Source: Desulfatibacillum sp.
GTDB taxonomy: Bacteria > Desulfobacterota > Desulfobacteria > Desulfobacterales > SpSt-501
NCBI GenBank assembly: GCA_020725555.1
Contig: DYEU01000004.1
Coordinates: forward strand, 124,001-188,000
DNA length: 64,000 nucleotides
Reading direction: 5' to 3'
Every line of letters begins with the position of its first letter. Position 1 is the first letter of the stretch. This document shows, piece after piece, positions 1-64,000 of this stretch. Both the position numbers and the translations under genes were made by a program. The notes under the pieces are model-generated. The model saw only the letters and a list, made by a program, of their open reading frames with translations, was not told the origin of the DNA and did not search any database.

Positions 1-1021
1 CGTAGATCTCCCAGGCCGTCACCACGAGCGCGGCCACCAGGGGCCCGAGCAGGATGCCCGCGGCCCCGAACATCCCGATCCCCCCCAGGGTGCCGAAGAG
101 GACCATCAGCTCGTGCAGCCGCGTGTCCTGCCCCACCAGCCGCGGCCGGAGCAGGCTGTCGACGCTCGTCACGACGAGGCCGCAGAAGGCGAGCAGGCCC
201 ACGGCCTGGGCCGTCTTGCCGGCCGAGGCGAGCACGAGGACGGCCGGCAGCCAGACCAGGGCCGTGCCGATGCCGGGGACGAGCGAGGCGACGGCGGCGA
301 CCGTCCCCCAGAAGATCGCGCTCGGGATCTCGACCGCGGCGAAGGCCGCGCCCGTCAGCGCCCCCTGCAGGAACCCGATGACGGCGATCCCGCGGAGGGT
401 CGCCCGCGTGACCGCGGTGAAGCGCGCGAGCATGCGCTCGGCGTCCGCCCGCCGGAGCGGCAGATGGCCAAGGACCCAGGAAAGCATTTGCTCCCCGTCC
501 AGCCAGAAAAAAAACAGCGCATAGAGGAAGAGGAAAAAGAAGAAGAGAAACTGCGCCGTCATCACCGTCAGCGAGGAGAGGCTTTCGATCAGGATCCCGC
601 TCAGCTTTCCGACCAGCTCGCCCGCGCGCAACAGGATCGTCTCCCGGTAGGGCATGAGGTGCTCGAGGAACGGAAGCCGCCTGAGCGTCTCGCCGAACTC
701 GGCCGGGGAGGAGAGCTGGCGCTGGATCCAGGGCTTGACCGCCTGGCTGATCTTGATCGCCTCGGCGGTGACGGCGCCGACGAGGAGGACAAGCGGCACG
801 ATGCCGAGCACGAGGACGAGCAGCAGGGTGGCCGCCGCGGCCAGGCGGGTTCGGCCGCCGCAGAGGCGGGACAAGCGCCGGTGGAGCGGCTGCGTCAGCG
901 CGGCGAAGAGCGCGGCCAAGGCCAGCACGAGGAGAAAAGGCCGCAGCATCGTGAGAAACAGCGCGGAGAGAAAGACGACAAGAAGCAGGACAAAGGCCTT
1001 CTGGAAGGCTCCCTGGCTCAT
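1..1021 (-). CDS. AI-2E family transporter (PerM-like permease), truncated by window edge
   Basis: Reverse complement from 1021 reads MSQGAFQKAFVLLLVVFLSALFLTMLRPFLLVLALAALFAALTQPLHRRL..., hydrophobic permease; overlaps ubiG stop as ATGA. Confidence 0.75.
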   Translation of the reverse strand, partial: MSQGAFQKAFVLLLVVFLSALFLTMLRPFLLVLALAALFAALTQPLHRRLSRLCGGRTRLAAAATLLLVLVLGIVPLVLLVGAVTAEAIKISQAVKPWIQRQLSSPAEFGETLRRLPFLEHLMPYRETILLRAGELVGKLSGILIESLSSLTVMTAQFLFFFFLFLYALFFFWLDGEQMLSWVLGHLPLRRADAERMLARFTAVTRATLRGIAVIGFLQGALTGAAFAAVEIPSAIFWGTVAAVASLVPGIGTALVWLPAVLVLASAGKTAQAVGLLAFCGLVVTSVDSLLRPRLVGQDTRLHELMVLFGTLGGIGMFGAAGILLGPLVAALVVTAWEIY

Positions 1022-1755
1022 GGTCCGGTCCTCGCCGGCAAATCGCCCCCCTCCGCGGCCGGCCTGCGGGCGTGGAGCAGGTAGTTCACCCGCGTGTGCC
1101 CGCCGGTGCGGAAACGGCGCGAGAAGGGGTTGTAGTGCAGGCCGCGGGTTTCCCCGGGCACGAGCCCGGCCCGGCGGCACCAGGCGGAGAGCTCCGCGGG
1201 GCGGACGAACCTCCGGTAGCGATGGGTCCCGCGCGCGACCAGGCCGAGCAGCCATTCCGCCCCGAGGATGGCGAAGACAAAGGCCTCCGGGTGGCGGTTG
1301 ATCGTCGCAAAGAAGAGATCCCCGCCGGGGCGGACGAGCCGGCCGCAAGCCCGCACGACCTCGGCCGGTTGCGGCACGTGCTCGAGGAGCTCCATGCAGA
1401 CGACGGCGTCGAAGCGGGCCGCCGCCGCCGCGGCGAAGGTCTCGGCGGTCGCAACACGGTAGTCGATCGCCAGCCCCGCGGCCGCGGCGTGACGCCGGGC
1501 GGCCGCGATCGCCTCGGCCGAGGCGTCGATGCCGGTGACGGCGGCGCCCCGACGGGCCAGCGCCTCGGCCAGGATCCCCCCGCCGCAGCCGACGTCGAGG
1601 ACCGCCCGGCCGGCAAGGGGGCCGTGCCCGGCGATGAAGGAAAGCCGCAGGTCGTTGATCGCGTGCAGCGCGCCGAAGGGCCCCGCGGGGTCCCACCAGA
1701 AATCGGCCTGCGCCGCGAACCGGGCGATCTCGCGCGGATCGGCGTTTTCCCTCAC
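1018..1755 (-). CDS. ubiG: UbiG-like 3-demethylubiquinol/polyprenyl-hydroxyphenol O-methyltransferase
   Basis: SAM motif VLDVGCGGGILAEALARRGAAVTGID; NRHPEAF...GAEW and THRYRRFVRPAEL typical of UbiG. Confidence 0.85.
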   Translation of the reverse strand: MRENADPREIARFAAQADFWWDPAGPFGALHAINDLRLSFIAGHGPLAGRAVLDVGCGGGILAEALARRGAAVTGIDASAEAIAAARRHAAAAGLAIDYRVATAETFAAAAAARFDAVVCMELLEHVPQPAEVVRACGRLVRPGGDLFFATINRHPEAFVFAILGAEWLLGLVARGTHRYRRFVRPAELSAWCRRAGLVPGETRGLHYNPFSRRFRTGGHTRVNYLLHARRPAAEGGDLPARTGP

Positions 1756-2645
1756 GGCCGCATCCTCCGCCGGGGGCGCCCCCGCTGCGAGAGGATCATG
1801 CCGGCAAGCATCAAGGCGCAGCCGGCGAGCGCCCGGGACGAAAGCCGCTCATCGAGGATGACGAAGCCCCCCAGGGCGGCAAAGACGGCCTCCAGGCTCA
1901 TCAGGATCGAGGCATGGGCCGGGTGGGCCCGCTGCTGCGCCACCACCTGGAGGGTGTAGGCCACGCCCACGGAGAGGACCCCACCGTACAGGATCGGGCC
2001 CGCGGCCGCAAGAAGCGCCGCCGCCTCGAGCGGCTCGCAGGCCGCGGCCACGGCGAGCGAAAGGACGGAGCAGAGGGAAAACTGCGCGCAGGCGAGCTCC
2101 GCCGGCCGCGAGCGGGGGGCGAGCCACGCGACCAGGAGCACCTGCACGCTCCAGAACAGGGCGCTCAGGAGCAGGAGCCCGTCCCCGGGCTCGAGCGCGA
2201 AGGAGGCGGTCACCGAGAGGAGGTAGAGGCCCGCCGCGGCGAGAAGGGCGCCGAGGGCGGTCTGGGGGGCCGGCCGGAGCCCCCAGAACACCCCGAGCAG
2301 GGGGACGATCACGACGTAGAGCCCGGTGATGAACCCCGCCTTGCCGGCCGGGGCCTCGAGCAGCGCCACCTGCTGGAGCGAGGCCGCGGCGAAGAGCACG
2401 AGGCCGAGGGCGAGCGTGCCGGCCGCCCGCCGGCGCGGGGACTGCCCCAGCGGCGGGGGGGCCCCCCGCCCCCGCGAGCCCACCAGCAGGGGCACAAGGG
2501 TCAGGCTCCCCAGCCCGAAGCGCACGCCGTTGTAGGTGAAGGGCCCCACGTGCTCCATCCCCAGCCGTTGGGCGACGAAGCCGAACCCCCAGATGGCGGC
2601 GGTGAGAAGCAGCAGGAGATCGGCGGAGAGCGAAGCCCGATGCAC
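1752..2645 (-). CDS. EamA/DMT-superfamily transporter
   Basis: GTG start (VHRASLSADLLLLLTAAIWGFGFVAQRLGMEHVGPFTYNGVRFGLG); multiple hydrophobic segments; stop overlaps ubiG start. Confidence 0.8.
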   Translation of the reverse strand: MHRASLSADLLLLLTAAIWGFGFVAQRLGMEHVGPFTYNGVRFGLGSLTLVPLLVGSRGRGAPPPLGQSPRRRAAGTLALGLVLFAAASLQQVALLEAPAGKAGFITGLYVVIVPLLGVFWGLRPAPQTALGALLAAAGLYLLSVTASFALEPGDGLLLLSALFWSVQVLLVAWLAPRSRPAELACAQFSLCSVLSLAVAAACEPLEAAALLAAAGPILYGGVLSVGVAYTLQVVAQQRAHPAHASILMSLEAVFAALGGFVILDERLSSRALAGCALMLAGMILSQRGRPRRRMRP

Positions 2646-2683
2646 CCCGGTCGGTCCTTGCGCAGGGGGCCCCCGGGCCCCGG

Positions 2684-3976
2684 TCAGCCCCGCGCCGCCG
2701 CAGAGCGCGCCTCCGCCGGCGAAGGCGCCTCCACCCGGTCGTCGTAGCTGTAGCCGACGGCGGTGAAGCGCTGGCGGAAGCGGTTCACCTCCTCTTTCAC
2801 GTCCTGGCGCTCGACGATGCAGGCGTGGATCAGGCGGGCGATCTCCTCCATCTCCGGCTCGCGCATGCCGAAGCGCGTCATCTCCTGGACCCCGAGGCGG
2901 ATGCCCTCCGGCCGGTCGTGGTTGCGCAGCGGCTCGTGGGGGAGCATGTTCATGTTGAGGATGATGTCGTTTGCCTCGAGCCGGCGCGAGACGGTCTCCC
3001 CGCCGCCGAAGGCCTTCACGTTGACCGCGACCTGGTGGCTTTCGGTGTAGCCGAAGTCGCGGCCCTGGACGTCGAAGCCCAGCCGGTCGAGGGCCGCGGC
3101 GAGGCTGCGCGCGTTGCGGATCGTCTGCTCCGCGTAAGCCTCGGCGAAATCCATCATCTCGAAGGTGCTCACGGCGAGCTGGGCGAGGGTGTCGAGGTGA
3201 TGGTTGCTCGAGGAGCCGGGGAAGGCCCCGCGGTCGATCCGGCGCCATTCCTCCTCGTCCATGTTGCTCAGGATCACCCCGCGCTGGCTGCCGAAAAAGG
3301 TCTTGTGGGTGCTCGCGGTCACGACCCAGGCGCCCTCGGCGAGCGGGTTCTGGAAGCGCTTGCCGGCGATCAGCCCGAGGACGTGGGCGGCGTCGTAGAC
3401 GATGCGCGTGCGCGTGCGGCGGCAGACCTCGGCCAGCTCGGCGACGGGCTCGGGGAAGAGAAAGAGGCTTTTGCCGAGCACGATGAGCTTCGGCCGGACC
3501 GCCTCGATCAGGAAGGCGGTGCGCTCGACGTCGATGTGGTAGCCGTCGGGCGTGAGGGGGAAATCGACGATGTTGCGCGTGAACTTGCCCAGGGAGCCGA
3601 GGCGGTGATGGCTGATGTGGCCGCCGCCGGGGGTCGAGTTGACGAGCACCACGTCGCCGGGGGCGACGAAGCGGCTGAAGACGGCCTCGTTCGCGTTCGT
3701 CCCGCTCACGGGGCGCACCTCGCAGTGGGTGCAGCCGAAGAGGATCTTCAGGTGCGCCGTGAGCTGGGTTTCGATCTCGTCGATGTAGCCCGTGCCGCGG
3801 TAGTAGCGCTCGCCGGGGTGGCCCTCGGCGTAGCGGTGGGCGAAGTCCGAGCCCCCGGCGGCGCGGGCGCGCCGGCTGAGCACGTTTTCGCTGGCGATGA
3901 GGTTGAGGCACTGGCCGCGCCAGGCTTCCTGGCGGCGGACCAACTCTTCGACGACGGCAATCTTCTTGGCGTACAT
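2684..3976 (-). CDS. Serine hydroxymethyltransferase-like PLP enzyme (divergent GlyA family)
   Basis: NLIASENVLSRRA, YAEGHPGERYYRGTGYID, STHKTFFGSQRG (PLP Lys) motifs. Confidence 0.8.
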   Translation of the reverse strand: MYAKKIAVVEELVRRQEAWRGQCLNLIASENVLSRRARAAGGSDFAHRYAEGHPGERYYRGTGYIDEIETQLTAHLKILFGCTHCEVRPVSGTNANEAVFSRFVAPGDVVLVNSTPGGGHISHHRLGSLGKFTRNIVDFPLTPDGYHIDVERTAFLIEAVRPKLIVLGKSLFLFPEPVAELAEVCRRTRTRIVYDAAHVLGLIAGKRFQNPLAEGAWVVTASTHKTFFGSQRGVILSNMDEEEWRRIDRGAFPGSSSNHHLDTLAQLAVSTFEMMDFAEAYAEQTIRNARSLAAALDRLGFDVQGRDFGYTESHQVAVNVKAFGGGETVSRRLEANDIILNMNMLPHEPLRNHDRPEGIRLGVQEMTRFGMREPEMEEIARLIHACIVERQDVKEEVNRFRQRFTAVGYSYDDRVEAPSPAEARSAAARG

Positions 3977-4083
3977 GGGTGCGTTCGTTCCTGGGGAATT
4001 GCGCTTGCGCCCGCGGGCCCCGTGGCGGCTCGCGGCCGGCGGGAGGGCCCGGCGCGGCGACGCGCCGGGCGGCGGGAGCTGCG

Positions 4084-4112
4084 ACTATAGGGAATGGCCG
4101 GCGCCCTGTCAA
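4084..4112 (-). promoter_or_regulatory. sigma70-like promoter TTGACA-N17-TATAGT for the SHMT-like gene
   Basis: Reverse complement TTGACAGGGCGCCGGCCATTCCCTATAGT. Confidence 0.65.
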
Positions 4113-4148
4113 CGACGCGCCGCACCCCGGGCCGGGCGGCGCCGCCCC

Positions 4149-5678
4149 TCAGGCGAGCGGCCCGATCGTCTCCTCCACGGCGCGCAGGATCTCGCCGCCG
4201 CGCATCAGCCGCAGGACGGCGCCGATGTCGTCGGCGAGCACGCGGTCGGCCTCGAGGGGCGGGACCGCTGCGCGGATCACGCGGTAGGCGGCGCGCGTGC
4301 CCTCCCCGGCCTTCAGGTTGGTGAAGAGATCGAGCGCCTGGGCCGCGCAGAGCAGCTCGATCGCCACCACGTGCTCGGCGTGGTCCACGATTTCCCGGCA
4401 CTTGCGCGCGGCGATCGTCCCCATCGAGACGTGGTCCTCCTTGTTCGCCGAGGTGGGGATCGAGTCGACGCTGGCCGGGTGGGCGAGGACCTTGTTTTCG
4501 GACACCAGCGCGGCGGCGGTGTACTGGGCGATCATGAAGCCGGAGTTGAGCCCGCCGTCGCGCACGAGAAAGGCGGGCAGCCCGCTCAGCTGCGGGTTGA
4601 CGAGCCGCTCGATGCGGCGCTCGGAGATGTCGGCGAGCTCCGCGGCGGCGATCCCGAGAAAGTCGAGCGCCAGCGCGACCGGCTGCCCGTGGAAGTTGCC
4701 CCCGAGCAGGAACTCGGCGGTGTCGGCGAAGAGCAGGGGGTTGCCCGTCGCCGCGTTCATCTCGATCGCGAGCACCCGCCGCGCGTGGGCGATCGCGTCG
4801 CGGCTCGCCCCGTGAACCTGCGGCGAGCACCGCAGCGTGTAGGCGTCCTGGATGCGGGAGCAGTCCCGGTGCGAGGAGATGATCTCGCTGGCCCGGGTGA
4901 TGCGTTCCAGGTTCGCGGCCGAGGCGACCTGGCCGGGATGGGGCCGCACGGCGTGGATGCGGGGGTTGAATTCCATGCGGCTGCCCATGAGCACCTCGAG
5001 GCTCATGGCCGCGGCGAGATCGGTGAGACGCGCGAGCCGGCCGGCGTCGTGGACCGCGAGCGCCCCGATCGCGGTCATCACGGCGGTCCCGTTGACGAGG
5101 GCGAGCCCCTCGCCCGCCTCGAGCCGAAGCGGCGCAAGGCCGCGCGCGGCCAGGGCGGCCGCCCCCTCCAGGCGGCGGCCGTCGACCCAGGCCTCGCCGC
5201 GGCCGATGAGGACGAGGCCGAGATGGGCGAGCGGCGCGAGGTCGCCGCTTGCGCCGACGGAGCCTTTCTCGGGCACGACGGGGAGGATGCCGCGGTTGGC
5301 GAGCTCGGCCAGCCGCTCGACGGTCTCCAGGCGCACGCCCGCATGGCCGAGGGCGAACTCGCGCACGCGCAGGGCGATCACGGCGCGCAGGGTCTCCGCG
5401 TCGAGGGGGTCCCCCACGCCCGCGGCATGGCTCATGAGGATGTTCTCCTGGAGCTTCGCGGTCTCGGCGGGCGGAATGGCCACATCGCTGAGCGCCCCGA
5501 AGCCGGTCGTCATGCCGTAGATCCGCCGGCCCTCGCGCACCCAGCCCTCGACCAGGCCGCGGCTGGCGCGGATCCTCTCCGCCGCCTCCGGCGCGAGGGA
5601 AAGCCGCGCCTTGCCGCGCGCGAACGCGACCAGCTCTTCGATCGACAACTCCCCGCGGCCGACGATCAGCTCCTCCAT
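4149..5678 (-). CDS. hutH: Histidine ammonia-lyase
   Basis: MEELIVGRGELSIEEL...YGMTTGFGALSD...QENILMSHAAGVGDPL...GSVGASGDLAPLAH (MIO ASG motif). Confidence 0.92.
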   Translation of the reverse strand: MEELIVGRGELSIEELVAFARGKARLSLAPEAAERIRASRGLVEGWVREGRRIYGMTTGFGALSDVAIPPAETAKLQENILMSHAAGVGDPLDAETLRAVIALRVREFALGHAGVRLETVERLAELANRGILPVVPEKGSVGASGDLAPLAHLGLVLIGRGEAWVDGRRLEGAAALAARGLAPLRLEAGEGLALVNGTAVMTAIGALAVHDAGRLARLTDLAAAMSLEVLMGSRMEFNPRIHAVRPHPGQVASAANLERITRASEIISSHRDCSRIQDAYTLRCSPQVHGASRDAIAHARRVLAIEMNAATGNPLLFADTAEFLLGGNFHGQPVALALDFLGIAAAELADISERRIERLVNPQLSGLPAFLVRDGGLNSGFMIAQYTAAALVSENKVLAHPASVDSIPTSANKEDHVSMGTIAARKCREIVDHAEHVVAIELLCAAQALDLFTNLKAGEGTRAAYRVIRAAVPPLEADRVLADDIGAVLRLMRGGEILRAVEETIGPLA

Positions 5679-5756
5679 GAACGATCCCCTCCTGGCGCGA
5701 CCATGCGCCGGCGATCTTAGGACGAGGGCGGCGCCGATGTAAAGGCGCCGACCGTG

Positions 5757-5773
5757 AACCGCGGGCCGCGGTT
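5757..5773. repeat. 17-bp inverted repeat AACCGCGG-g-CCGCGGTT between divergent genes
   Basis: Perfect 8-bp arms around one central base. Confidence 0.6.
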
Positions 5774-5795
5774 GCCGCTTCGCCCCAAAAAAAGA

Positions 5796-5824
5796 TTGCA
5801 ACTCTACATCTTGTGGGATAAAAT
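5796..5824 (+). promoter_or_regulatory. Predicted promoter TTGCAA-N17-TAAAAT
   Basis: Spacing 17; upstream of a small ORF with strong SD aaaggaggaagg. Confidence 0.55.
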
Positions 5825-5901
5825 GAATCTATATACAACCCTTGGGCGGGACACAGCGTTCTTCGGCACCGCCGAATTCAAACGCCAAAAGGAGGAAGGA
5901 C

Positions 5902-6030
5902 ATGCCGACTGCCAAGAAGACGACGGCCAAGAAAACCACCGCCAAAAAGCCAGCCGCCAAGAAAACCACCGCCAAAAAGCCGGCCGCCAAAAAACCAGCC
6001 GCCAAAAAGCCGGCCGCCAAGAAGAAGTAA
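5902..6030 (+). CDS. 42-aa histone H1-like Lys/Ala/Pro/Thr pentapeptide-repeat peptide
   Basis: MPTAKKTTAKKTTAKKPAAKKTTAKKPAAKKPAAKKPAAKKK; SD aaaggaggaagg upstream of ATG; own promoter and hairpin downstream. Confidence 0.8.
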   Translation: MPTAKKTTAKKTTAKKPAAKKTTAKKPAAKKPAAKKPAAKKK

Positions 6031-6067
6031 TTCCGGACATCCTGCCCATCGGTTTTCGGTTTTCACG

Positions 6068-6104
6068 GAAGACCCGGCCCGCGCCACCTCGCGGTCGGGT
6101 CTTC
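6068..6104 (+). terminator. Intrinsic terminator-like hairpin after the repeat-peptide gene
   Basis: GAAGACCCG...CGGGTCTTC 9-bp stem followed by gctttc; U-tract is short. Confidence 0.55.
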
Positions 6105-6216
6105 GCTTTCCGCACGTTTCCCCGCGTCTTGCAAAAACCGCCGCGCCCGGCTACCGTCGGAGGAATGCGGGCATCCGTCGCCTGCACGCACCCCCCAGCA
6201 TGCCGGAGGTGGTCTC

Positions 6217-8286
6217 ATGAACCCAGGCCTCACCAACCAGGAAATCGCCCAGGCGATGCGGGTCCACCTCGGGGCCCTCTTCGCCGCGCCGCCGCCGCTG
6301 CCGGACTTCGTCCCCGGCATCCGCCGCGCACCCGCCCGACCGGCGAACCTCAGCCGCGGGGACGTGGCGCTCGCCCTGCGAAACGCCCTGCGCTACGTGC
6401 CGGAAGCCTGGCACGAGGCGCTCGCCCCCGAGTTCTTGGATGAGCTCCTCACCCGCGGACGCATTTACGCCTACCGCTTCCGGCCGCCCGGGGCGATCCG
6501 CGGCCTACCCGTGGACGCCTACGAGGGCCGCTGCCTCGAGGGCCGCGCCTTCCAGGTCATGATCGACAACAACCTCGACTTCGACGTCGCCCTCTACCCC
6601 TACGAGCTCGTCACCTACGGGGAAACCGGCCAGGTCTGCCAGAACTGGATGCAGTATCGCCTGATCCGGCGCTACCTCGAGCTGCTCGGCCCGGAGCAAA
6701 CGCTTGTCGTCGCCTCGGGCCACCCGCTCGGCCTCTTCGCCTCCTGGCCCGAGGCCCCGCGCGTCATCCTCACCAACGCCCTGATGGTCGGCTGCTTCGA
6801 CACCCCGGAGCACGCGCAGCGGGCGATGGCGATCGGGGTCGCCAACTACGGGCAGATGACGGCGGGCGGCTGGATGTACATCGGCCCGCAGGGCATCGTC
6901 CACGGCACCTACAGCACGCTCCTCAACGCCGGCCGCGCCAAGCTCGGCATCCCGCCGGAAGACAACCTCGCCGGGCGCCTCTTCGTCTCCTCGGGCCTGG
7001 GGGGCATGAGCGGCGCCCAGGGCAAGGCGGCGGCCATCGCCGGCGGCGTGGCCGTCATCGCCGAGGTGGACCCCTCGCGCATCCGCACGCGCCTCGAGCA
7101 GGGCTGGGTGCACGAGGTCTGCGAGGACCCCGCCGAGGCCTTCCGCCGCGCGCGGGCCTTCCAGGATCGCGGGGAGGCGCGGGCGATCGCCTTTTTCGGC
7201 AATGTGGTCGATCTCCTCGAATGCGCCGTGCGCGAGGCCGTGGCGATCGATCTGCTCTCCGACCAGACCTCCTGCCACGCGGTCTACGAGGGGGGCTATT
7301 GCCCCCAGGGTCTGGGCTTCGAAGAGCGCACGGCGATGCTGCGCGAGGACCCCGCCGGCTTCCGCCGGCGCGTGGACGCCTCCCTGAGGCGCCACTTCGC
7401 CCTGATCCGCACCCTCGCCGACCGGGGGGCCTACTTCTTCGACTACGGCAACAGCTTTCTCAAGGCCGTCTACGACGCCGGCGTCCTTGAAGTCTGCCGC
7501 AACGGGCGCGACCCGCTCGAGGGCTTCGTCTTCCAGTCCTACGTGGAGGACATCATGGGGCCGCTGCTCTTCGATTACGGCTACGGCCCTTTCCGCTGGG
7601 TGTGCCTGAGCGGGAAGCCGGAGGACCTCGAAAAGACCGACCGCGCGGCGATGGACTGCATCGACCCCCGACGCCGCTTCCAGGACCGGGACAACTGGGT
7701 GTGGATCCGCGATGCGGCCCGCAACCGGCTCGTCGTGGGCACGCAGGCCCGCATTCTCTACCAGGACGCCGCGGGCCGCACGAACATCGCGCTGCGCTTC
7801 AACGCCATGGTGCGCGCCGGCGAGATCGGGCCGGTCATGCTCGGCCGCGACCACCACGACACCGGCGGCGCCGACTCGCCCTTCCGCGAAACGGCGAACA
7901 TCCGCGACGGCAGCAACGTGATGGCCGAGATGGCCACCCACGGCTTCGCCGGCAACGCCGCCCGCGGCATGAGCCTGGTGGCGTTGCACAACGGCGGCGG
8001 GGTCGGCATCGGCCGGGCGATCCACGGCGGCTTCGGCCTCGTCCTCGACGGCAGCGAACGCGTGGACGCGATCATCCGGCGGGCGATCCCCTGGGACGTG
8101 ATGGGCGGGGTCGCTCGCCGCGCCTGGGCGCGCAACGAGGCCGCGATCGCCACCTGCATCGACTGGCAGCGGCAGGCCGGCGTCACCGACGCGATCACCC
8201 TGCCCGTCCTCGCCGACGCCGAGCGCGTGGCTTCCTGGGTCGAGGAGGCGGTCGCCCGCCACGGACGAAAGGATCTCCTGCCATGA
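6217..8286 (+). CDS. hutU: Urocanate hydratase
   Basis: GQVCQNWMQYRLI, MTAGGWMYIGPQGIVHGTY, SSGLGGMSGAQGKA motifs. Confidence 0.93.
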   Translation: MNPGLTNQEIAQAMRVHLGALFAAPPPLPDFVPGIRRAPARPANLSRGDVALALRNALRYVPEAWHEALAPEFLDELLTRGRIYAYRFRPPGAIRGLPVDAYEGRCLEGRAFQVMIDNNLDFDVALYPYELVTYGETGQVCQNWMQYRLIRRYLELLGPEQTLVVASGHPLGLFASWPEAPRVILTNALMVGCFDTPEHAQRAMAIGVANYGQMTAGGWMYIGPQGIVHGTYSTLLNAGRAKLGIPPEDNLAGRLFVSSGLGGMSGAQGKAAAIAGGVAVIAEVDPSRIRTRLEQGWVHEVCEDPAEAFRRARAFQDRGEARAIAFFGNVVDLLECAVREAVAIDLLSDQTSCHAVYEGGYCPQGLGFEERTAMLREDPAGFRRRVDASLRRHFALIRTLADRGAYFFDYGNSFLKAVYDAGVLEVCRNGRDPLEGFVFQSYVEDIMGPLLFDYGYGPFRWVCLSGKPEDLEKTDRAAMDCIDPRRRFQDRDNWVWIRDAARNRLVVGTQARILYQDAAGRTNIALRFNAMVRAGEIGPVMLGRDHHDTGGADSPFRETANIRDGSNVMAEMATHGFAGNAARGMSLVALHNGGGVGIGRAIHGGFGLVLDGSERVDAIIRRAIPWDVMGGVARRAWARNEAAIATCIDWQRQAGVTDAITLPVLADAERVASWVEEAVARHGRKDLLP

Positions 8287-9188
8287 GCGGATGGAGCCGG
8301 ATTCTCGAGAGTGTCCCCAATTTCAGCGAGGGCCGCGACCGGGCCGTGATCGAGCGCCTGACGGCGCCCTTCCGCGACCGACCCGGGGTGAAGCTCCTCG
8401 ACTGCCAGAGCGACGAAAACCACAACCGCTCCGTGATCACGGCGGTGGGCGAACCCGAGGCGCTCGCCGCGGCCGTCCTCGAGGCCATGGAGGCCGCGGT
8501 CGCCGCGATCGACCTGCGCCGCCACCGCGGCCAGCACCCGCGCCTCGGGGCGGTGGATGTCGTCCCCTTCATCCCCGTGAAGGGGCTCTCCATGACGGAG
8601 GCTGTCGCCGTCTCCCGCCGCGTAGCCGAGGAGGCGGCCCGCCGCTTCCGCCTCCCGGTCTTTCTCTACGAGGAGTCGGCAAGCGCGCCGCACCGCCGCA
8701 ATCTCGCCGACATCCGCAAGGGGCAGTTCGAGGGGCTGCCCGAAAAGCTCCGACGGCCGGAATGGCTGCCCGACTTTGGGCCCGCCGAGGCCCACCCCAC
8801 GGCGGGTGCGGCCGTGGTCGGGGCGCGCATGCCGCTCATCGCCTTCAACGTCAACCTCGGCTGCGACCGGCTCGAGGTGGCCGAGGAGATCGCCCGCCGC
8901 GTCCGGCACATCGGCGGCGGCCTGCGCTTCTGCAAGGCGATCGGGGTGGCGCTGCGCGACCGCGGCATCGTCCAGGTGTCGATGAACCTGACCGACTACA
9001 CGCGCACGGCCCTCTACCGCGCCTTCGAGCTCGTGCGCATCGAGGCCGCACGCTGGGGGGTGCCCGTCGTGGGCAGCGAGATCGTGGGGCTCGTCCCGCT
9101 GGCGGCCCTGGTCGACGCCGCATCCTACTACCTGCGGCTCGAGGGGTTCCGGGCGGAACAGGTCCTGGAAAGCCGGATCTACGAGTGA
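8283..9188 (+). CDS. ftcD: Glutamate formimidoyltransferase
   Basis: ESVPNFSEGRDRAVI, RRHRGQHPRLGAVDVVPFIPV; ATGA overlap with hutU. Confidence 0.92.
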   Translation: MSGWSRILESVPNFSEGRDRAVIERLTAPFRDRPGVKLLDCQSDENHNRSVITAVGEPEALAAAVLEAMEAAVAAIDLRRHRGQHPRLGAVDVVPFIPVKGLSMTEAVAVSRRVAEEAARRFRLPVFLYEESASAPHRRNLADIRKGQFEGLPEKLRRPEWLPDFGPAEAHPTAGAAVVGARMPLIAFNVNLGCDRLEVAEEIARRVRHIGGGLRFCKAIGVALRDRGIVQVSMNLTDYTRTALYRAFELVRIEAARWGVPVVGSEIVGLVPLAALVDAASYYLRLEGFRAEQVLESRIYE

Positions 9189-9217
9189 GGCCAACGGCCG
9201 CGGGCGGAAACGGAGCG

Positions 9218-10492
9218 ATGGGCGCAGACCTGATCATCGAAAACGCCGCCGAGATCGTCACCTGCGCGCCGCGCGCGGGGGAGGCCCGCCCCGGGGTGCT
9301 CACCGGGGCAAGCCTCGTCATCGAGCAGGGGCGGATCACCCACCTCGGCCCCGCGGAGCGCGTGGCGGCCGAGCTCGCCGCGAAAGGCCGGACGCCGGCC
9401 TCCTTTCCCCGGCTCGACGCCGCGGGCAAAGCCGTCCTTCCCGGCTTCATCGACGCGCACACCCACCTCGTCTTCGCCGGCGACCGCGTCGATGAGTTTT
9501 CCCGGAGGCTCGCGGGCGAAGGCTACCTCGAGATCCTCCGCCACGGCGGCGGCATCCTGAGCACGGTGCGCGCCACGCGGCGCGCCTCGCGCGAGGAGCT
9601 CCTGCGCCTGGGCCGCAAGCGCCTCGACGCCATGCTCGCCCACGGGGTGACCACCGTCGAGGCAAAGAGCGGCTACGGCCTGGACCGCGACACGGAGATC
9701 CGGCAGCTCGAGGTCGCCTGCGAGCTCGGATGCCTCCATCCCGTGGAGGTGGTCCCCACCTTCCTCGGCGCCCACGCCGTGCCCGAGGAATACCGCGGCC
9801 GGCCCTCCGCCTACATCGATTTCCTGATCGCCGCGGTGCTCCCCGAGGTCGCCGCCCGCGGGCTCGCCCGCTTCTGCGATGTCTTCTGCGAAACGGGCGT
9901 CTTTTCCCCCGCGGAGGCGCGCAGGCTGCTCCGGGCGGCGGCCGACCTCGGGCTGGGCCTGAAAATCCACGCCGACGAGATGAGCCCGCTCGGCGGCGCC
10001 GAGCTCGCCGCCGAGCTCGGCGCGGTTTCGGCCGACCACCTGCTGCACGTCTCCCCCGCGGGGATCGCCGCGCTCGCCCGGGCGGGCGTGGTCGCGGTCC
10101 TGCTGCCCATGACGGCCTTCAGCCTGCGCGAGCCCTACGCGCCCGCGCGGGCCATCCTCGAGGCGGGCGGGACGGTCGCCCTGGCGACCGATTTCAACCC
10201 CGGAAGCTGTTACTCCGAGTCGATCCCCCTACTGTCCGCCCTGGGGGCGGTCGCCCTGGGCCTGTCGGCCGAGGAGATCGTCGCCGCGCTCACGATCCAC
10301 GCCGCGGCCGCCCTCGGGATCGCCGGCACCGTCGGCAGCCTCGAGGTCGGAAAACAGGGCGATCTCGTCGTGTTGGATGCGCCCTCCTACCGCCACCTCC
10401 CCTACCGCCTCGGCGTCAACCTCGTGGAGACGGTCGTCAAGCGGGGGGAGATCGTCTGCGACAAACGCAACCCGGGAGGAACCGCGTGCTGA
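9218..10492 (+). CDS. hutI: Imidazolonepropionase
   Basis: LPGFIDAHTHLVFAGDR, EAKSGYGLD, KIHADE, ATDFNPGSCYS. Confidence 0.94.
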   Translation: MGADLIIENAAEIVTCAPRAGEARPGVLTGASLVIEQGRITHLGPAERVAAELAAKGRTPASFPRLDAAGKAVLPGFIDAHTHLVFAGDRVDEFSRRLAGEGYLEILRHGGGILSTVRATRRASREELLRLGRKRLDAMLAHGVTTVEAKSGYGLDRDTEIRQLEVACELGCLHPVEVVPTFLGAHAVPEEYRGRPSAYIDFLIAAVLPEVAARGLARFCDVFCETGVFSPAEARRLLRAAADLGLGLKIHADEMSPLGGAELAAELGAVSADHLLHVSPAGIAALARAGVVAVLLPMTAFSLREPYAPARAILEAGGTVALATDFNPGSCYSESIPLLSALGAVALGLSAEEIVAALTIHAAAALGIAGTVGSLEVGKQGDLVVLDAPSYRHLPYRLGVNLVETVVKRGEIVCDKRNPGGTAC

Positions 10493-11103
10493 CCGAGGAA
10501 TCGATCCTGAGCTATCTCGAGCGGACCGCAAGCGCCGAGCCCGTTCCGGGAGGCGGAAGCGCGGCCGCGCTGAACGGGGCGCTCGCCGCCGCGCTGGTCG
10601 AGATGACCGCACGGCTCACGCTCGGCCGCAAGGGCTTCGAGGCCGTCCGGCCGGAAATGGAGCGGATCGCCGCGGCGGCCTCCGGCTTGCGCCGCCGGCT
10701 CGCCGCGGACATCGACCGCGACGCCGACGCTTACCGCGGGGTGATGGCCGCTTTCCGCCTGCCGAAGGGGACCGCCGAGGAGCAGGCGGCGCGCGAGCGG
10801 GCGATCCAGGACGCCCTGCGGCAGGCGGCCGAGGTGCCCCTCAGGGTGGCGGCCGCGGCGCTCGAGCTCCTCGAGCTCGGCGCCGCCGTGATCGCCCGCG
10901 GCACCCCGATCGCGGCCTCCGACGGCGCCTCGGGCGTGTTCGCCGCCCGCGCGGCGGCGCGGGCGGCGGCCCAGAACGTGCGCATCAACGCCTCCTCCCT
11001 GCGGGATGCGCCGCTGCGCGCCGAGCTTCTGGCCGCGGCGGAGCGGATCGAAACCCAGGCCGACGCCCGGGAGGCCGCGGCCCTCGCCGGCCTGCGGGCC
11101 TGA
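10486..11103 (+). CDS. fchA: Formimidoyltetrahydrofolate cyclodeaminase (stand-alone)
   Basis: GTG start overlapping hutI stop; EPVPGGGSAAALNGALAAALVEM. Confidence 0.88.
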   Translation: MLTEESILSYLERTASAEPVPGGGSAAALNGALAAALVEMTARLTLGRKGFEAVRPEMERIAAAASGLRRRLAADIDRDADAYRGVMAAFRLPKGTAEEQAARERAIQDALRQAAEVPLRVAAAALELLELGAAVIARGTPIAASDGASGVFAARAAARAAAQNVRINASSLRDAPLRAELLAAAERIETQADAREAAALAGLRA

Positions 11104-11111
11104 GGGCGGTC

Positions 11112-11978
11112 ATGACGCTGCTTCTCGAACAGACACTCAACGGACTGGCCGCGGGATCGATCTACGCGCTCGTCACCCTCGGGCTCGCCCTGGTCTATGG
11201 CATCCTGCGCATCCTCCACGTCGCCCACGCGGGCATCTACGCCCTCGGCGCCTACGCGGGGCTCGGTTTCTTTCACCTGACGGGGAGCCTGACCGCCGCC
11301 GCGGCCGCGACGATGGCCGCCTGCGCGCTCGCCGGTGTCCTCGTCGAACGGCTGGTCTACTTCCCGCTGCTGCGGCACCCGCCGTTTGTGCCGCTGATCG
11401 CCGGCATCGCGGTCTTCCTTTCGATCGAGGAAATCCTGCGGCTCATCGCCGGACCGCAGATCCACGCCTTCCCCGCGGAGCTGCCGCTGCCCGCCCTGCG
11501 GCTGGCGGGATCGGTCGTCGTCAGCCCGGCCCTGGCGGCGATCTACGGGGTCACGGCCGCCGTGCTCGCGTTTCTCTGGTTTCTCACCACGCGCACCGAG
11601 CTGGGGCTCGCCATGCGGGCTGTCGCCCAGGACCCGGCCATGGCCGAGGCGATGGGCATTCCCACGCACCGCATCGTCAGCCTCACCTTCGCCATCGGCT
11701 CGGCGATCGCCGGCCTGGCCGGCGTGCTGGTCGGGATCTACTACAACCAGGTCTACCCCACCATGGGCGCCGTCCCGGCCTACAAGACGCTCGCCCTGAT
11801 CGTCGTCGGGGGGCTAGGGTCGGTTCCCGGCGCGGTGGCCGCGTCGCTCTTGCTCGGCATGGCCGAAACGCTGCTCATCGGATACGCCCAAATCCCCCTA
11901 CCGCGCGATGCGCTCGCGTTCCTCGCCATGATCGCGGTTCTCTTGTGGCGCTCCGAGGGGCTTCTGGGGTCGCGCTGA
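11112..11978 (+). CDS. livH: Branched-chain amino acid-type ABC transporter permease (LivH family)
   Basis: LNGLAAGSIYALVTLGLALVYGILRILHVAHAGIYALGAY. Confidence 0.9.
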   Translation: MTLLLEQTLNGLAAGSIYALVTLGLALVYGILRILHVAHAGIYALGAYAGLGFFHLTGSLTAAAAATMAACALAGVLVERLVYFPLLRHPPFVPLIAGIAVFLSIEEILRLIAGPQIHAFPAELPLPALRLAGSVVVSPALAAIYGVTAAVLAFLWFLTTRTELGLAMRAVAQDPAMAEAMGIPTHRIVSLTFAIGSAIAGLAGVLVGIYYNQVYPTMGAVPAYKTLALIVVGGLGSVPGAVAASLLLGMAETLLIGYAQIPLPRDALAFLAMIAVLLWRSEGLLGSR

Positions 11979-11987
11979 GGGAGGTCC

Positions 11988-12872
11988 ATGGGAGGGTATC
12001 TCGTCACGCTCGCCACCCTGATCAGCATCCAGGCGATCGCGGCCTGCGGCCTGAACGTGATCGTGGGCTACGCAGGACAGATTTCGCTCGGGCACGCGGC
12101 CTTCTTCGGGATCGGCGCCTACGCGGCCGCCTTGCTGGGGACCCAGGCGGGATTCTCTTTCTGGACGGCCCTTCCGCTCGCGGTCGCCCTGACGGCGGGG
12201 GTGGGGCTGCTCCTGGGGGCCCCGAGCCTGCGCGTGCGGGAGGACTTTCTCGCCATCACCACGATCGGCATCAACTTCATCGTGGAGGCCGTCTTCAACA
12301 ACGTAGAGTTCTTCGGCGGGGCGCTCGGCATCGGCAACATCCCGCGCATCCGGGCCTTCGGCGGGCCCGTGGGGGGGGCGGGCATGCTCGCCCTCTGCCT
12401 GGGGTTCCTCGGCCTGGTCGTGGCCGCCTGCGCCGGGCTCGTGCGCTGCTGGGCGGGGCTCGCCTGCTTCGCCCTGCGCGAGGAGGAGACCGCCGCCGCC
12501 GGCATCGGGATCTCGCCGGTGCGCTTCAAGCTGCTCGCCTTCGTGATCGGAAGCGCCATGGCCGGACTGGGGGGCGCGCTCTACGCCCACTACATGCGCT
12601 TCATCGGCGCCGGGGACTTCGCCTTCCCCCTGTCGGTGTCGATGCTGACCATGGTCGTGGTGGGCGGGATCGGCACCCTGTGGGGACCGGTGCTCGGCGC
12701 CGCGCTGATTGGCCTGCTGCCCGAGGTCTTCCGCCCCCTGATCGATTACCGCATGCTTTTCTACACCACGCTCCTTCTGCTCATGATCCGCTTCCAGCCC
12801 GGCGGCCTGCTGGGGGACGAGGGGCTCGCACGGCGGTTGCTGCGGAAGGCGATCCCCGGAGGCCGGCGATGA
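11988..12872 (+). CDS. livM: Branched-chain amino acid-type ABC transporter permease (LivM family)
   Basis: LNVIVGYAGQISLGHAAFFGIGAYAAAL; GGIGTLWGPVLGA. Confidence 0.9.
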   Translation: MGGYLVTLATLISIQAIAACGLNVIVGYAGQISLGHAAFFGIGAYAAALLGTQAGFSFWTALPLAVALTAGVGLLLGAPSLRVREDFLAITTIGINFIVEAVFNNVEFFGGALGIGNIPRIRAFGGPVGGAGMLALCLGFLGLVVAACAGLVRCWAGLACFALREEETAAAGIGISPVRFKLLAFVIGSAMAGLGGALYAHYMRFIGAGDFAFPLSVSMLTMVVVGGIGTLWGPVLGAALIGLLPEVFRPLIDYRMLFYTTLLLLMIRFQPGGLLGDEGLARRLLRKAIPGGRR

Positions 12873-13636
12873 GCGAGCCGCTTCTCCGGCTTAGCGGCCT
12901 CACCCGCCGCTTCGGCGGCCTGACCGCCCTCGAGGCCGTGGACTTCGCGATCGGCCCGGGCGAGATTCTCGGGCTGATCGGACCCAACGGCGCCGGCAAG
13001 ACCGTCTGCTTCCACCTGATCTCCGGCGTGCTCAAGCCCACCGCGGGCGAAATCCATCTCGAGGGCCGCCGGATCGACGGGCTCCCGCCCCACCGCATCG
13101 CCCGCTTGGGGATCGGCCGCACCTTCCAGATCGTGAAACCCTTCGCCCGCCTGAGCGCGCTCGAAAACGTGATCGCCTCCCAGGGGATCGAACGCTACGG
13201 GAGCCTGGCACGCATCTGGTCCTCCTGGACGAACGCCCGCGAGCGCGAACGCGCCCGCCGCCGGCTCGCGGAAGCGGGGCTCGCCGAGGTGGCCCCGCGC
13301 CCCGCCGGGGTGCTCCCTCTCGGCCACCTGCGGCGCCTGGAAATCGCGCGCGCCCTCGCCGCGGCGCGCAAGCTGCTGCTGCTCGACGAGTCCTTCTCCG
13401 GCCTCCGGCACGAGGAGATCGTGCCGCTCGAGACGCTCGTCCGCCGCATCCGCGCCGCCGGTGTGAGCGTGCTCCTGATCGAACACAACATGCGGGTCGC
13501 CATGGGGCTCTGCGACCGCCTGGTCGTCCTCGACCACGGCCGCAAGATCGCCGAGGGGCCGGCGGCGGAAGTGCGCCGCAACCCGGCGGTGATCGAGGCC
13601 TACCTGGGACGGAGGCATGCCGCCGATGCTGCTTGA
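12869..13636 (+). CDS. livG: ABC transporter ATP-binding protein (LivG family)
   Basis: Walker A GPNGAGKTV, Walker B LLLLDES, H-loop LLIEHNM; signature LPLGHLRRLEIARAL. Confidence 0.88.
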   Translation: MSEPLLRLSGLTRRFGGLTALEAVDFAIGPGEILGLIGPNGAGKTVCFHLISGVLKPTAGEIHLEGRRIDGLPPHRIARLGIGRTFQIVKPFARLSALENVIASQGIERYGSLARIWSSWTNARERERARRRLAEAGLAEVAPRPAGVLPLGHLRRLEIARALAAARKLLLLDESFSGLRHEEIVPLETLVRRIRAAGVSVLLIEHNMRVAMGLCDRLVVLDHGRKIAEGPAAEVRRNPAVIEAYLGRRHAADAA

Positions 13637-14336
13637 GGTCGAGGATCTCACGGTCGCCTACGGGGACATCCGGGCCCTCTCGGGGGTCAGCCTGGCGCTC
13701 GCGCCGGGGGAGCTCGTCTCCGTGCTCGGGGCGAACGGTGCGGGCAAGACCTCGCTCCTGATGGGGATTTTGGGGCTGGTCCCCGTGCGCGGCGGCAGGA
13801 TCCGCTTCCGCGGCGCCGACATCGGGCGGCTGCCCCCCTGGCGGCGCGCCCGGGCGGGGATGCGGCTCGTGCCCGAGCGGGCGAGGGTCTTCCCGCGGCT
13901 CACCGTGGCCGAGAACCTGAAGGCCGGACGCTGGGGGCTCGGGCGCAACGGCCGGGCGGAAGAACGCGTCCGCCACTTGCTCGATCTCTTTCCGGTGCTC
14001 CGCGGCCGCGCCTCCCAGCCCGCCGCAACCCTCTCGGGGGGCGAGCAGCAGCAGCTTGCCATCGCCCGGGCGCTCGTCTCGGACCCGGCCCTGCTCCTCG
14101 TCGACGAGGTCTCGATGGGCCTCATGCCCAAGCTCGCCGACGAGGTCTTCGAGGTCCTCGCCCGCTTGAACCGGCAGGAGGGACTGAGTATCCTTCTGGT
14201 CGAGCAGAACGCCGCCGCCTCGCTGGCCATCTCGCAGCGCGCCTACGTGCTCGAAACCGGCGCCTGCGTCTTTGCGGGGAGCGCTTCGCGGCTGCGCGAA
14301 GACCCCCGCCTCAAGGCGGCCTACCTGGGGGCGTGA
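13617..14336 (+). CDS. livF: ABC transporter ATP-binding protein (LivF family); start may be the internal ATG at 13626
   Basis: GANGAGKTS, LSGGEQQQLAIARAL, LLLVDEVSMGLMP. Confidence 0.9.
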   Translation: MPPMLLEVEDLTVAYGDIRALSGVSLALAPGELVSVLGANGAGKTSLLMGILGLVPVRGGRIRFRGADIGRLPPWRRARAGMRLVPERARVFPRLTVAENLKAGRWGLGRNGRAEERVRHLLDLFPVLRGRASQPAATLSGGEQQQLAIARALVSDPALLLVDEVSMGLMPKLADEVFEVLARLNRQEGLSILLVEQNAAASLAISQRAYVLETGACVFAGSASRLREDPRLKAAYLGA

Positions 14337-14377
14337 CCCCCGCCCGGAACGAACCGCACCGCGAAAGGAGAGCGATC

Positions 14378-15526
14378 ATGAAACGCCTCGCCCGGTTGAC
14401 CCCGCTGCTGTGCCTGCTGTTCCTTCCCTCCCTTTCCCCGGCCGCGGAGGAGATCCCCATCGGGCTCCTCGCCCCGCTCACCGGCTTCGCCGCCGCCGAC
14501 GGGGCGAGCGTCAAGAACTCCGTTGACCTCGCCGTCGAAAAAGTGAACGGCACGGGCGGGCTCCTCGGCCGCAAGGTGCGCCTGGTCGCCTACGATGACC
14601 GGGCGGACGCCAAGGAGGCGGTCGCCCTGGCGCGCAAGCTCATCCAGCAGGACCGGGTCGTCGGCGCGGTCGGCGGCTCCTACAGCATGCCCACGCGCGC
14701 GGTCGCCCCGATCTTCCAAGACGAAAAGACCCCGCTTGTCGCCGCCTACGCGATCCACCCCGAGGTGACGCAGGCCGGCGAGTTTGTCTTCCGCAACGGC
14801 TTTCTCGGCGCCGTCGAGGGCCGCGCGGCGGCCTACACCGCCATCGAGCTGCTCAAGGCCAAACGCATCGCGCTGTTGACCAGCGACAACGACTTCGGCC
14901 GCACCCTGGCCGAGGGATTCCGCGAATACCTCGGCCGCAGCACCCCGGCCAAGGCCGAGATCGTGATCGCCCTCTCCTACCCGATGCAGGAAAAGGATTT
15001 CAAACCCTACCTCACCAAGATCCGGGAAGCTAGGCCGGACGTCCTCTTCGCGAGCGGCTACTACTTCCAGACCGGGCCGGTCCTGAAGCAGGCCCGCGAG
15101 CTCGGCATGGCCCTCCAGGTCATCGGCGAGGAGGGTGCCGATTCCCCCAAAACGCTCGAAATCGCCGGCGAGGCGGCCGAGGGGTTCATCATCGTCACCA
15201 ACCTGAACCGTGACGACCCGCGCCCCTTCGTGCAGGAGTTCCTGCAGGAGTACGAGCGCCGCTTCAAGATCCAGCCCGACATGGTCGGCGCCTCGGCGTA
15301 CGACGCCTTCATGCTCCTCGCCGACGGCATTCGCCGGGCGAAAACGACCGCGGGGCCCGCCGTGCGCGAGGCGATCGCCGCGACGCGGAACTACGACGGC
15401 CTGACCGGGATGATCCGCGGATTCCAGCGCGGCGAGGTGGTGAAGGAGGTGCAGATCCAGGAGGTGCGGGGAGGGCGTTTCCGCTACCGAGGGGTCGTCA
15501 GCGACCCCGCCCTGATCACGCCGTGA
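14378..15526 (+). CDS. ABC transporter periplasmic substrate-binding protein (LivK-like)
   Basis: Signal peptide; IPIGLLAPLTGFAAADGASVKNSVDLAVEKVN...GLLGRKVRLVAYDD. Confidence 0.9.
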   Translation: MKRLARLTPLLCLLFLPSLSPAAEEIPIGLLAPLTGFAAADGASVKNSVDLAVEKVNGTGGLLGRKVRLVAYDDRADAKEAVALARKLIQQDRVVGAVGGSYSMPTRAVAPIFQDEKTPLVAAYAIHPEVTQAGEFVFRNGFLGAVEGRAAAYTAIELLKAKRIALLTSDNDFGRTLAEGFREYLGRSTPAKAEIVIALSYPMQEKDFKPYLTKIREARPDVLFASGYYFQTGPVLKQARELGMALQVIGEEGADSPKTLEIAGEAAEGFIIVTNLNRDDPRPFVQEFLQEYERRFKIQPDMVGASAYDAFMLLADGIRRAKTTAGPAVREAIAATRNYDGLTGMIRGFQRGEVVKEVQIQEVRGGRFRYRGVVSDPALITP

Positions 15527-15542
15527 GGATCCTGCGTTCCCG

Positions 15543-16577
15543 ATGCCGATGGAGCCCTCCTACACGTACCTGAGCGATGCCGATTGGGCGGCCCGCCGGG
15601 CCGCCCTCGAGGGGCTCGCGCGGCGCTGCGCGCTCTGCCCGCGCGGCTGCGGGGTCGACCGCACGGCGGGCGAGCGCGGTTTCTGCGGCGCCCCGGGGGG
15701 GCTCGTCATCTCGAGCCTCTTTCCCCACCACGGCGAAGAGCCGCCGATTTCGGGCCGGGGGGGCTCGGGGACGGTCTTCTTCACCCACTGCACGCTGAAG
15801 TGCGTCTTCTGCCAGAACTGGCAGCTCTCGCACGCGGGCGAGGGGCGCCTCTACCGCCCGGAGGAACTCGCCCGGAAGCTTCTCCACCTGCAGGCGCGGG
15901 GCTGCCATAACGTGAACTTGGTCACGGCCACCCATTTCCTGCCCTGGATCCTCCCCGCGCTGCAGCGGGCGGCGGATCAGGGCCTGCGCCTTCCCGTCGT
16001 CTACAACTGCGGCGGCTACGAGCGCGAGGAGGTGATCGATCTCCTCGCGGGGATCGTGGACGTGTGGCTGCCGGACATGAAATACGGCGACGACCGGCCG
16101 GCCGCGCGCTATTCGCGGGCGCCCGACTACGTCGCGGTGAACCGCGCCGCCGTGCGCCGGATGTTCCGGCAGGTCGGCCCCCTGCGCTGCGACGAGGAAG
16201 GCATCGCCCGCCGCGGCCTGATCCTCCGCCATCTCGTCCTGCCCGGCGACGCCGCGGCGAGCCGCGCGGTGCTCTCCTTCCTCGCGGCCACCTTCGACCC
16301 CGAGGATTTGACGGTGAGCTGGATGGCGCAGTACCGGCCCCTCTACCGCGCCGCCGATCACCCGGAGATCGCCCGCCGCCTCGAGCCCGGCGAGTATGCG
16401 GCGAGCCGCCGGGAGTTTCTGGAAGCGGGGTTTTCGGGCTTTCTCCAAGATGTCGAGCGGCTGGACGACGCCTTCGTGATCGACTTCACGACCCGCAAGG
16501 AAGAGGCGCTCACGGGAGAACCCGCCCCCGCCCCGCCCTCCTCCCTCCGCACCGCGCGTGAAAGGAGAAGCGCATGA
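15543..16577 (+). CDS. Radical SAM protein, PflX/COG1313-like (putative PFL-activating-enzyme homolog)
   Basis: CTLKCVFCQNW (CX3CX2C); N-terminal Cys cluster CALCPRGCGVDRTAGERGFC. Confidence 0.82.
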   Translation: MPMEPSYTYLSDADWAARRAALEGLARRCALCPRGCGVDRTAGERGFCGAPGGLVISSLFPHHGEEPPISGRGGSGTVFFTHCTLKCVFCQNWQLSHAGEGRLYRPEELARKLLHLQARGCHNVNLVTATHFLPWILPALQRAADQGLRLPVVYNCGGYEREEVIDLLAGIVDVWLPDMKYGDDRPAARYSRAPDYVAVNRAAVRRMFRQVGPLRCDEEGIARRGLILRHLVLPGDAAASRAVLSFLAATFDPEDLTVSWMAQYRPLYRAADHPEIARRLEPGEYAASRREFLEAGFSGFLQDVERLDDAFVIDFTTRKEEALTGEPAPAPPSSLRTARERRSA

Positions 16578-16966
16578 ACGCAATGAACGCCGGGTGCGGC
16601 CGCCGGCCGGTCGGGCTGCTGTTGCTGTTCGCGATCGCCTGCGCCGCGCCCGCCCCTTCGCCGCCCCCGCCGGGGGCACCGGGCGCTGCGGAGGAATCGG
16701 CCGCCGGGCCCTACCCGGCGGATTACGAAACCCGCATCCTCACCTGGCTTCGGGTCCACGAGCCGGATGCGGACAGCGTGGAGATTCTTTCGCTTTCGGC
16801 GCCGCAGCTGCGGACGCTCGCGGAGGACCTCCCCGAACAGGGCCTGACGCAAGGGGAGGCGGTCTGGGAGACCGTTCTCGTGACCCGGCGCAAGGCGAGT
16901 GCCGCGCCGCCGCGCTCGGCCCGGGTCCTCTTTCGCGACGGGGTGATCCGGGCCGTGCTCCGCTGA
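16574..16966 (+). CDS. Small putative lipoprotein, unknown function
   Basis: LLLLFAIACAAPAP lipobox-like N-terminus; ATGA-type overlap with the upstream gene. Confidence 0.55.
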   Translation: MNAMNAGCGRRPVGLLLLFAIACAAPAPSPPPPGAPGAAEESAAGPYPADYETRILTWLRVHEPDADSVEILSLSAPQLRTLAEDLPEQGLTQGEAVWETVLVTRRKASAAPPRSARVLFRDGVIRAVLR

Positions 16967-16983
16967 ACGGGCCACCCCGCCGC

Positions 16984-17478
16984 CTACCCGTCCGACGCCC
17001 GGCCGCGCAGGGGGTTGTCGGGGTCCCCGGCCGCGACGATCCGCGATAGAAGCTCCCGCTCGGCCCCGCGGGGCAGGCGGCCTTTCAACTGGGCGGTGAG
17101 GACCCGCTCCCCCTCGGGGTTCGTCCACTCGGCCTCGGCCTCGGCCCGGCCGTCTTCCGCAAGGCGCGTGATCGTGATCGTGCAGCAGAGCTCCTCGCCG
17201 AAATAGACCGGTCGCAGAAAGCGGAAGCTCATCGCGCTCGCGAGCCATCCCACCTGGCCGCCGAACTCGCAGATCATGGAGCCCGCAAGCAGGCCGTGGC
17301 AGATCCGGCCGCGAAACCCCTTGGCGTCGCACCAGCCGGAATCGTAGTGCACCGGGTTGTAATCGCGCGTGAGGTCCCCGAAGGCGCGGGTCTCCTCCTC
17401 GGAAAAGGTACGGCGGATGCGGAACCGCTCTCCGGCCTTCAGGCCGCGGGCCGCGGCCTGACGCAGCGGAATGCCCAT
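16984..17478 (-). CDS. MaoC/hot-dog family hydratase
   Basis: FGDLTRDYNPVHYDSGWCDAKGFRGRICHGLLAGSM. Confidence 0.82.
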   Translation of the reverse strand: MGIPLRQAAARGLKAGERFRIRRTFSEEETRAFGDLTRDYNPVHYDSGWCDAKGFRGRICHGLLAGSMICEFGGQVGWLASAMSFRFLRPVYFGEELCCTITITRLAEDGRAEAEAEWTNPEGERVLTAQLKGRLPRGAERELLSRIVAAGDPDNPLRGRASDG

Positions 17479-17546
17479 GGCGTGCCCCTCCCCGGTTTCC
17501 CCCGCCGGCGATCCCCCCGAAGACGCAGCGGCCCTCCCCGGCGGGC

Positions 17547-18623
17547 TCAGAGAAAATAAACCCGCGGCAGCCCCTCGCGGCGGCAGAGGCAATCGAGCAA
17601 CCCCGCGCAGCCGGTCATGAGGTTGTCGCCGAAGGGCGCCCCCCAGAGCACCGGCGGGCGGATCCCGGCGGCGAGCCGGCGTTTCGGCCCGGTCGCGAGG
17701 ATGCAGCCGAGCGCCTCTTCGCCCGCCGCTCGTCGCAGGTAGGCGCCGTGGCCGCCCTCGGCGAGCAGCCGCCCGTGGTCGAGGTCTCCCGCCGCCGTGC
17801 GCCGCACGAGCTCCTGCAGCCGCTCCGGCGTGAGGTCCCGGGTGTGGATTTCCGCGAGGGCGCAGAGCTCCTCGCCGTCCCGGGCCGCACAGACCGTGTG
17901 CGAGGTGGCCACATCGAGCACGAGAAAGGGACGATCCGCGGGCGCCCGGGGGTCGAGCGCCGCGCCGGCGACGGCGGCGAGCCCGCTGTCCATGGCATAG
18001 ACCGCGCCGGCGGGCAGGCCGCGCGCGGCGGCCGCGGCCGAACGCAGGCGGTTCAAGGCCGCGGGGATCTCCTCGGCCCGCCAGAGCAGCTCGTGCAGCC
18101 GGCCGGCGGACTCGAGCGGCCCGCGGTAGAGGCGGTGGCGGAAATCGAGATGCGAGCCGCCGGAGGCGGGGACGCCGTGGTCCTGGAGGCACAGGGCCAC
18201 GAAATCGAAGGCGAAGGGGACCCCGAACCCTTCGACCAGCCCGCGGATCCGATCGATCTCGATGTCCGCCAGCACGACGTGGGCCGGGCCGAAGCGGCGC
18301 CGGATCGTCTCCGCCTCCGCGGGCTCGATCCGCTCGAGGCCCCAGCCGCGCACGACCTCCGGGTCGTGGTGGAGCGTGGCCGCCGCCTCCGGCGTGATCC
18401 ACACGCGATGCGTCCGGGCACGCCGGCGCAGGGCCTCGGTCACGGGGCCGCCCCCCATCTCGCCGCCGGTGACGAGCAGATCGCCCGCGAGGCGCTCGAT
18501 CCGCTCGGCGATCGTGCGCACGGGCGAGGCGACCACCGCCTTGAACGGAAGCTCCCGCTCGGTGTCGACCCAGAGAATGTCGAGGGTCCCCGCCCCGACG
18601 TCCAGGCAAAGAATCCGGCTCAC
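17547..18623 (-). CDS. DUF1786/COG4012-like protein, actin/Hsp70-like fold
   Basis: GTG start; MSRILCLDVGAGTLDILWVD; DVATSHTVCAA; GDNLMTGCAGLLDCL. Confidence 0.7.
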   Translation of the reverse strand: MSRILCLDVGAGTLDILWVDTERELPFKAVVASPVRTIAERIERLAGDLLVTGGEMGGGPVTEALRRRARTHRVWITPEAAATLHHDPEVVRGWGLERIEPAEAETIRRRFGPAHVVLADIEIDRIRGLVEGFGVPFAFDFVALCLQDHGVPASGGSHLDFRHRLYRGPLESAGRLHELLWRAEEIPAALNRLRSAAAAARGLPAGAVYAMDSGLAAVAGAALDPRAPADRPFLVLDVATSHTVCAARDGEELCALAEIHTRDLTPERLQELVRRTAAGDLDHGRLLAEGGHGAYLRRAAGEEALGCILATGPKRRLAAGIRPPVLWGAPFGDNLMTGCAGLLDCLCRREGLPRVYFL

Positions 18624-19885
18624 CGGTTCGCTCCTTCTTTCTCGGCGGCCGGTCCGTGGGGGAGGCCCCGCCGCGGCACCCCGAGCATCAACAGCGAGGC
18701 GGCCGCGGCACAGGCCGCCCCGAGGCCGAAGGCCAGCCCGTAGGATCCCGTCGCGTCGCGCAGCATCCCCGTCACCCAGTGGGTCAAAATGGCGCCCAGT
18801 CCGTAGAACGGCGTCCACAACCCGGCCACGGTGCCCATCGCCTGCCGCGGGAAATAGTCTCCGGCGCAGGCCCCGTAGATCGGGAAGGTCGCCCCGTAGC
18901 AGGCGGCGAAGAGGGCCGTCAGCGCGCAGAGCTCGGGCCAGGAGGGCGATCCGGCGGCGAGCCGGCCGAGCACCAAGGCGACCGCGAGGTTGGAGGCGAC
19001 CATCGTGTCGCGGCGGCCGAGGCGATCGGAGGCCGAAAGCAGGACCAGCACCCCCACGACCTGAAAGAGCCCGTGCACGGTCGCCAGCAGGCCCGCGCGC
19101 TCGAGGGACACGCCGGGCCGGCCCGCGGCGAAATCCACAAGAAACGTCGTCAACCCGTAGAGGCCGAAGGAGAGGAGCGCATAGGAGGCCCCGATCCGCC
19201 AGAAGACCGGCATGCGCAACACGGCCGCCAGGGGCAGCCGCGCTTCGCCCGGCCCGGGCGAAACGGGTGGCGCCCCGGGGCTCTCCCCCCAGGGCCTGCG
19301 CCCGCAGGCGGCGGGATCGCTCCGCAGGAGCGCCCCGTTCGGCAGCACGAGCAGCAGGGCCGCGGCCCCCAGGAGCGTCCAGGCCATCCGCCAGCAGGCC
19401 AGTTCCAGCAAGGGCGGGAAGAGGACCCCGGAGGCGGCGAAGCCCAGCCCATAGCCCGTCGAGAGCAGCCCGAGGGCGAGCCCGCGGCGGCCGGGGGCGA
19501 ACCAGCGCTGGACGAGCGTGATGACCGGAACCCACAGCCCCGCGGCCCCCAGCCCGGCCAGGCCGAAGGCGAGGGAGGCCGCCGCGAGCGACTGCGCCCG
19601 CCCGAGAAGCAAGACCCCCGTCCCCAGGACAAGCAGCCCGCCGGTGATGACCCGCCGCGCCCCGATGCGGTCGGTGAACCACCCGGCGAGGGGGGCCACA
19701 CCGATGTAGATGAAGAGGTAGGCGTTGTAGATCGTGCCCGCCCCGGTGCGGCCGAGGCCGAGGTCGCCGATCATCGCCGGGAGAATCACGCCGTAGCCCA
19801 GGCGCACGGCGTAGTTGACGAAGAGATCGGCGAAGCAAAGCGCCAGGATGGCCCAGGCCGAGGGCGAGGCGAGGATCTTCTTCAC
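18620..19885 (-). CDS. MFS transporter (OFA-like)
   Basis: 12-TM-like protein; GWFTDRIGARRVITGG; GTGA overlap with the DUF1786 gene. Confidence 0.85.
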   Translation of the reverse strand: MKKILASPSAWAILALCFADLFVNYAVRLGYGVILPAMIGDLGLGRTGAGTIYNAYLFIYIGVAPLAGWFTDRIGARRVITGGLLVLGTGVLLLGRAQSLAAASLAFGLAGLGAAGLWVPVITLVQRWFAPGRRGLALGLLSTGYGLGFAASGVLFPPLLELACWRMAWTLLGAAALLLVLPNGALLRSDPAACGRRPWGESPGAPPVSPGPGEARLPLAAVLRMPVFWRIGASYALLSFGLYGLTTFLVDFAAGRPGVSLERAGLLATVHGLFQVVGVLVLLSASDRLGRRDTMVASNLAVALVLGRLAAGSPSWPELCALTALFAACYGATFPIYGACAGDYFPRQAMGTVAGLWTPFYGLGAILTHWVTGMLRDATGSYGLAFGLGAACAAAASLLMLGVPRRGLPHGPAAEKEGANR

Positions 19886-19940
19886 GCGGGGCTCTTTCTG
19901 CTGCGCCCCGGCCGGCGCGGGGCGCGGCTGCTCAGGGCGC

Positions 19941-21515
19941 TCAGATCCGCAGGGTCTCCCCCCGGCGCGGCACCTCGACCGCGTGGCCGTCCTGCCGCAG
20001 GGTGCGCTCGAGCGCGAGAGCCTGCTCTTCCTCCCCGTGCACGAGCGCGATCCGCCGCATGCGCAGGTTCGCCTCGCGCAGAAAGCGGCGGATCTCCTCG
20101 CGGTCGGCGTGCCCGCTGAACCCGTCGAGTTTGACCACGCGCGCGCGCAGCGGGTAGTCCTTGTTCAGAAACCGCACCACCGGCTCCGGGCCGCGGCGGC
20201 CCGCGCGCTCGTATGCGACTCCCAGCTCCTCGATGCGGCGGCCGAGCGTGTTGCCGGCCATGAAGCCGACGATGAGGATGGTGTGTTTCGGGTCGTGGAT
20301 CTTGAAGCGCAGGTGGTGAAGGATGCGGCCGGCCTCGCACATGCCCGAGGCGGCGATCACGATCTGGGGCCGGTCTTCGCGGTTCAAGGCCATCGATTCC
20401 GCAACCGTCTCGACCAGGTGCAGCGTCTCGAAGCGAAAGGGGTTCTTTCCCCGCGCCAGAAAGTCGTTGCGCGCCGCCTCGTCGTAGGCCTCGGGGTGGG
20501 CCCCGAAAACCCGCGTCAGGTTGACCGCGAGCGGGCTGTCCACGTACACCGGCACCCGCGGCAGGCGGCCCTCGTCGAAGAGCTCGTGGAGCACGTAGAG
20601 CAGCACCTGCGTGCGGCCGAAGGCGAAGGCCGGGATGAGGAGCGTTCCGCCGCGGGCGAAGGTCTCGGCGGCCACCTGGGCGAGCCGGCCCTTCAGGTCG
20701 GCGATCGGCTCGTGCAGCCGGTCGCCGTAGGTGCTCTCCAAGATCAAGAGGTCGAGATCCCGATCCTCCTCGGCGAAACGGAGCTCGGGGTCGTTGTAGA
20801 CGGGCTTGCCGAAGCGGCCGAGGTCGCCCGTGAACCCGATGCGGCGCACGGCGCCGTTTTCCCGCAGCGTGAGCACCGCGATGGCCGAACCGAGGATGTG
20901 CCCGGCTTCGTAGAACGTGCAACGCGCCTCGCCGGCCACGGCGAAGGGCGCGCGGTAGGGTCGGGGGTCGAAGGCGCCCAGCGCGCGCCGGGCGTCGGCG
21001 AGCGTGAAGAGCGGCTCGACGGTTTCGAGCCGCAGCTCCTGCAGCAGGGCGCGGATCCGGCCGACGTCGAGCTCGTGGCCGTTCTTCTTCAGCATCCGCT
21101 TCACCGCCGCGGCCTCCGGCGGCGATGTCCCCGCCGCCGCAAGGCGGCCGGGATGGAGGAGAGCCGAGCGCAGGGTCTTGTAGTTCAGGTAGTCGGCATC
21201 CGCCTGCTGGATGCTCGCCGCGTCGGGGAGAAGGTAGTCGCAGGCCGACTTCGTCGGCGGGGTCGAGAACACGGGCCCGGCGTACCCGTCGCGCACGAGG
21301 AGCGGAAGCCTCCCCGAGTGGTCGGCATGGGCGTGGGAGAGCACGACCGCGTCGATCAGGCCGGGGTCGAAGGGCAGGACGCGGTTTTTCTCGGCCGCCT
21401 CGCGGCGCCGGCCCTGGAAGAGGCCGCAGTCGAGGAGGATGCGCTCCTTTCCGGCCGAGACGAGGTGCATCGAGCCCGTCACTTCGCGGACCGCACCGTA
21501 GAAGGTGACCAGCAT
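19941..21515 (-). CDS. MBL-fold beta-CASP RNA-specificity exonuclease/ribonuclease
   Basis: LSHAHADHSG, FTGDLGRFG, LESTYGDRLH, IAASGMCEAGRILHHL, GFSGHADR. Confidence 0.88.
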   Translation of the reverse strand: MLVTFYGAVREVTGSMHLVSAGKERILLDCGLFQGRRREAAEKNRVLPFDPGLIDAVVLSHAHADHSGRLPLLVRDGYAGPVFSTPPTKSACDYLLPDAASIQQADADYLNYKTLRSALLHPGRLAAAGTSPPEAAAVKRMLKKNGHELDVGRIRALLQELRLETVEPLFTLADARRALGAFDPRPYRAPFAVAGEARCTFYEAGHILGSAIAVLTLRENGAVRRIGFTGDLGRFGKPVYNDPELRFAEEDRDLDLLILESTYGDRLHEPIADLKGRLAQVAAETFARGGTLLIPAFAFGRTQVLLYVLHELFDEGRLPRVPVYVDSPLAVNLTRVFGAHPEAYDEAARNDFLARGKNPFRFETLHLVETVAESMALNREDRPQIVIAASGMCEAGRILHHLRFKIHDPKHTILIVGFMAGNTLGRRIEELGVAYERAGRRGPEPVVRFLNKDYPLRARVVKLDGFSGHADREEIRRFLREANLRMRRIALVHGEEEQALALERTLRQDGHAVEVPRRGETLRI

Positions 21516-21672
21516 CGGCGTCTCCCTGTGGAGGCGGGGCGTCGGGGGGAGGCCGGCGCGGTCGGCGCCGGGGGACCCCTTTCCGCGGCACCCTATGCCG
21601 GGAAGCCGCACCCTGTCAACGACGCCCGCCGGCCGGTTTGTGTTCCGGGGCGAACGGGGTTACTCTGGGGTC

Positions 21673-22158
21673 ATGGGCTTCCCGTTTCCCCGCCACGCCG
21701 GATGCGGCCTCGCCTTGGGCCTCCTGCTGGGGGCGGCGCTCGCCCCCCCGCCCGCCGCCGGGACCCCGCCGGTCCGGCCGGATGCCGTGGTCGAGTTCCT
21801 GGGTGGCGACGAGCGGGTTCTCGCCCGGCTGATCGTGGAAATCGCCGCCACCCCCGAGGAGCAGGCCCGCGGCCTCATGGAACGGCACCTCCCCGATCAC
21901 CGCCACGGGATGCTCTTCGTCTTCGACCGCGCCCGTCCGCTCACCTTCTGGATGCGCAACACCCCCACGCCGCTCGACATCGTCTTCATCGACGAGCGGC
22001 TGCGGATCCTCAACATCGCCGCCTACACCGTCCCCTTCTCCGAGCGGCTCTACCCCTCGGAGGGGCCGGCCCGCTACGCCGTCGAGGCCCGCGCGGGCTT
22101 CGCCGAGCGCTACGGGATCCGCCCCGGCCAGCGCATCCGCTGGAACCGGCTGCGCTGA
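21673..22158 (+). CDS. DUF192 domain protein, exported
   Basis: ATPEEQARGLMERHLPDHRHGMLFVF...FWMRNTPTPLDIVFID. Confidence 0.85.
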   Translation: MGFPFPRHAGCGLALGLLLGAALAPPPAAGTPPVRPDAVVEFLGGDERVLARLIVEIAATPEEQARGLMERHLPDHRHGMLFVFDRARPLTFWMRNTPTPLDIVFIDERLRILNIAAYTVPFSERLYPSEGPARYAVEARAGFAERYGIRPGQRIRWNRLR

Positions 22159-22161
22159 GCC

Positions 22162-23148
22162 ATGGCCGGCCGCCGCCCCGCCGCCTTCCTGGCGGTGCTC
22201 CTGGCCCTTTGGCTTCCGGCGGCGGCGTCCGGCGCAGGCCTCCCCGAGGGGCCTTTCGTGGGCATCTGCTACGGCCCCTTTCACCGGCCCGGGCTTCACC
22301 CCGGCGGCCCGGAGGAGCCCGCGGAGGCCGAGATCCTCGAAGACCTGCGCCGGATCGCGCGGGCGGGCTTCCGCCTCGTGCGCACCTACGGGCTCGAGGG
22401 GGTCCTCTCGCGCATCGTGCCGCTTGCGGAGCGGCATGCCCCGGGTCTCCGCTTCCTGGTGGGCGTGCACGCCTGCGGGGCCCCCGAGGCCGGGCAGGCG
22501 CCCTTTTCCCCGGCCACGCGCGCCCAGGCGGCGCTTGCCGTGCGCCTGGCGCGCGCGCATGCGAACGTGGCCGCGATCGTCCTGGGAAACGAGTGCCTGG
22601 CCGGCGAACCCGAGGCCTGCCCGCAGCCGGTCCGGCCCGCGGAGTGGGCCGCCGGGGCCGCGGCGCTGCGCCGCGAGCTGCGGGCGGCGGGCCGGGGGGT
22701 CCCCCTCACGGCGGCGCTGTCGATGACCGCGGCGCTCGGCGCCGCGGGCGGGGCGGGGATGGAAATCGCCGCGCACGCGGATTTCCTGCTCGTCAACGTG
22801 CACCCCTTCTTTGCGCCCGTCGCGGTCGAGCAGGCCGTGTTCGCAAACCTGGAGTCCTCGCTCGGGCTCCTGCAGGAGCGCTTCCGCGGCCCGGGAAAGC
22901 CCCTGATCGTCGGCGAGACGGGCTGGCCGAGCGCCGGCCCGCCCCAGGGCCCGGCGCATCCCGGGGTGGCCGCGCAGCGCCGCTTCGTGCATGACCTCGT
23001 TGCCTGGGCGCGGGAGCGCCGCCGGGGGGTGTTTCTCTTCGAGATGTTCGACGAGCCGTGGAAGGCGTCGGAGCCGGGAGGGGTCGGCGCCCACTGGGGG
23101 GTGTTCGATTCCCGCGGCCGCCCGAAATTCGACCTGCCGGCCCGGTAG
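22162..23148 (+). CDS. Exported GH17-like glycoside hydrolase (beta-1,3-glucanase-type)
   Basis: Signal peptide; IVLGNECL and VGETGWPSAGPPQG motifs. Confidence 0.72.
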   Translation: MAGRRPAAFLAVLLALWLPAAASGAGLPEGPFVGICYGPFHRPGLHPGGPEEPAEAEILEDLRRIARAGFRLVRTYGLEGVLSRIVPLAERHAPGLRFLVGVHACGAPEAGQAPFSPATRAQAALAVRLARAHANVAAIVLGNECLAGEPEACPQPVRPAEWAAGAAALRRELRAAGRGVPLTAALSMTAALGAAGGAGMEIAAHADFLLVNVHPFFAPVAVEQAVFANLESSLGLLQERFRGPGKPLIVGETGWPSAGPPQGPAHPGVAAQRRFVHDLVAWARERRRGVFLFEMFDEPWKASEPGGVGAHWGVFDSRGRPKFDLPAR

Positions 23149-23173
23149 CCCGGCACCGGCAACGGTCCGGCGT

Positions 23174-24211
23174 TCAGTGCAGGGCCTGATCCGAGCGGCC
23201 GGCCAGGGCCGGGTGCCGGTGGCCGGCGAGCCGGATCAGGGTTTCGGCCATCGCCGCGTGGGAGAGCCCCTCGGCCTCGGCCGCGCTCGCCATGCTCGCG
23301 TCCTCGCTGATGTCGGGGTTGGGGTTGACGTCGAGCACGTAGAAGACCCCGTCCCGCAGGCGCACGTCGAGGCGCCCGTAGTCCCGGCAGCCCACGGCCC
23401 GGTAGGCGGCGCGGCAGAGGCGCTCGAGCGTGTCGCGCTCGTCGTCGGCGAGCGGGGCGGGCAGGAGGGTGCGGATCGCTTCGTAGGCCGGCGAGCCGGG
23501 CGTGAACTTGGCGTCGTAGGTGCAGAGCCGCTCGCGGATGTCGTCCAGGGCGGCGAAATCCATCTCCGCCGGCGGCAGCATGCGGATCGTGCCGTTTCCC
23601 CAGAGGGAGACGTGGAACTCGCGGCCGTCGATGAATTCCTCGACGAGCGCCGGAATGCCCGCGCCGGCAAGCAGGGTTTCCACGCGCTCGCGGAGTTCGG
23701 CGGCGTCCATGACCACCGAATCCGAGGTCACCCAGTCGCTGCAGTGGCCGACGGCGGGTTTGACGATCGCCGGGAATCGCTCCCACTCTCCGGACGCGGG
23801 CGGGCGGTCAAAGAGCCGCCAGGGCGGCGTGGGGATGCCGCCTGCGGCGAGCAGCCGCTTGACGCGGTGTTTCTGGTAGCTCAGGGCGAGGGTTTCGGAC
23901 CCCGACCCGGTGAAGACGAAGCCCTTCTCCTCGAGGGCGCGCGCCACCATCCACTCGCTGTGCCGGATGCCGGGGATCCCCTCGCACCAGTTGAAGAACA
24001 GGCAGCTCTCCGGGTCGACGCCGGCGATGCGCTCGGCGAAAAAGCGGTCGACGACCGGGAGCATCTCGATGCGGTAGCCCTCCGCGGCAAGCCGCGCGAT
24101 GAGGCGTTCCTGGGCGTCGAGGACCTCGCCGCGCTCGGCCGGGGTCCAGGACGGGTCGAGATCGTAGAGCAGCAGGACCCGGAGGCACTTCAGGAGATGG
24201 TCAACGTTCAC
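23174..24211 (-). CDS. ATP-grasp protein, D-Ala-D-Ala-ligase-like
   Basis: NWCEGIPGIRHSEW...FTGSGSETLALSYQKHRVKRLLAAGGIPTP; VLDVNPNPDIS; GTG start. Confidence 0.78.
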   Translation of the reverse strand: MNVDHLLKCLRVLLLYDLDPSWTPAERGEVLDAQERLIARLAAEGYRIEMLPVVDRFFAERIAGVDPESCLFFNWCEGIPGIRHSEWMVARALEEKGFVFTGSGSETLALSYQKHRVKRLLAAGGIPTPPWRLFDRPPASGEWERFPAIVKPAVGHCSDWVTSDSVVMDAAELRERVETLLAGAGIPALVEEFIDGREFHVSLWGNGTIRMLPPAEMDFAALDDIRERLCTYDAKFTPGSPAYEAIRTLLPAPLADDERDTLERLCRAAYRAVGCRDYGRLDVRLRDGVFYVLDVNPNPDISEDASMASAAEAEGLSHAAMAETLIRLAGHRHPALAGRSDQALH

Positions 24212-24280
24212 TAACCTTTTTCTCCCTCGTCAGGAGGCCGCCGCTTTTTCCCCGCTCCGGCACGCTGCTGTGAGATTTCA

Positions 24281-24300
24281 AGTCACTACATGAAGTTACT
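24281..24300. promoter_or_regulatory. Imperfect 20-bp palindrome overlapping predicted TSS (operator-like)
   Basis: AGTcACTaCATGaAGTtACT, 10 of 12 matched between left arm and reverse complement of right arm. Confidence 0.5.
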
Positions 24301-24304
24301 CGCG

Positions 24305-24332
24305 ATTATAACGAAATCGAAATCCGTGTCAA
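24305..24332 (-). promoter_or_regulatory. Consensus sigma70 promoter TTGACA-N16-TATAAT reading toward the ATP-grasp gene
   Basis: Reverse complement TTGACACGGATTTCGATTTCGTTATAAT. Confidence 0.75.
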
Positions 24333-24345
24333 GCAGATTTGCAAC

Positions 24346-24360
24346 ACCACATATGGTGGT
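24346..24360. promoter_or_regulatory. Inverted repeat ACCAC-atatg-GTGGT upstream of the -35
   Basis: 5-bp perfect arms, 14 nt upstream of the -35 hexamer. Confidence 0.35.
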
Positions 24361-24603
24361 CCGAAAAGGGTTATCCAATCTGGCATTCCTGAAATTCAGA
24401 AAATGGACCTGTTTTCAAGAAGGGAGGGGGGGCGGGGATCGCGCGCGGGAAAAGGGCGGGGGAGAGACACGCGACGGCCGCAACGCCGCCGCGGGGGAGG
24501 CTCCCGGCTGCGCGGGATTTCTACTTTTTAACTCAAGCGAGCAATTCGCTGGATCTTTTGCGGGAGCGCGGGAAGAAAAAACGGGGGGGTCGCGCCTTCG
24601 GCC

Positions 24604-25095
24604 TCAGTCGCGGAAGCGCCTGCGGATCGCATCCTTTTCCTGCGGCGAAAGCCGGTCCCAGCGCTGCAGCTGGTCTTCCATCCGCCGCCGCTCCTCGGGC
24701 GGGAGCTCCTGCCACTGGCGGTAGCGCTGCTCGTAGCGCTCCCGCTCCCCGGGCGGCATGCGGTTCCACTCCTCGTAGCGCCGCCGCAGCTGCTCGCGCT
24801 GATCGGGCGGAAGCTGCTGGAAGCGGCGGTAGCGCTCCTCCAGCCGCGGCCGCTCATCGGGGGGAATCTGCTCGAAGAAAGGTTGCGGCCGCCCGCCCCG
24901 CTGGGCGACGAAGCCAGCCCCCCCGGCCTCGAGAGCCGCTCCCGCGGCCGGAGGGGAAACCGCACCCCCGCGCTCCAGGGCCTGCCCAGGGGCCGCGGCA
25001 AAAAGGGAGAGGAAGAGCACCAGGCCCCACACCCGGTGTCCCCTCCGCGCGCGAGGCACGCCCGCGTCAGGCCGTCTTTTCGCCGCGCCCCTCAT
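24604..25095 (-). CDS. DUF3106-like exported protein with about 18-aa tandem repeats
   Basis: PPDERPRLEERYRRFQQL / PPDQREQLRRRYEEWNRM / PPGERERYEQRYRQWQEL / PPEERRRMEDQLQRWDRL. Confidence 0.72.
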   Translation of the reverse strand: MRGAAKRRPDAGVPRARRGHRVWGLVLFLSLFAAAPGQALERGGAVSPPAAGAALEAGGAGFVAQRGGRPQPFFEQIPPDERPRLEERYRRFQQLPPDQREQLRRRYEEWNRMPPGERERYEQRYRQWQELPPEERRRMEDQLQRWDRLSPQEKDAIRRRFRD

Positions 25096-25648
25096 CCCCC
25101 CGCTCCTGCCGTTCCTCTTCCGCGCCGCCCCCCGGACCCGCAGGCAGGAAATCGGGAAGGTCGACCAGGTGAACGAGCCGTTCGATCGTCTCGAGCTCCT
25201 GCAGGAGATCCAGGTGGCGGATCACCTCGAGGTCGCCCGGGTCCCACTCCGCCGTCATCTCCGTTCCCGCGGGGCCCGCCCGCAGGCCCCAGGTCCCGCG
25301 GAGGCCCGCCACGGCGAACGCCACAAGCAGGCCCGCGGCGGCCAGGGCGGGGAGCGGCCGGAGGAAAAAGGCCCGCCACCGCGACAGGGCACCCTGCGGG
25401 CGCCCCTGCGGCAGCCGGCGCCGCACCGCAAGGCAGAGGGCGTCGACCTCCCGGGCGGACCACGCCGGGGCTGCGGCCGCGCGCCGCGACGCGGCGAGGA
25501 GCTCCGCCAGCCGTTCGCGCTCGGCGCGGCAGGCGGCGCACTCCCGCAGGTGGGACTCCAGGAGATCGCGCGCGGCGGCCTCCCGGAGCTCGCCCAAGGC
25601 CTCCAGGCCGAGGGCCTCTTCGAAACGGCGGCAGGCGGGCTCTTTCAT
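25067..25648 (-). CDS. Zinc-finger anti-sigma factor
   Basis: HLRECAACRAERERLAEL; one TM segment PALAAAGLLVAFAVAGL; follows ECF sigma with ATGA overlap. Confidence 0.78.
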   Translation of the reverse strand: MKEPACRRFEEALGLEALGELREAAARDLLESHLRECAACRAERERLAELLAASRRAAAAPAWSAREVDALCLAVRRRLPQGRPQGALSRWRAFFLRPLPALAAAGLLVAFAVAGLRGTWGLRAGPAGTEMTAEWDPGDLEVIRHLDLLQELETIERLVHLVDLPDFLPAGPGGGAEEERQERGDEGRGEKTA

Positions 25649-26370
25649 GGGGCTCCTCCGCGTCCTGTCCGGTCGAAGCGGGGGCCGAGCTGTTCGCGAA
25701 GGCTGCGGGTCGCCCGGAACAGGTGGGACTTGACCGTCCCCTCGGCCATCCCGGTCAGCTCGGCGATTTCGGCAATGCTCATGTCTTCAAACACCTTGAG
25801 GGCGAACACCGTCTGCTGGTGCCGCGAAAGCCGCCCGATGGCCCTTCGGACCTCGGCTTCCAGCTCCCCGGCCGCGATGCGGGCCACGGGATCGGTCTCC
25901 TCGAGCGGGGCGGCCGCCGCCTCGAGCGGATCGCCCCGCTCCGCCTCGTCGTCATCCTCCGTGCGGCGGCGACCGGGGAAGAAATCGCTCCAGCGCCGGC
26001 GCCGCCTGCGGGCGTCGAGGGCGGCATTCACGGCGATGCGGTAGAGCCAGGTGGAGAACCGGGCGCGCCCGGCGAAAGCGGGCAGGCTGCGGAAGGCCTG
26101 CAGAAAGACCTCCTGGACGACATCCCGCGCCTCCTCGGCATCGAAACCGCAGAGCGGGTAAACGATCCGGTGAACCCGGTTCAGGTGGCGCCGGATCAGC
26201 CGGTCGGCCGCTTGGCGGTCGCCGCGCCGGGCCCGCTCGACGAGATCGGCGTCGTTTTCGGTTTCCCGGTCTGGCTGGGCCTGCCCGCGCAGGAGGGCGG
26301 CGGCGGGCGGCGGCGGGCCGGGATCCGGGGCCGGTCCGGCGGCCCGGGGTTTGGGCTCCGAAGCGCTCAC
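25645..26370 (-). CDS. ECF-type RNA polymerase sigma factor
   Basis: EEARDVVQEVFLQAFRSLPAFAGRARFSTWLYRIAVNAALDARRRRRR; MSIAEIAELTGMAEGTVKSHLFRA. Confidence 0.92.
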   Translation of the reverse strand: MSASEPKPRAAGPAPDPGPPPPAAALLRGQAQPDRETENDADLVERARRGDRQAADRLIRRHLNRVHRIVYPLCGFDAEEARDVVQEVFLQAFRSLPAFAGRARFSTWLYRIAVNAALDARRRRRRWSDFFPGRRRTEDDDEAERGDPLEAAAAPLEETDPVARIAAGELEAEVRRAIGRLSRHQQTVFALKVFEDMSIAEIAELTGMAEGTVKSHLFRATRSLREQLGPRFDRTGRGGAP

Positions 26371-26513
26371 AGCAGGTCGATCCTACACCCGAGGATCGGC
26401 ATGTGACAAATCCCCGGTCCGCGCGGGGGGACCGCCGCCCCGGGGCCCGCAGGACCCTCCGGGGCGTGCTGCCCGGATCTGATTGGGTTTGACGCCTGAA
26501 GGGCCGCCGCGGT

Positions 26514-26900
26514 TTACTCCGGGCCGCAGGCACGCACCACGGCCTTCACCCGGGGTCCGAGCGCGCGCAGGGCCGCGACATCGCCCGCCACCCGGCCCAC
26601 CTTCTGGACCGGGGCCGCCGCCCGGGGCTCGGAACCCCGGCTCGCAGGGGTCGGCCCGAAAAAAAGGCAGAACCAGCCGCTCGGTGCGTGGTAGGCCAGG
26701 TCCCCCACCGCGAGCACCTCGGTCGTCTCCCCGGGGTAGTCGCCGAACCGCGGCCGGGTGGTCCCGTAATATTCCTCCCCCCAGCGGGACCAGTCGCATG
26801 CGATGGGCAGGGCCGCGGCCATGGCCCGGCCGGCGGCGGTGTCGTTGAACTCCCCGGGCAGCACGAGGCCTTCGATTTCGATCCGGATCGGTGTCGGCAT
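26514..26900 (-). CDS. Cyclophilin-like fold protein (DUF369/TM1367-like)
   Basis: IEGLVLPGEFNDTAAGRAMAAALPI...WGEEYYG...GDLAYHAPSGWFCLFFGPTP. Confidence 0.65.
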   Translation of the reverse strand: MPTPIRIEIEGLVLPGEFNDTAAGRAMAAALPIACDWSRWGEEYYGTTRPRFGDYPGETTEVLAVGDLAYHAPSGWFCLFFGPTPASRGSEPRAAAPVQKVGRVAGDVAALRALGPRVKAVVRACGPE

Positions 26901-27132
26901 GGGCCCTCCTCGATCGAGCGGGACTGCGGGCGCCTGGTGCGCCGGCCGCGGCCGGCGCGCGGCGGGGGCCGCAGCGCCACGCTTCCGCATAGTCCCTCCC
27001 CGGCGGAGCTGTCAAGCGCGGCACCGGGGCCGCGGGTGGTTGACGGTCGGGGGCTTTTCCACGAGAATACGCCCCGCCGGTGACCGCGCTCGCGGCCGGA
27101 GAGGCCCGCCGGCATCGGCCCCGGGGAAGGCG

Positions 27133-28749
27133 ATGGATCGGCGCCGCAAAGACGAACTCCGACAAGCGGGCCTCGCCGTGGGCGGGGGGCTCTTGCTCAC
27201 GGCCGCGTTTCCGAAAATCGCGCTCGCCGCCGCGGCCTGGGTCGCGCTCGTTCCGCTGCTCTGGGCGCTCCGGGAGGCTCGGCCGGCCGAGGCCTTCCGC
27301 CGGGCGGCGCTCTTCGGGATCGCCCACTTCGCCTCGCTCCTCTACTGGCTCGTCCCCACCATGGTCCGCTACGGCGGCCTCCCCGCCCTGCCGGCCGCGG
27401 GGATTCTGCTGCTCTTCGCCTCCGTGCTGAGCCTCCTGTTCATCGCCCCCGCGGCCGCCGGCCTAGTCCTCGCCGTGCGGCGCCCGCGGCATCTCCTCCT
27501 CGGGCTTCCGCTCTTCTGGGCGGGATCCGAATACCTGCGCTCGGTCCTCTTCACCGGATTTCCCTGGGCGTTGCTCGGCACCTCCCAGATCGGGTGGCTG
27601 CCCCTCGTCCAGATCGCCGACCTGGCGGGCCCCTACGGGATCTCCGCCGTGCTCGCCGCGGCCAACGCCGCGGTTTTTCTGCTCCTGCTCGCCGCCTCCG
27701 GGCGCAGCTGGCAGGGCAGCAACCTCACGCGCCGTGCGGCCGCAGGCTCCGCCGCGGCCGCCGCCTGCCTGGCGGCCGCGGTCTGGGGGTACGGGGTCTG
27801 GCGCATCGCCGAAACCGACCGCCGCGCGGCCGAGGCCCCGCGGCTGCGGGTCGCCGTGATCCAGGGCAACATCGCCCAGTCCATGAAATGGGACCCCGCC
27901 TTCCAGGCGGCGACGATCGACACCTATGTCCGGCTCTCCCGGGAGGCGGAGGCGCAAGCGCCCGAGCTCATCGTCTGGCCCGAGTCCGCGGCCCCTTTCT
28001 ATTTCCTCGCCGAGATCCCCCCGACGCGCCGGCTGCTCGAGGGGATCGCCGGCTCCCGCGCCCATTTCCTGATCGGGGCCCCCGCCTTCGAGCTCCGCCC
28101 GGGGGGCGCGGCCGACTACTTCAACAGCGCCTTCCTCGTCGCGCCGGCGGAGGCCCGGGTGCTCGGCCGCTACGACAAGGCCCACCTCGTGCCCTACGGC
28201 GAGTACACCCCGTTCAAGGAATACCTCCCCTTTCTCGGCAAGATGGTCGAGCACGTCGGCGATTTCACCCCCGGGCCCGAGGGGCGGACCCTCGCCATGG
28301 CGGGGCGCACCCTCGGCATCCAGATCTGCTACGAAATCATCTTTCCCGCCCTGGCCCGCGCGCTCGTCGCCAACGGCGCCGAGCTGCTGATCACGATCAC
28401 CAACGACGCCTGGTACGGGAAATCGGCCGGGCCCTACCAGCATTTCGCGCTCGCCGTGCTGCGGGCGGTCGAGACCCGCCGCGCGCTCGTCCGCGCCGCC
28501 AACACCGGCATCAGCGCCTTCATCGACCCCTCGGGCCGCGTGCACGAGCCGACGCCGCTCGAGGTCGAAGCCGTCGCCGTGCGCGACATCCCCCTCCTCG
28601 CCGGGCGGACCCCCTACGTCGCCTGCGGCGACCTCGCGCCCGCCGCCGCGCTGGCGGGTGCTGCGGGGCTCGCCCTGGCGGGCCTGCGGCGCAGGCGCAG
28701 GGAGGCCCCGCAAAAAGATCTGCCCCTTTCCCGTCGATCCGTGCTATAG
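27133..28749 (+). CDS. lnt: Apolipoprotein N-acyltransferase
   Basis: VIQGNIAQSMKWDP, WPESAAPF, GRYDKAHLVPYGEYTPF, ICYEIIFP, ITITNDAWYGKS. Confidence 0.93.
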   Translation: MDRRRKDELRQAGLAVGGGLLLTAAFPKIALAAAAWVALVPLLWALREARPAEAFRRAALFGIAHFASLLYWLVPTMVRYGGLPALPAAGILLLFASVLSLLFIAPAAAGLVLAVRRPRHLLLGLPLFWAGSEYLRSVLFTGFPWALLGTSQIGWLPLVQIADLAGPYGISAVLAAANAAVFLLLLAASGRSWQGSNLTRRAAAGSAAAAACLAAAVWGYGVWRIAETDRRAAEAPRLRVAVIQGNIAQSMKWDPAFQAATIDTYVRLSREAEAQAPELIVWPESAAPFYFLAEIPPTRRLLEGIAGSRAHFLIGAPAFELRPGGAADYFNSAFLVAPAEARVLGRYDKAHLVPYGEYTPFKEYLPFLGKMVEHVGDFTPGPEGRTLAMAGRTLGIQICYEIIFPALARALVANGAELLITITNDAWYGKSAGPYQHFALAVLRAVETRRALVRAANTGISAFIDPSGRVHEPTPLEVEAVAVRDIPLLAGRTPYVACGDLAPAAALAGAAGLALAGLRRRRREAPQKDLPLSRRSVL

Positions 28750-28804
28750 TGAGCGGGTCCTGCCGTCCGGCGGGGAAGCGAACGCGAAGGGAGAACCGCA
28801 AGCC

Positions 28805-29921
28805 ATGAGCTACGAAGTCAAACAGGCGCTGCGCGAGGCCAAGGCCCAACTCGAGAAAATCCGAGGTTGTCTTTGACGTCGAAGGCACCGAATCCCGCCT
28901 GAAGGAGATCGAGACCGCCCTCGCCCGGGAGGGGTTCTGGAACCGCCCGGAAGAGGCGAAGACCGTCCTCAAGGAGCGCACGGCCCTCACCCAGCGGATC
29001 GAGCGGTTCCGGGAACTCGCCTCCGAGCTGCGCGACGCCGAGGAGCTCTACGAGCTCGCCCAAGCCGAAAACGACGAAGCCACCCTCGCCGACCTTCACG
29101 CGCAGGCGAAAACGCTCACGCGCCGGATCGGGCGCTTCACGCTGGAGCTCATGCTCGACGGCGAGGACGACGCCAAGAACGCGATCGTCTCCATCAACGC
29201 CGGCGCGGGCGGCACCGAGGCCCAGGACTGGGCGGAGATGCTCCTGCGCATGTACACCCGCTGGGTCGAGCGCAAGGGGTTCCGGCTCGAGCTGATCGAC
29301 CTGCAGCCGGGGGAAGAGGCCGGCATCAAGAGCGCCACCTTCACCGCCGCGGGCGAAAACGCCTACGGCTACCTCAAGACCGAGGTGGGCGTCCACCGCC
29401 TGGTGCGCATCTCGCCCTTCAACGCGAGCGGCAAGCGGCACACCTCCTTCGCCTCGGTCTTCGTCTACCCCGAGCTCGAAAACGAGATCGTGGTGGACAT
29501 CGACGAGAAGGACCTGCGCGTCGACGTCTTCCGCGCCAGCGGCGCGGGCGGGCAGCACGTGAACAAGACGAGCAGCGCCGTGCGCATCACCCACCTGCCG
29601 ACGGGGATCGTGGTGCAGTGCCAGCAGGAAAAGTCCCAGCACCGCAACCGCGAGCTGGCGATGAAGGTGCTGCGCGCGCGGCTCTACCAGCTCGAGAAAC
29701 AGAAGCAGGAGGAAAAGCTGCGCGAGATCCACGAAAGCAAGGAAGACATCGCCTGGGGCAACCAGATCCGCTCCTACATCCTGCAGCCCTACCAGTTGGT
29801 CAAGGACCACCGCATCGGCCTGGAGATCGGCAACGTGAACGAGGTCCTCGACGGGGGGATCGACCCCTTCATCGAGGGTGTGCTCCTCGCCCGCGAGGCC
29901 CGGGCCCCGAAGGCGGCCTGA
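28805..29921 (+). CDS. prfB: Peptide chain release factor 2 with programmed +1 frameshift at in-frame UGA (28874-28876)
   Basis: ORF1 28805-28876 ends RGCL*, at CTT TGA C preceded by GAGGTTGT; +1 frame from 28875 continues DVEGTESRL...SPFNASGKRHTSF...SGAGGQHVNKTSSAVR. Confidence 0.95.
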
Positions 29922-29947
29922 CCCGCACGACGCCGTGCGCCCCCGCC

Positions 29948-30490
29948 ATGGATCCGCGCCTTCTCCTCGCCCGCAGCTTTCCCCCGGGGTCGCCGGCCCT
30001 GGGCATCGTCACCCGGCACGGCGAGCAGGTGGCCGCCCGGGCGCTCGCCGCGGCCGACAGGCTCCGCGCCCTGAACCCCGACCGCGCCTTCCTCGAGGAG
30101 GCGGCGCTCCTGCACGACATCGGGGTGGCGCTCACGGACAGCCCGCAGATCGGCTGCCACGGCCGCGAGCCCTACATCCGCCACGGGGTGCTCGGCCGGG
30201 AGATCCTCGAGCGCGAGGGCCTGCCGCGGCACGCGCTCGTCTGCGAGCGCCACGTGGGGGCGGGGATGACCGCGGAGGAGATCCGCCGGCAGGGACTCCC
30301 GCTCCCCGTGCGCGACATGCTGCCGGTCACGCTCGAGGAGGAGATCCTCTGCTGGGCGGACAAGTTCTATTCCAAGACGGGGGAGAGGAGCCCGGCCGTG
30401 AAATCCCTGGAAGAGATCCTCGCCGGGCTGCGCCGCTTCGGGGAGGAGCCGGTCGCGCGCTTTCTCGCCTTGCACGCGCGCTTCGCGTAG
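29948..30490 (+). CDS. HD-domain phosphohydrolase
   Basis: AALLHDIGVALTDSPQIGCHGREPYIRHGVLGREIL...ERHVGAG. Confidence 0.82.
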   Translation: MDPRLLLARSFPPGSPALGIVTRHGEQVAARALAAADRLRALNPDRAFLEEAALLHDIGVALTDSPQIGCHGREPYIRHGVLGREILEREGLPRHALVCERHVGAGMTAEEIRRQGLPLPVRDMLPVTLEEEILCWADKFYSKTGERSPAVKSLEEILAGLRRFGEEPVARFLALHARFA

Positions 30491-30524
30491 GCGGCCGGAC
30501 GGCGCAGGGGCCGGCCGGCCGCCT
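30489..30524. terminator. Bidirectional terminator-like inverted repeat between convergent HD and nfnB genes
   Basis: AGGCGGCCGG...CCGGCCGCCT perfect 10-bp arms; no T-tract. Confidence 0.45.
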
Positions 30525-30529
30525 GGCGG

Positions 30530-31951
30530 TCACCAGCCGCGCATCAGGTAGTCGTGGATGGAATTGGCGGCAAGCCTTCCCGCCCCCATGGCGAGGATCA
30601 CCGTCGCCGCCCCGGTCACGATGTCCCCGCCCGCCCAGACGCCCTTTTTCATCGTCTTGCCGGTGCAGGGGTCGGCCTCGATGTAGCCCCACTTGTTCAC
30701 CTTGAGATCGGGGGTCGAGCTCGTGAGCAGCGGGTTCGCCCCCGTGCCCACGGCCACGATGCACAGATCGCACTCGAGGGTGAACTCGGAGCCCCGAACC
30801 GGGATCGGCCGCCGGCGGCCGGAGGCGTCGGGCTCGCCCAGCTCCATGCGGATGCACTCCATGCCGACCAGGCGGCCTTTCTCGTTTCCGAGATAGCGCA
30901 CGGGGTTGGTGAGCAGGAAGAACTCGATCCCCTCCTCCTCGGCGTGGTGGGCCTCGGCGGCGCGGGCGGGCATCTCCTCGCGCGAGCGCCGGTAGACGAG
31001 CCGCACGCGCTCGGCGCCCAGGCGGAGCGCGGTGCGCGCGGCGTCCATGGCGACGTTGCCGCCCCCGAGCACGACGACGTCCTTGCCGCGCGGGATCGGC
31101 GTGTCCACCTGGGGAAAGAGGTAGGCCTTCATCAGGTTGGCCCGCGTCAGGTACTCGTTGGCCGAGAGGATGCCGACCAGGTTCTCGCCCGGGATGTTCA
31201 TGAACTTGGGGAGTCCTGCGCCGAGCCCCAGGAAAACCGCCTGGTAGCCCTCGGCGAAAAGCTCATCGAGCGTCACCGTGCGGCCGACGACGACGTTGCA
31301 GGCCACCTGCACCCCGAGGCGCTCGAGGAAGTTCACCTCCTGGGCGACGATCTCCTTGGGCAGGCGGAACTCGGGGATCCCGTAGAGAAGCACCCCGCCC
31401 GGCTTGTGGAAGGCCTCGAAGATGGTCACCTCGTGGCCCTTCTGGATGAGGTCGCCGGCGACGGTGAGCCCGGCCGGCCCGGAGCCCACGACGGCGACCC
31501 GCTTGCCCGTCGGGGGGGCCTTCGGCGGAAGCGCGCCGGTCCCGTGCGCCCGCTCCCAGTCGGCGACGAAGCGCTCGAGGTTCCCGATGGCGACCGGCTG
31601 GCCCTTCTTCGCCAGCACGCATTTGCCCTCGCACTGAATCTCCTGGGGGCAGACCCGGCCGCAGACCGCGGGCAGGCTGTTCTGTTTCCAGACGTGCCGG
31701 ATCGACGCCGTGAATTCCCCGTCCGTGATCAAGCGGATGAAGCCGGGGATGTCGATCCCCACCGGGCAGCCCTCGACGCAACCGGGGGTCTTGCACTGCA
31801 GGCAGCGCGAGGCCTCCTCCCGGGCCATCTCCGGGGTGTAGCCCAGGGGGACCTCGAGGAAGTTCCGCGCCCGCTCCTTCGGATCCTGCTCGGGCATGGG
31901 GACCCGGCCCTTCTTGGTTTTCTTCTCCTTGACCGTCGCCTCGTCAGCCAT
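30530..31951 (-). CDS. nfnB: NfnB/GltA-type NADPH-dependent glutamate synthase small-subunit homolog
   Basis: CLQCKTPGCVEGCPVGIDIPGFI, CGRVCPQEIQCEGKC, VVGSGPAGLTVAGDL, VVLGGGNVAMDAART. Confidence 0.88.
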   Translation of the reverse strand: MADEATVKEKKTKKGRVPMPEQDPKERARNFLEVPLGYTPEMAREEASRCLQCKTPGCVEGCPVGIDIPGFIRLITDGEFTASIRHVWKQNSLPAVCGRVCPQEIQCEGKCVLAKKGQPVAIGNLERFVADWERAHGTGALPPKAPPTGKRVAVVGSGPAGLTVAGDLIQKGHEVTIFEAFHKPGGVLLYGIPEFRLPKEIVAQEVNFLERLGVQVACNVVVGRTVTLDELFAEGYQAVFLGLGAGLPKFMNIPGENLVGILSANEYLTRANLMKAYLFPQVDTPIPRGKDVVVLGGGNVAMDAARTALRLGAERVRLVYRRSREEMPARAAEAHHAEEEGIEFFLLTNPVRYLGNEKGRLVGMECIRMELGEPDASGRRRPIPVRGSEFTLECDLCIVAVGTGANPLLTSSTPDLKVNKWGYIEADPCTGKTMKKGVWAGGDIVTGAATVILAMGAGRLAANSIHDYLMRGW

Positions 31952-31996
31952 GCGATCTCCTCCGCGCGGTTTTCCGGTTGAGCACCGTCGAACGGT

Positions 31997-32842
31997 TCAC
32001 TTGCGATGCCAGGACTCCTCCATCATGCAGAACTCCTGGAAGCAGGCTTTTTCCTCCTCGCAGTAAGCCTGCAGACGCAGCATCAGCTCGTCGAAATCGA
32101 CCTTGTGGCCGTCGAACTCGGGCCCGTCGACGCAGGCAAAACGCGTCTCGCCGCCCACCGTGACGCGGCAGCCGCCGCACATGCCCGTGCCGTCGACCAT
32201 GATCGGGTTCAGGCTGACGAGGGTGGGCACCCCGTACTCCCGGGTCAGCTGGGAGACGAACTTCATCATCGGCACGGGGCCGATGGCGACGACCTGGTCG
32301 ATCTTCTCGCGGTCGAGAATGTCCTTGAGGGCGTGGGTCACGAACCCCTTGCGGCCGTAAGAGCCGTCGTCGGTGCAGATGTGGAGCTCGTGGGAGGCGC
32401 GGCGCATGAAGTCCTCGAGGATGAGGAGGTCCCGGGTGCGCGCGCCGATGATGGCGATCACGTGGTTGCCCGCCTCTTTCATCGCGCGCGTGATCGGGTG
32501 CAGCACGGCGACGCCGGTGCCGCCCCCCACGCAGACCACCTTGCCCAGCTTCTCGATGTGGGTCGGCTTGCCGAGGGGGCCGATCACGTCCTGGTAGCCG
32601 TCCCCCACCTTCAGGGTCTTGAAGAGGGCGGTCGACTTGCCCACGACCTGGTAGATGACCGCGATCACCCCGCGCTCGGGATCCGTGTAGGCCATCGTGA
32701 GCGGGATCCGCTCCCCGGTCTCGTTGGCCTTGAGGATGACGAACTGGCCGGGCTTGGCCTTGCGGGCGATGAGCGGGGCCTCGATTTCGTTGAGAATCAC
32801 CGTTCCCTGGGACATCTCTTCGCGCTTGACGATCTTGAACAT
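31997..32842 (-). CDS. nfnA: Sulfide/dihydroorotate dehydrogenase-like FAD/NAD-binding protein (NfnA)
   Basis: KPGQFVILKANETGERIPLT, VGGGTGVAVLHPI, DGTGMCGGCRVTVGGETRFACVDGPEFDGHKVDF. Confidence 0.87.
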   Translation of the reverse strand: MFKIVKREEMSQGTVILNEIEAPLIARKAKPGQFVILKANETGERIPLTMAYTDPERGVIAVIYQVVGKSTALFKTLKVGDGYQDVIGPLGKPTHIEKLGKVVCVGGGTGVAVLHPITRAMKEAGNHVIAIIGARTRDLLILEDFMRRASHELHICTDDGSYGRKGFVTHALKDILDREKIDQVVAIGPVPMMKFVSQLTREYGVPTLVSLNPIMVDGTGMCGGCRVTVGGETRFACVDGPEFDGHKVDFDELMLRLQAYCEEEKACFQEFCMMEESWHRK

Positions 32843-32907
32843 GATCCTCCTCCCTGCCGGGGAATGGACGCCGCCGCAGAAGACCGCTGACAAAAAAAGC
32901 GAGAGGG

Positions 32908-32913
32908 TATATT
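32908..32913 (+). promoter_or_regulatory. -10 element TATATT only about 10 nt upstream of the TatD-like ATG
   Basis: CTGACA-N15-TATATT then ttcacaagccATG. Confidence 0.4.
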
Positions 32914-32923
32914 TTCACAAGCC

Positions 32924-33769
32924 ATGCGGCAAATCAACCCTGGGTGCTTGCCTCTGTTCGACAGCCACTGCCACCTCGACGACGCGGACTTCGACGCCGA
33001 CCGGGAGGCCGTGATCGCCCGCGCCCGCGCGGCCGGGGTGGGGGCGATGGTGACCGTGGGCACCGACGCCGTCTCCTCGCGCCGCGCCGTGGCGATCGCC
33101 GCCTCCGCCCCCGGGGTCTTCGCCGCCGTGGGCATCCACCCCCACGAGGCCCGCCTCGCCTCGGAGGAGGCCCTGGAGGAGCTCCAGGGCCTCGCCGGCC
33201 ATCCCCGCGTGCGCGCCTGGGGCGAGATCGGCCTCGACTTCCACTACCTCCACTCGCCGCCGGGCGCGCAGGAGACCTGGCTCAAGCGCCAGCTCGAGGC
33301 GGCTGCGGCCCTCAACCTTCCCGTGATCTTCCACGAGCGCAGCAGCGCGGGCCGGTTCCTGGCCGTCGTGGCCGAAGCCCCCCCGCCGGCCGGGGCGGTG
33401 GTGCACTGCTTCAGCGGGACGGCCGACGAGCTCGAGCGCTACCTCGAGCTCGGCTTCCTGATCGGCATCACCGGGATCCTCACCCTCCCCGGCCGGGGGG
33501 CGGCCCTGCGCGGGCTCGTGCGGCGGATCCCCCGGGAGCGGCTGCTCGTCGAAACCGACGCCCCCTGGCTCACCCCCGACCCCGAGCGCCGGGGCATGCG
33601 CCGCAACGAGCCCGCCTGCGTCCGCACGGTGCTCCTGCGGCTCGCCGCCGAGCGCAACGAGGACCCCGCGGCGCTCGCCCGCCAGGTCACGGAAAACGCC
33701 TGCCGCCTCTTCAAGATCGGCGCCCTTGCCGAGCAGGCGCTTTTCGGCTACCTAACCGAGCGGGCTTGA
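32924..33769 (+). CDS. TatD-family metal-dependent hydrolase
   Basis: LFDSHCHLDD, GIHPHEA, GEIGLDFHY, VVHCFSG, LLVETDAPWL. Confidence 0.93.
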   Translation: MRQINPGCLPLFDSHCHLDDADFDADREAVIARARAAGVGAMVTVGTDAVSSRRAVAIAASAPGVFAAVGIHPHEARLASEEALEELQGLAGHPRVRAWGEIGLDFHYLHSPPGAQETWLKRQLEAAAALNLPVIFHERSSAGRFLAVVAEAPPPAGAVVHCFSGTADELERYLELGFLIGITGILTLPGRGAALRGLVRRIPRERLLVETDAPWLTPDPERRGMRRNEPACVRTVLLRLAAERNEDPAALARQVTENACRLFKIGALAEQALFGYLTERA

Positions 33770-33804
33770 CGTCCCGCACCCCCTTGCCCCGACGGAGCGT
33801 CGCG

Positions 33805-35283
33805 ATGATCGCACGGCTTCTCCCCTGCCTGGCCGCCGCCCTCACCCTCGTGTCTCTGGGAACGGCGCTTCCGCCCCCGGCCGCGGCCGAAAAGGGCAAA
33901 GCGGAGGCCCCCCGGCCGATCGCCGTGGGCGTCGAGGAGCGCACGGGGCTGTTTCTCACCCTCTACCAGGGCGACTGGGGGCTGGTGCGCGACCAGCGCC
34001 GCGTCACCCTGCCCGTCGGCACGGTGGAGTTTCAGTACCCGGACATCCCCGCGAAGATCCTGCCGGAGAGTGTCCGGCTCCGCGCCCTGGGCGAGGCCCC
34101 CCTGCGCGTCCTCGAGCAGCGCTACGAGGCGGACCTCATCAGCCCGCAGCGCCTCCTCGAGCGTCACGTCGGCAAGCAGGTCAAGCTCTTCGTCGAAAAC
34201 CCCTTCAGCGAGCGGGAGCAGCAGATCCCGGCGACCCTGCTCTCCATCGAGGGCGGCCCGGTCTTTCTGATCGATGACGAGGTCACCTACGGGCACCCCG
34301 GCCGCATCCTCTTCCCCAAGGTCCCCGAGGGCCTCGTCAGCCGGCCGGCCCTCGCCTTCGTCGTCGAAAACGCCACCCCCCGGCCGCAGCGGGTCGAGGC
34401 GGCCTACCTCGTCCGGGGGTTGCGCTGGCAGGCGGACTACGTGCTCGTGCTCGGCGAGCGCGAAGACCGCGCGGAGCTCACGGGGTGGGCGACGGTCGAA
34501 AACGAAAGCGGGGCATCCTACCCCGGGGCGGTCGTAACCCTGGTCGCCGGCGAAGTGCGTCTGCCGCAGGAAGCGGCGCCCCGGCGGCGGCAGAGCGACT
34601 CCGGAGAACGCGGGCCGGTCTCGCTCATGGCCCCAATCGCTGCGGAGGAGGCCCCGCGGGAGGGATTCGGCGAGGTCTACCTCTACCGCCCGGAGCGGCC
34701 GGCCACGATCCGCAGGGGCCGGGTCACGCAACTTCGCTTTCTCGGCGCCGAGGGCCTCGCCGCCAAGCGGGAGTTCGTGCTCGAGTCCCCGGTGCTCTTT
34801 CGCGGCGAGCGCCGGCAGGAGGCTGTGACGCGCGAAAGCGCCGCGGTCGTGGTCGAGATCGAAAACCGCAAGGAAAACCGGCTCGGGACCCCGCTGCCGC
34901 AGGGCACCGTGCGCGTCTACCGGACCGACGACGCGGGGACGCCCCAGTTCGCGGGCGAGGACCGCCTCCGGGCCGTGCCCCGCGGGGGGATCCTCCGGAT
35001 CGCCCTCGGCCGCGCCTTCGACCTCACCGCCGAGCGCCGGCAAACCGCCTGGAAAAAGCTCGCCGCCGACACCTTCGAGGCGGGCTGGGAGCTGCTGTTG
35101 CGAAACGAGCGCAAGGAGGAGGCCTCCCTGCGCGTCGTCGAGTCGATCCCCGGCGACTGGACGATCCTTGCCGCCTCGCACCCGCACCGGAAAACGGCCG
35201 CCGGCCGGGCCGAGTTCCGCATCCCCCTGCCGCCGGGGAAAGACGTGAAGCTCACCTACACGGTGAAGTTCCGCACCGAATGA
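33805..35283 (+). CDS. DUF4139-domain exported protein
   Basis: LTLYQGDWGLVRDQRRVTLPVGTVEFQYPDIPAKI; YLVRGLRWQADYVL; LTYTVKFRTE. Confidence 0.72.
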   Translation: MIARLLPCLAAALTLVSLGTALPPPAAAEKGKAEAPRPIAVGVEERTGLFLTLYQGDWGLVRDQRRVTLPVGTVEFQYPDIPAKILPESVRLRALGEAPLRVLEQRYEADLISPQRLLERHVGKQVKLFVENPFSEREQQIPATLLSIEGGPVFLIDDEVTYGHPGRILFPKVPEGLVSRPALAFVVENATPRPQRVEAAYLVRGLRWQADYVLVLGEREDRAELTGWATVENESGASYPGAVVTLVAGEVRLPQEAAPRRRQSDSGERGPVSLMAPIAAEEAPREGFGEVYLYRPERPATIRRGRVTQLRFLGAEGLAAKREFVLESPVLFRGERRQEAVTRESAAVVVEIENRKENRLGTPLPQGTVRVYRTDDAGTPQFAGEDRLRAVPRGGILRIALGRAFDLTAERRQTAWKKLAADTFEAGWELLLRNERKEEASLRVVESIPGDWTILAASHPHRKTAAGRAEFRIPLPPGKDVKLTYTVKFRTE

Positions 35284-35690
35284 ACCGCCGCGCCGCCCGC
35301 ATCGCGCTTCTTCTGTTGCCGGCCCTCGCCTCCGCCGCGGCCGCGGGGGATCCCTTCCGCATGGGGGAGGCGCTCCTGTGCACGGTGGAGCGCTCCACGA
35401 TCCCCGGGGGCGCAGGCCTGCGGATCTTCCTTGCAGGGCTCGACTCGCCCGCGCCGAAGGCGGTCTTCGAAAACCACATCCGCGCCGCCCTGAGCCGCAT
35501 CTTCGATTCGGAGGAGATCCTCGTCCTGCAGCTCGTCGCGGCGGTGAGCGGCAGCGTGGACACCTTCGTGATCGACAAGACGGCCGGCCGCTTCGCCCAC
35601 GTCTCGGCGGGGATCTTTCCGGTCGAGACCCACGCCGCTGCGGAAACGGGCACCTGCCGGCAGGCGTCGGCCGACACGCCTTTTCCCTGA
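35280..35690 (+). CDS. Exported protein of unknown function coupled to the DUF4139 gene
   Basis: ATGA overlap; signal-peptide-like MNRRAARIALLLLPALASAAAAG. Confidence 0.6.
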   Translation: MNRRAARIALLLLPALASAAAAGDPFRMGEALLCTVERSTIPGGAGLRIFLAGLDSPAPKAVFENHIRAALSRIFDSEEILVLQLVAAVSGSVDTFVIDKTAGRFAHVSAGIFPVETHAAAETGTCRQASADTPFP

Positions 35691-35771
35691 GCCCCGCGCC
35701 AGCGGCGGCCGCCCCCCCTCTTGCCGCGCGTCGCGGGGGAGCGGCCTTCCCCCTCCCGGCGCCGCCCCGGC

Positions 35772-36803
35772 CTACTTCGAGGCGGCCGCAATCGCCTCGA
35801 GAAAGGCCTTCATCATGGCCTCGCCTTCGGCGCCGTGTTTCTCGACGATGATCTTCTTCACCTCGGGCATGGTCGCGTCGCGGAAGCGGGCGATCTGGTC
35901 CGGGGCGAGCGCGTTGACCTTCAGGTCCTTGCTCAACCCGGCGAGCCCCCGCTCCGAGGCCTCGATCACGCGGCTCACCCCGCGGCCGGCGACGATCGCC
36001 GAGCGCACGGCGTTGGCGAGGACCCCCTTCTCCGCGGCGCTCAGGCCGTTGTAGAATTCGGCGTTCATCACCCACACGTAAGGGGCGAAGAGGTGCCCGG
36101 TGAGGGTCAGGTATTTCTGGACCTCGTTGAACTTGGCGAAGGCGATGATCGGGATCGGGTTCATCTGGCCGTCGGCCACCCCGGTCTGAAGCGCGGTGTA
36201 GACCTCGGTCCAGGCGATCACGGCCGGCTGGCCGCCGAGGGCGCTCACGATCGCCTTGTGGGTGTCCAGGCCCATGGTGCGGATCTTGAGGCCCTTCACG
36301 TCCTCCGGCCGGGTGATGGGCCGCCTGGAGTTGGTGATGTGAAAGAAGCCGCCCGAGTCCCCGAAGCCGAGCACCTTGAGGCCCGTCTTCGTTTCGATGT
36401 CCGCCGCGAGCCGCTGGCCGAAGGGGCCGTCGAAGACGGCATAGGTCGTGCTGATGTCCGGGAAGGCGAAGGGCACGTCGATCACCCCGAGCATGGGGTA
36501 GACCGACGCGAAGCCGCCCACGGAGTGAATGCCGGACTGGATCACGCCCGACTTCACCTGGGTGACGACGTCGTTGTCCTTCCCGAGCTGGCCGTTCGGA
36601 AAGGTCTGGACCTCGATGCCGCCGTTGGTTCCGGCCTCGACCAGGCTCTTGAACACCGTCGCCATGGCGCCGGTCGCGTTGTCGAAGGGGTCGTCCTTGT
36701 TGAGGTGGTGGATCTTGATCACCTTGCCCGCCGCCGCCGGGGCCGGCAGGCCGAGGCCGGCCACGAGCAGCCCGACGAGCAGCCATCCCAGAACTCGTTT
36801 CAT
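35772..36803 (-). CDS. dctP: TRAP transporter substrate-binding protein (DctP family)
   Basis: Signal peptide; VFPNGQLG-like TFPNGQLGKDNDVV; LKIRTMGLDTHKAIVSALGG. Confidence 0.9.
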   Translation of the reverse strand: MKRVLGWLLVGLLVAGLGLPAPAAAGKVIKIHHLNKDDPFDNATGAMATVFKSLVEAGTNGGIEVQTFPNGQLGKDNDVVTQVKSGVIQSGIHSVGGFASVYPMLGVIDVPFAFPDISTTYAVFDGPFGQRLAADIETKTGLKVLGFGDSGGFFHITNSRRPITRPEDVKGLKIRTMGLDTHKAIVSALGGQPAVIAWTEVYTALQTGVADGQMNPIPIIAFAKFNEVQKYLTLTGHLFAPYVWVMNAEFYNGLSAAEKGVLANAVRSAIVAGRGVSRVIEASERGLAGLSKDLKVNALAPDQIARFRDATMPEVKKIIVEKHGAEGEAMMKAFLEAIAAASK

Positions 36804-36906
36804 GGGTCATCCTCCTTTTCGTTGCCGCGTTGGGGTGGTCGAAACGCGGGGCCCGCCGGCCGCCGCGCGAGACATCCGCCGCCCGCCTCCCCCGGTCTTC
36901 CTCCCC

Positions 36907-38190
36907 TCACCGCCCCAGGAGCAGGCGCGGCATCAGCAGCGTGAAGCTCGGCCAGAACGCGACCAGGAAAAGCGCGCCGACCTCGAGCAGGATGAAGGGC
37001 CAGAGCTCGCGGGCGATCGTCTCCAGCCGCTCGCCGGTGATCGAGCAGATGACGAAGAGGCAGGCGCCGACCGGGGGCGTCATGAGCGAGATGTTGAGCG
37101 CGAGCACGATCATCACGCCCGCGTGCACCGGGTCCATGCCGATCGCCTGGGTGAGCGGACCGAGCACCGGGGCGAGGATGATCAGCGCCGCGTTGATGTC
37201 CATGAACATGCCGATCACCAGGAGCAGGCAGAGGATCAGGGCGATCACCACCTGGGGATTGCGCGAAATCGACAGGAAGAGCTTCGCGATGGCCTGGGGG
37301 ATCTGCAGGAAGGTCATCCACCAGCTCAGGATCGAGGCCGAGGCGATGATGAGGAAGACGACCCCCGTGATCACCGAGGTCCGGATCAGGGTCTGGAGGA
37401 TCGCCGCGGGGGTGAGGCTGCGGTAGACGAAGACCCCGAGGAAGAAGGCGTAGAAAACGGCGACGGCGGCGGCCTCGGTGGGGGTGACGACCCCGAAGAG
37501 GATCCCGCCCAGGATGATCGCCGGCATGAGAAGGGCAAGCAGGCTCGCGCGCAGGCTCTGGAGCAGCCGCCGCAGCGAGAAGCGCTCGCCGCTCACGGGC
37601 AGGTGCTTGCGGCGGCCGACGAGGGCGATGTAGAGCATGCACAGAGAGCAGATGAGGAGCCCGGGGAGGATGCCCGCCGCGAACATGCCGGCGATGGACA
37701 CGCCCATGAGCGAGCCGTAGATGATCATCAGGTTGGAAGGCGGGATGGTCGGGCCGATGATCGAGCCCGCCACGGTCACCGCACAGGAGAAGGGGCGCGT
37801 GTAGCCCTGGCGGACCATGGCCGGGACGAGGGTGTTGCCGAAGGCCGCCGTGTCCGAGACGGCCGCGCCCGTCATGCCGGCGAAGATGACCGAGGCCACC
37901 ATGTTCGTGTGCGCCAGGCCCCCGCGCCAGTGGCCGACCAGGGCGTCGGCGAATTGCACGATCCGGCTCGTGATGCCGGTGCGGTTCATGATCTCGCCGG
38001 CCATGATGAAGAAGGGCATGGCCATGAAGGTGAAGAGGTCGAGCCCCTCGAAGAAGCGCCGGGGTGCCATGGCGAGGAAATTGTGCCCGCCCACCTGGAG
38101 AAGCCCCGCGACCCCGGCCACGCCGAGCACATAGCCGATCGGCAGGCCCAGGAGCATCAGGCCGAAAAAGAGAAGCGCAACCAGGCTCAC
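36907..38190 (-). CDS. dctM: TRAP transporter large permease (DctM)
   Basis: GTG start; GLPIGYVLGVAGVAGLL; TPTEAAAVAVFYAFFLG; TPPVGACLFV. Confidence 0.92.
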   Translation of the reverse strand: MSLVALLFFGLMLLGLPIGYVLGVAGVAGLLQVGGHNFLAMAPRRFFEGLDLFTFMAMPFFIMAGEIMNRTGITSRIVQFADALVGHWRGGLAHTNMVASVIFAGMTGAAVSDTAAFGNTLVPAMVRQGYTRPFSCAVTVAGSIIGPTIPPSNLMIIYGSLMGVSIAGMFAAGILPGLLICSLCMLYIALVGRRKHLPVSGERFSLRRLLQSLRASLLALLMPAIILGGILFGVVTPTEAAAVAVFYAFFLGVFVYRSLTPAAILQTLIRTSVITGVVFLIIASASILSWWMTFLQIPQAIAKLFLSISRNPQVVIALILCLLLVIGMFMDINAALIILAPVLGPLTQAIGMDPVHAGVMIVLALNISLMTPPVGACLFVICSITGERLETIARELWPFILLEVGALFLVAFWPSFTLLMPRLLLGR

Positions 38191-38693
38191 GCGTCCCTCC
38201 TCGCCGAGGGCAGAGAGCCGCGGTCGCGCAGCATGGTCACCAGGATCTGGAACGAGGTGAGCGCGCCGCAGGCGGGGACCGAGGCGAAGGGGACGACCAT
38301 CGTCATGCCGAAGAGGGTCGTGTACTGGGTCGCCCCGGCCGCCGCCATGCCGACCCCGTAGACCGTGAGAAAGAGAAAGAAGGCGACCCCCAGCAGGTCG
38401 AGCCCCAGCCGCAAGGCCCGCGCCACGCGGGCCGGGAGCGCGTTCTGCACGAACTCGAGCCCCACGTGCTCGCGGCGGTAGGCGCCGATGGGGACGGCAA
38501 GCAGCGCGGCCCAGATCATGAGGTAGCGCGAACACTCCTCGCCCCAGGTGTGCCCGAGCCTGAGGACGTAGCGCTGCAGGACCTCGAAGCCGACGACCAG
38601 GACGAGCGCCGCCATGAGGGCGGCGCAGACGCACTCGATCCCCCGGTTCAACGCGGCGCCGAAGGCGTCCACCCGCCGCAGCACCTTCTCCAT
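38187..38693 (-). CDS. dctQ: TRAP transporter small permease (DctQ)
   Basis: VLQRYVLRLGHTWGEECSRYLMIWAALL; overlaps dctM start. Confidence 0.88.
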   Translation of the reverse strand: MEKVLRRVDAFGAALNRGIECVCAALMAALVLVVGFEVLQRYVLRLGHTWGEECSRYLMIWAALLAVPIGAYRREHVGLEFVQNALPARVARALRLGLDLLGVAFFLFLTVYGVGMAAAGATQYTTLFGMTMVVPFASVPACGALTSFQILVTMLRDRGSLPSARRDA

Positions 38694-38831
38694 CGGCAAC
38701 GGCCTCCCGCAGCCTGGGCCGCGGCCGGCGCGCTCGGCGTTCTCCACCCCGTTGACTCCGGCCGCGGGAAATGGTTTCTTCTGCGCGATGTGGCGTCAAA
38801 TGTCAATCGCCGGGGGCCGGGCGAGCGCCCC

Positions 38832-40328
38832 GTGACCGCCTTCCGCCTCACCTGCCCCACCTGCCCCGAGACCTACCGCATCGAGGACGGCCGCTTCTCC
38901 TGCCCGCGGCGCGGGGAGGCGGGCGATCATCTCCTGCGGCGCGTCGGCCTCGAGGGGAACGCGGCCGCGCGCGCGATCGCCCGCGGCTGGGAGCGCGCGG
39001 GGGCCGGGAGCTTTCTCCGGCTCCAGGCGCTGTTCTCGGCCCGGGAGCTCGCCGGCGAGGACGGCTACCGGCGAATCCACGACCGGCTGGAGGAGGCGCT
39101 TGCGGCCCGCGAGGGAACCGTCTTCCGCGTCACCCCGCTTCTCCCGCAGCCGGCGCTCGCCGCCGCGCTGGGCCGCAGCGGGCCGCTCTGGGTGAAGGAC
39201 GAGACCGGAAACGTCGGCGGCTCTCACAAAGGCCGCCACCTCTTTGCGACCCTCCTCTACCTCGAGGCGCTCGCCGCCCGGGGGGACGCCCCCGGCAAGC
39301 CGGAGCTCGCCATCTACAGCTGCGGCAACGCCGCCCTCGCCGCCGCGGCGGTCGCGCGCGCGGGCGGCTACCGGCTGCGCGCCTTCGTGCCCGCCGACGT
39401 CGACCCGCGGATCGCCTCCCTCCTCGAGGAGCGCGGTGCGCTCGTCGAGCGGATCGCCCGGGCGCAGACCGGGGAGGGCGATCCCTGCTACCTCGCCTTC
39501 CGCGAGGCGCTCCGCCGGCCCGGCGTTCTTCCTTTCGCCTGCGCCGGAAACGACAACTGGTCGAACATCGAGGGCGGCTCCGCCCTGGGGTGGGAGATCG
39601 TCCTTGCGCTTCGCGGGCACGCGGCGGCGGTCGACCACGTGGTCCTGCAGGTGGGCGGCGCGGCCTTCGCGCGCGCCGTCGCCCAGGCCTTCGAGGAGGC
39701 CTTCTCGTTGGGGTTTCTGCCGCGGCTGCCGAAAATCCACGCCTGCCAGCCCGAGGGGGGCTTCCCCTTCGTGCGCGGCTGGGCGCTTGCGCTCGCGGCC
39801 TACGCCGCCCGAGGCGGCGGTTCCGCCGGCATCCCCTGCGACCGCCTCGCCCCGCCGGCCGAGGCCCTCGGGCGCCTCGCCGCCTTCCTGCGCGCCGAGG
39901 GGCCCTCCCTCTCCCCCCTCGTCGACCGGTTCGCCGCGGACTTCGCGGGCCCCGCAGCCCGGGCCGTCCTGGCCGAGATCGCCCGCCGCCCCGGGGCCTT
40001 CTTCTGGCCCTGGGACGGGGCCGCCCCGCAAAGCCTCGCCCACGGCATCCTCGACGATCTCCCCTACGACGGCACCGGCCTCCTCCCCGCCGTGCTGCGC
40101 ACGGGGGGCCGGGCCGTGATCCTCCCCGAGGCGCGCATCCGCTCCGCCTGGGAGACGGCCCGGGCGGCCACCGGCATCCCCGTCTGCCCCACCGGCGCGG
40201 CGGGACTGGCCGGCCTGATGGAACTCGAGGCGCAAGGCCTCCTCAACCCGGCCGAGTCCGTCCTGGTCGTCTTCACCGGACGCGACCGCAGCGCCGATCC
40301 TCCCCCGAAAGGACCCGCAACCCCATGA
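38832..40328 (+). CDS. PLP-dependent fold-type II enzyme, threonine/cysteate-synthase-like with N-terminal Cys motif
   Basis: GTG start; LTCPTCPETYRIEDGRFSCPRR; KDETGNVGGSHKGRH (PLP Lys). Confidence 0.75.
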   Translation: MTAFRLTCPTCPETYRIEDGRFSCPRRGEAGDHLLRRVGLEGNAAARAIARGWERAGAGSFLRLQALFSARELAGEDGYRRIHDRLEEALAAREGTVFRVTPLLPQPALAAALGRSGPLWVKDETGNVGGSHKGRHLFATLLYLEALAARGDAPGKPELAIYSCGNAALAAAAVARAGGYRLRAFVPADVDPRIASLLEERGALVERIARAQTGEGDPCYLAFREALRRPGVLPFACAGNDNWSNIEGGSALGWEIVLALRGHAAAVDHVVLQVGGAAFARAVAQAFEEAFSLGFLPRLPKIHACQPEGGFPFVRGWALALAAYAARGGGSAGIPCDRLAPPAEALGRLAAFLRAEGPSLSPLVDRFAADFAGPAARAVLAEIARRPGAFFWPWDGAAPQSLAHGILDDLPYDGTGLLPAVLRTGGRAVILPEARIRSAWETARAATGIPVCPTGAAGLAGLMELEAQGLLNPAESVLVVFTGRDRSADPPPKGPATP

Positions 40329-41752
40329 CCGCCTCCCGGCTGATCACCGGACCGACCTACGCCGAAATGCTCGACCCGGAGCGCATCGCGCCCGATCTGC
40401 GCCGCCGGGCGCTCGCGGCCGCCCGGCAAGACCCCCTCGATCCCCTCAACCTCTTCAACATCTCCTGGAAGGACGAAACCGGCCGCATCCGCCACGAAGT
40501 CCTCCCCCGGGGGCTGACCGGGGTCGATTGCCCCATCGTCGTCCTCTACGGCCGGGACTTCCCCACCGGCAGCCACAAGGTCGGCGCCACCTACAGCGTG
40601 CTGATCGAAAAGGCGATCACCGGCGAGGTGGATCCCGCCCGCCACACCCTCGTCTGGCCCTCGACCGGCAACTACGGCATCGGCGGGGCCTGGGTCGGCT
40701 GCCGCATGCGCTTCGACTCGGTCGTCATCCTGCCCGAGGAGATGAGCCGCGAGCGCTTCGAGCTCATCCGCGGCTACGGCGCACGCCTCGAGCTCACCCC
40801 CGGCTGCGAAAGCAACGTGAAGGAGATCTACGACAAGTGCCACGAGCTGCGCCGGGCCCACCCCGAGCGCATCCGCGTCATGAACCAGTTCGAGGAGTTC
40901 GCCAATTACCGCTTCCACTACTTCGTGACCGGCAACACGATCGTCGAGCTCGCCCGGCGGCTCGCCGCGGAAGGGGTGGGCCGGGGGGTGGTCTCGGCCT
41001 TCGTCTCGGCGATGGGCTCGGCGGGCACGATCGCGGCCGGCGACCGGCTCAAGCAAGAGTGGCCCGGCCGCCACCGCATTGTGGGGCTCGAGCCCATCCA
41101 GTGCCCCACCCTCTTCGCCAACGGCTACGGCGGGCACGACATCCAGGGGATCGGCGACAAGCACGTGACCTGGATCCACCACGTCGCCAACCTCGACGCC
41201 CTGATGTGCATCGACGACCTGGAGTGCAAGCTCGGCCTCCAGGCCTTGGTCGAGGAGCCGGGGCAGGAGGCGCTCGCCCGCGGCTTCGGCGTCCCGGAGG
41301 ATCAGGCGCGCCGGCTCTCCGGCCTCTTCGGCATCTCCGGGGTGTGCAACGTGCTCGGGGCGATCAAGACCGCGCGCTTCTACGGCCTGGGCCGCGACGA
41401 TCTCGTCGTCACCGTCCTGACCGACGCCATCGACCGCTACCGCTCGGTCCTGGCCTCGCTCAGCGAATGCTTCGGGCCGATGGGCCGCGCGGCGGCCGAA
41501 AAGCGCATCGAGGGCATCTTTCACCGCCAGCGGCTCGACTGGATCCTGGAGGGAACGCGGCTGAACCGCGAGCGCTGGCACAACCTCAAGTACTTCACCT
41601 GGGTCGAGCAGCAGGGAAAGACCGTGGAGGAGCTGAACGCCCAGCGGCGGCCCGAGTACTGGGAGGAACGACAGGCCGAGGTCGCGCGCATCGACCGGCT
41701 GATCGAGGCCTACCGCGCCGCCGGTGGCCAACCGGAAGGAGGACGACGATGA
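40325..41752 (+). CDS. PLP-dependent fold-type II enzyme (Trp synthase beta superfamily)
   Basis: DFPTGSHKVGATYS (PLP Lys); WPSTGNYGIGGAWVG; FVSAMGSAGTIAAGDRL. Confidence 0.78.
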   Translation: MTASRLITGPTYAEMLDPERIAPDLRRRALAAARQDPLDPLNLFNISWKDETGRIRHEVLPRGLTGVDCPIVVLYGRDFPTGSHKVGATYSVLIEKAITGEVDPARHTLVWPSTGNYGIGGAWVGCRMRFDSVVILPEEMSRERFELIRGYGARLELTPGCESNVKEIYDKCHELRRAHPERIRVMNQFEEFANYRFHYFVTGNTIVELARRLAAEGVGRGVVSAFVSAMGSAGTIAAGDRLKQEWPGRHRIVGLEPIQCPTLFANGYGGHDIQGIGDKHVTWIHHVANLDALMCIDDLECKLGLQALVEEPGQEALARGFGVPEDQARRLSGLFGISGVCNVLGAIKTARFYGLGRDDLVVTVLTDAIDRYRSVLASLSECFGPMGRAAAEKRIEGIFHRQRLDWILEGTRLNRERWHNLKYFTWVEQQGKTVEELNAQRRPEYWEERQAEVARIDRLIEAYRAAGGQPEGGRR

Positions 41753-42933
41753 ATCTCGCCCAGCGGGTGCTTGAGCGGGCGCAGGCCCAGGCGGGGCAGA
41801 CCGCGGCGCTGCTCGCCGAACTGGTGCGCATCCCCTCGCCCACGGGCGGGGAGGGGGAGGTGGCGGCCTGCCTGCGCCGCCGCATGGAGGAGGCGGGCTT
41901 CGAGGAGGTGCGCTGCGACGGCCTGGGCAACGTGATCGGCCGCATCGGCCGTGGCCGGCGCCTTCTCGCCTTCGACGGCCACCTGGACACCGTCGGCCCG
42001 GGAAACCCCGAGAACTGGAGCTTCGACCCTTACGGCGGCGAAATCCGCGACGGGCACGTCTGCGGCCGCGGCGCGGCCGACCAGAAAGGCGGGGTCGCCG
42101 CCATGGTGGCCGCGGGCCGGCTCCTGCGGGAGCTCGGCTTCAACCGCGACCTGAGCGTCTTCTTCGTCGGCAGCGTCATGGAGGAGGACTGCGACGGGCT
42201 GTGCTGGAAGTACCTGATCGAGGAGGAGGGGCTGCGGCCCGAGGCCGTGGTCAGCACCGAGCCGACCGACGGCGGCCTCTACCGCGGCCAGCGGGGCCGG
42301 ATGGAGATCGAGGTCGACTTCCGCGGCGTCTCGGCCCACGGCTCCGCCCCGGAGCGGGGCCGGAACGCGGTATACGCCGCCGCCCGGGCCTGCCTGGCGA
42401 TCGAGGCGTTGAACGAGCGGCTGCGCACGGACGCCTTCCTCGGCAAGGGCTCGGTCACGGTGAGCCGCTTCGTCTCCGACGGCCCCTCGCTCTGCGCGGT
42501 CCCCGATTCGGCGCGCCTGCATCTCGACCGCCGGCTGACCGCGGGGGAGACCCGCGAGTCGGCCGTGGCCGAGATCGAGGCCCTGGTCGCCGGCGAAGAC
42601 GCCCGCGTGCGCGTGCTCGACTACCTCGAATCCTCCTGGACGGGCCGCCGCTACGGCATGCCGAAATACTACCCGACCTGGAGCTGGCCCGAGGACCACC
42701 CCGCGGTCGCCTGCGGCGCGGCCGTGCACCGGGAGCTCTTCGGCACGCCGCCGCGGCTGGGCCGGTGGACGTTTTCGACGAACGGGGTGACGATCTCGGG
42801 CCTCTACGGCATCCCGACGATCGGCTACGGCCCCGGGGCCGAGGCCATGGCCCACGCGCCGGACGAGAAGATCCCCATCGCGGATCTCGTCCGCGCCGCC
42901 GCCTTCTACGCCCTGTACGCCCTGCGGTTTTGA
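41749..42933 (+). CDS. ygeY: YgeY-like M20 family hydrolase
   Basis: FDGHLDTVGPGNPENW, GRGAADQKGGVAAMVAAGRLL, VFFVGSVMEEDCDGLCWKYLI, STEPTDGGLYRGQRGRMEI. Confidence 0.82.
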   Translation: MNLAQRVLERAQAQAGQTAALLAELVRIPSPTGGEGEVAACLRRRMEEAGFEEVRCDGLGNVIGRIGRGRRLLAFDGHLDTVGPGNPENWSFDPYGGEIRDGHVCGRGAADQKGGVAAMVAAGRLLRELGFNRDLSVFFVGSVMEEDCDGLCWKYLIEEEGLRPEAVVSTEPTDGGLYRGQRGRMEIEVDFRGVSAHGSAPERGRNAVYAAARACLAIEALNERLRTDAFLGKGSVTVSRFVSDGPSLCAVPDSARLHLDRRLTAGETRESAVAEIEALVAGEDARVRVLDYLESSWTGRRYGMPKYYPTWSWPEDHPAVACGAAVHRELFGTPPRLGRWTFSTNGVTISGLYGIPTIGYGPGAEAMAHAPDEKIPIADLVRAAAFYALYALRF

Positions 42934-42957
42934 GGCCGCCCCCGGAAAGGAGACGCC

Positions 42958-44163
42958 ATGGACCCCTTCGACCGCCTGCTCGCCGAGATCGAGCCGCTGA
43001 CCGGACCGCCCGCCGCCCCCGATTTCCTGCTCACCTGGGAGAAGAGCGAACCCGAGATCCGCCGGATCCTCGCCGTCGCCGAAGCGCTGCGGATCCTGCG
43101 CCGCGAGAACCGCTCGCTGCGCTGTTTCGACTCCGGCCTCGCCGTGAGCCTCTTCCGCGACCAGTCCACGCGCACGCGCTTCTCCTTCGCCTCGGCCGCC
43201 AACCTCCTCGGCCTCGCCGTCGCCGACCTCGACGAGGGACGCTCCCAGATCGCCCACGGCGAGACCGTGCGCGAGACGGCGAACATGATCTCCTTCTTCA
43301 CCGAGTTCATCGGCATCCGCGACGACATCTTCCTGGGGGCCGGCCACCGCTTCATGGAGGAGGTCGCCGCCGCCGTGGCCGAGGGCCACCGCGAGGGGGT
43401 CCTCGAGCAGCGCCCCGCGGTGATCAACCTGCAAAGCGACGTCGACCACCCCACCCAGAGCCTGGCGGACCTGATGCACCTGGCGCGCCACTTCGGGTCC
43501 CTCGAGGCGCTGCGGGGCAAGAAGCTCGCCATGACCTGGGCCTATTCCCCGAGCTACGGCAAACCCCTTTCCGTGCCCCAGGGGGTGATCGGCCTGATGA
43601 CGCGCTTCGGGATGGAGGTCGTGCTGGCCCACCCCGAGGGCTACTCCCTCATCCCCGAGGTGGTCGAGCGGGCCGCGGCCTTCGCCCGCGAAAGCGGGGG
43701 CGGCTTCCGCGTTGTCCCCTCCATGGAGGAGGCTTTCGCGGAGGCCGACGCCGTCTACCCCAAGAGCTGGGCCCCCTACCGCGTGATGGAGCGTCGCACG
43801 GCGCTGCTGCGGGCCGGGGACACCGCCGGGCTGAAGGAGCTCGAGCGCGAATGCCTGGCCGAGAACGCGCGGCACCGCAACTGGGAGTGCACCGAGGCGA
43901 TGATGCGGCGGACGAAGAACGGCCGCGCGCTCTACCTCCACTGCCTGCCGGCGGACATCTCGGGGGTTTCCTGCCCCGCGGGCGAGGTGGCGGCTTCGGT
44001 CTTCGAGCGCTACCGCATCCCCACCTACGTGCAGGCGGGCTACAAACCCTACGTCATCGCCGCCGTGATGCTGACGGCCCGCTTCGCCCACCCGGCCCGG
44101 TTGCTCGACGCCCTGCGGCGCCGGGCCGCCCCCCGGCTCGGGCCGCCCCCCGTCGGGGCCTGA
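42958..44163 (+). CDS. ygeW: YgeW-like carbamoyltransferase family protein
   Basis: DQSTRTRFSFASAANLLGL, SDVDHPTQSLADLMHL, WAYSPSYGKPLSVPQG, LYLHCLPADISGVSC. Confidence 0.87.
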   Translation: MDPFDRLLAEIEPLTGPPAAPDFLLTWEKSEPEIRRILAVAEALRILRRENRSLRCFDSGLAVSLFRDQSTRTRFSFASAANLLGLAVADLDEGRSQIAHGETVRETANMISFFTEFIGIRDDIFLGAGHRFMEEVAAAVAEGHREGVLEQRPAVINLQSDVDHPTQSLADLMHLARHFGSLEALRGKKLAMTWAYSPSYGKPLSVPQGVIGLMTRFGMEVVLAHPEGYSLIPEVVERAAAFARESGGGFRVVPSMEEAFAEADAVYPKSWAPYRVMERRTALLRAGDTAGLKELERECLAENARHRNWECTEAMMRRTKNGRALYLHCLPADISGVSCPAGEVAASVFERYRIPTYVQAGYKPYVIAAVMLTARFAHPARLLDALRRRAAPRLGPPPVGA

Positions 44164-44244
44164 GGAACGCGTGCGCCCCCGCCCCGCCGGGGGCCGCAAG
44201 GGTCTCCCCCCGCCGCGCGCCGGACCGCGTCGGCGGCCCGGGCT

Positions 44245-45435
44245 TCAGGGCCGCAGCAGATGCGCGACCGCCCGCTCGAGTCCGTCCAGGGTGAGCTCGA
44301 ACATCGGAAACAAGCCGCGGATCACCCCGATCGTGCGCGTGTAGGCCCAGGTGTCCGCAGGGCGGGGGTTCAGCCAGGCGCGGTGCCGGAAGGTCTCGGC
44401 CAGGAACCGGAGGCAGTCGATCGAGGGCTTGCCGCTGCGTTCCTCCAGGGCGATCGCGCCGTCGGTGGCGTAGAGCTCCCAGGGCGCCATGCTCGCATCG
44501 CCCACGACGACGAGGCGTGTCGCCGGGTCGAGGCGCGCGAGCTCCTCGACCGGGCAGGGTTTGCGCAGCCGCGCCGGGTCCTCCCAGAGGACCGCGTAGA
44601 TCGTGTTGTGGAAGAAGAAGGTCCGCAGGCCCTTGAACTGCGAGCGCGCGTAGTCGAAGAGCGTCTGGACCACGGGGATGTAAGGGTCCATGGACCAGCC
44701 GCCGTTGTCGATCGCCAGGACCACCTGCAGCTTGTCGCGCAACGCGCGTTCGAAGACGATCTCGATTTCGCCGGCGTTGCGGACCGTCCGCCGAATCGTC
44801 GCCGCGACGTCCACGCGGTCGCGCGGGCCTTCGGGCACGAGGTGGCGCAGGCGCTTGAGGGCCTCGCCCACGAGGGCCTGGGTCAGGGGGCCTTCCTGGG
44901 AATAGTCGCGGTAGCGCCGCTCCAGGGCGACGCGCACGGCGGAGCGGTTGCGCGAGACCCCGCCGACGCGCATCCCCCCGGGATGCACGCCGGAGTGGCC
45001 GAAGGGCGAGGTTCCTCGCGTCCCGATCCAGCGGTTGCCGCCGTGGTGGGCCTCGCGCTGCTCCTCCAGGCGCCGCCGGAAGAGCTCAAGGAGCGCCTCC
45101 GGCGAAAGGCCCGCGAGCGTCTCGGGCTCGATCCCCAGGGCGCGGGCGATCTCGCCGGGGTCCTGGAGCCACGATTCGAGCAGCGCGCGGGCGAGCGCGT
45201 CGAGCTCGAGGCCGCGGGCGTCGGGAAGCTCGGCCCCGCGGAAGCAGTGGGCGAACACCTGGTCGAAGCGGTCGAACCAGCGCTCGCTCTTGACGAGAAT
45301 GCTCCGCGCCGCGGTGTAGAGATCCTCGAGCGAGCCGACGAGCCCCGCCGCGAGAGCCCGGTGGAGGGTGAGAAAGGCGGTCGGGCTGACCGGAACCCCC
45401 GCCTCCCGCAACCGGTAGAAAAAACCGACGAACAC
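44245..45435 (-). CDS. VWA-domain CoxE-like protein
   Basis: FFYRLREAGVPVSPTAFLTLHRAL; MIDAS-position motif LAIDNGGWSMDPY. Confidence 0.82.
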   Translation of the reverse strand: MFVGFFYRLREAGVPVSPTAFLTLHRALAAGLVGSLEDLYTAARSILVKSERWFDRFDQVFAHCFRGAELPDARGLELDALARALLESWLQDPGEIARALGIEPETLAGLSPEALLELFRRRLEEQREAHHGGNRWIGTRGTSPFGHSGVHPGGMRVGGVSRNRSAVRVALERRYRDYSQEGPLTQALVGEALKRLRHLVPEGPRDRVDVAATIRRTVRNAGEIEIVFERALRDKLQVVLAIDNGGWSMDPYIPVVQTLFDYARSQFKGLRTFFFHNTIYAVLWEDPARLRKPCPVEELARLDPATRLVVVGDASMAPWELYATDGAIALEERSGKPSIDCLRFLAETFRHRAWLNPRPADTWAYTRTIGVIRGLFPMFELTLDGLERAVAHLLRP

Positions 45436-45478
45436 GGCCCCACCCCTCCGCCGCGCGGGGGCGCCCGCGGCGCGCCCC

Positions 45479-46321
45479 TCAGGGGCGCCTGCCGGAGGTC
45501 GCCTCGCGGGCGCGCAGGAAATCCTGGCTTTTCTTGAAGAGCACCCCGAGGAAGGGCGGCTCGCCGCGCTCGAGATCGCGGGGCCGGAAGTCGGGGTCCG
45601 CCTGCAGCGCGCGGATCCAGTTCAAGAGCTCGCGGGTCGCGGGCCGCTTCTCGATCCCCTCGATGCGCCGCAGCCGGTAGAAGGCCGCGACGGCCTGCTC
45701 GAGGAGCCGGCGGTCGAGATCCGGGAAGTGCACGGCGACGATGCGCCGCATCATCTCCGGGTCGGGAAAGGCGATGTGGTGGAAGTTGCAGCGGCCGAGA
45801 AAGGGGTCCGAGAGATCCTTCTTGGCGTTGCTCGTGATCAGGATCACCGGCCGGTGGCGCGCGCGGATGGTCTTGTCGATCTCGATGATGTCGAAGGACA
45901 TCTGGTCGAGGACGTCGAGCATGTCGTCCTGGAAGTCGGTGTCGGCCTTGTCGATCTCGTCGATCAACAGCACGGTGCGCCGCTCGGCGGTGAAGGCCTG
46001 GCCGATCTTGCCCATGCGGATGTAGTCCTCGATGCGGCTGACGTCGCGCCGCGAGTCGCCGAAGCGGCTGTCGTTGAGCCGCGTGAGGGTGTCGTACTGG
46101 TAGAGGGCGTCGACGAGCTTCATGCTCGACTTCACGTTGAGCACGATGAGCGGCATCGCGAGCGCCTCGGCGATGGCGTGGGCGAGCATCGTCTTGCCCG
46201 TCCCCGGCTCGCCTTTCAGGAGCAGCGGCATCTCGAGGGCGATCGAGACGTTCACGATGCGCGCGAGCTCGTCGTCGAGGACGTAGCGCGACGCCCCCTG
46301 GAACCGGACGGCCTCGTTCAT
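45479..46321 (-). CDS. MoxR-family AAA+ ATPase
   Basis: LLLKGEPGTGKTMLAHAIAEAL; VLLIDEIDKADTDFQDDMLDVLDQM; LITSNAKKDLSDPFLGRC. Confidence 0.9.
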   Translation of the reverse strand: MNEAVRFQGASRYVLDDELARIVNVSIALEMPLLLKGEPGTGKTMLAHAIAEALAMPLIVLNVKSSMKLVDALYQYDTLTRLNDSRFGDSRRDVSRIEDYIRMGKIGQAFTAERRTVLLIDEIDKADTDFQDDMLDVLDQMSFDIIEIDKTIRARHRPVILITSNAKKDLSDPFLGRCNFHHIAFPDPEMMRRIVAVHFPDLDRRLLEQAVAAFYRLRRIEGIEKRPATRELLNWIRALQADPDFRPRDLERGEPPFLGVLFKKSQDFLRAREATSGRRP

Positions 46322-47424
46322 GCGGGCACCTCCCGGGGGGGCCCGCCCGAACCCGGGGCCCCGCGGATGCGTTCGGACAGGGCGCGCGTGAGCTCAAGCC
46401 CCCTCCAGGCGAGCTCCCGGGAGAGGGTCCCCATCCCGCAGGCGGGGGTGATCAGCGACTGGGCGATCAGCCGCGCCGGCTCGACGCCCAGGGCGCAGAG
46501 CCGTCCCGCCTGCTCCTGGAAGCGCGCGTGGAGGGAGGCGGCCGATTCGCGCTCCAGGTCCCCGGGGTGCAGCGTGGGGATGAGCCCCCAGGCGATCACC
46601 CCCCCCCGGCCGAGAAAGCGGCGGATCGGCTCGGCGTAGATCACGAAGCGGTCGAAAAAGGAGTAGGCGTCGAAGCTGACGATGTCGGCCTCGGAGTCGA
46701 AAACCAGCGTCCAGTCGGCGTTGGCGCAGATGTGCACCCCGGCGAGCCCCCCCTCCCGGTGCACGGCCGCGATCACGGCGTGGATCCCCTCCACGATCTC
46801 CTCCCGGCCAAGCCCGATGTATTGCGAGGAGCCGAAGGCCGTGATCGCCGGGTCGTCGAGAAAGAGGAGCACCCGCGGGGCGAGGGCGGAGAGGCGCCGC
46901 ACCTGCCAGCGCGCCCGCAGCGCAAGCAGCCGCAGCGCCGCCTCGCGCAGCTCGGGGTCGTAGAAGAGCGGCCGGCCGCGGCCGTCCGCGAGGCTCGTCC
47001 CGAAGGTGACCGGGCCGATGATCTGCCCCTTCACGGCGAGCGGCGGCCGCTCCCAGGCGGCCGCCCGCCGCTCGAGCTCGAAGAAGCCGCCCGCGGCGTC
47101 CAGGCTCAGGGCGAAGCGCGAGCCCTCGAGATCGCCGAGGCCCTCCTCGATCGCCAGGACCTCTTCGTAGAACCTCTCGAGCGCGGCGGGGAAGCCCTCC
47201 CCCTCGCGGTCGATGAAGACCCGCTCCCCGGTCACGGTCAGGCCCGGCATGCCCGCCGCAAACTGCCGCGTGATGACCTCGCCGGGGAGTTGGGGCAGCT
47301 GCACCCAGAGGGGGATCTCGGGGGTGAAACGCTCCACCCAGTCCGCGGCCTCGCCGTAGTCGGTGAGCGGCAGGCTTCCGATCAGGCAGGGAAGCGCGTG
47401 GCCTTCGAATCGAATTCGGTCCAT
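46318..47424 (-). CDS. MetE C-terminal/UROD-like (methionine-synthase-like) protein
   Basis: IGSLPLTDYGEAADWV, VKGQIIGPVTFGTSLAD, GVHICANADWTLVFDSEADIVSFDAY; ATGA overlap with moxR. Confidence 0.72.
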   Translation of the reverse strand: MDRIRFEGHALPCLIGSLPLTDYGEAADWVERFTPEIPLWVQLPQLPGEVITRQFAAGMPGLTVTGERVFIDREGEGFPAALERFYEEVLAIEEGLGDLEGSRFALSLDAAGGFFELERRAAAWERPPLAVKGQIIGPVTFGTSLADGRGRPLFYDPELREAALRLLALRARWQVRRLSALAPRVLLFLDDPAITAFGSSQYIGLGREEIVEGIHAVIAAVHREGGLAGVHICANADWTLVFDSEADIVSFDAYSFFDRFVIYAEPIRRFLGRGGVIAWGLIPTLHPGDLERESAASLHARFQEQAGRLCALGVEPARLIAQSLITPACGMGTLSRELAWRGLELTRALSERIRGAPGSGGPPREVPA

Positions 47425-47472
47425 GGTCGGGGCTCGCCGGGGGCGGCTTCGCCGCCCGCCGCCTCAAGCGGT

Positions 47473-47501
47473 GCTATAGGGGATTCCCCGCGCGCTGTCA
47501 A
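47473..47501 (-). promoter_or_regulatory. Promoter TTGACA-N17-TATAGC for the MetE-like/moxR/VWA operon
   Basis: Reverse complement TTGACAGCGCGCGGGGAATCCCCTATAGC. Confidence 0.6.
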
Positions 47502-47620
47502 ACCCGCGACCCGCCGCGGAAGGCGGCCATGGCGGCGAATTGACAGGGTTTCGGGGGGGTGGTAAGGAGAAGGGGCGCTCGCCCGGCGGACGCGCGGGCC
47601 GGCCGCAAAGAGGGGCTTCC

Positions 47621-48022
47621 TTGGCCGACATCATCTCCCTCGACGACAAGCTCGAACTCAGCCGCGAAAAGAAGGCGGACCGCCGTCGGCGGCAGAAGGC
47701 GATCGCCGTGCGGCGCGCCATGCAGTGCACGGGCTGCGCGCTCAAGTGCGAAAAATGCGGGGCCCAGGTCGAACGCCCGCCTGCGGCGCCGGCCGAACGC
47801 CGCCTTCCCTACCGGTTCTGCGAGGCCTGCGCCGAGGAATACACCGACTACCTCGAGCGGCTGCAGGGCCGCGGCGACCCGGATTGCTACTGGCACAACG
47901 AGGCCTGGCTCGACACCTGGCGCAAGTGGATCGACTACCAGGGAAGCGTCGACCGCTACCGCCGGTCGCGCGAGTTCGTCCGGCTGCTGCGCGAATTCGA
48001 AACGCCGGGGCCCGACGCCTAG
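47621..48022 (+). CDS. Small Cys-rich (zinc-ribbon-like) protein of unknown function
   Basis: TTG start with gcaaagagggg upstream; [12 protein letters not shown]...[17 protein letters not shown]. Confidence 0.6.
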
Positions 48023-48043
48023 CCGCGGATCGGGCCCTGCACC

Positions 48044-48062
48044 CCGGGTTGCGGCAACCCGG
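48044..48062. other. Intergenic hairpin CCGGGTTG-cgg-CAACCCGG
   Basis: Perfect 8-bp stem, 3-nt loop; no T-tract. Confidence 0.4.
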
Positions 48063-48167
48063 CGGCCGCGGCGGAGGCCCCGCCCGGCGGGCGTCTCCCG
48101 GGGCGGCCGCGCCAGGCGGAACCCCGGCGGGGGACGCCGCCCATCCGCTACCGCAAGAGGAGGGTTC

Positions 48168-48356
48168 ATGTTCGGAATCGGCATGCCCGAGCTGATCATC
48201 ATCCTGGTGATCATCCTCATCATCTTCGGCGCCGGCAAGCTCCCCGAGATCGGCTCCGGCATCGGCAAGGCGATCCGCAACTTCAAGGGCGCGGCCGAAG
48301 AGGACGGGAAGGACAAGAAGACCCCCGAAAAACTCGACGACTCCAAGAAGACCTAA
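48168..48356 (+). CDS. tatA: Sec-independent protein translocase TatA/E
   Basis: [42 protein letters not shown] aagaggagg. Confidence 0.93.
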
Positions 48357-48459
48357 GCCGCGGGCGCCGCCGGGGGCGGGATCCGCGCCCGGGGCCGGCC
48401 GATGACGAGGGGGCGGACGGGGCATCCCGGCCGCCCCCTCGGGTTCAGGGGAGACCGCC

Positions 48460-49407
48460 ATGACCGCGATCCGCCAGACGGCCGTGATCGGGGCCGGAAC
48501 CATGGGCCACGCGCTCGCGCTCGTGTTCGCCCGCCACGGCCTTCCGACCTTCCTGGTCGACCGGGACGAGGCCGTTCTCGCCACGGCCCGGCGGCGCATC
48601 GCCGCGGCCCTCGAGACCCTCGCCGCGGAAGGGATGCTGGAGGCCGGGGCGATCCCGGCGGTGATCGGCCGCATCCATACCACCCCGCGGCTCGAGGAGG
48701 CCTGCGGGGGGGCGGATTTCATCACCGAGGCCGTGGTGGAGGACCCCGGGGTGAAGCGCGGGCTCTTCGCCGCCCTCGACCGCATCGCCCCCCCGCACGC
48801 GATCCTCGCGAGCAACACCTCGCACCTCGACCTCTTCTCCTTCGTCGCCACCGGGCGGCCCGAGAAGGTCCTCATCACCCACTGGTTCTCGCCCCCCCAC
48901 CTCATCCCGCTCGTCGAGGTCGTGGGCGGCCCGCGGACCTCCGCGGCGACGATCGAGACCGTGCGCGCGCTGCTCGCCGCCCTCGGCAAAAAGCCGCTCG
49001 TGCTCCGCCGCTTCCTGCCCGGCTTCATCGCCAACCGCCTGCAGGCGGCCCTCACCCAGGAGGCGCTCTTTCTCCTCGAAAACGGCTATGCGACCGCGGA
49101 GGAACTCGACGAGGCGGTGAAGCAGAGCTTCGCCCTGCGCACCCCGTTTCTGGGGGTCATCCAGCGGCTCGACTTCGCCGGGCTCGACCTCCAGCAGGCG
49201 ATCCTCAAAAACCGCCGCTACCGCCCGCCCCCGCCGATCGAGCGCTCGCAGGCGATCGAGGAGCGCGTGGCCCGCGGCAGGCTGGGGGTGAAGACGGGGG
49301 CGGGGTTCTACGACTACGGTGCACGAAGCCCCGAGGAGGTCTTCCGCGAGCGCGACCGCCGGCTGATCCGGCTGCTCCGGCTGCTGGAGGAAACGGGCCC
49401 CCTCTGA
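48460..49407 (+). CDS. 3-hydroxyacyl-CoA dehydrogenase
   Basis: AVIGAGTMGHALALVFA; FITEAVVED; ASNTSHL; THWFSPPHLIPLVEVVGG; GFIANRLQAAL. Confidence 0.9.
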   Translation: MTAIRQTAVIGAGTMGHALALVFARHGLPTFLVDRDEAVLATARRRIAAALETLAAEGMLEAGAIPAVIGRIHTTPRLEEACGGADFITEAVVEDPGVKRGLFAALDRIAPPHAILASNTSHLDLFSFVATGRPEKVLITHWFSPPHLIPLVEVVGGPRTSAATIETVRALLAALGKKPLVLRRFLPGFIANRLQAALTQEALFLLENGYATAEELDEAVKQSFALRTPFLGVIQRLDFAGLDLQQAILKNRRYRPPPPIERSQAIEERVARGRLGVKTGAGFYDYGARSPEEVFRERDRRLIRLLRLLEETGPL

Positions 49408-49438
49408 GGCTCCGGGGGGGGGAGGGCGCCTGCCGCCT

Positions 49439-51745
49439 TCAGAACTCCGCGAAGCGTCCCTGCTGCGGCGCGCGCCCTTCCGGCGGGGGGGGAAGCGCCT
49501 CGCGCTCGATCTTCTCTACGCGGCGGAAGCCGCGCGGCAGCTTCCGCCCCCGGCGGCCGCGTTCCCCGCGGTATTCCTCGAGCATCTCCGGGGTCAGGCG
49601 CAGGGTGCGTTTTCCGGCGTGGAGCCGCAGCGCCTCGCCGGGCCGGAAGGCGACGAGGTGGGCGAGCCGCTCCTCGCCTGTCGCGCGCCGGGCGCGCGGG
49701 ATGTGGAGGATCTTGTTTCCTTTGCCGCGTGCGAGCACGGGAAGCTCGCGCGCGGCGAGGACGAGCAGGAACCCCGTGTCCGTCACCGCGGCCAGCAGCG
49801 CCGTCGCGGGGTCCTCGAGAGGGACCGCGGGCAGGGCGCTTGCGCCCTCGGGGAGCTTGAGCACCGCCCGCCCCTTCTGGTTGCGGGCGATCAGGTCGGG
49901 GAAGGCGGCGACGAAGCCGTAGCCGAAGTCGCTGGCGAGCACCAGGCGCGTCTCCTCCCCGCCGATCGCCACCGAGACGAAGCGCGCGCCGGCGGGGAGC
50001 GCGAAGCGGGCGGCGAGCGGCTCGCCGAAGCCCCGCGCCGAGGGTAGGCGGTGGGCCTCGAGGCGGTAGGTCCGGCCCGCGGAATCGAGGAAGAGGACCG
50101 GCTGGTTCGAGCGGCCGCGGGCCGCGGCGAGAAAGGCGTCCCCCGGCTTGAAGGAGAGGCCGGCGGGGTCGACGTCGTGCCCCTTCGCCGCCCGCACCCA
50201 GCCGTTCGCCGAGAGCACCACGGTCACCGGCTCGGCGGGCGCGAGGTCCTGCTCGCGCAGCGCCTGGGCCTCCCGGCGCGCGACGATGCGCGTGCGGCGC
50301 GCATCGCCGTGGGCGGCCGCGTCCTCGCGCAGCTCCTTCTGCAGCAGGGCCTTCAAGCGCCGCTCCGAGGCCAGCGTCGCGGCGATCGCCTGCCGCTCGG
50401 ATTCGAGATCGGCCTGTTCCTTCTTGAGGCGCAGCTCCTCGAGCCGCGCGAGCTGGCGCAGCCGGATCTGGAGGATCGCCTCGGCCTGGGCCTCGCTCAG
50501 GCCGAAGCGCCGCATGAGCTCGGCCCGCGGATCGTCGCTCCTGCGGATGATCCGAATCACCTCGTCCAGGTGCGCGAAGACGACGAGCAGCCCCTCCAGC
50601 AGGTGCAGGCGCTCGGCGATCCGCTCGGCCCGGTGCCGGAGGCGGCGCACGACGGTCGCCTTGCGGAATTCCAGCCACTGCCGGAGCAGCGCGACCAGGC
50701 CGAGCGTCTGGGGCCGGCGGTTGAGGCCGATCACCGTGAGGTTCAGGCGGAAGGTCTTCTCGAGATCGGTCGTGGCGAGCAGGTGCCCCATGAGGGCCTC
50801 GCGGTCGACGCGGCTCGAGCGCGGCACGATCCTCAGGCGCACGGGGTCCTCGTGGTCGGACTCGTCGCGCACGTCGGCCACCCAGGGCAGCTTCTTCGCC
50901 GCCATCTGGGCGGCGATCTGTTCGATCACCCGGGCGGTCGACACCTGGTAGGGCAGCGCCGTCACCACGATGTCGCCGTCGTCGAACTCGTAGGCCGCGC
51001 GCATGCGGATCGACCCCTGGCCGGTGCGGTAGGCCTCGAGCAGCTCGGCCGGCGGGGTGATGATCTCGGCGCCGGTCGGGAAGTCCGGCCCCGGGATGAA
51101 GCGGCGGAGGTCCTCCACGTCCGCCTGGGGGTGGTCGAGGAGATGGATGCAGGCCTCGACGACCTCGCGCAGGTTGTGGGGGGGGATGTCGGTCGTCATG
51201 CCGACGGCGATGCCCGTCGCCCCGTTCAGCAGCACGTTGGGCAGCCGCGCCGGGAGGGTCGCCGGCTCGCGCAGGGTGCCGTCGAAGTTGGGCACCCACT
51301 CGGTGGTCCCCATCTCGAGCTCGCCGAGGAGCACGTCGGCGTAGGGCGAAAGCCGCGCCTCGGTGTAGCGCATGGCGGCGAAGTCCTTGGGGTTGTCGAT
51401 CGAACCCCAGTTGCCCTGGCCGTCGATCAGGGGGTAGCGGGTGGTGAAGGGCTGGGCGAGCAGCACCATCGCCTCGTAGCAGGCGCTGTCCCCGTGGGGG
51501 TGGTACTTGCCGAGCACATCGCCGACGGTGCGCGCGGATTTCTTGGGCTTCGCCGCCGCCCGCAGCCCCAGTTCGCTCATGGCGTAGACGATGCGGCGCT
51601 GGACGGGTTTGAGCCCGTCGCCCAGGAAGGGGAGCGCCCGGTCCATGAGGACGTACATCGCGTAGTTGAGGTAGGCCGGCCGCACGAACTCCGCCAGCGG
51701 CATGCGCTCGGCCTCCGGCCGGGGGGCGGCTTTCGATCGTGCCAT
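49439..51745 (-). CDS. parC: DNA topoisomerase IV subunit A
   Basis: [69 protein letters not shown]. Confidence 0.95.
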
Positions 51746-51768
51746 CGCTTGCCTTCCTGTGGGGTAGA

Positions 51769-53673
51769 TTAGAGGAGGTCGGCCGCGGCCCGGTCCCCCT
51801 CCTCCTCGAGCCACTGCTTGCGGTCCTTGACGCGCCGCTTGGAGAGCAAAAGATCCATGGCCTCGTCGCCTGCCGCGCGGTCGGGAAGGATGAGCTGGAC
51901 GAGACGCCGCGTCCGCGGGTCCATGGTCGTCTCGCGCAGCTGCAGCGGGTTCATCTCGCCCAGGCCCTTGAAGCGCTGCACCTGGATCTTGCCGCCGCCG
52001 TTTTCGGCCTTGAGCCGCTCGAGGGCCGCCTGTTTTTCGCGCTCGTCCACGGCGTAGACGACGCGGCTTCCCTGGTCGATGCGGTAGAGGGGGGGCATGG
52101 CGACGTGGACGCGGCCGGCCTCGATCAGCGGCCGGAAATGCCGCAGGAAGAGGCCGCAGAGCAGGGTCGCGATGTGCAGCCCGTCGGAGTCGGCGTCGGC
52201 GAGGATGATCACCTTGCCGTAGCGCAGCCCCGAGAGGTCGGCCGAGTGCGGGTCCACGCCGATCGCGACGGCGATGTCGTGGATTTCGCGCGAAGCGAGG
52301 ATCGCCTCGGGGTCCTCCTCCCAGGCGTTCAGGATCTTGCCCCGCAGCGGGAGCACGGCCTGGATGCGCTTGTCGCGCGCCTGCTTGGCGGAGCCGCCCG
52401 CAGAGTCGCCCTCGACGAGGAAGATCTCGGTCTCCTCGAGGTCCTGGGAGATGCAGTCGGTGAGCTTGCCGGGAAGGGCGGGCCCCATCCCCGGCCGGCG
52501 GCGGACGATGCGCGCGGCCTCCTTGAGCCGGCGGCGGGCGTTGTCGACGGCGAGCTCGCAGAGCCGCTGCGCGGCGGCCGGCTGCTGGTTGAGAAAGCGT
52601 GCGAAGGCGTCCTGGACGACGCTCGCGATGAAGGCCGTGCACTCCCGGGTCGCCAGGCGCTCCTTGGTCTGGCCGGAGAACTGCAGGTCGCTCAGCCTGG
52701 CCGAGAGCACGTAGGCGCAATGCTCCCAGAGGTCCTCGGGCGCCAGCCGCACCCCGCGGGGGATCCAGCCGCGGAACTCGCCGATGTCGCGCAGGGCGGC
52801 GAGCAGCCCCTGGCGGAACCCCTGGACGTGCGTCCCCCCGAGCGGCGTGGGGATGAGGTTCGCGTAGCTCTCGGCGATCCCCTCGCCCCCCTCGGGGAGC
52901 CAGACCACGGCCCAGCTCACCGCCTCGCCTTGGCCTTCGGCCTGGCCGGTGAAGGGCTCCTCGGGCAGCCGCACGAAGTCCCGGACGCTCTCGAGGAGGT
53001 AGTCCCGCAGGCCGTCCTCGTAGTACCAGCTCTCGCTCTGGCCGGAAGCCTCGTCGCGGAAGGAGACCCGCAGCCGCGGGCAGAGCACGGCCTTGGCGCG
53101 CAGCGTGTGGCGCAGGCGTCCGACCGCGAAGCGGGTCGTCTCGAAGTAGGCCGGGTCGGGCCAGAAGCGCACCGTGGTGCCGGTCTCGCCGCGGCCGGCC
53201 TTGCCCGCCTCCCGCAGGGGGGCGAGGGGCTCCCCGCCCTCGAAGGCCATGCGGTAGCAGCGGCCGCCGCGGCGCACCTCGACCTCGAGGCGCCGGGAAA
53301 GCGCGTTCACCACCGAGACCCCGACCCCGTGGAGCCCGCCCGAAAAGCGGTAGTTCTTGCCGCCGAACTTCGCCCCGGCGTGCAGCCGCGTCAGGATCAC
53401 CTCGACGCCCGAGACCCGCTCCTCGGGGTGGATGTCGACCGGCATACCGCGTCCGTCATCCTTCACCTCCAGGGAGCCGTCGCGGAAGAGAACGACCTCG
53501 ATGCGGGTCGCAAAGCCGGCGATCGCCTCGTCGACGGCGTTGTCGATCACCTCGTGGGCGAGGTGATTGGGCCGGGTCGTGTCGGTGTACATGCCCGGCC
53601 GGCGCCGCACGGGGTCGAGTCCCCGCAGCACCTCGAGGTCGGCGGCATTGTAGTCGGAAGAACCGTTGCTCAT
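51769..53673 (-). CDS. parE: DNA topoisomerase IV subunit B (ORF extends to 53712; MSNGSSDYN start preferred)
   Basis: [78 protein letters not shown]. Confidence 0.95.
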
Positions 53674-53904
53674 CGGCGGCACCCGAAAGGGGGAAAAGGG
53701 CCGCTCCCCCACGGGTTGGGGTCCCGGCGGACGATTTCCCCCAGAGATGGTAGCTTCAGGGTATCAAAAAGAGGGCGTTCTGCCAACCGGGATTCGGATC
53801 TTCGCGGAAACGGCGCAAGGTTTCGGGGGGGGTGGACGGGGCCCCTTTCCTCCCCGCGCCCGGCCCGGCGGGGCCGAAGCCGGCCTTGCCGGAGCCCTGC
53901 AGGC

Positions 53905-54336
53905 TCAGAAGGGGATGTCGTCTTCCGCGGGGGATTGGGCCTCCGGGACCGCGGCGCCGCGGGGGGCGGAACCCGGGCCGTTGGCCCTCCCGGGCGCGCC
54001 TTCCCTTGCGCCCAGGAACTGCACGTCGTTGGCCACGATCTCGGTGCTGTAGCGCTTGACGCCGTCCTTGTCCTCGTAGGAGCGGGTCTGCAGGCGGCCT
54101 TCGACGTAGACCTGCCGCCCCTTGGAGAGGTACTCGGCGCACTTCTCGCCGAGCTTGTCCCAGGCGACGACCCGGTGCCACTCGGTGCGCTCCTTTTTCT
54201 CGCCGGTGTTCTTGTCGCGCCACTCCTCGGAGGTGGCGACGCTAAAGCGCACGACGGCCGAACCGTTGGGGGTGTAGCGGACCTCGGGGTCGTTGCCGAG
54301 GCGCCCGACCAGGATCACCTTGTTGATGCCGGCCAT
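53905..54336 (-). CDS. ssb: Single-stranded DNA-binding protein
   Basis: [39 protein letters not shown]; acidic tip EDDIPF. Confidence 0.97.
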
Positions 54337-54541
54337 GGGGTCTCCTCCTTGGGGGTCCCCGCCCCCGGCCCCGCGCGCGGGGTCCGGCGCCGGGGCGATC
54401 GAACCGCCTCTCTCCTTTCACGAATCGCGCGCCGAGTCAAGCCGGGCGCCGGCCCCGCGGCCCCATTGACTCGCCCGCGGCGGCGGTGGTAGGGGATCCC
54501 CGTTCGATCCCCGTTTCCCTTCCCCCAGGCGCCCGAGGCCC

Positions 54542-55915
54542 ATGAAGACCGTCATCGAGCCCTTCAAGATCAAGACCGTCGAGCCCCTCAAGTTCACGAC
54601 CCGCGCCCGGCGCGAGGAAATCCTCGCCGCGGCCGGCTGGAACCTCTTCGCCGTCCCCGCCGAGGAGGTCCTGATCGACCTGCTCACCGACTCGGGCACC
54701 GCGGCGATGAGCTCGCGGCAATGGGCCGGGATCCTCGACGGGGACGAGGCCTACGCCGGCGCCAGGAGCTTCTACCGCTTCGAGAAGACGGTGCGGGAGC
54801 TGACCGGCTACCGGCACGTGATCCCCACCCACCAGGGGCGCGCGGCCGAGCGCATTCTTTTTTCGATCCTCGGCGGGCCAGGGAAGATCATCCCCAACAA
54901 CAGCCATTTCGACACGACCCGGGCGAACATCGAGGTGAGCGGGGCCGCGGCCGTCGATCTGCCGACGGCGGAGGGGTTGGACCCGGCGCTCGTCCAGGAC
55001 TTCAAGGGGAACATGAACCTCGCCGGTCTCGAGCGGCTGCTCAAGCGCGAGGGCCGCGAGCGGGTCCCGCTCGTCCTCATGACCGTGACCAACAACGCCT
55101 GCGCCGGCCAGCCCGTCGCGCTCGGCAACCTCCGCCGGGTCGCGGAGCTCTGCCGCTCCTACGGCATCCCCTTCTTCCTCGACGCCTGCCGGTTCGCCGA
55201 GAACGCCTGGTTCATCAAGACGCGCGAGCCCGGCTGCCGCGGGCGCTCCCCCCGCGAGATCGCGCGCGAGATGTTCGCCTTGGCCGACGGCTGCACGATG
55301 AGCGGGAAAAAGGACGGGCTGGTCAACATCGGGGGGTTTCTCGCCCTGAACGACGAGTCCCTCGCGCAGCAGGCGCGAAACCTCCTCATCGTCACCGAGG
55401 GCTTCCCCACCTACGGCGGCCTCGCCGGCCGCGACCTCGAGGCCTTCGCCCAGGGGCTGGAAGAAGTTCTCGAGGAGGACTACCTCCGCTACCGCATCCG
55501 CTCGATCGCCTACGTGGTCGAGCGGCTGGACGAGCTGGGGATCCCGGTCTACCGGCCGGCCGGCGGCCACGCCGTCTATCTCGACGCCCGGGCGTTCCTC
55601 CCCCACATCCCGCCGCAGGAGTATCCCGGCCAGGCGCTCGCCTGCGCCCTCTACCTCGAGGGCGGCATCCGCTCCTGCGAGATCGGCTCGGTCATGTTCG
55701 GCAAACACGACCCCGACACCGGCGCCTTCCGGCCGGCGCCCCTGGAACAGGTGCGCCTGGCCGTGCCGCGGCGCGTCTACACCCAGAGCCACATGGATTA
55801 CGTGATCGAGACGATCGCTGCGGTCTTCGCGCGCCGGCGGGAGATCGGCGGCCTGCGCATCGTCTCCGAACCGCCCCTCCTGCGCCATTTCACGGCCCGC
55901 TTCGAGCCCCTCTGA
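54542..55915 (+). CDS. tnaA: Tryptophanase (Trp indole-lyase/TPL family; tryptophanase favoured)
   Basis: LLTDSGTAAMSSRQWAGILDGDEAYAGARSFYRFE; HVIPTHQGRAAE; MSGKKDGLVNIGG; C-term EPPLLRHFTARFEPL. Confidence 0.87.
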   Translation: MKTVIEPFKIKTVEPLKFTTRARREEILAAAGWNLFAVPAEEVLIDLLTDSGTAAMSSRQWAGILDGDEAYAGARSFYRFEKTVRELTGYRHVIPTHQGRAAERILFSILGGPGKIIPNNSHFDTTRANIEVSGAAAVDLPTAEGLDPALVQDFKGNMNLAGLERLLKREGRERVPLVLMTVTNNACAGQPVALGNLRRVAELCRSYGIPFFLDACRFAENAWFIKTREPGCRGRSPREIAREMFALADGCTMSGKKDGLVNIGGFLALNDESLAQQARNLLIVTEGFPTYGGLAGRDLEAFAQGLEEVLEEDYLRYRIRSIAYVVERLDELGIPVYRPAGGHAVYLDARAFLPHIPPQEYPGQALACALYLEGGIRSCEIGSVMFGKHDPDTGAFRPAPLEQVRLAVPRRVYTQSHMDYVIETIAAVFARRREIGGLRIVSEPPLLRHFTARFEPL

Positions 55916-55941
55916 GGGTGCGCCGCCGGGCGGCCCCTCAG
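55912..55941. terminator. Shared hairpin between convergent tnaA and TRAP permease, containing both stop codons
   Basis: CTGAGGG-tgcg-CCGCC-g-GGCGG-c-CCCTCAG. Confidence 0.5.
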
Positions 55942-57977
55942 GCGGGCGCGCGGCGCGCCGCCGCCCGCCGTTTCTGCCGGAGGAACACCAGGGCGAAGCC
56001 GGCGAGCCCGGCCAAATCCGTGTACAGGCCGGGCTTGACGAGGCAGAGCGCCACCGCGATCAGGGCGACCCGCTCGAGCCAGGTGTCGTCGTCCACGAGA
56101 AAGCCCTGCATGCCGGCGGCGAGCGCATACATCCCGATCGAGGAGGTGATGAAGATCCAGCAGGCCTCGAGCACGCCGGCCAGCCCCGGGTCGAGCCCGA
56201 TGAGGAGCATCTGCGGCGCGGTGATGAACATGTAGGGCAGCAGGAAGGTCCGCATGTCGAGCTTGAAGGCCTCGATGCCCGTCTTGAAGGGGTCCGCGCC
56301 GGCGATGCCCGCGGCGGCGTAGGCCGCGAGGCAGACGGGCGGGGTGCCGTCGGCCAGGATGCCGAAGTAGAAGACGAAGAGGTGGGCGGCGATGAGCGGC
56401 GTGTCCGGTTTCATCGCGATCAGGGCGGGCGCCATGATCGTCGCCATGATGACGTAGTTGGGGGTCGTGGGGACCCCCATGCCGAGGATCAGGCAGGCGA
56501 TCATGGTGAGCACCATGGCGAGGTAGACGTTGCCGAAGGAGAGCTCGACCAGGATGTTCGTCATGTTGAGCCCGGCCCCGGTGAGGCTCACCATGCCCAC
56601 CACCATGCCGGCGCAGGCGCAGGTGACCCCGATCGCCGCCATGGAGCGCGCCGCGTTGTAGAGGGCGTCGATCATGCGCAGCAGGGCCTCCCGGAAAGGC
56701 CGCCAGGAGCGCCCCGGCGAGGGAGAGGCCCCCGCCGGGGGGTCAGCGGCGAGAAGGCCGGCGGAGATCATCAGGGCGCGGGCGAGGAAGATGGAGACGG
56801 CGCAACCGATGGTCATCGCCGCCGCGGTGAGCGGCGTCAGGCGCGCCACGATCAGGGCGTAGAGCAGCACCCCGATCGGGACGAGATAGTGCAGCCCCGA
56901 GGCGAGCGTCGGCCAGAAGCGCGGCAGCATCTCCCGCGGCACCCCGCGGAAGCCGTATTTCGTCGCCAGCAGGTGCACCGCGCCGAGCAGCGCGAGCTGG
57001 TCGATCACGGCCGGCAGCGCGGCCGCGATGCAGACCTCGAGGTAGGGGATCCCCAGAAACTCGGCCATGACGAAGGCCGCGGCCCCCATGACGGGCGGCA
57101 TGATCTGGCCGTTGCCGCCGGCCGCGGTGTCGATCCCGCCTGCGATCTCGGGCTTGAAGCCCACCTTCTTCATGAGCGGGATGGTGAGCGTGCCGATGGT
57201 CGCGGTGTTGGCGACCCCCGAGCCGGAGATCGTCCCCATGAAGGCGCTCGCCACCACCGAGACCTTGGCCGGGCCGCCCCGCGTGTGGCCGACCAGCGAC
57301 ATGGCGAGCCGCATAAGGTACTCGCCGGCGCCCGAGCGCTCGAAGATCGCCCCGAAGAGGACGAAGGCGAAGACGAAGGTCGAGGAGACCCAGAGCGGGA
57401 TGCCGAAGATGCCCTCGCTGGTGAGGTAGAGGTGGTCCACAATGCGGCGGAAGGAGTAGCCGCGGTGGGCGAAAATGCCGGGGAAGTAGGGCCCGAAGAG
57501 GCCGTAGAGGACGAAAAACCCCGTGATGATGACCAGCGGCAGGCCCACCGCGCGGCGCGAGGCCTCGAGCACGAGCACGATGGCGAGCACCCCCATCACG
57601 AGGTCGAGCCCCGTGGGGTCCCCGATCCGGCGCACGAGCTCCTCGTAACACAGGCTCACGTAGGCCACCGAGGCGGCCGCGGCCAGGGCGAGCAGCAGGT
57701 CGAGCGGGGAGACGCCCTTGCGCGCCGCGCGCCGCGAGAAGGGGTAGAAGAGGAAGCAGAGGGCGATGGCGAAGGCGAGATGGATCGAGCGCTGCAGCGT
57801 CGAGGTCAGCACGCCGAAAAAGGCGGTGTAGAGCTGGAAGGAGGAAAAGCCGATCGCGATCACGAACGCGAGCCGGTGGGCCCAGCCCGTGAGCCTGCGC
57901 CCCCCGTACTCCTGGGCTTCCACGATTTCGGCGGCCTTTTTTGCAAGCGCCTCGTCGCGCGCAATCAGGGGTTCCAT
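55938..57977 (-). CDS. TRAP transporter fused permease (4TM/12TM)
   Basis: Long polytopic protein; GAIFERSGAGEYLMRLAMSLVGHTRGGPAKVSVVASAFMGTISGSGVANTATIG; GMGVPTTPNYVIMATIMAPALI. Confidence 0.92.
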   Translation of the reverse strand: MEPLIARDEALAKKAAEIVEAQEYGGRRLTGWAHRLAFVIAIGFSSFQLYTAFFGVLTSTLQRSIHLAFAIALCFLFYPFSRRAARKGVSPLDLLLALAAAASVAYVSLCYEELVRRIGDPTGLDLVMGVLAIVLVLEASRRAVGLPLVIITGFFVLYGLFGPYFPGIFAHRGYSFRRIVDHLYLTSEGIFGIPLWVSSTFVFAFVLFGAIFERSGAGEYLMRLAMSLVGHTRGGPAKVSVVASAFMGTISGSGVANTATIGTLTIPLMKKVGFKPEIAGGIDTAAGGNGQIMPPVMGAAAFVMAEFLGIPYLEVCIAAALPAVIDQLALLGAVHLLATKYGFRGVPREMLPRFWPTLASGLHYLVPIGVLLYALIVARLTPLTAAAMTIGCAVSIFLARALMISAGLLAADPPAGASPSPGRSWRPFREALLRMIDALYNAARSMAAIGVTCACAGMVVGMVSLTGAGLNMTNILVELSFGNVYLAMVLTMIACLILGMGVPTTPNYVIMATIMAPALIAMKPDTPLIAAHLFVFYFGILADGTPPVCLAAYAAAGIAGADPFKTGIEAFKLDMRTFLLPYMFITAPQMLLIGLDPGLAGVLEACWIFITSSIGMYALAAGMQGFLVDDDTWLERVALIAVALCLVKPGLYTDLAGLAGFALVFLRQKRRAAARRAPA

Positions 57978-57992
57978 GGCGGGTTTCCGTCC

Positions 57993-58571
57993 TCAGCGGG
58001 TTGAAGGTTCGCTCCCCGGCCCGCCCTCCGGCGGGCCGAGCGCCTCGAGCCAGAGAAGAAGCCGCGGGCGGCGGGCGGCGGCGACCTCGGCGATCTCCCC
58101 CTCGGCGAAGACCCGGCAAAGCGCCAGGCGCCGGCCGCCGAGCGCCAGCTCCGCCTCGTTGACCGCGGACACGTAAAAACGAAAGGTCCCCATCCGGGCC
58201 CCCTCCGGGGAGACAAACGGGCCCGTGCCCTCCTCCCGGGCGAGCCCGCGCGCGGGCAGTCCCGGGCCGTGGGAGGAAAAGCGCGTCTCGACGAGGCGGA
58301 GCCCGCCGTCCTCGTCCACGCGGAACAGGGCCTCGACGGGCACCCGCTCCACGGAGTGGATGTAGCGCAGCCGGAAGCCTTCGCCCGCCGCGGCGGGGAC
58401 GCGCCAGACCACCCGTTCCGAGCGCGCCTCCCTAAGCTCGAGGACCGGCTGCGGCAGAAGCAGCGCTCCCGCCGTGGCCGCGGCCGCGGCAAGCAGCGCG
58501 GCCCGGGCCGCAAGCGAACCACCCCGCCGGCGGGGAACCGGCGGGGTGGCGTCTCCGGAAACGGCCGTTAT
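57993..58571 (-). CDS. DUF1850 domain protein; no ATG/GTG/TTG start in frame, best-placed start is ATA at 58571
   Basis: EGFRLRYIHSVERVPVEALFRVDEDGGLRLVETRFSSHGPGLPARG; hydrophobic N-term AARAALLAAAAATAGALLLPQPVLEL. Confidence 0.6.
   Translation of the reverse strand: MTAVSGDATPPVPRRRGGSLAARAALLAAAAATAGALLLPQPVLELREARSERVVWRVPAAAGEGFRLRYIHSVERVPVEALFRVDEDGGLRLVETRFSSHGPGLPARGLAREEGTGPFVSPEGARMGTFRFYVSAVNEAELALGGRRLALCRVFAEGEIAEVAAARRPRLLLWLEALGPPEGGPGSEPSTR
58519..58549 (-). other. Strong intercistronic hairpin, 12-bp perfect stem, 7-nt loop
   Basis: CCACCCCGCCGG-cggggaa-CCGGCGGGGTGG. Confidence 0.7.
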
Positions 58572-59539
58572 TTCAGGATCCCTTTTTCCTTGAAGAATTT
58601 TTCCGCCCCGGGATGCAGCGGGATGGACATGCCGGTGAGCGCGGTCTCGAGGGTCAACTCCCGCCCCTTGGCGTGCGCCCGCTCGATGTCCTTCAGGTTC
58701 TCGAAGATGACCCGCGTGATGCGGTAGGCCGTGTCCGCGTCCATCTCCTCGCGCGCGGTCAGGATGGCCATCACCGCGACCGTGGGCACGTCCTGCTCGA
58801 CCCCCTTGTAGGCGCCCTTGGGCACGACCGCCCGGGTGAAGAAGGGGTATTTCTTCATGAGGGCCTCGCGCGGGGCGCCGTCGATGGGCACGATCACGCA
58901 ATCGACGGTCATCGCCGTGTCGACCAGCCCCGCAGCACCCACGCCCACGGAGTAAAAGGCGGCGTCGATGCGGCCGTCCTTCAGGTAGTCCGCCGATTCG
59001 GTCGCCGTCAGCCGCTCGACCTTGGCGAAGTCCTCGAATTTCATGCCGTAAGCCTCGAGGATCTGGAGCGCGTTCTGCTCGGTGCCCGATCCGAGGGGCC
59101 CGACGCAGACGCGCTTGCCCTTGAGGTCGGTGACCGCGGCGATCTTCGCGTCCTTGCGCGCCTGGATCTGACAGTGCTCCTGGTAGAGGGCGGTGATGCC
59201 GCGGATGTTCTTGACGGGCTTGTCGAACATCGGCTTCACCCCTTGCAGGGCGTAGTAGGCGATGTCGTTCTGGAGGATGGCCATGTCGGCGTCGCCGGAG
59301 GCGATCAACTTGGCGTTCGCCACCGAGGCGCCGGAGGATTCGACGGTGATCTTGATGTCGGGCAGGTTCTTGTGGGCGATGTTCGAGATCGCGCCGGCGA
59401 GGGGGTAGTAGACGCCCACCACCCAGCCGGAGGCGATGGAGACGAACTTCTTGGCGGCGTAAGCGACATCCACGGTCTGCCCGCCGAGGGCGAGGGCAAG
59501 CGACAAGACGACGACAACGAGCCAGGTCCTCTTCTTCAT
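58568..59539 (-). CDS. TAXI-family TRAP transporter substrate-binding protein
   Basis: Signal peptide; VSIASGWVVGVYYPLAGAISNIAHKN; TVESSGASVANAKLIASGDADMAILQNDIAYYA. Confidence 0.92.
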   Translation of the reverse strand: MKKRTWLVVVVLSLALALGGQTVDVAYAAKKFVSIASGWVVGVYYPLAGAISNIAHKNLPDIKITVESSGASVANAKLIASGDADMAILQNDIAYYALQGVKPMFDKPVKNIRGITALYQEHCQIQARKDAKIAAVTDLKGKRVCVGPLGSGTEQNALQILEAYGMKFEDFAKVERLTATESADYLKDGRIDAAFYSVGVGAAGLVDTAMTVDCVIVPIDGAPREALMKKYPFFTRAVVPKGAYKGVEQDVPTVAVMAILTAREEMDADTAYRITRVIFENLKDIERAHAKGRELTLETALTGMSIPLHPGAEKFFKEKGILK

Positions 59540-59676
59540 GGGGCCTCCTTGTTCGGGGTGTCGGGGTGCGCTGCATCGCCGGCGGTCGATCGTGCGGGGC
59601 GACGGTGACCCGCACGATCCGCCGCGTTGAAGTCGGGAGAGGGATCCGGGCTCCGGGCCCGGCGGACACGGCCGGA

Positions 59677-59705
59677 TATCTACCGGGAGCGCGGGGGGAT
59701 GTCAA
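59677..59705 (-). promoter_or_regulatory. Promoter TTGACA-N17-TAGATA for the TAXI-TRAP operon
   Basis: Reverse complement TTGACATCCCCCCGCGCTCCCGGTAGATA. Confidence 0.5.
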
Positions 59706-59834
59706 CGCGGGTCCCGGTCGGGAAGGCCGGCTCCGGATTGCTTTCGGCACGCGGATGCATTACATCCACTGGCCAAAGCGGCCGGTAGGCCCGCCGCGCC
59801 GGCCGCCCGAAACCCGTTTCGACCCGGAGACGCC

Positions 59835-60944
59835 ATGCGGGGGATGCCGCTTTCGCCGTTCACCGGCCGCGGGGGGGAGGGGGGTGTGATGCCCCTCGCG
59901 GCCGCCGCCCTGGCCGCGTTTTTCCTTCTTGCCGCCCCGCCCGCGCGGGCCCAGAAGCCCGGCGATGCGCCCCCGGCGCTTGTCGTCACCGCGGAAATCA
60001 CCCGCGGCCGGGTCACGCCGCAGGCGGAATTCGTCGGCAGCGTCTTCTACAGCGAGGTCTCCCAAACGGCGACCGAGGTGGCCGGCCTCGTCGAGCGCGT
60101 CGCCTTCGAGGAAGGCGACCGCGTGAAGGCGGGGCAGGTCCTCTGCGAGCTCGGCAGCGATCTTCTGCGCAAGCGGCGGGATGCGGCGCGGGCCTCCCGG
60201 GCCCAGGTGCTCGCCGAGCTCGACATCGCCCGCATCGAGTTCACCCGCCGCAGCCGGCTCTTCGAGAAGGGATCGATCGCCGAGCAGACCTACGACGAGA
60301 ACCGCTTCCGGGTGCTCGCCCTCGAGCGCCGCGCCGAGGCCCTCGCCGCCGAGCAGGAGCGGCTCGAGCTCGAAATCCAGAAAACCCGCATCCGCGCCCC
60401 CTTCGACGGCATCGTCATCCGCCGCGGCGTCGAGCTTGGCGAGTGGGTGGACGTGGGCAAAACCGTGGCCGAGATCGGCCGCAACGGCTGGATCGACGTC
60501 CGGGTCGACGTGCCCGAGCGGCTGCTCGCCCACCTCGGCCCCCAGGCGGCGGTCCGCGTCCGCATCGGGGAGGAGGAGCTCGAGGGCCGCCTCCAGGCCG
60601 TCATCCCGCGCGCCGACATCGCCACGCGCACGGTGCCGGTCAAGATCCGCCTGCCCAACCGCCGGGACTTCATCGAGGGGCAATCGGCCGCGGTCCGCCT
60701 GCCCGTCGACCGCCCCCGGGAGGATGCGCTGCTTGTGCCGCGGGATGCGCTCCTCACCGGCGGCGGGAAAACCGTCCTCTTCGTCGTGGAGGAGGGGCGC
60801 GCGCGGGCGGTCCCGGTCACGGTCACGGCCTACCTGGAGGGCACGGCCGCGGTCGCGGGGCCGAACCTCGCGCCGGGGCAGAAAGTCGTCGTCAAGGGCA
60901 ACGAGCGCCTGCGGGACGGCCAGCCCGTCACCCCCGGCCCCTGA
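59835..60944 (+). CDS. RND efflux periplasmic adaptor (AcrA/HlyD-like); start may be internal
   Basis: VAGLVERVAFEEGDRVKAGQVLCELGS...IRAPFDGIVIRRGVELGEWVDVGKTVAEI. Confidence 0.88.
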   Translation: MRGMPLSPFTGRGGEGGVMPLAAAALAAFFLLAAPPARAQKPGDAPPALVVTAEITRGRVTPQAEFVGSVFYSEVSQTATEVAGLVERVAFEEGDRVKAGQVLCELGSDLLRKRRDAARASRAQVLAELDIARIEFTRRSRLFEKGSIAEQTYDENRFRVLALERRAEALAAEQERLELEIQKTRIRAPFDGIVIRRGVELGEWVDVGKTVAEIGRNGWIDVRVDVPERLLAHLGPQAAVRVRIGEEELEGRLQAVIPRADIATRTVPVKIRLPNRRDFIEGQSAAVRLPVDRPREDALLVPRDALLTGGGKTVLFVVEEGRARAVPVTVTAYLEGTAAVAGPNLAPGQKVVVKGNERLRDGQPVTPGP

Positions 60945-60975
60945 GGGGACGGGGAGGGAGGCATCCGCGCCGAGC

Positions 60976-63900
60976 ATGGATCTCATCCGCGCCAGCATCG
61001 AAAAACGGGTCGCCGTCTTCGTCGGCATCATCCTCGTTTCCCTTTTCGGCATGATCGGGCTCTGGCGCATGCCCTACCAGCTCAGCCCGACGGTGATCGA
61101 GCCCGAAATCACGGTCACGACCCTCTGGCCCGGGGCCACGCCCTACGAGGTCGAGCGCGACATCATCGAGGAACAGGAAAAGGTGCTCAAGGGCATCCCG
61201 GGCCTGATCGAGATGGAGAGCACCTCGGCGAATTCCCAGGGCACGGTCACCCTCAAGTTCGCGATCGGCACCGACGTAAACGACGCGCTCTTGCGCGTTT
61301 CCAACAAGCTCAACGAGGTGCGCTCCTACCCCGAGACGGCGGAGCGGCCGGTGATCACCGCCACCGGCGCCGCGACCTCGCCCATCGTCTGGATGGTGCT
61401 CAAGACCGAGCCCGGCAACCCCGCCTCGGTTTACACCTACCGCACCTTCTTCGAGAACCACATCCGCCAGCACCTCGAGCGCGTCCCCGGGGTCGCCGAC
61501 CTCTTCGTGGGCGGGGGGACCGAGAAGGAACTCCACGTCGTGGTCGACGTGGAGCGCCTGGCCGCCCACCGGCTGACCATCCCGGGGCTGATCGAGCTGT
61601 TGCGCGCCGAGAACACCAACGTCGCCGCCGGCACCATGGGGGTCGGCCGGCGTGACTTCCGCATCCGCTCGGTCGCCGAGTTCCAGCGGATCGAGGACGT
61701 GGAGGAGGTGGTGCTCGTCTCCGACGGCAGCCAGCGCGTGACGCTCTCCGAGGTCGCCCGCGTGCGGATCGGCTACGAGACCCCCACGGCGGCGACCCTG
61801 CACCTGGGCACCGAGAGCATCGCCGTCGGCGTGAAACCCGAGCCCGACGCCAACGTCCTCGAGCTGACCGACCGCCTGGAGGAAGTGGTGGGCCGGCTGA
61901 ACGCCGAGAAGCTCCTGCCCGAGGGGGTCCGGCTCCATTGGGTCTACGATCAGCGGCCCTACATCCGCGGCGCGATCGCGCTCGTCAGCCAGAACATCCT
62001 CGTCGGCTCGGCGCTCGCCGTCATCGTGCTCTTCGTCTTCCTGCGCAGCGTCGCCTCCACGCTGGTCGTCGCGATCGCCATCCCGATCAGCATCGTGGGC
62101 ACCTTCCTCTTCATGAGCCTCTTCGGCCGGTCCCTGAACGTGGTCAGCCTCGCCGGGATCGCCTTCGCCGCCGGGATGCTCGTCGACAACGCGATCGTGG
62201 CTCTCGAGAACATCGACCGCCACCGCAAGATGGGCAAACCCTCCTTCCAGGCGGCCTACGACGGGGTGCGCGAGGTCTGGGGGGCGCTCCTCGCCTCGAC
62301 CCTGACGACGCTCGCCGTGTTCCTGCCCGTGGTCTTCCTCGAGGAGGAGGCGGGCCAGCTCTTCCGCGACATCGCGATCGCGATCACCTGCGCCATCTCC
62401 CTGAGCCTGCTCGTCTCGGTCCTCGTGATCCCCATGCTCTCGCGGCTGCTCTACCGCCTGATCCGGGAGGAGGCCGCGCCGGGGGCGGCCGCCCGCGCGG
62501 CGGGCCGCCTCGGGTCGGCGCTCTCCGGGGCGATGCTCGCTCTCCTCCGGGTCGCCGCGCGCTCGGCGCTCTCGCGGGCGGTGACGGTTGCGGGGTTCAC
62601 GCTGCTCGCCGCGGTCGGCGCCGTGCTGCTCTTCCCCAAGATGGAGTACCTGCCGCAGGGAAACCGCAACCTCGTGCTCAATCTCCTCGTCCCGCCCCCC
62701 GGGCTCTCCTTCGCCGAGCGCAAGGCGATCGGCGAGCAGATCTTCGCCTCCGTGCGCGACCACATCGGCCGGGACCACGGCGGGCTGCCCGGCATCCGCA
62801 ACATGTTCTACGTGGGCTCGGAGCAGATCATGCTCTTCGGGGCGATCAGCCTGCACGAGCAGCGCGCCGCCGAGCTGATCCCCCTCTTCCGCCGCACGAT
62901 CCGCTCCATCCCCGGCATGCTCGGGGTGAGTCTCCAGGCCGGGGTCTTCCAGACGAGCCTCGGCCGCGGTCGCACGATCGACGTGGACGTGGTCGGCGAA
63001 GACCTCGAACGCTCGGTTGTGGCGGCGGGCCGGCTCTTCGGCGCGATCCAGCAGGAGATCCCCGGCTCCCAGATCCGGCCGGTCCCCTCGCTCGAGCTCC
63101 TCTTCCCCGAGATCCGCCTCCTCCCCGACCGCGACCGCCTGCGCGCCCTGGGGATGACCGCGCGCGACTTCGGCCTGCTTGTGGACGTGCTCATGGACGG
63201 CCGCGACATCGGGGATTTCAAGCAGGAGGGGCAGAAGAAGATCGACCTCGTCCTCAAGGCCTCCGCGGAGGCGATTTCCAGCCCCGAGGCCCTCTACGAG
63301 GCGCTCGTCGCCGTCCCCGGCGGGCGGGTGGTCCCGGTCTCCTCGCTCGCGGCGATCGAGCGCACCACGGGCATCACCCAGATCCGGCACCTCGAGCGCC
63401 AGCGGACGATCACCCTGCAGGTGACCCCGCCCCCCCAGGTTCCCCTCGAGGCCGCGATGGAGACGATCGCCGAGCGCATCGTCCCCGCGCTGCGTGCGAA
63501 CGGGGCGCTCGAAGGGGTGGCGATCGAGCAAAGCGGGACGGCCGACAAGCTCACCCAGGCGCGGCGGGCGCTGCAGTGGGATTTTCTCCTCGCCGCCGTG
63601 ATCTGCTACCTCCTCATGGCCGCGCTCTTCGAGCATTTCCTCTACCCGCTCGTCGTGCTCTTCACGGTGCCGCTGGCCACCTTCGGGGGCCTCTTCGGCC
63701 TCGCCCTCGTCAACCGCTTCGTGGCCGAGCAGCCCCTCGACATCCTCACCATGCTGGGCTTCATCATCCTGGTCGGGGTCGTCGTGAACAACGCCATCCT
63801 GATCGTCCACCAGGCCCTGAACAACATCCGCCTCTACGGCCTCGCGCCGCGGGAGGCCGTGCTCGAGTCGACGCGCACGCGCCTGCGGCCGATCTTCATG

Positions 63901-64000
63901 TCGGCGCTCACCAGCCTCTTCGCCATGATCCCCCTCGTCCTCGTCCCCGGGCCGGGCTCCGAGTTCTATCGGGGGCTGGGAAGCGTCGTCCTCGGGGGGC
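60976..64000 (+). CDS. RND efflux permease (AcrB/HAE-like), truncated by window end
   Basis: MDLIRASIEKRVAVFVGIILVSLFGMIGLWRMPYQLSPTV; WPGATPYEVERDI; IAFAAGMLVDNAIVALENIDRHRKMGK. Confidence 0.92.
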   Translation, partial: MDLIRASIEKRVAVFVGIILVSLFGMIGLWRMPYQLSPTVIEPEITVTTLWPGATPYEVERDIIEEQEKVLKGIPGLIEMESTSANSQGTVTLKFAIGTDVNDALLRVSNKLNEVRSYPETAERPVITATGAATSPIVWMVLKTEPGNPASVYTYRTFFENHIRQHLERVPGVADLFVGGGTEKELHVVVDVERLAAHRLTIPGLIELLRAENTNVAAGTMGVGRRDFRIRSVAEFQRIEDVEEVVLVSDGSQRVTLSEVARVRIGYETPTAATLHLGTESIAVGVKPEPDANVLELTDRLEEVVGRLNAEKLLPEGVRLHWVYDQRPYIRGAIALVSQNILVGSALAVIVLFVFLRSVASTLVVAIAIPISIVGTFLFMSLFGRSLNVVSLAGIAFAAGMLVDNAIVALENIDRHRKMGKPSFQAAYDGVREVWGALLASTLTTLAVFLPVVFLEEEAGQLFRDIAIAITCAISLSLLVSVLVIPMLSRLLYRLIREEAAPGAAARAAGRLGSALSGAMLALLRVAARSALSRAVTVAGFTLLAAVGAVLLFPKMEYLPQGNRNLVLNLLVPPPGLSFAERKAIGEQIFASVRDHIGRDHGGLPGIRNMFYVGSEQIMLFGAISLHEQRAAELIPLFRRTIRSIPGMLGVSLQAGVFQTSLGRGRTIDVDVVGEDLERSVVAAGRLFGAIQQEIPGSQIRPVPSLELLFPEIRLLPDRDRLRALGMTARDFGLLVDVLMDGRDIGDFKQEGQKKIDLVLKASAEAISSPEALYEALVAVPGGRVVPVSSLAAIERTTGITQIRHLERQRTITLQVTPPPQVPLEAAMETIAERIVPALRANGALEGVAIEQSGTADKLTQARRALQWDFLLAAVICYLLMAALFEHFLYPLVVLFTVPLATFGGLFGLALVNRFVAEQPLDILTMLGFIILVGVVVNNAILIVHQALNNIRLYGLAPREAVLESTRTRLRPIFMSALTSLFAMIPLVLVPGPGSEFYRGLGSVVLGG

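Follow-up and report, generated by a model that had tools for sequence, protein, structure and literature searches.

A 42-codon open reading frame (ORF) built almost entirely of lysine-rich repeats raises the question of whether a protein is made from it, and what such a protein would do between two genes of histidine utilisation. The window analysed here is a stretch of 64,000 nucleotides from Desulfatibacillum sp.; the assembly amounts to 3.6 Mb in 35 contigs, and the nearest relatives of this genome are labelled as Desulfobacterales or Deltaproteobacteria MAGs. The ORF lies on the + strand, from ATG at 5902 to TAA at 6030, as delineated by repeat scan, translation and comparison with orthologues. 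Its product, MPTAKKTTAKKTTAKKPAAKKTTAKKPAAKKPAAKKPAAKKK, is composed of K, A, P and T in TTAKK/PAAKK units (17 Lys), with no residue outside these units apart from the start. The 15-nt repeat period described in an earlier note on this DNA was recovered with the same coordinates and sequence, TRF resolving it into eight units of 15 bp each (score 98). The predicted peptide of 4.4 kDa has a pI of 11.2 and a charge of +16.5 at pH 7, and of the 231 ORFs in the window with 40 or more residues it is by far the richest in lysine, at 40% compared with 14.5% for the next. Single-sequence structure prediction returned a pTM of 0.16 and no secondary structure, a result that tells nothing about the fold.

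Six of the genus's seven species (order Desulfobacterales), counting the window genome, carry the gene in stand-alone form. Those of G001 to G005 are 42–54 aa long, with 39–43% Lys and pI values of 10.7–11.3, and G005 holds two copies (G005a and G005b); no orthologue was seen in G006, whose assembly is 80% complete. The earlier note had made its case depend on small syntenic K/A/P ORFs in relatives, and these are indeed kept there, mostly at the same place beside hutH. On this comparative evidence, the ORF is judged to be a real gene conserved in one Desulfobacterales lineage and no chance repeat. In G004 (L069 3610-3774) and G005a (L068 3673-3825) the peptide has a central motif not present in the window copy, KCATKGKCATK, whose two cysteines may form a metal or redox site. 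G005b (L071 3700-3864) lies next to another hutH of the G005 assembly and lacks the conserved promoter; as the bin has 6% contamination, this second pair may be foreign.

Signals for expression surround the gene on the + strand. The promoter that the earlier note had proposed, TTGCAA (-35, 5796-5801) and TAAAAT (-10, 5819-5824) separated by 17 bp, was borne out by promoter scan and upstream alignment; it scores 9/12, and 0.1 promoter-like sites are expected in the shuffled region. In the orthologues G004 and G005a the -10 hexamer is TATAAT. An A-tract resembling an UP element (5787-5793) abuts the -35 hexamer upstream and is kept in orthologues with the same promoter, and a conserved ATACAA block (5833-5838) probably marks the region of transcription start. 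The strongest block of the upstream alignment combines the A-tract, TTGCA(A/T)CTCTANATNTTGTRGGNTATAAT and ATACAA, and is present in every copy except G005b, with deviations at three positions in G002. A GC-rich inverted repeat in the 5' UTR (GGGCGG...CCGCC, 5844-5873) is weakly indicated, its stem being kept in several orthologues with little covariation. The Shine-Dalgarno sequence AAAGGAGGAAGG, also claimed before, is present at 5888-5899 and kept in orthologues. The previously suggested terminator-like hairpin does have a long GC stem (6068-6104) and is a probable terminator; however, it is absent from the strict terminator scan because its T-run is weak (GCTTT). Strong 3' hairpins of differing sequence lie downstream of all seven copies of the peptide gene. 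An Rfam search of the window gave no match. Because promoter and Shine-Dalgarno sequence are kept in six copies and the 3' hairpin in 7/7, the peptide gene is considered its own transcription unit, as had been supposed.

Among known proteins, those nearest in character are the bacterial H1-like proteins. Against the Hc2 profile of Pfam (PF07382) the peptide gave an E-value of 5.7e-6 and 27 bits, short of the cut-off of 40; the scores against NCBIfam NF038052 (19.9, cut-off 135) and NF038053 (19.2, cut-off 80) also stayed below threshold. Chlamydial Hc2 (HctB) and its counterparts in Burkholderiales (for example BpH1) consist of lysine-rich pentamers with two positive residues, the rest being A/T/P/V, and the peptide shares with Hc2 these repeated pentamers, the variation in repeat number and the stand-alone H1-like nature (PMC2848022). 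Hc2 proteins, however, measure about 150–237 aa and include a non-repeat region, whereas the peptide and its orthologues have 42–54 aa and are repeat-like throughout. The C-terminal domains of AlgP and PhaF in Pseudomonas likewise have KPAA-type repeats, H1-tail composition and DNA binding (PMC9239181), the last of which is predicted for the peptide; in those larger proteins the KPAA tail follows an N-terminal domain, while the peptide has no other domain. ScvA of Coxiella is about 30 aa long and has no pentapeptide repeat. By description, it is very small, basic and stand-alone like the peptide, and it binds DNA (PMC4766238), as the peptide is predicted to do. Since the peptide is shorter than Hc2 and scores below its cut-offs, and lacks the additional domain of AlgP, it falls outside both, and is most aptly described as a lineage-specific, tail-only variant among the H1-like proteins of bacteria. 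Its mode of action is probably that of an H1, Hc2 or AlgP tail.

Profile searches of 173 genomes of the order and 394 of the phylum revealed no clear orthologue outside the genus; the matches there were weak only and mostly parts of larger frames, and a low-complexity profile of this kind is insensitive and may miss distant analogues. The promoter pattern was also tried as a locator in 390 genomes of the order, and outside the genus none of the matches at the loci inspected stands ahead of a K-rich ORF. PHROGs and PDB sequence searches with the peptide returned nothing useful, and no description of such a peptide in Desulfobacterota was found in the open-access literature. A stand-alone 64-aa peptide (MPVAKRKTTAKKK.../MPVAKRKTTAKKKPVAKKK...) is encoded in G034, from another family of the order (L013 1470-1664, minus strand), and a 34-aa ORF (MMATATKKKSTAKK...) in G679; both look like independent analogues. 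G014 (L026 1186-1800) encodes a 204-aa protein, AlgP-like in composition, in which non-repeat ends enclose long stretches of KKKAAAA/KKKVTKKK repeats.

Based on composition, similarity to the Hc2 profile and reports that KPAA-repeat peptides bind DNA in vitro (PMC9239181), the locus is interpreted as a lineage-specific gene for a minimal H1-tail-like polycation, probably strongly expressed, whose product would chiefly bind DNA; a probability of roughly 0.65 is assigned to this reading. Low-complexity likeness to Hc2/H1 can be a matter of composition only, and the sequence by itself does not discriminate between DNA, RNA and polyphosphate as the bound polymer. Another polyanion, be it polyphosphate granules, RNA or ribosomes, may accordingly be the main ligand: AlgP, with a comparably composed tail, is located at polyphosphate granules and sets their spacing (PMC9239181). 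Its extra N-terminal domain has no counterpart in the peptide, and this alternative, the chief functional competitor of the DNA reading, is considered unlikely. The shortness of the transcription unit, the inverted repeats at either end and the tandem 15-bp repeats might also fit a small RNA with a function of its own, or a minisatellite that is never translated; the ORF would then be incidental. The lysine codons argue strongly against this reading. Across three pairs (G000/G003, G005a/G004 and G005b/G001), 16 of 17 changed Lys codons differ synonymously and one non-synonymously, where a synonymous share of about 20–24% is expected for such changes without selection; G000 and G003 retain 17/17 lysines with A/P/T changes at ten positions. 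In addition, start codon and Shine-Dalgarno sequence are kept, and in the longer orthologues the amino-acid composition persists while the repeats degenerate. Because the Lys codons change almost only synonymously and the G000/G003 lysines are all kept, the peptide is taken to be translated and selected for its lysines, and an incidental ORF or passive minisatellite is very improbable.

It could also be proposed that the peptide serves the adjacent enzymes of histidine utilisation, for instance as a partner of HutH. The location between hutH and hutU given in the earlier note was confirmed by neighbourhood comparison: hutH (histidine ammonia-lyase, 4149-5678, minus strand) is divergent, with its start near 5678, and hutU (urocanase, 6217-8286, + strand) follows downstream in the window genome. 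The peptide gene stands divergent beside hutH in six of its seven copies and in three different flanking contexts, namely a hut cluster (window, G003), DctM/DctP-transporter genes (G002, G004, G005a) and a third one (G005b), and HutH is 72–95% identical among these six copies. G001, where the third context is partly kept, retains the peptide gene, but hutH is absent from that spot and the only HutH seen in the vicinity, some 6 kb away, is a remote paralogue with about 46% identity. In a species-level genome collection a K-rich ORF lies nearby at 5 of 80 HutH loci, all five in the genus, and at none of the other 75; these counts are a lower bound, some of the 80 contigs being short. The linkage to hutH is thus genuine though lineage-specific, and HutH function is generally independent of the peptide. 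Because G001 keeps the gene without hutH at that spot, membership of the hut pathway is unlikely; the gene also has its own promoter and hairpin, and a dedicated role for the peptide with the hut enzymes is hardly credible.

The promoter spacer, which is the best-conserved DNA here, suggests how such a putative DNA-binding peptide might be regulated. It contains an element resembling an NrdR box, ACTCTACATCTTGTGG (5801-5816, + strand), with the core CWANATNTWG in six of the seven copies; the invariant columns of the spacer read C-T-A-N-A-T-N-T-W-G, and its two variable core positions coincide with the N positions of that pattern. In 2005, Rodionov and Gelfand reportedly described the NrdR box consensus as ACACWATATATWGTGT, the core of which matches the spacer pattern. 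Scored against this consensus, the peptide promoters reach 11–13 of 16 and the nrdJ promoters 13–15. In the genus, the nrdJ promoters carry ACACAATATGTTGTGT and variants whose first base has the same position in the -35 hexamer as that of the peptide-promoter box, and nrdJ of the window genome has a weaker partner box about 31 bp upstream. The mean score of the peptide promoters exceeded that of nearly all column permutations (P 1e-5), a value that is optimistic because the NrdR idea was picked after the sequence had been seen. With zero mismatches, a relaxed pattern found only the peptide-promoter site and nrdJ in the genome, a search that is not independent because the pattern had been relaxed post hoc to take in both sites. 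At two mismatches, hits were at background level apart from these two, and matches of 12/16 to the consensus occur about twice per 64 kb. The other 12/16 match in the window is an intergenic palindrome, ACCACATATGGTGGT, at 24346-24360, preceded by TTGCAAC and located upstream of a minus-strand gene that is ATP-grasp-like (23174-24211).

The gene nrdR is present above the cut-off in 7/7 genus genomes; that of the window genome has no comparable box. NrdR sites usually comprise two boxes 15–16 (or 24–27) bp apart, and binding depends on such pairs (PMC12051234). Inspection of the upstream alignment revealed no conserved second box 14–17 or 24–27 bp away, and the link to NrdR is only suggestive because of this. 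Control via a single NrdR box has been reported for topA of Pseudomonas aeruginosa, a DNA-topology gene that the peptide gene would resemble in this respect (PMC4409342). Evidence for the topA box comes from its mutation and from an nrdR mutant (PMC4409342), whereas the box of the peptide gene is a candidate predicted from sequence. The spacer may instead be the operator of another regulator or merely an optimised core promoter, which concerns control and not peptide function. The single box, the imperfect outer arm (the left arm reads ACT for ACA), and the conservation of -35, -10 and ATACAA block, which may mean that the whole is kept simply as a promoter, make this a probable explanation. 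Nevertheless, the invariant columns coincide with the core of the NrdR box and the variable ones with its N positions, with the same geometry as in nrdJ, so NrdR control of the peptide promoter, exerted at a single box in the spacer that separates -35 and -10, is put forward tentatively.

Taken as a DNA-binding polycation, the peptide would be produced from its own strong promoter, stay disordered and bind polyanions non-specifically, most likely the chromosome. It may neutralise phosphate charge and help HU-family proteins, which are found in 7/7 genus genomes, to compact or bridge DNA. Under NrdR control, peptide supply might tentatively track dNTP synthesis and replication. The gene of the tail-only H1-like peptide would then belong to the NrdR regulon, and a DNA-packaging polycation would be made in parallel with deoxynucleotides, as a bacterial analogue of histone supply coupled to replication; this extension is rather unlikely. 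Lysine repeats of the H1-like type have been known in bacteria mainly as tails or as proteins of 150–240 aa, and a conserved tail-only peptide of 42–54 aa offers a natural minimal test of how such a tail acts by itself. Should the NrdR box prove genuine, nucleoid packaging would be tied to a dNTP-sensing repressor.
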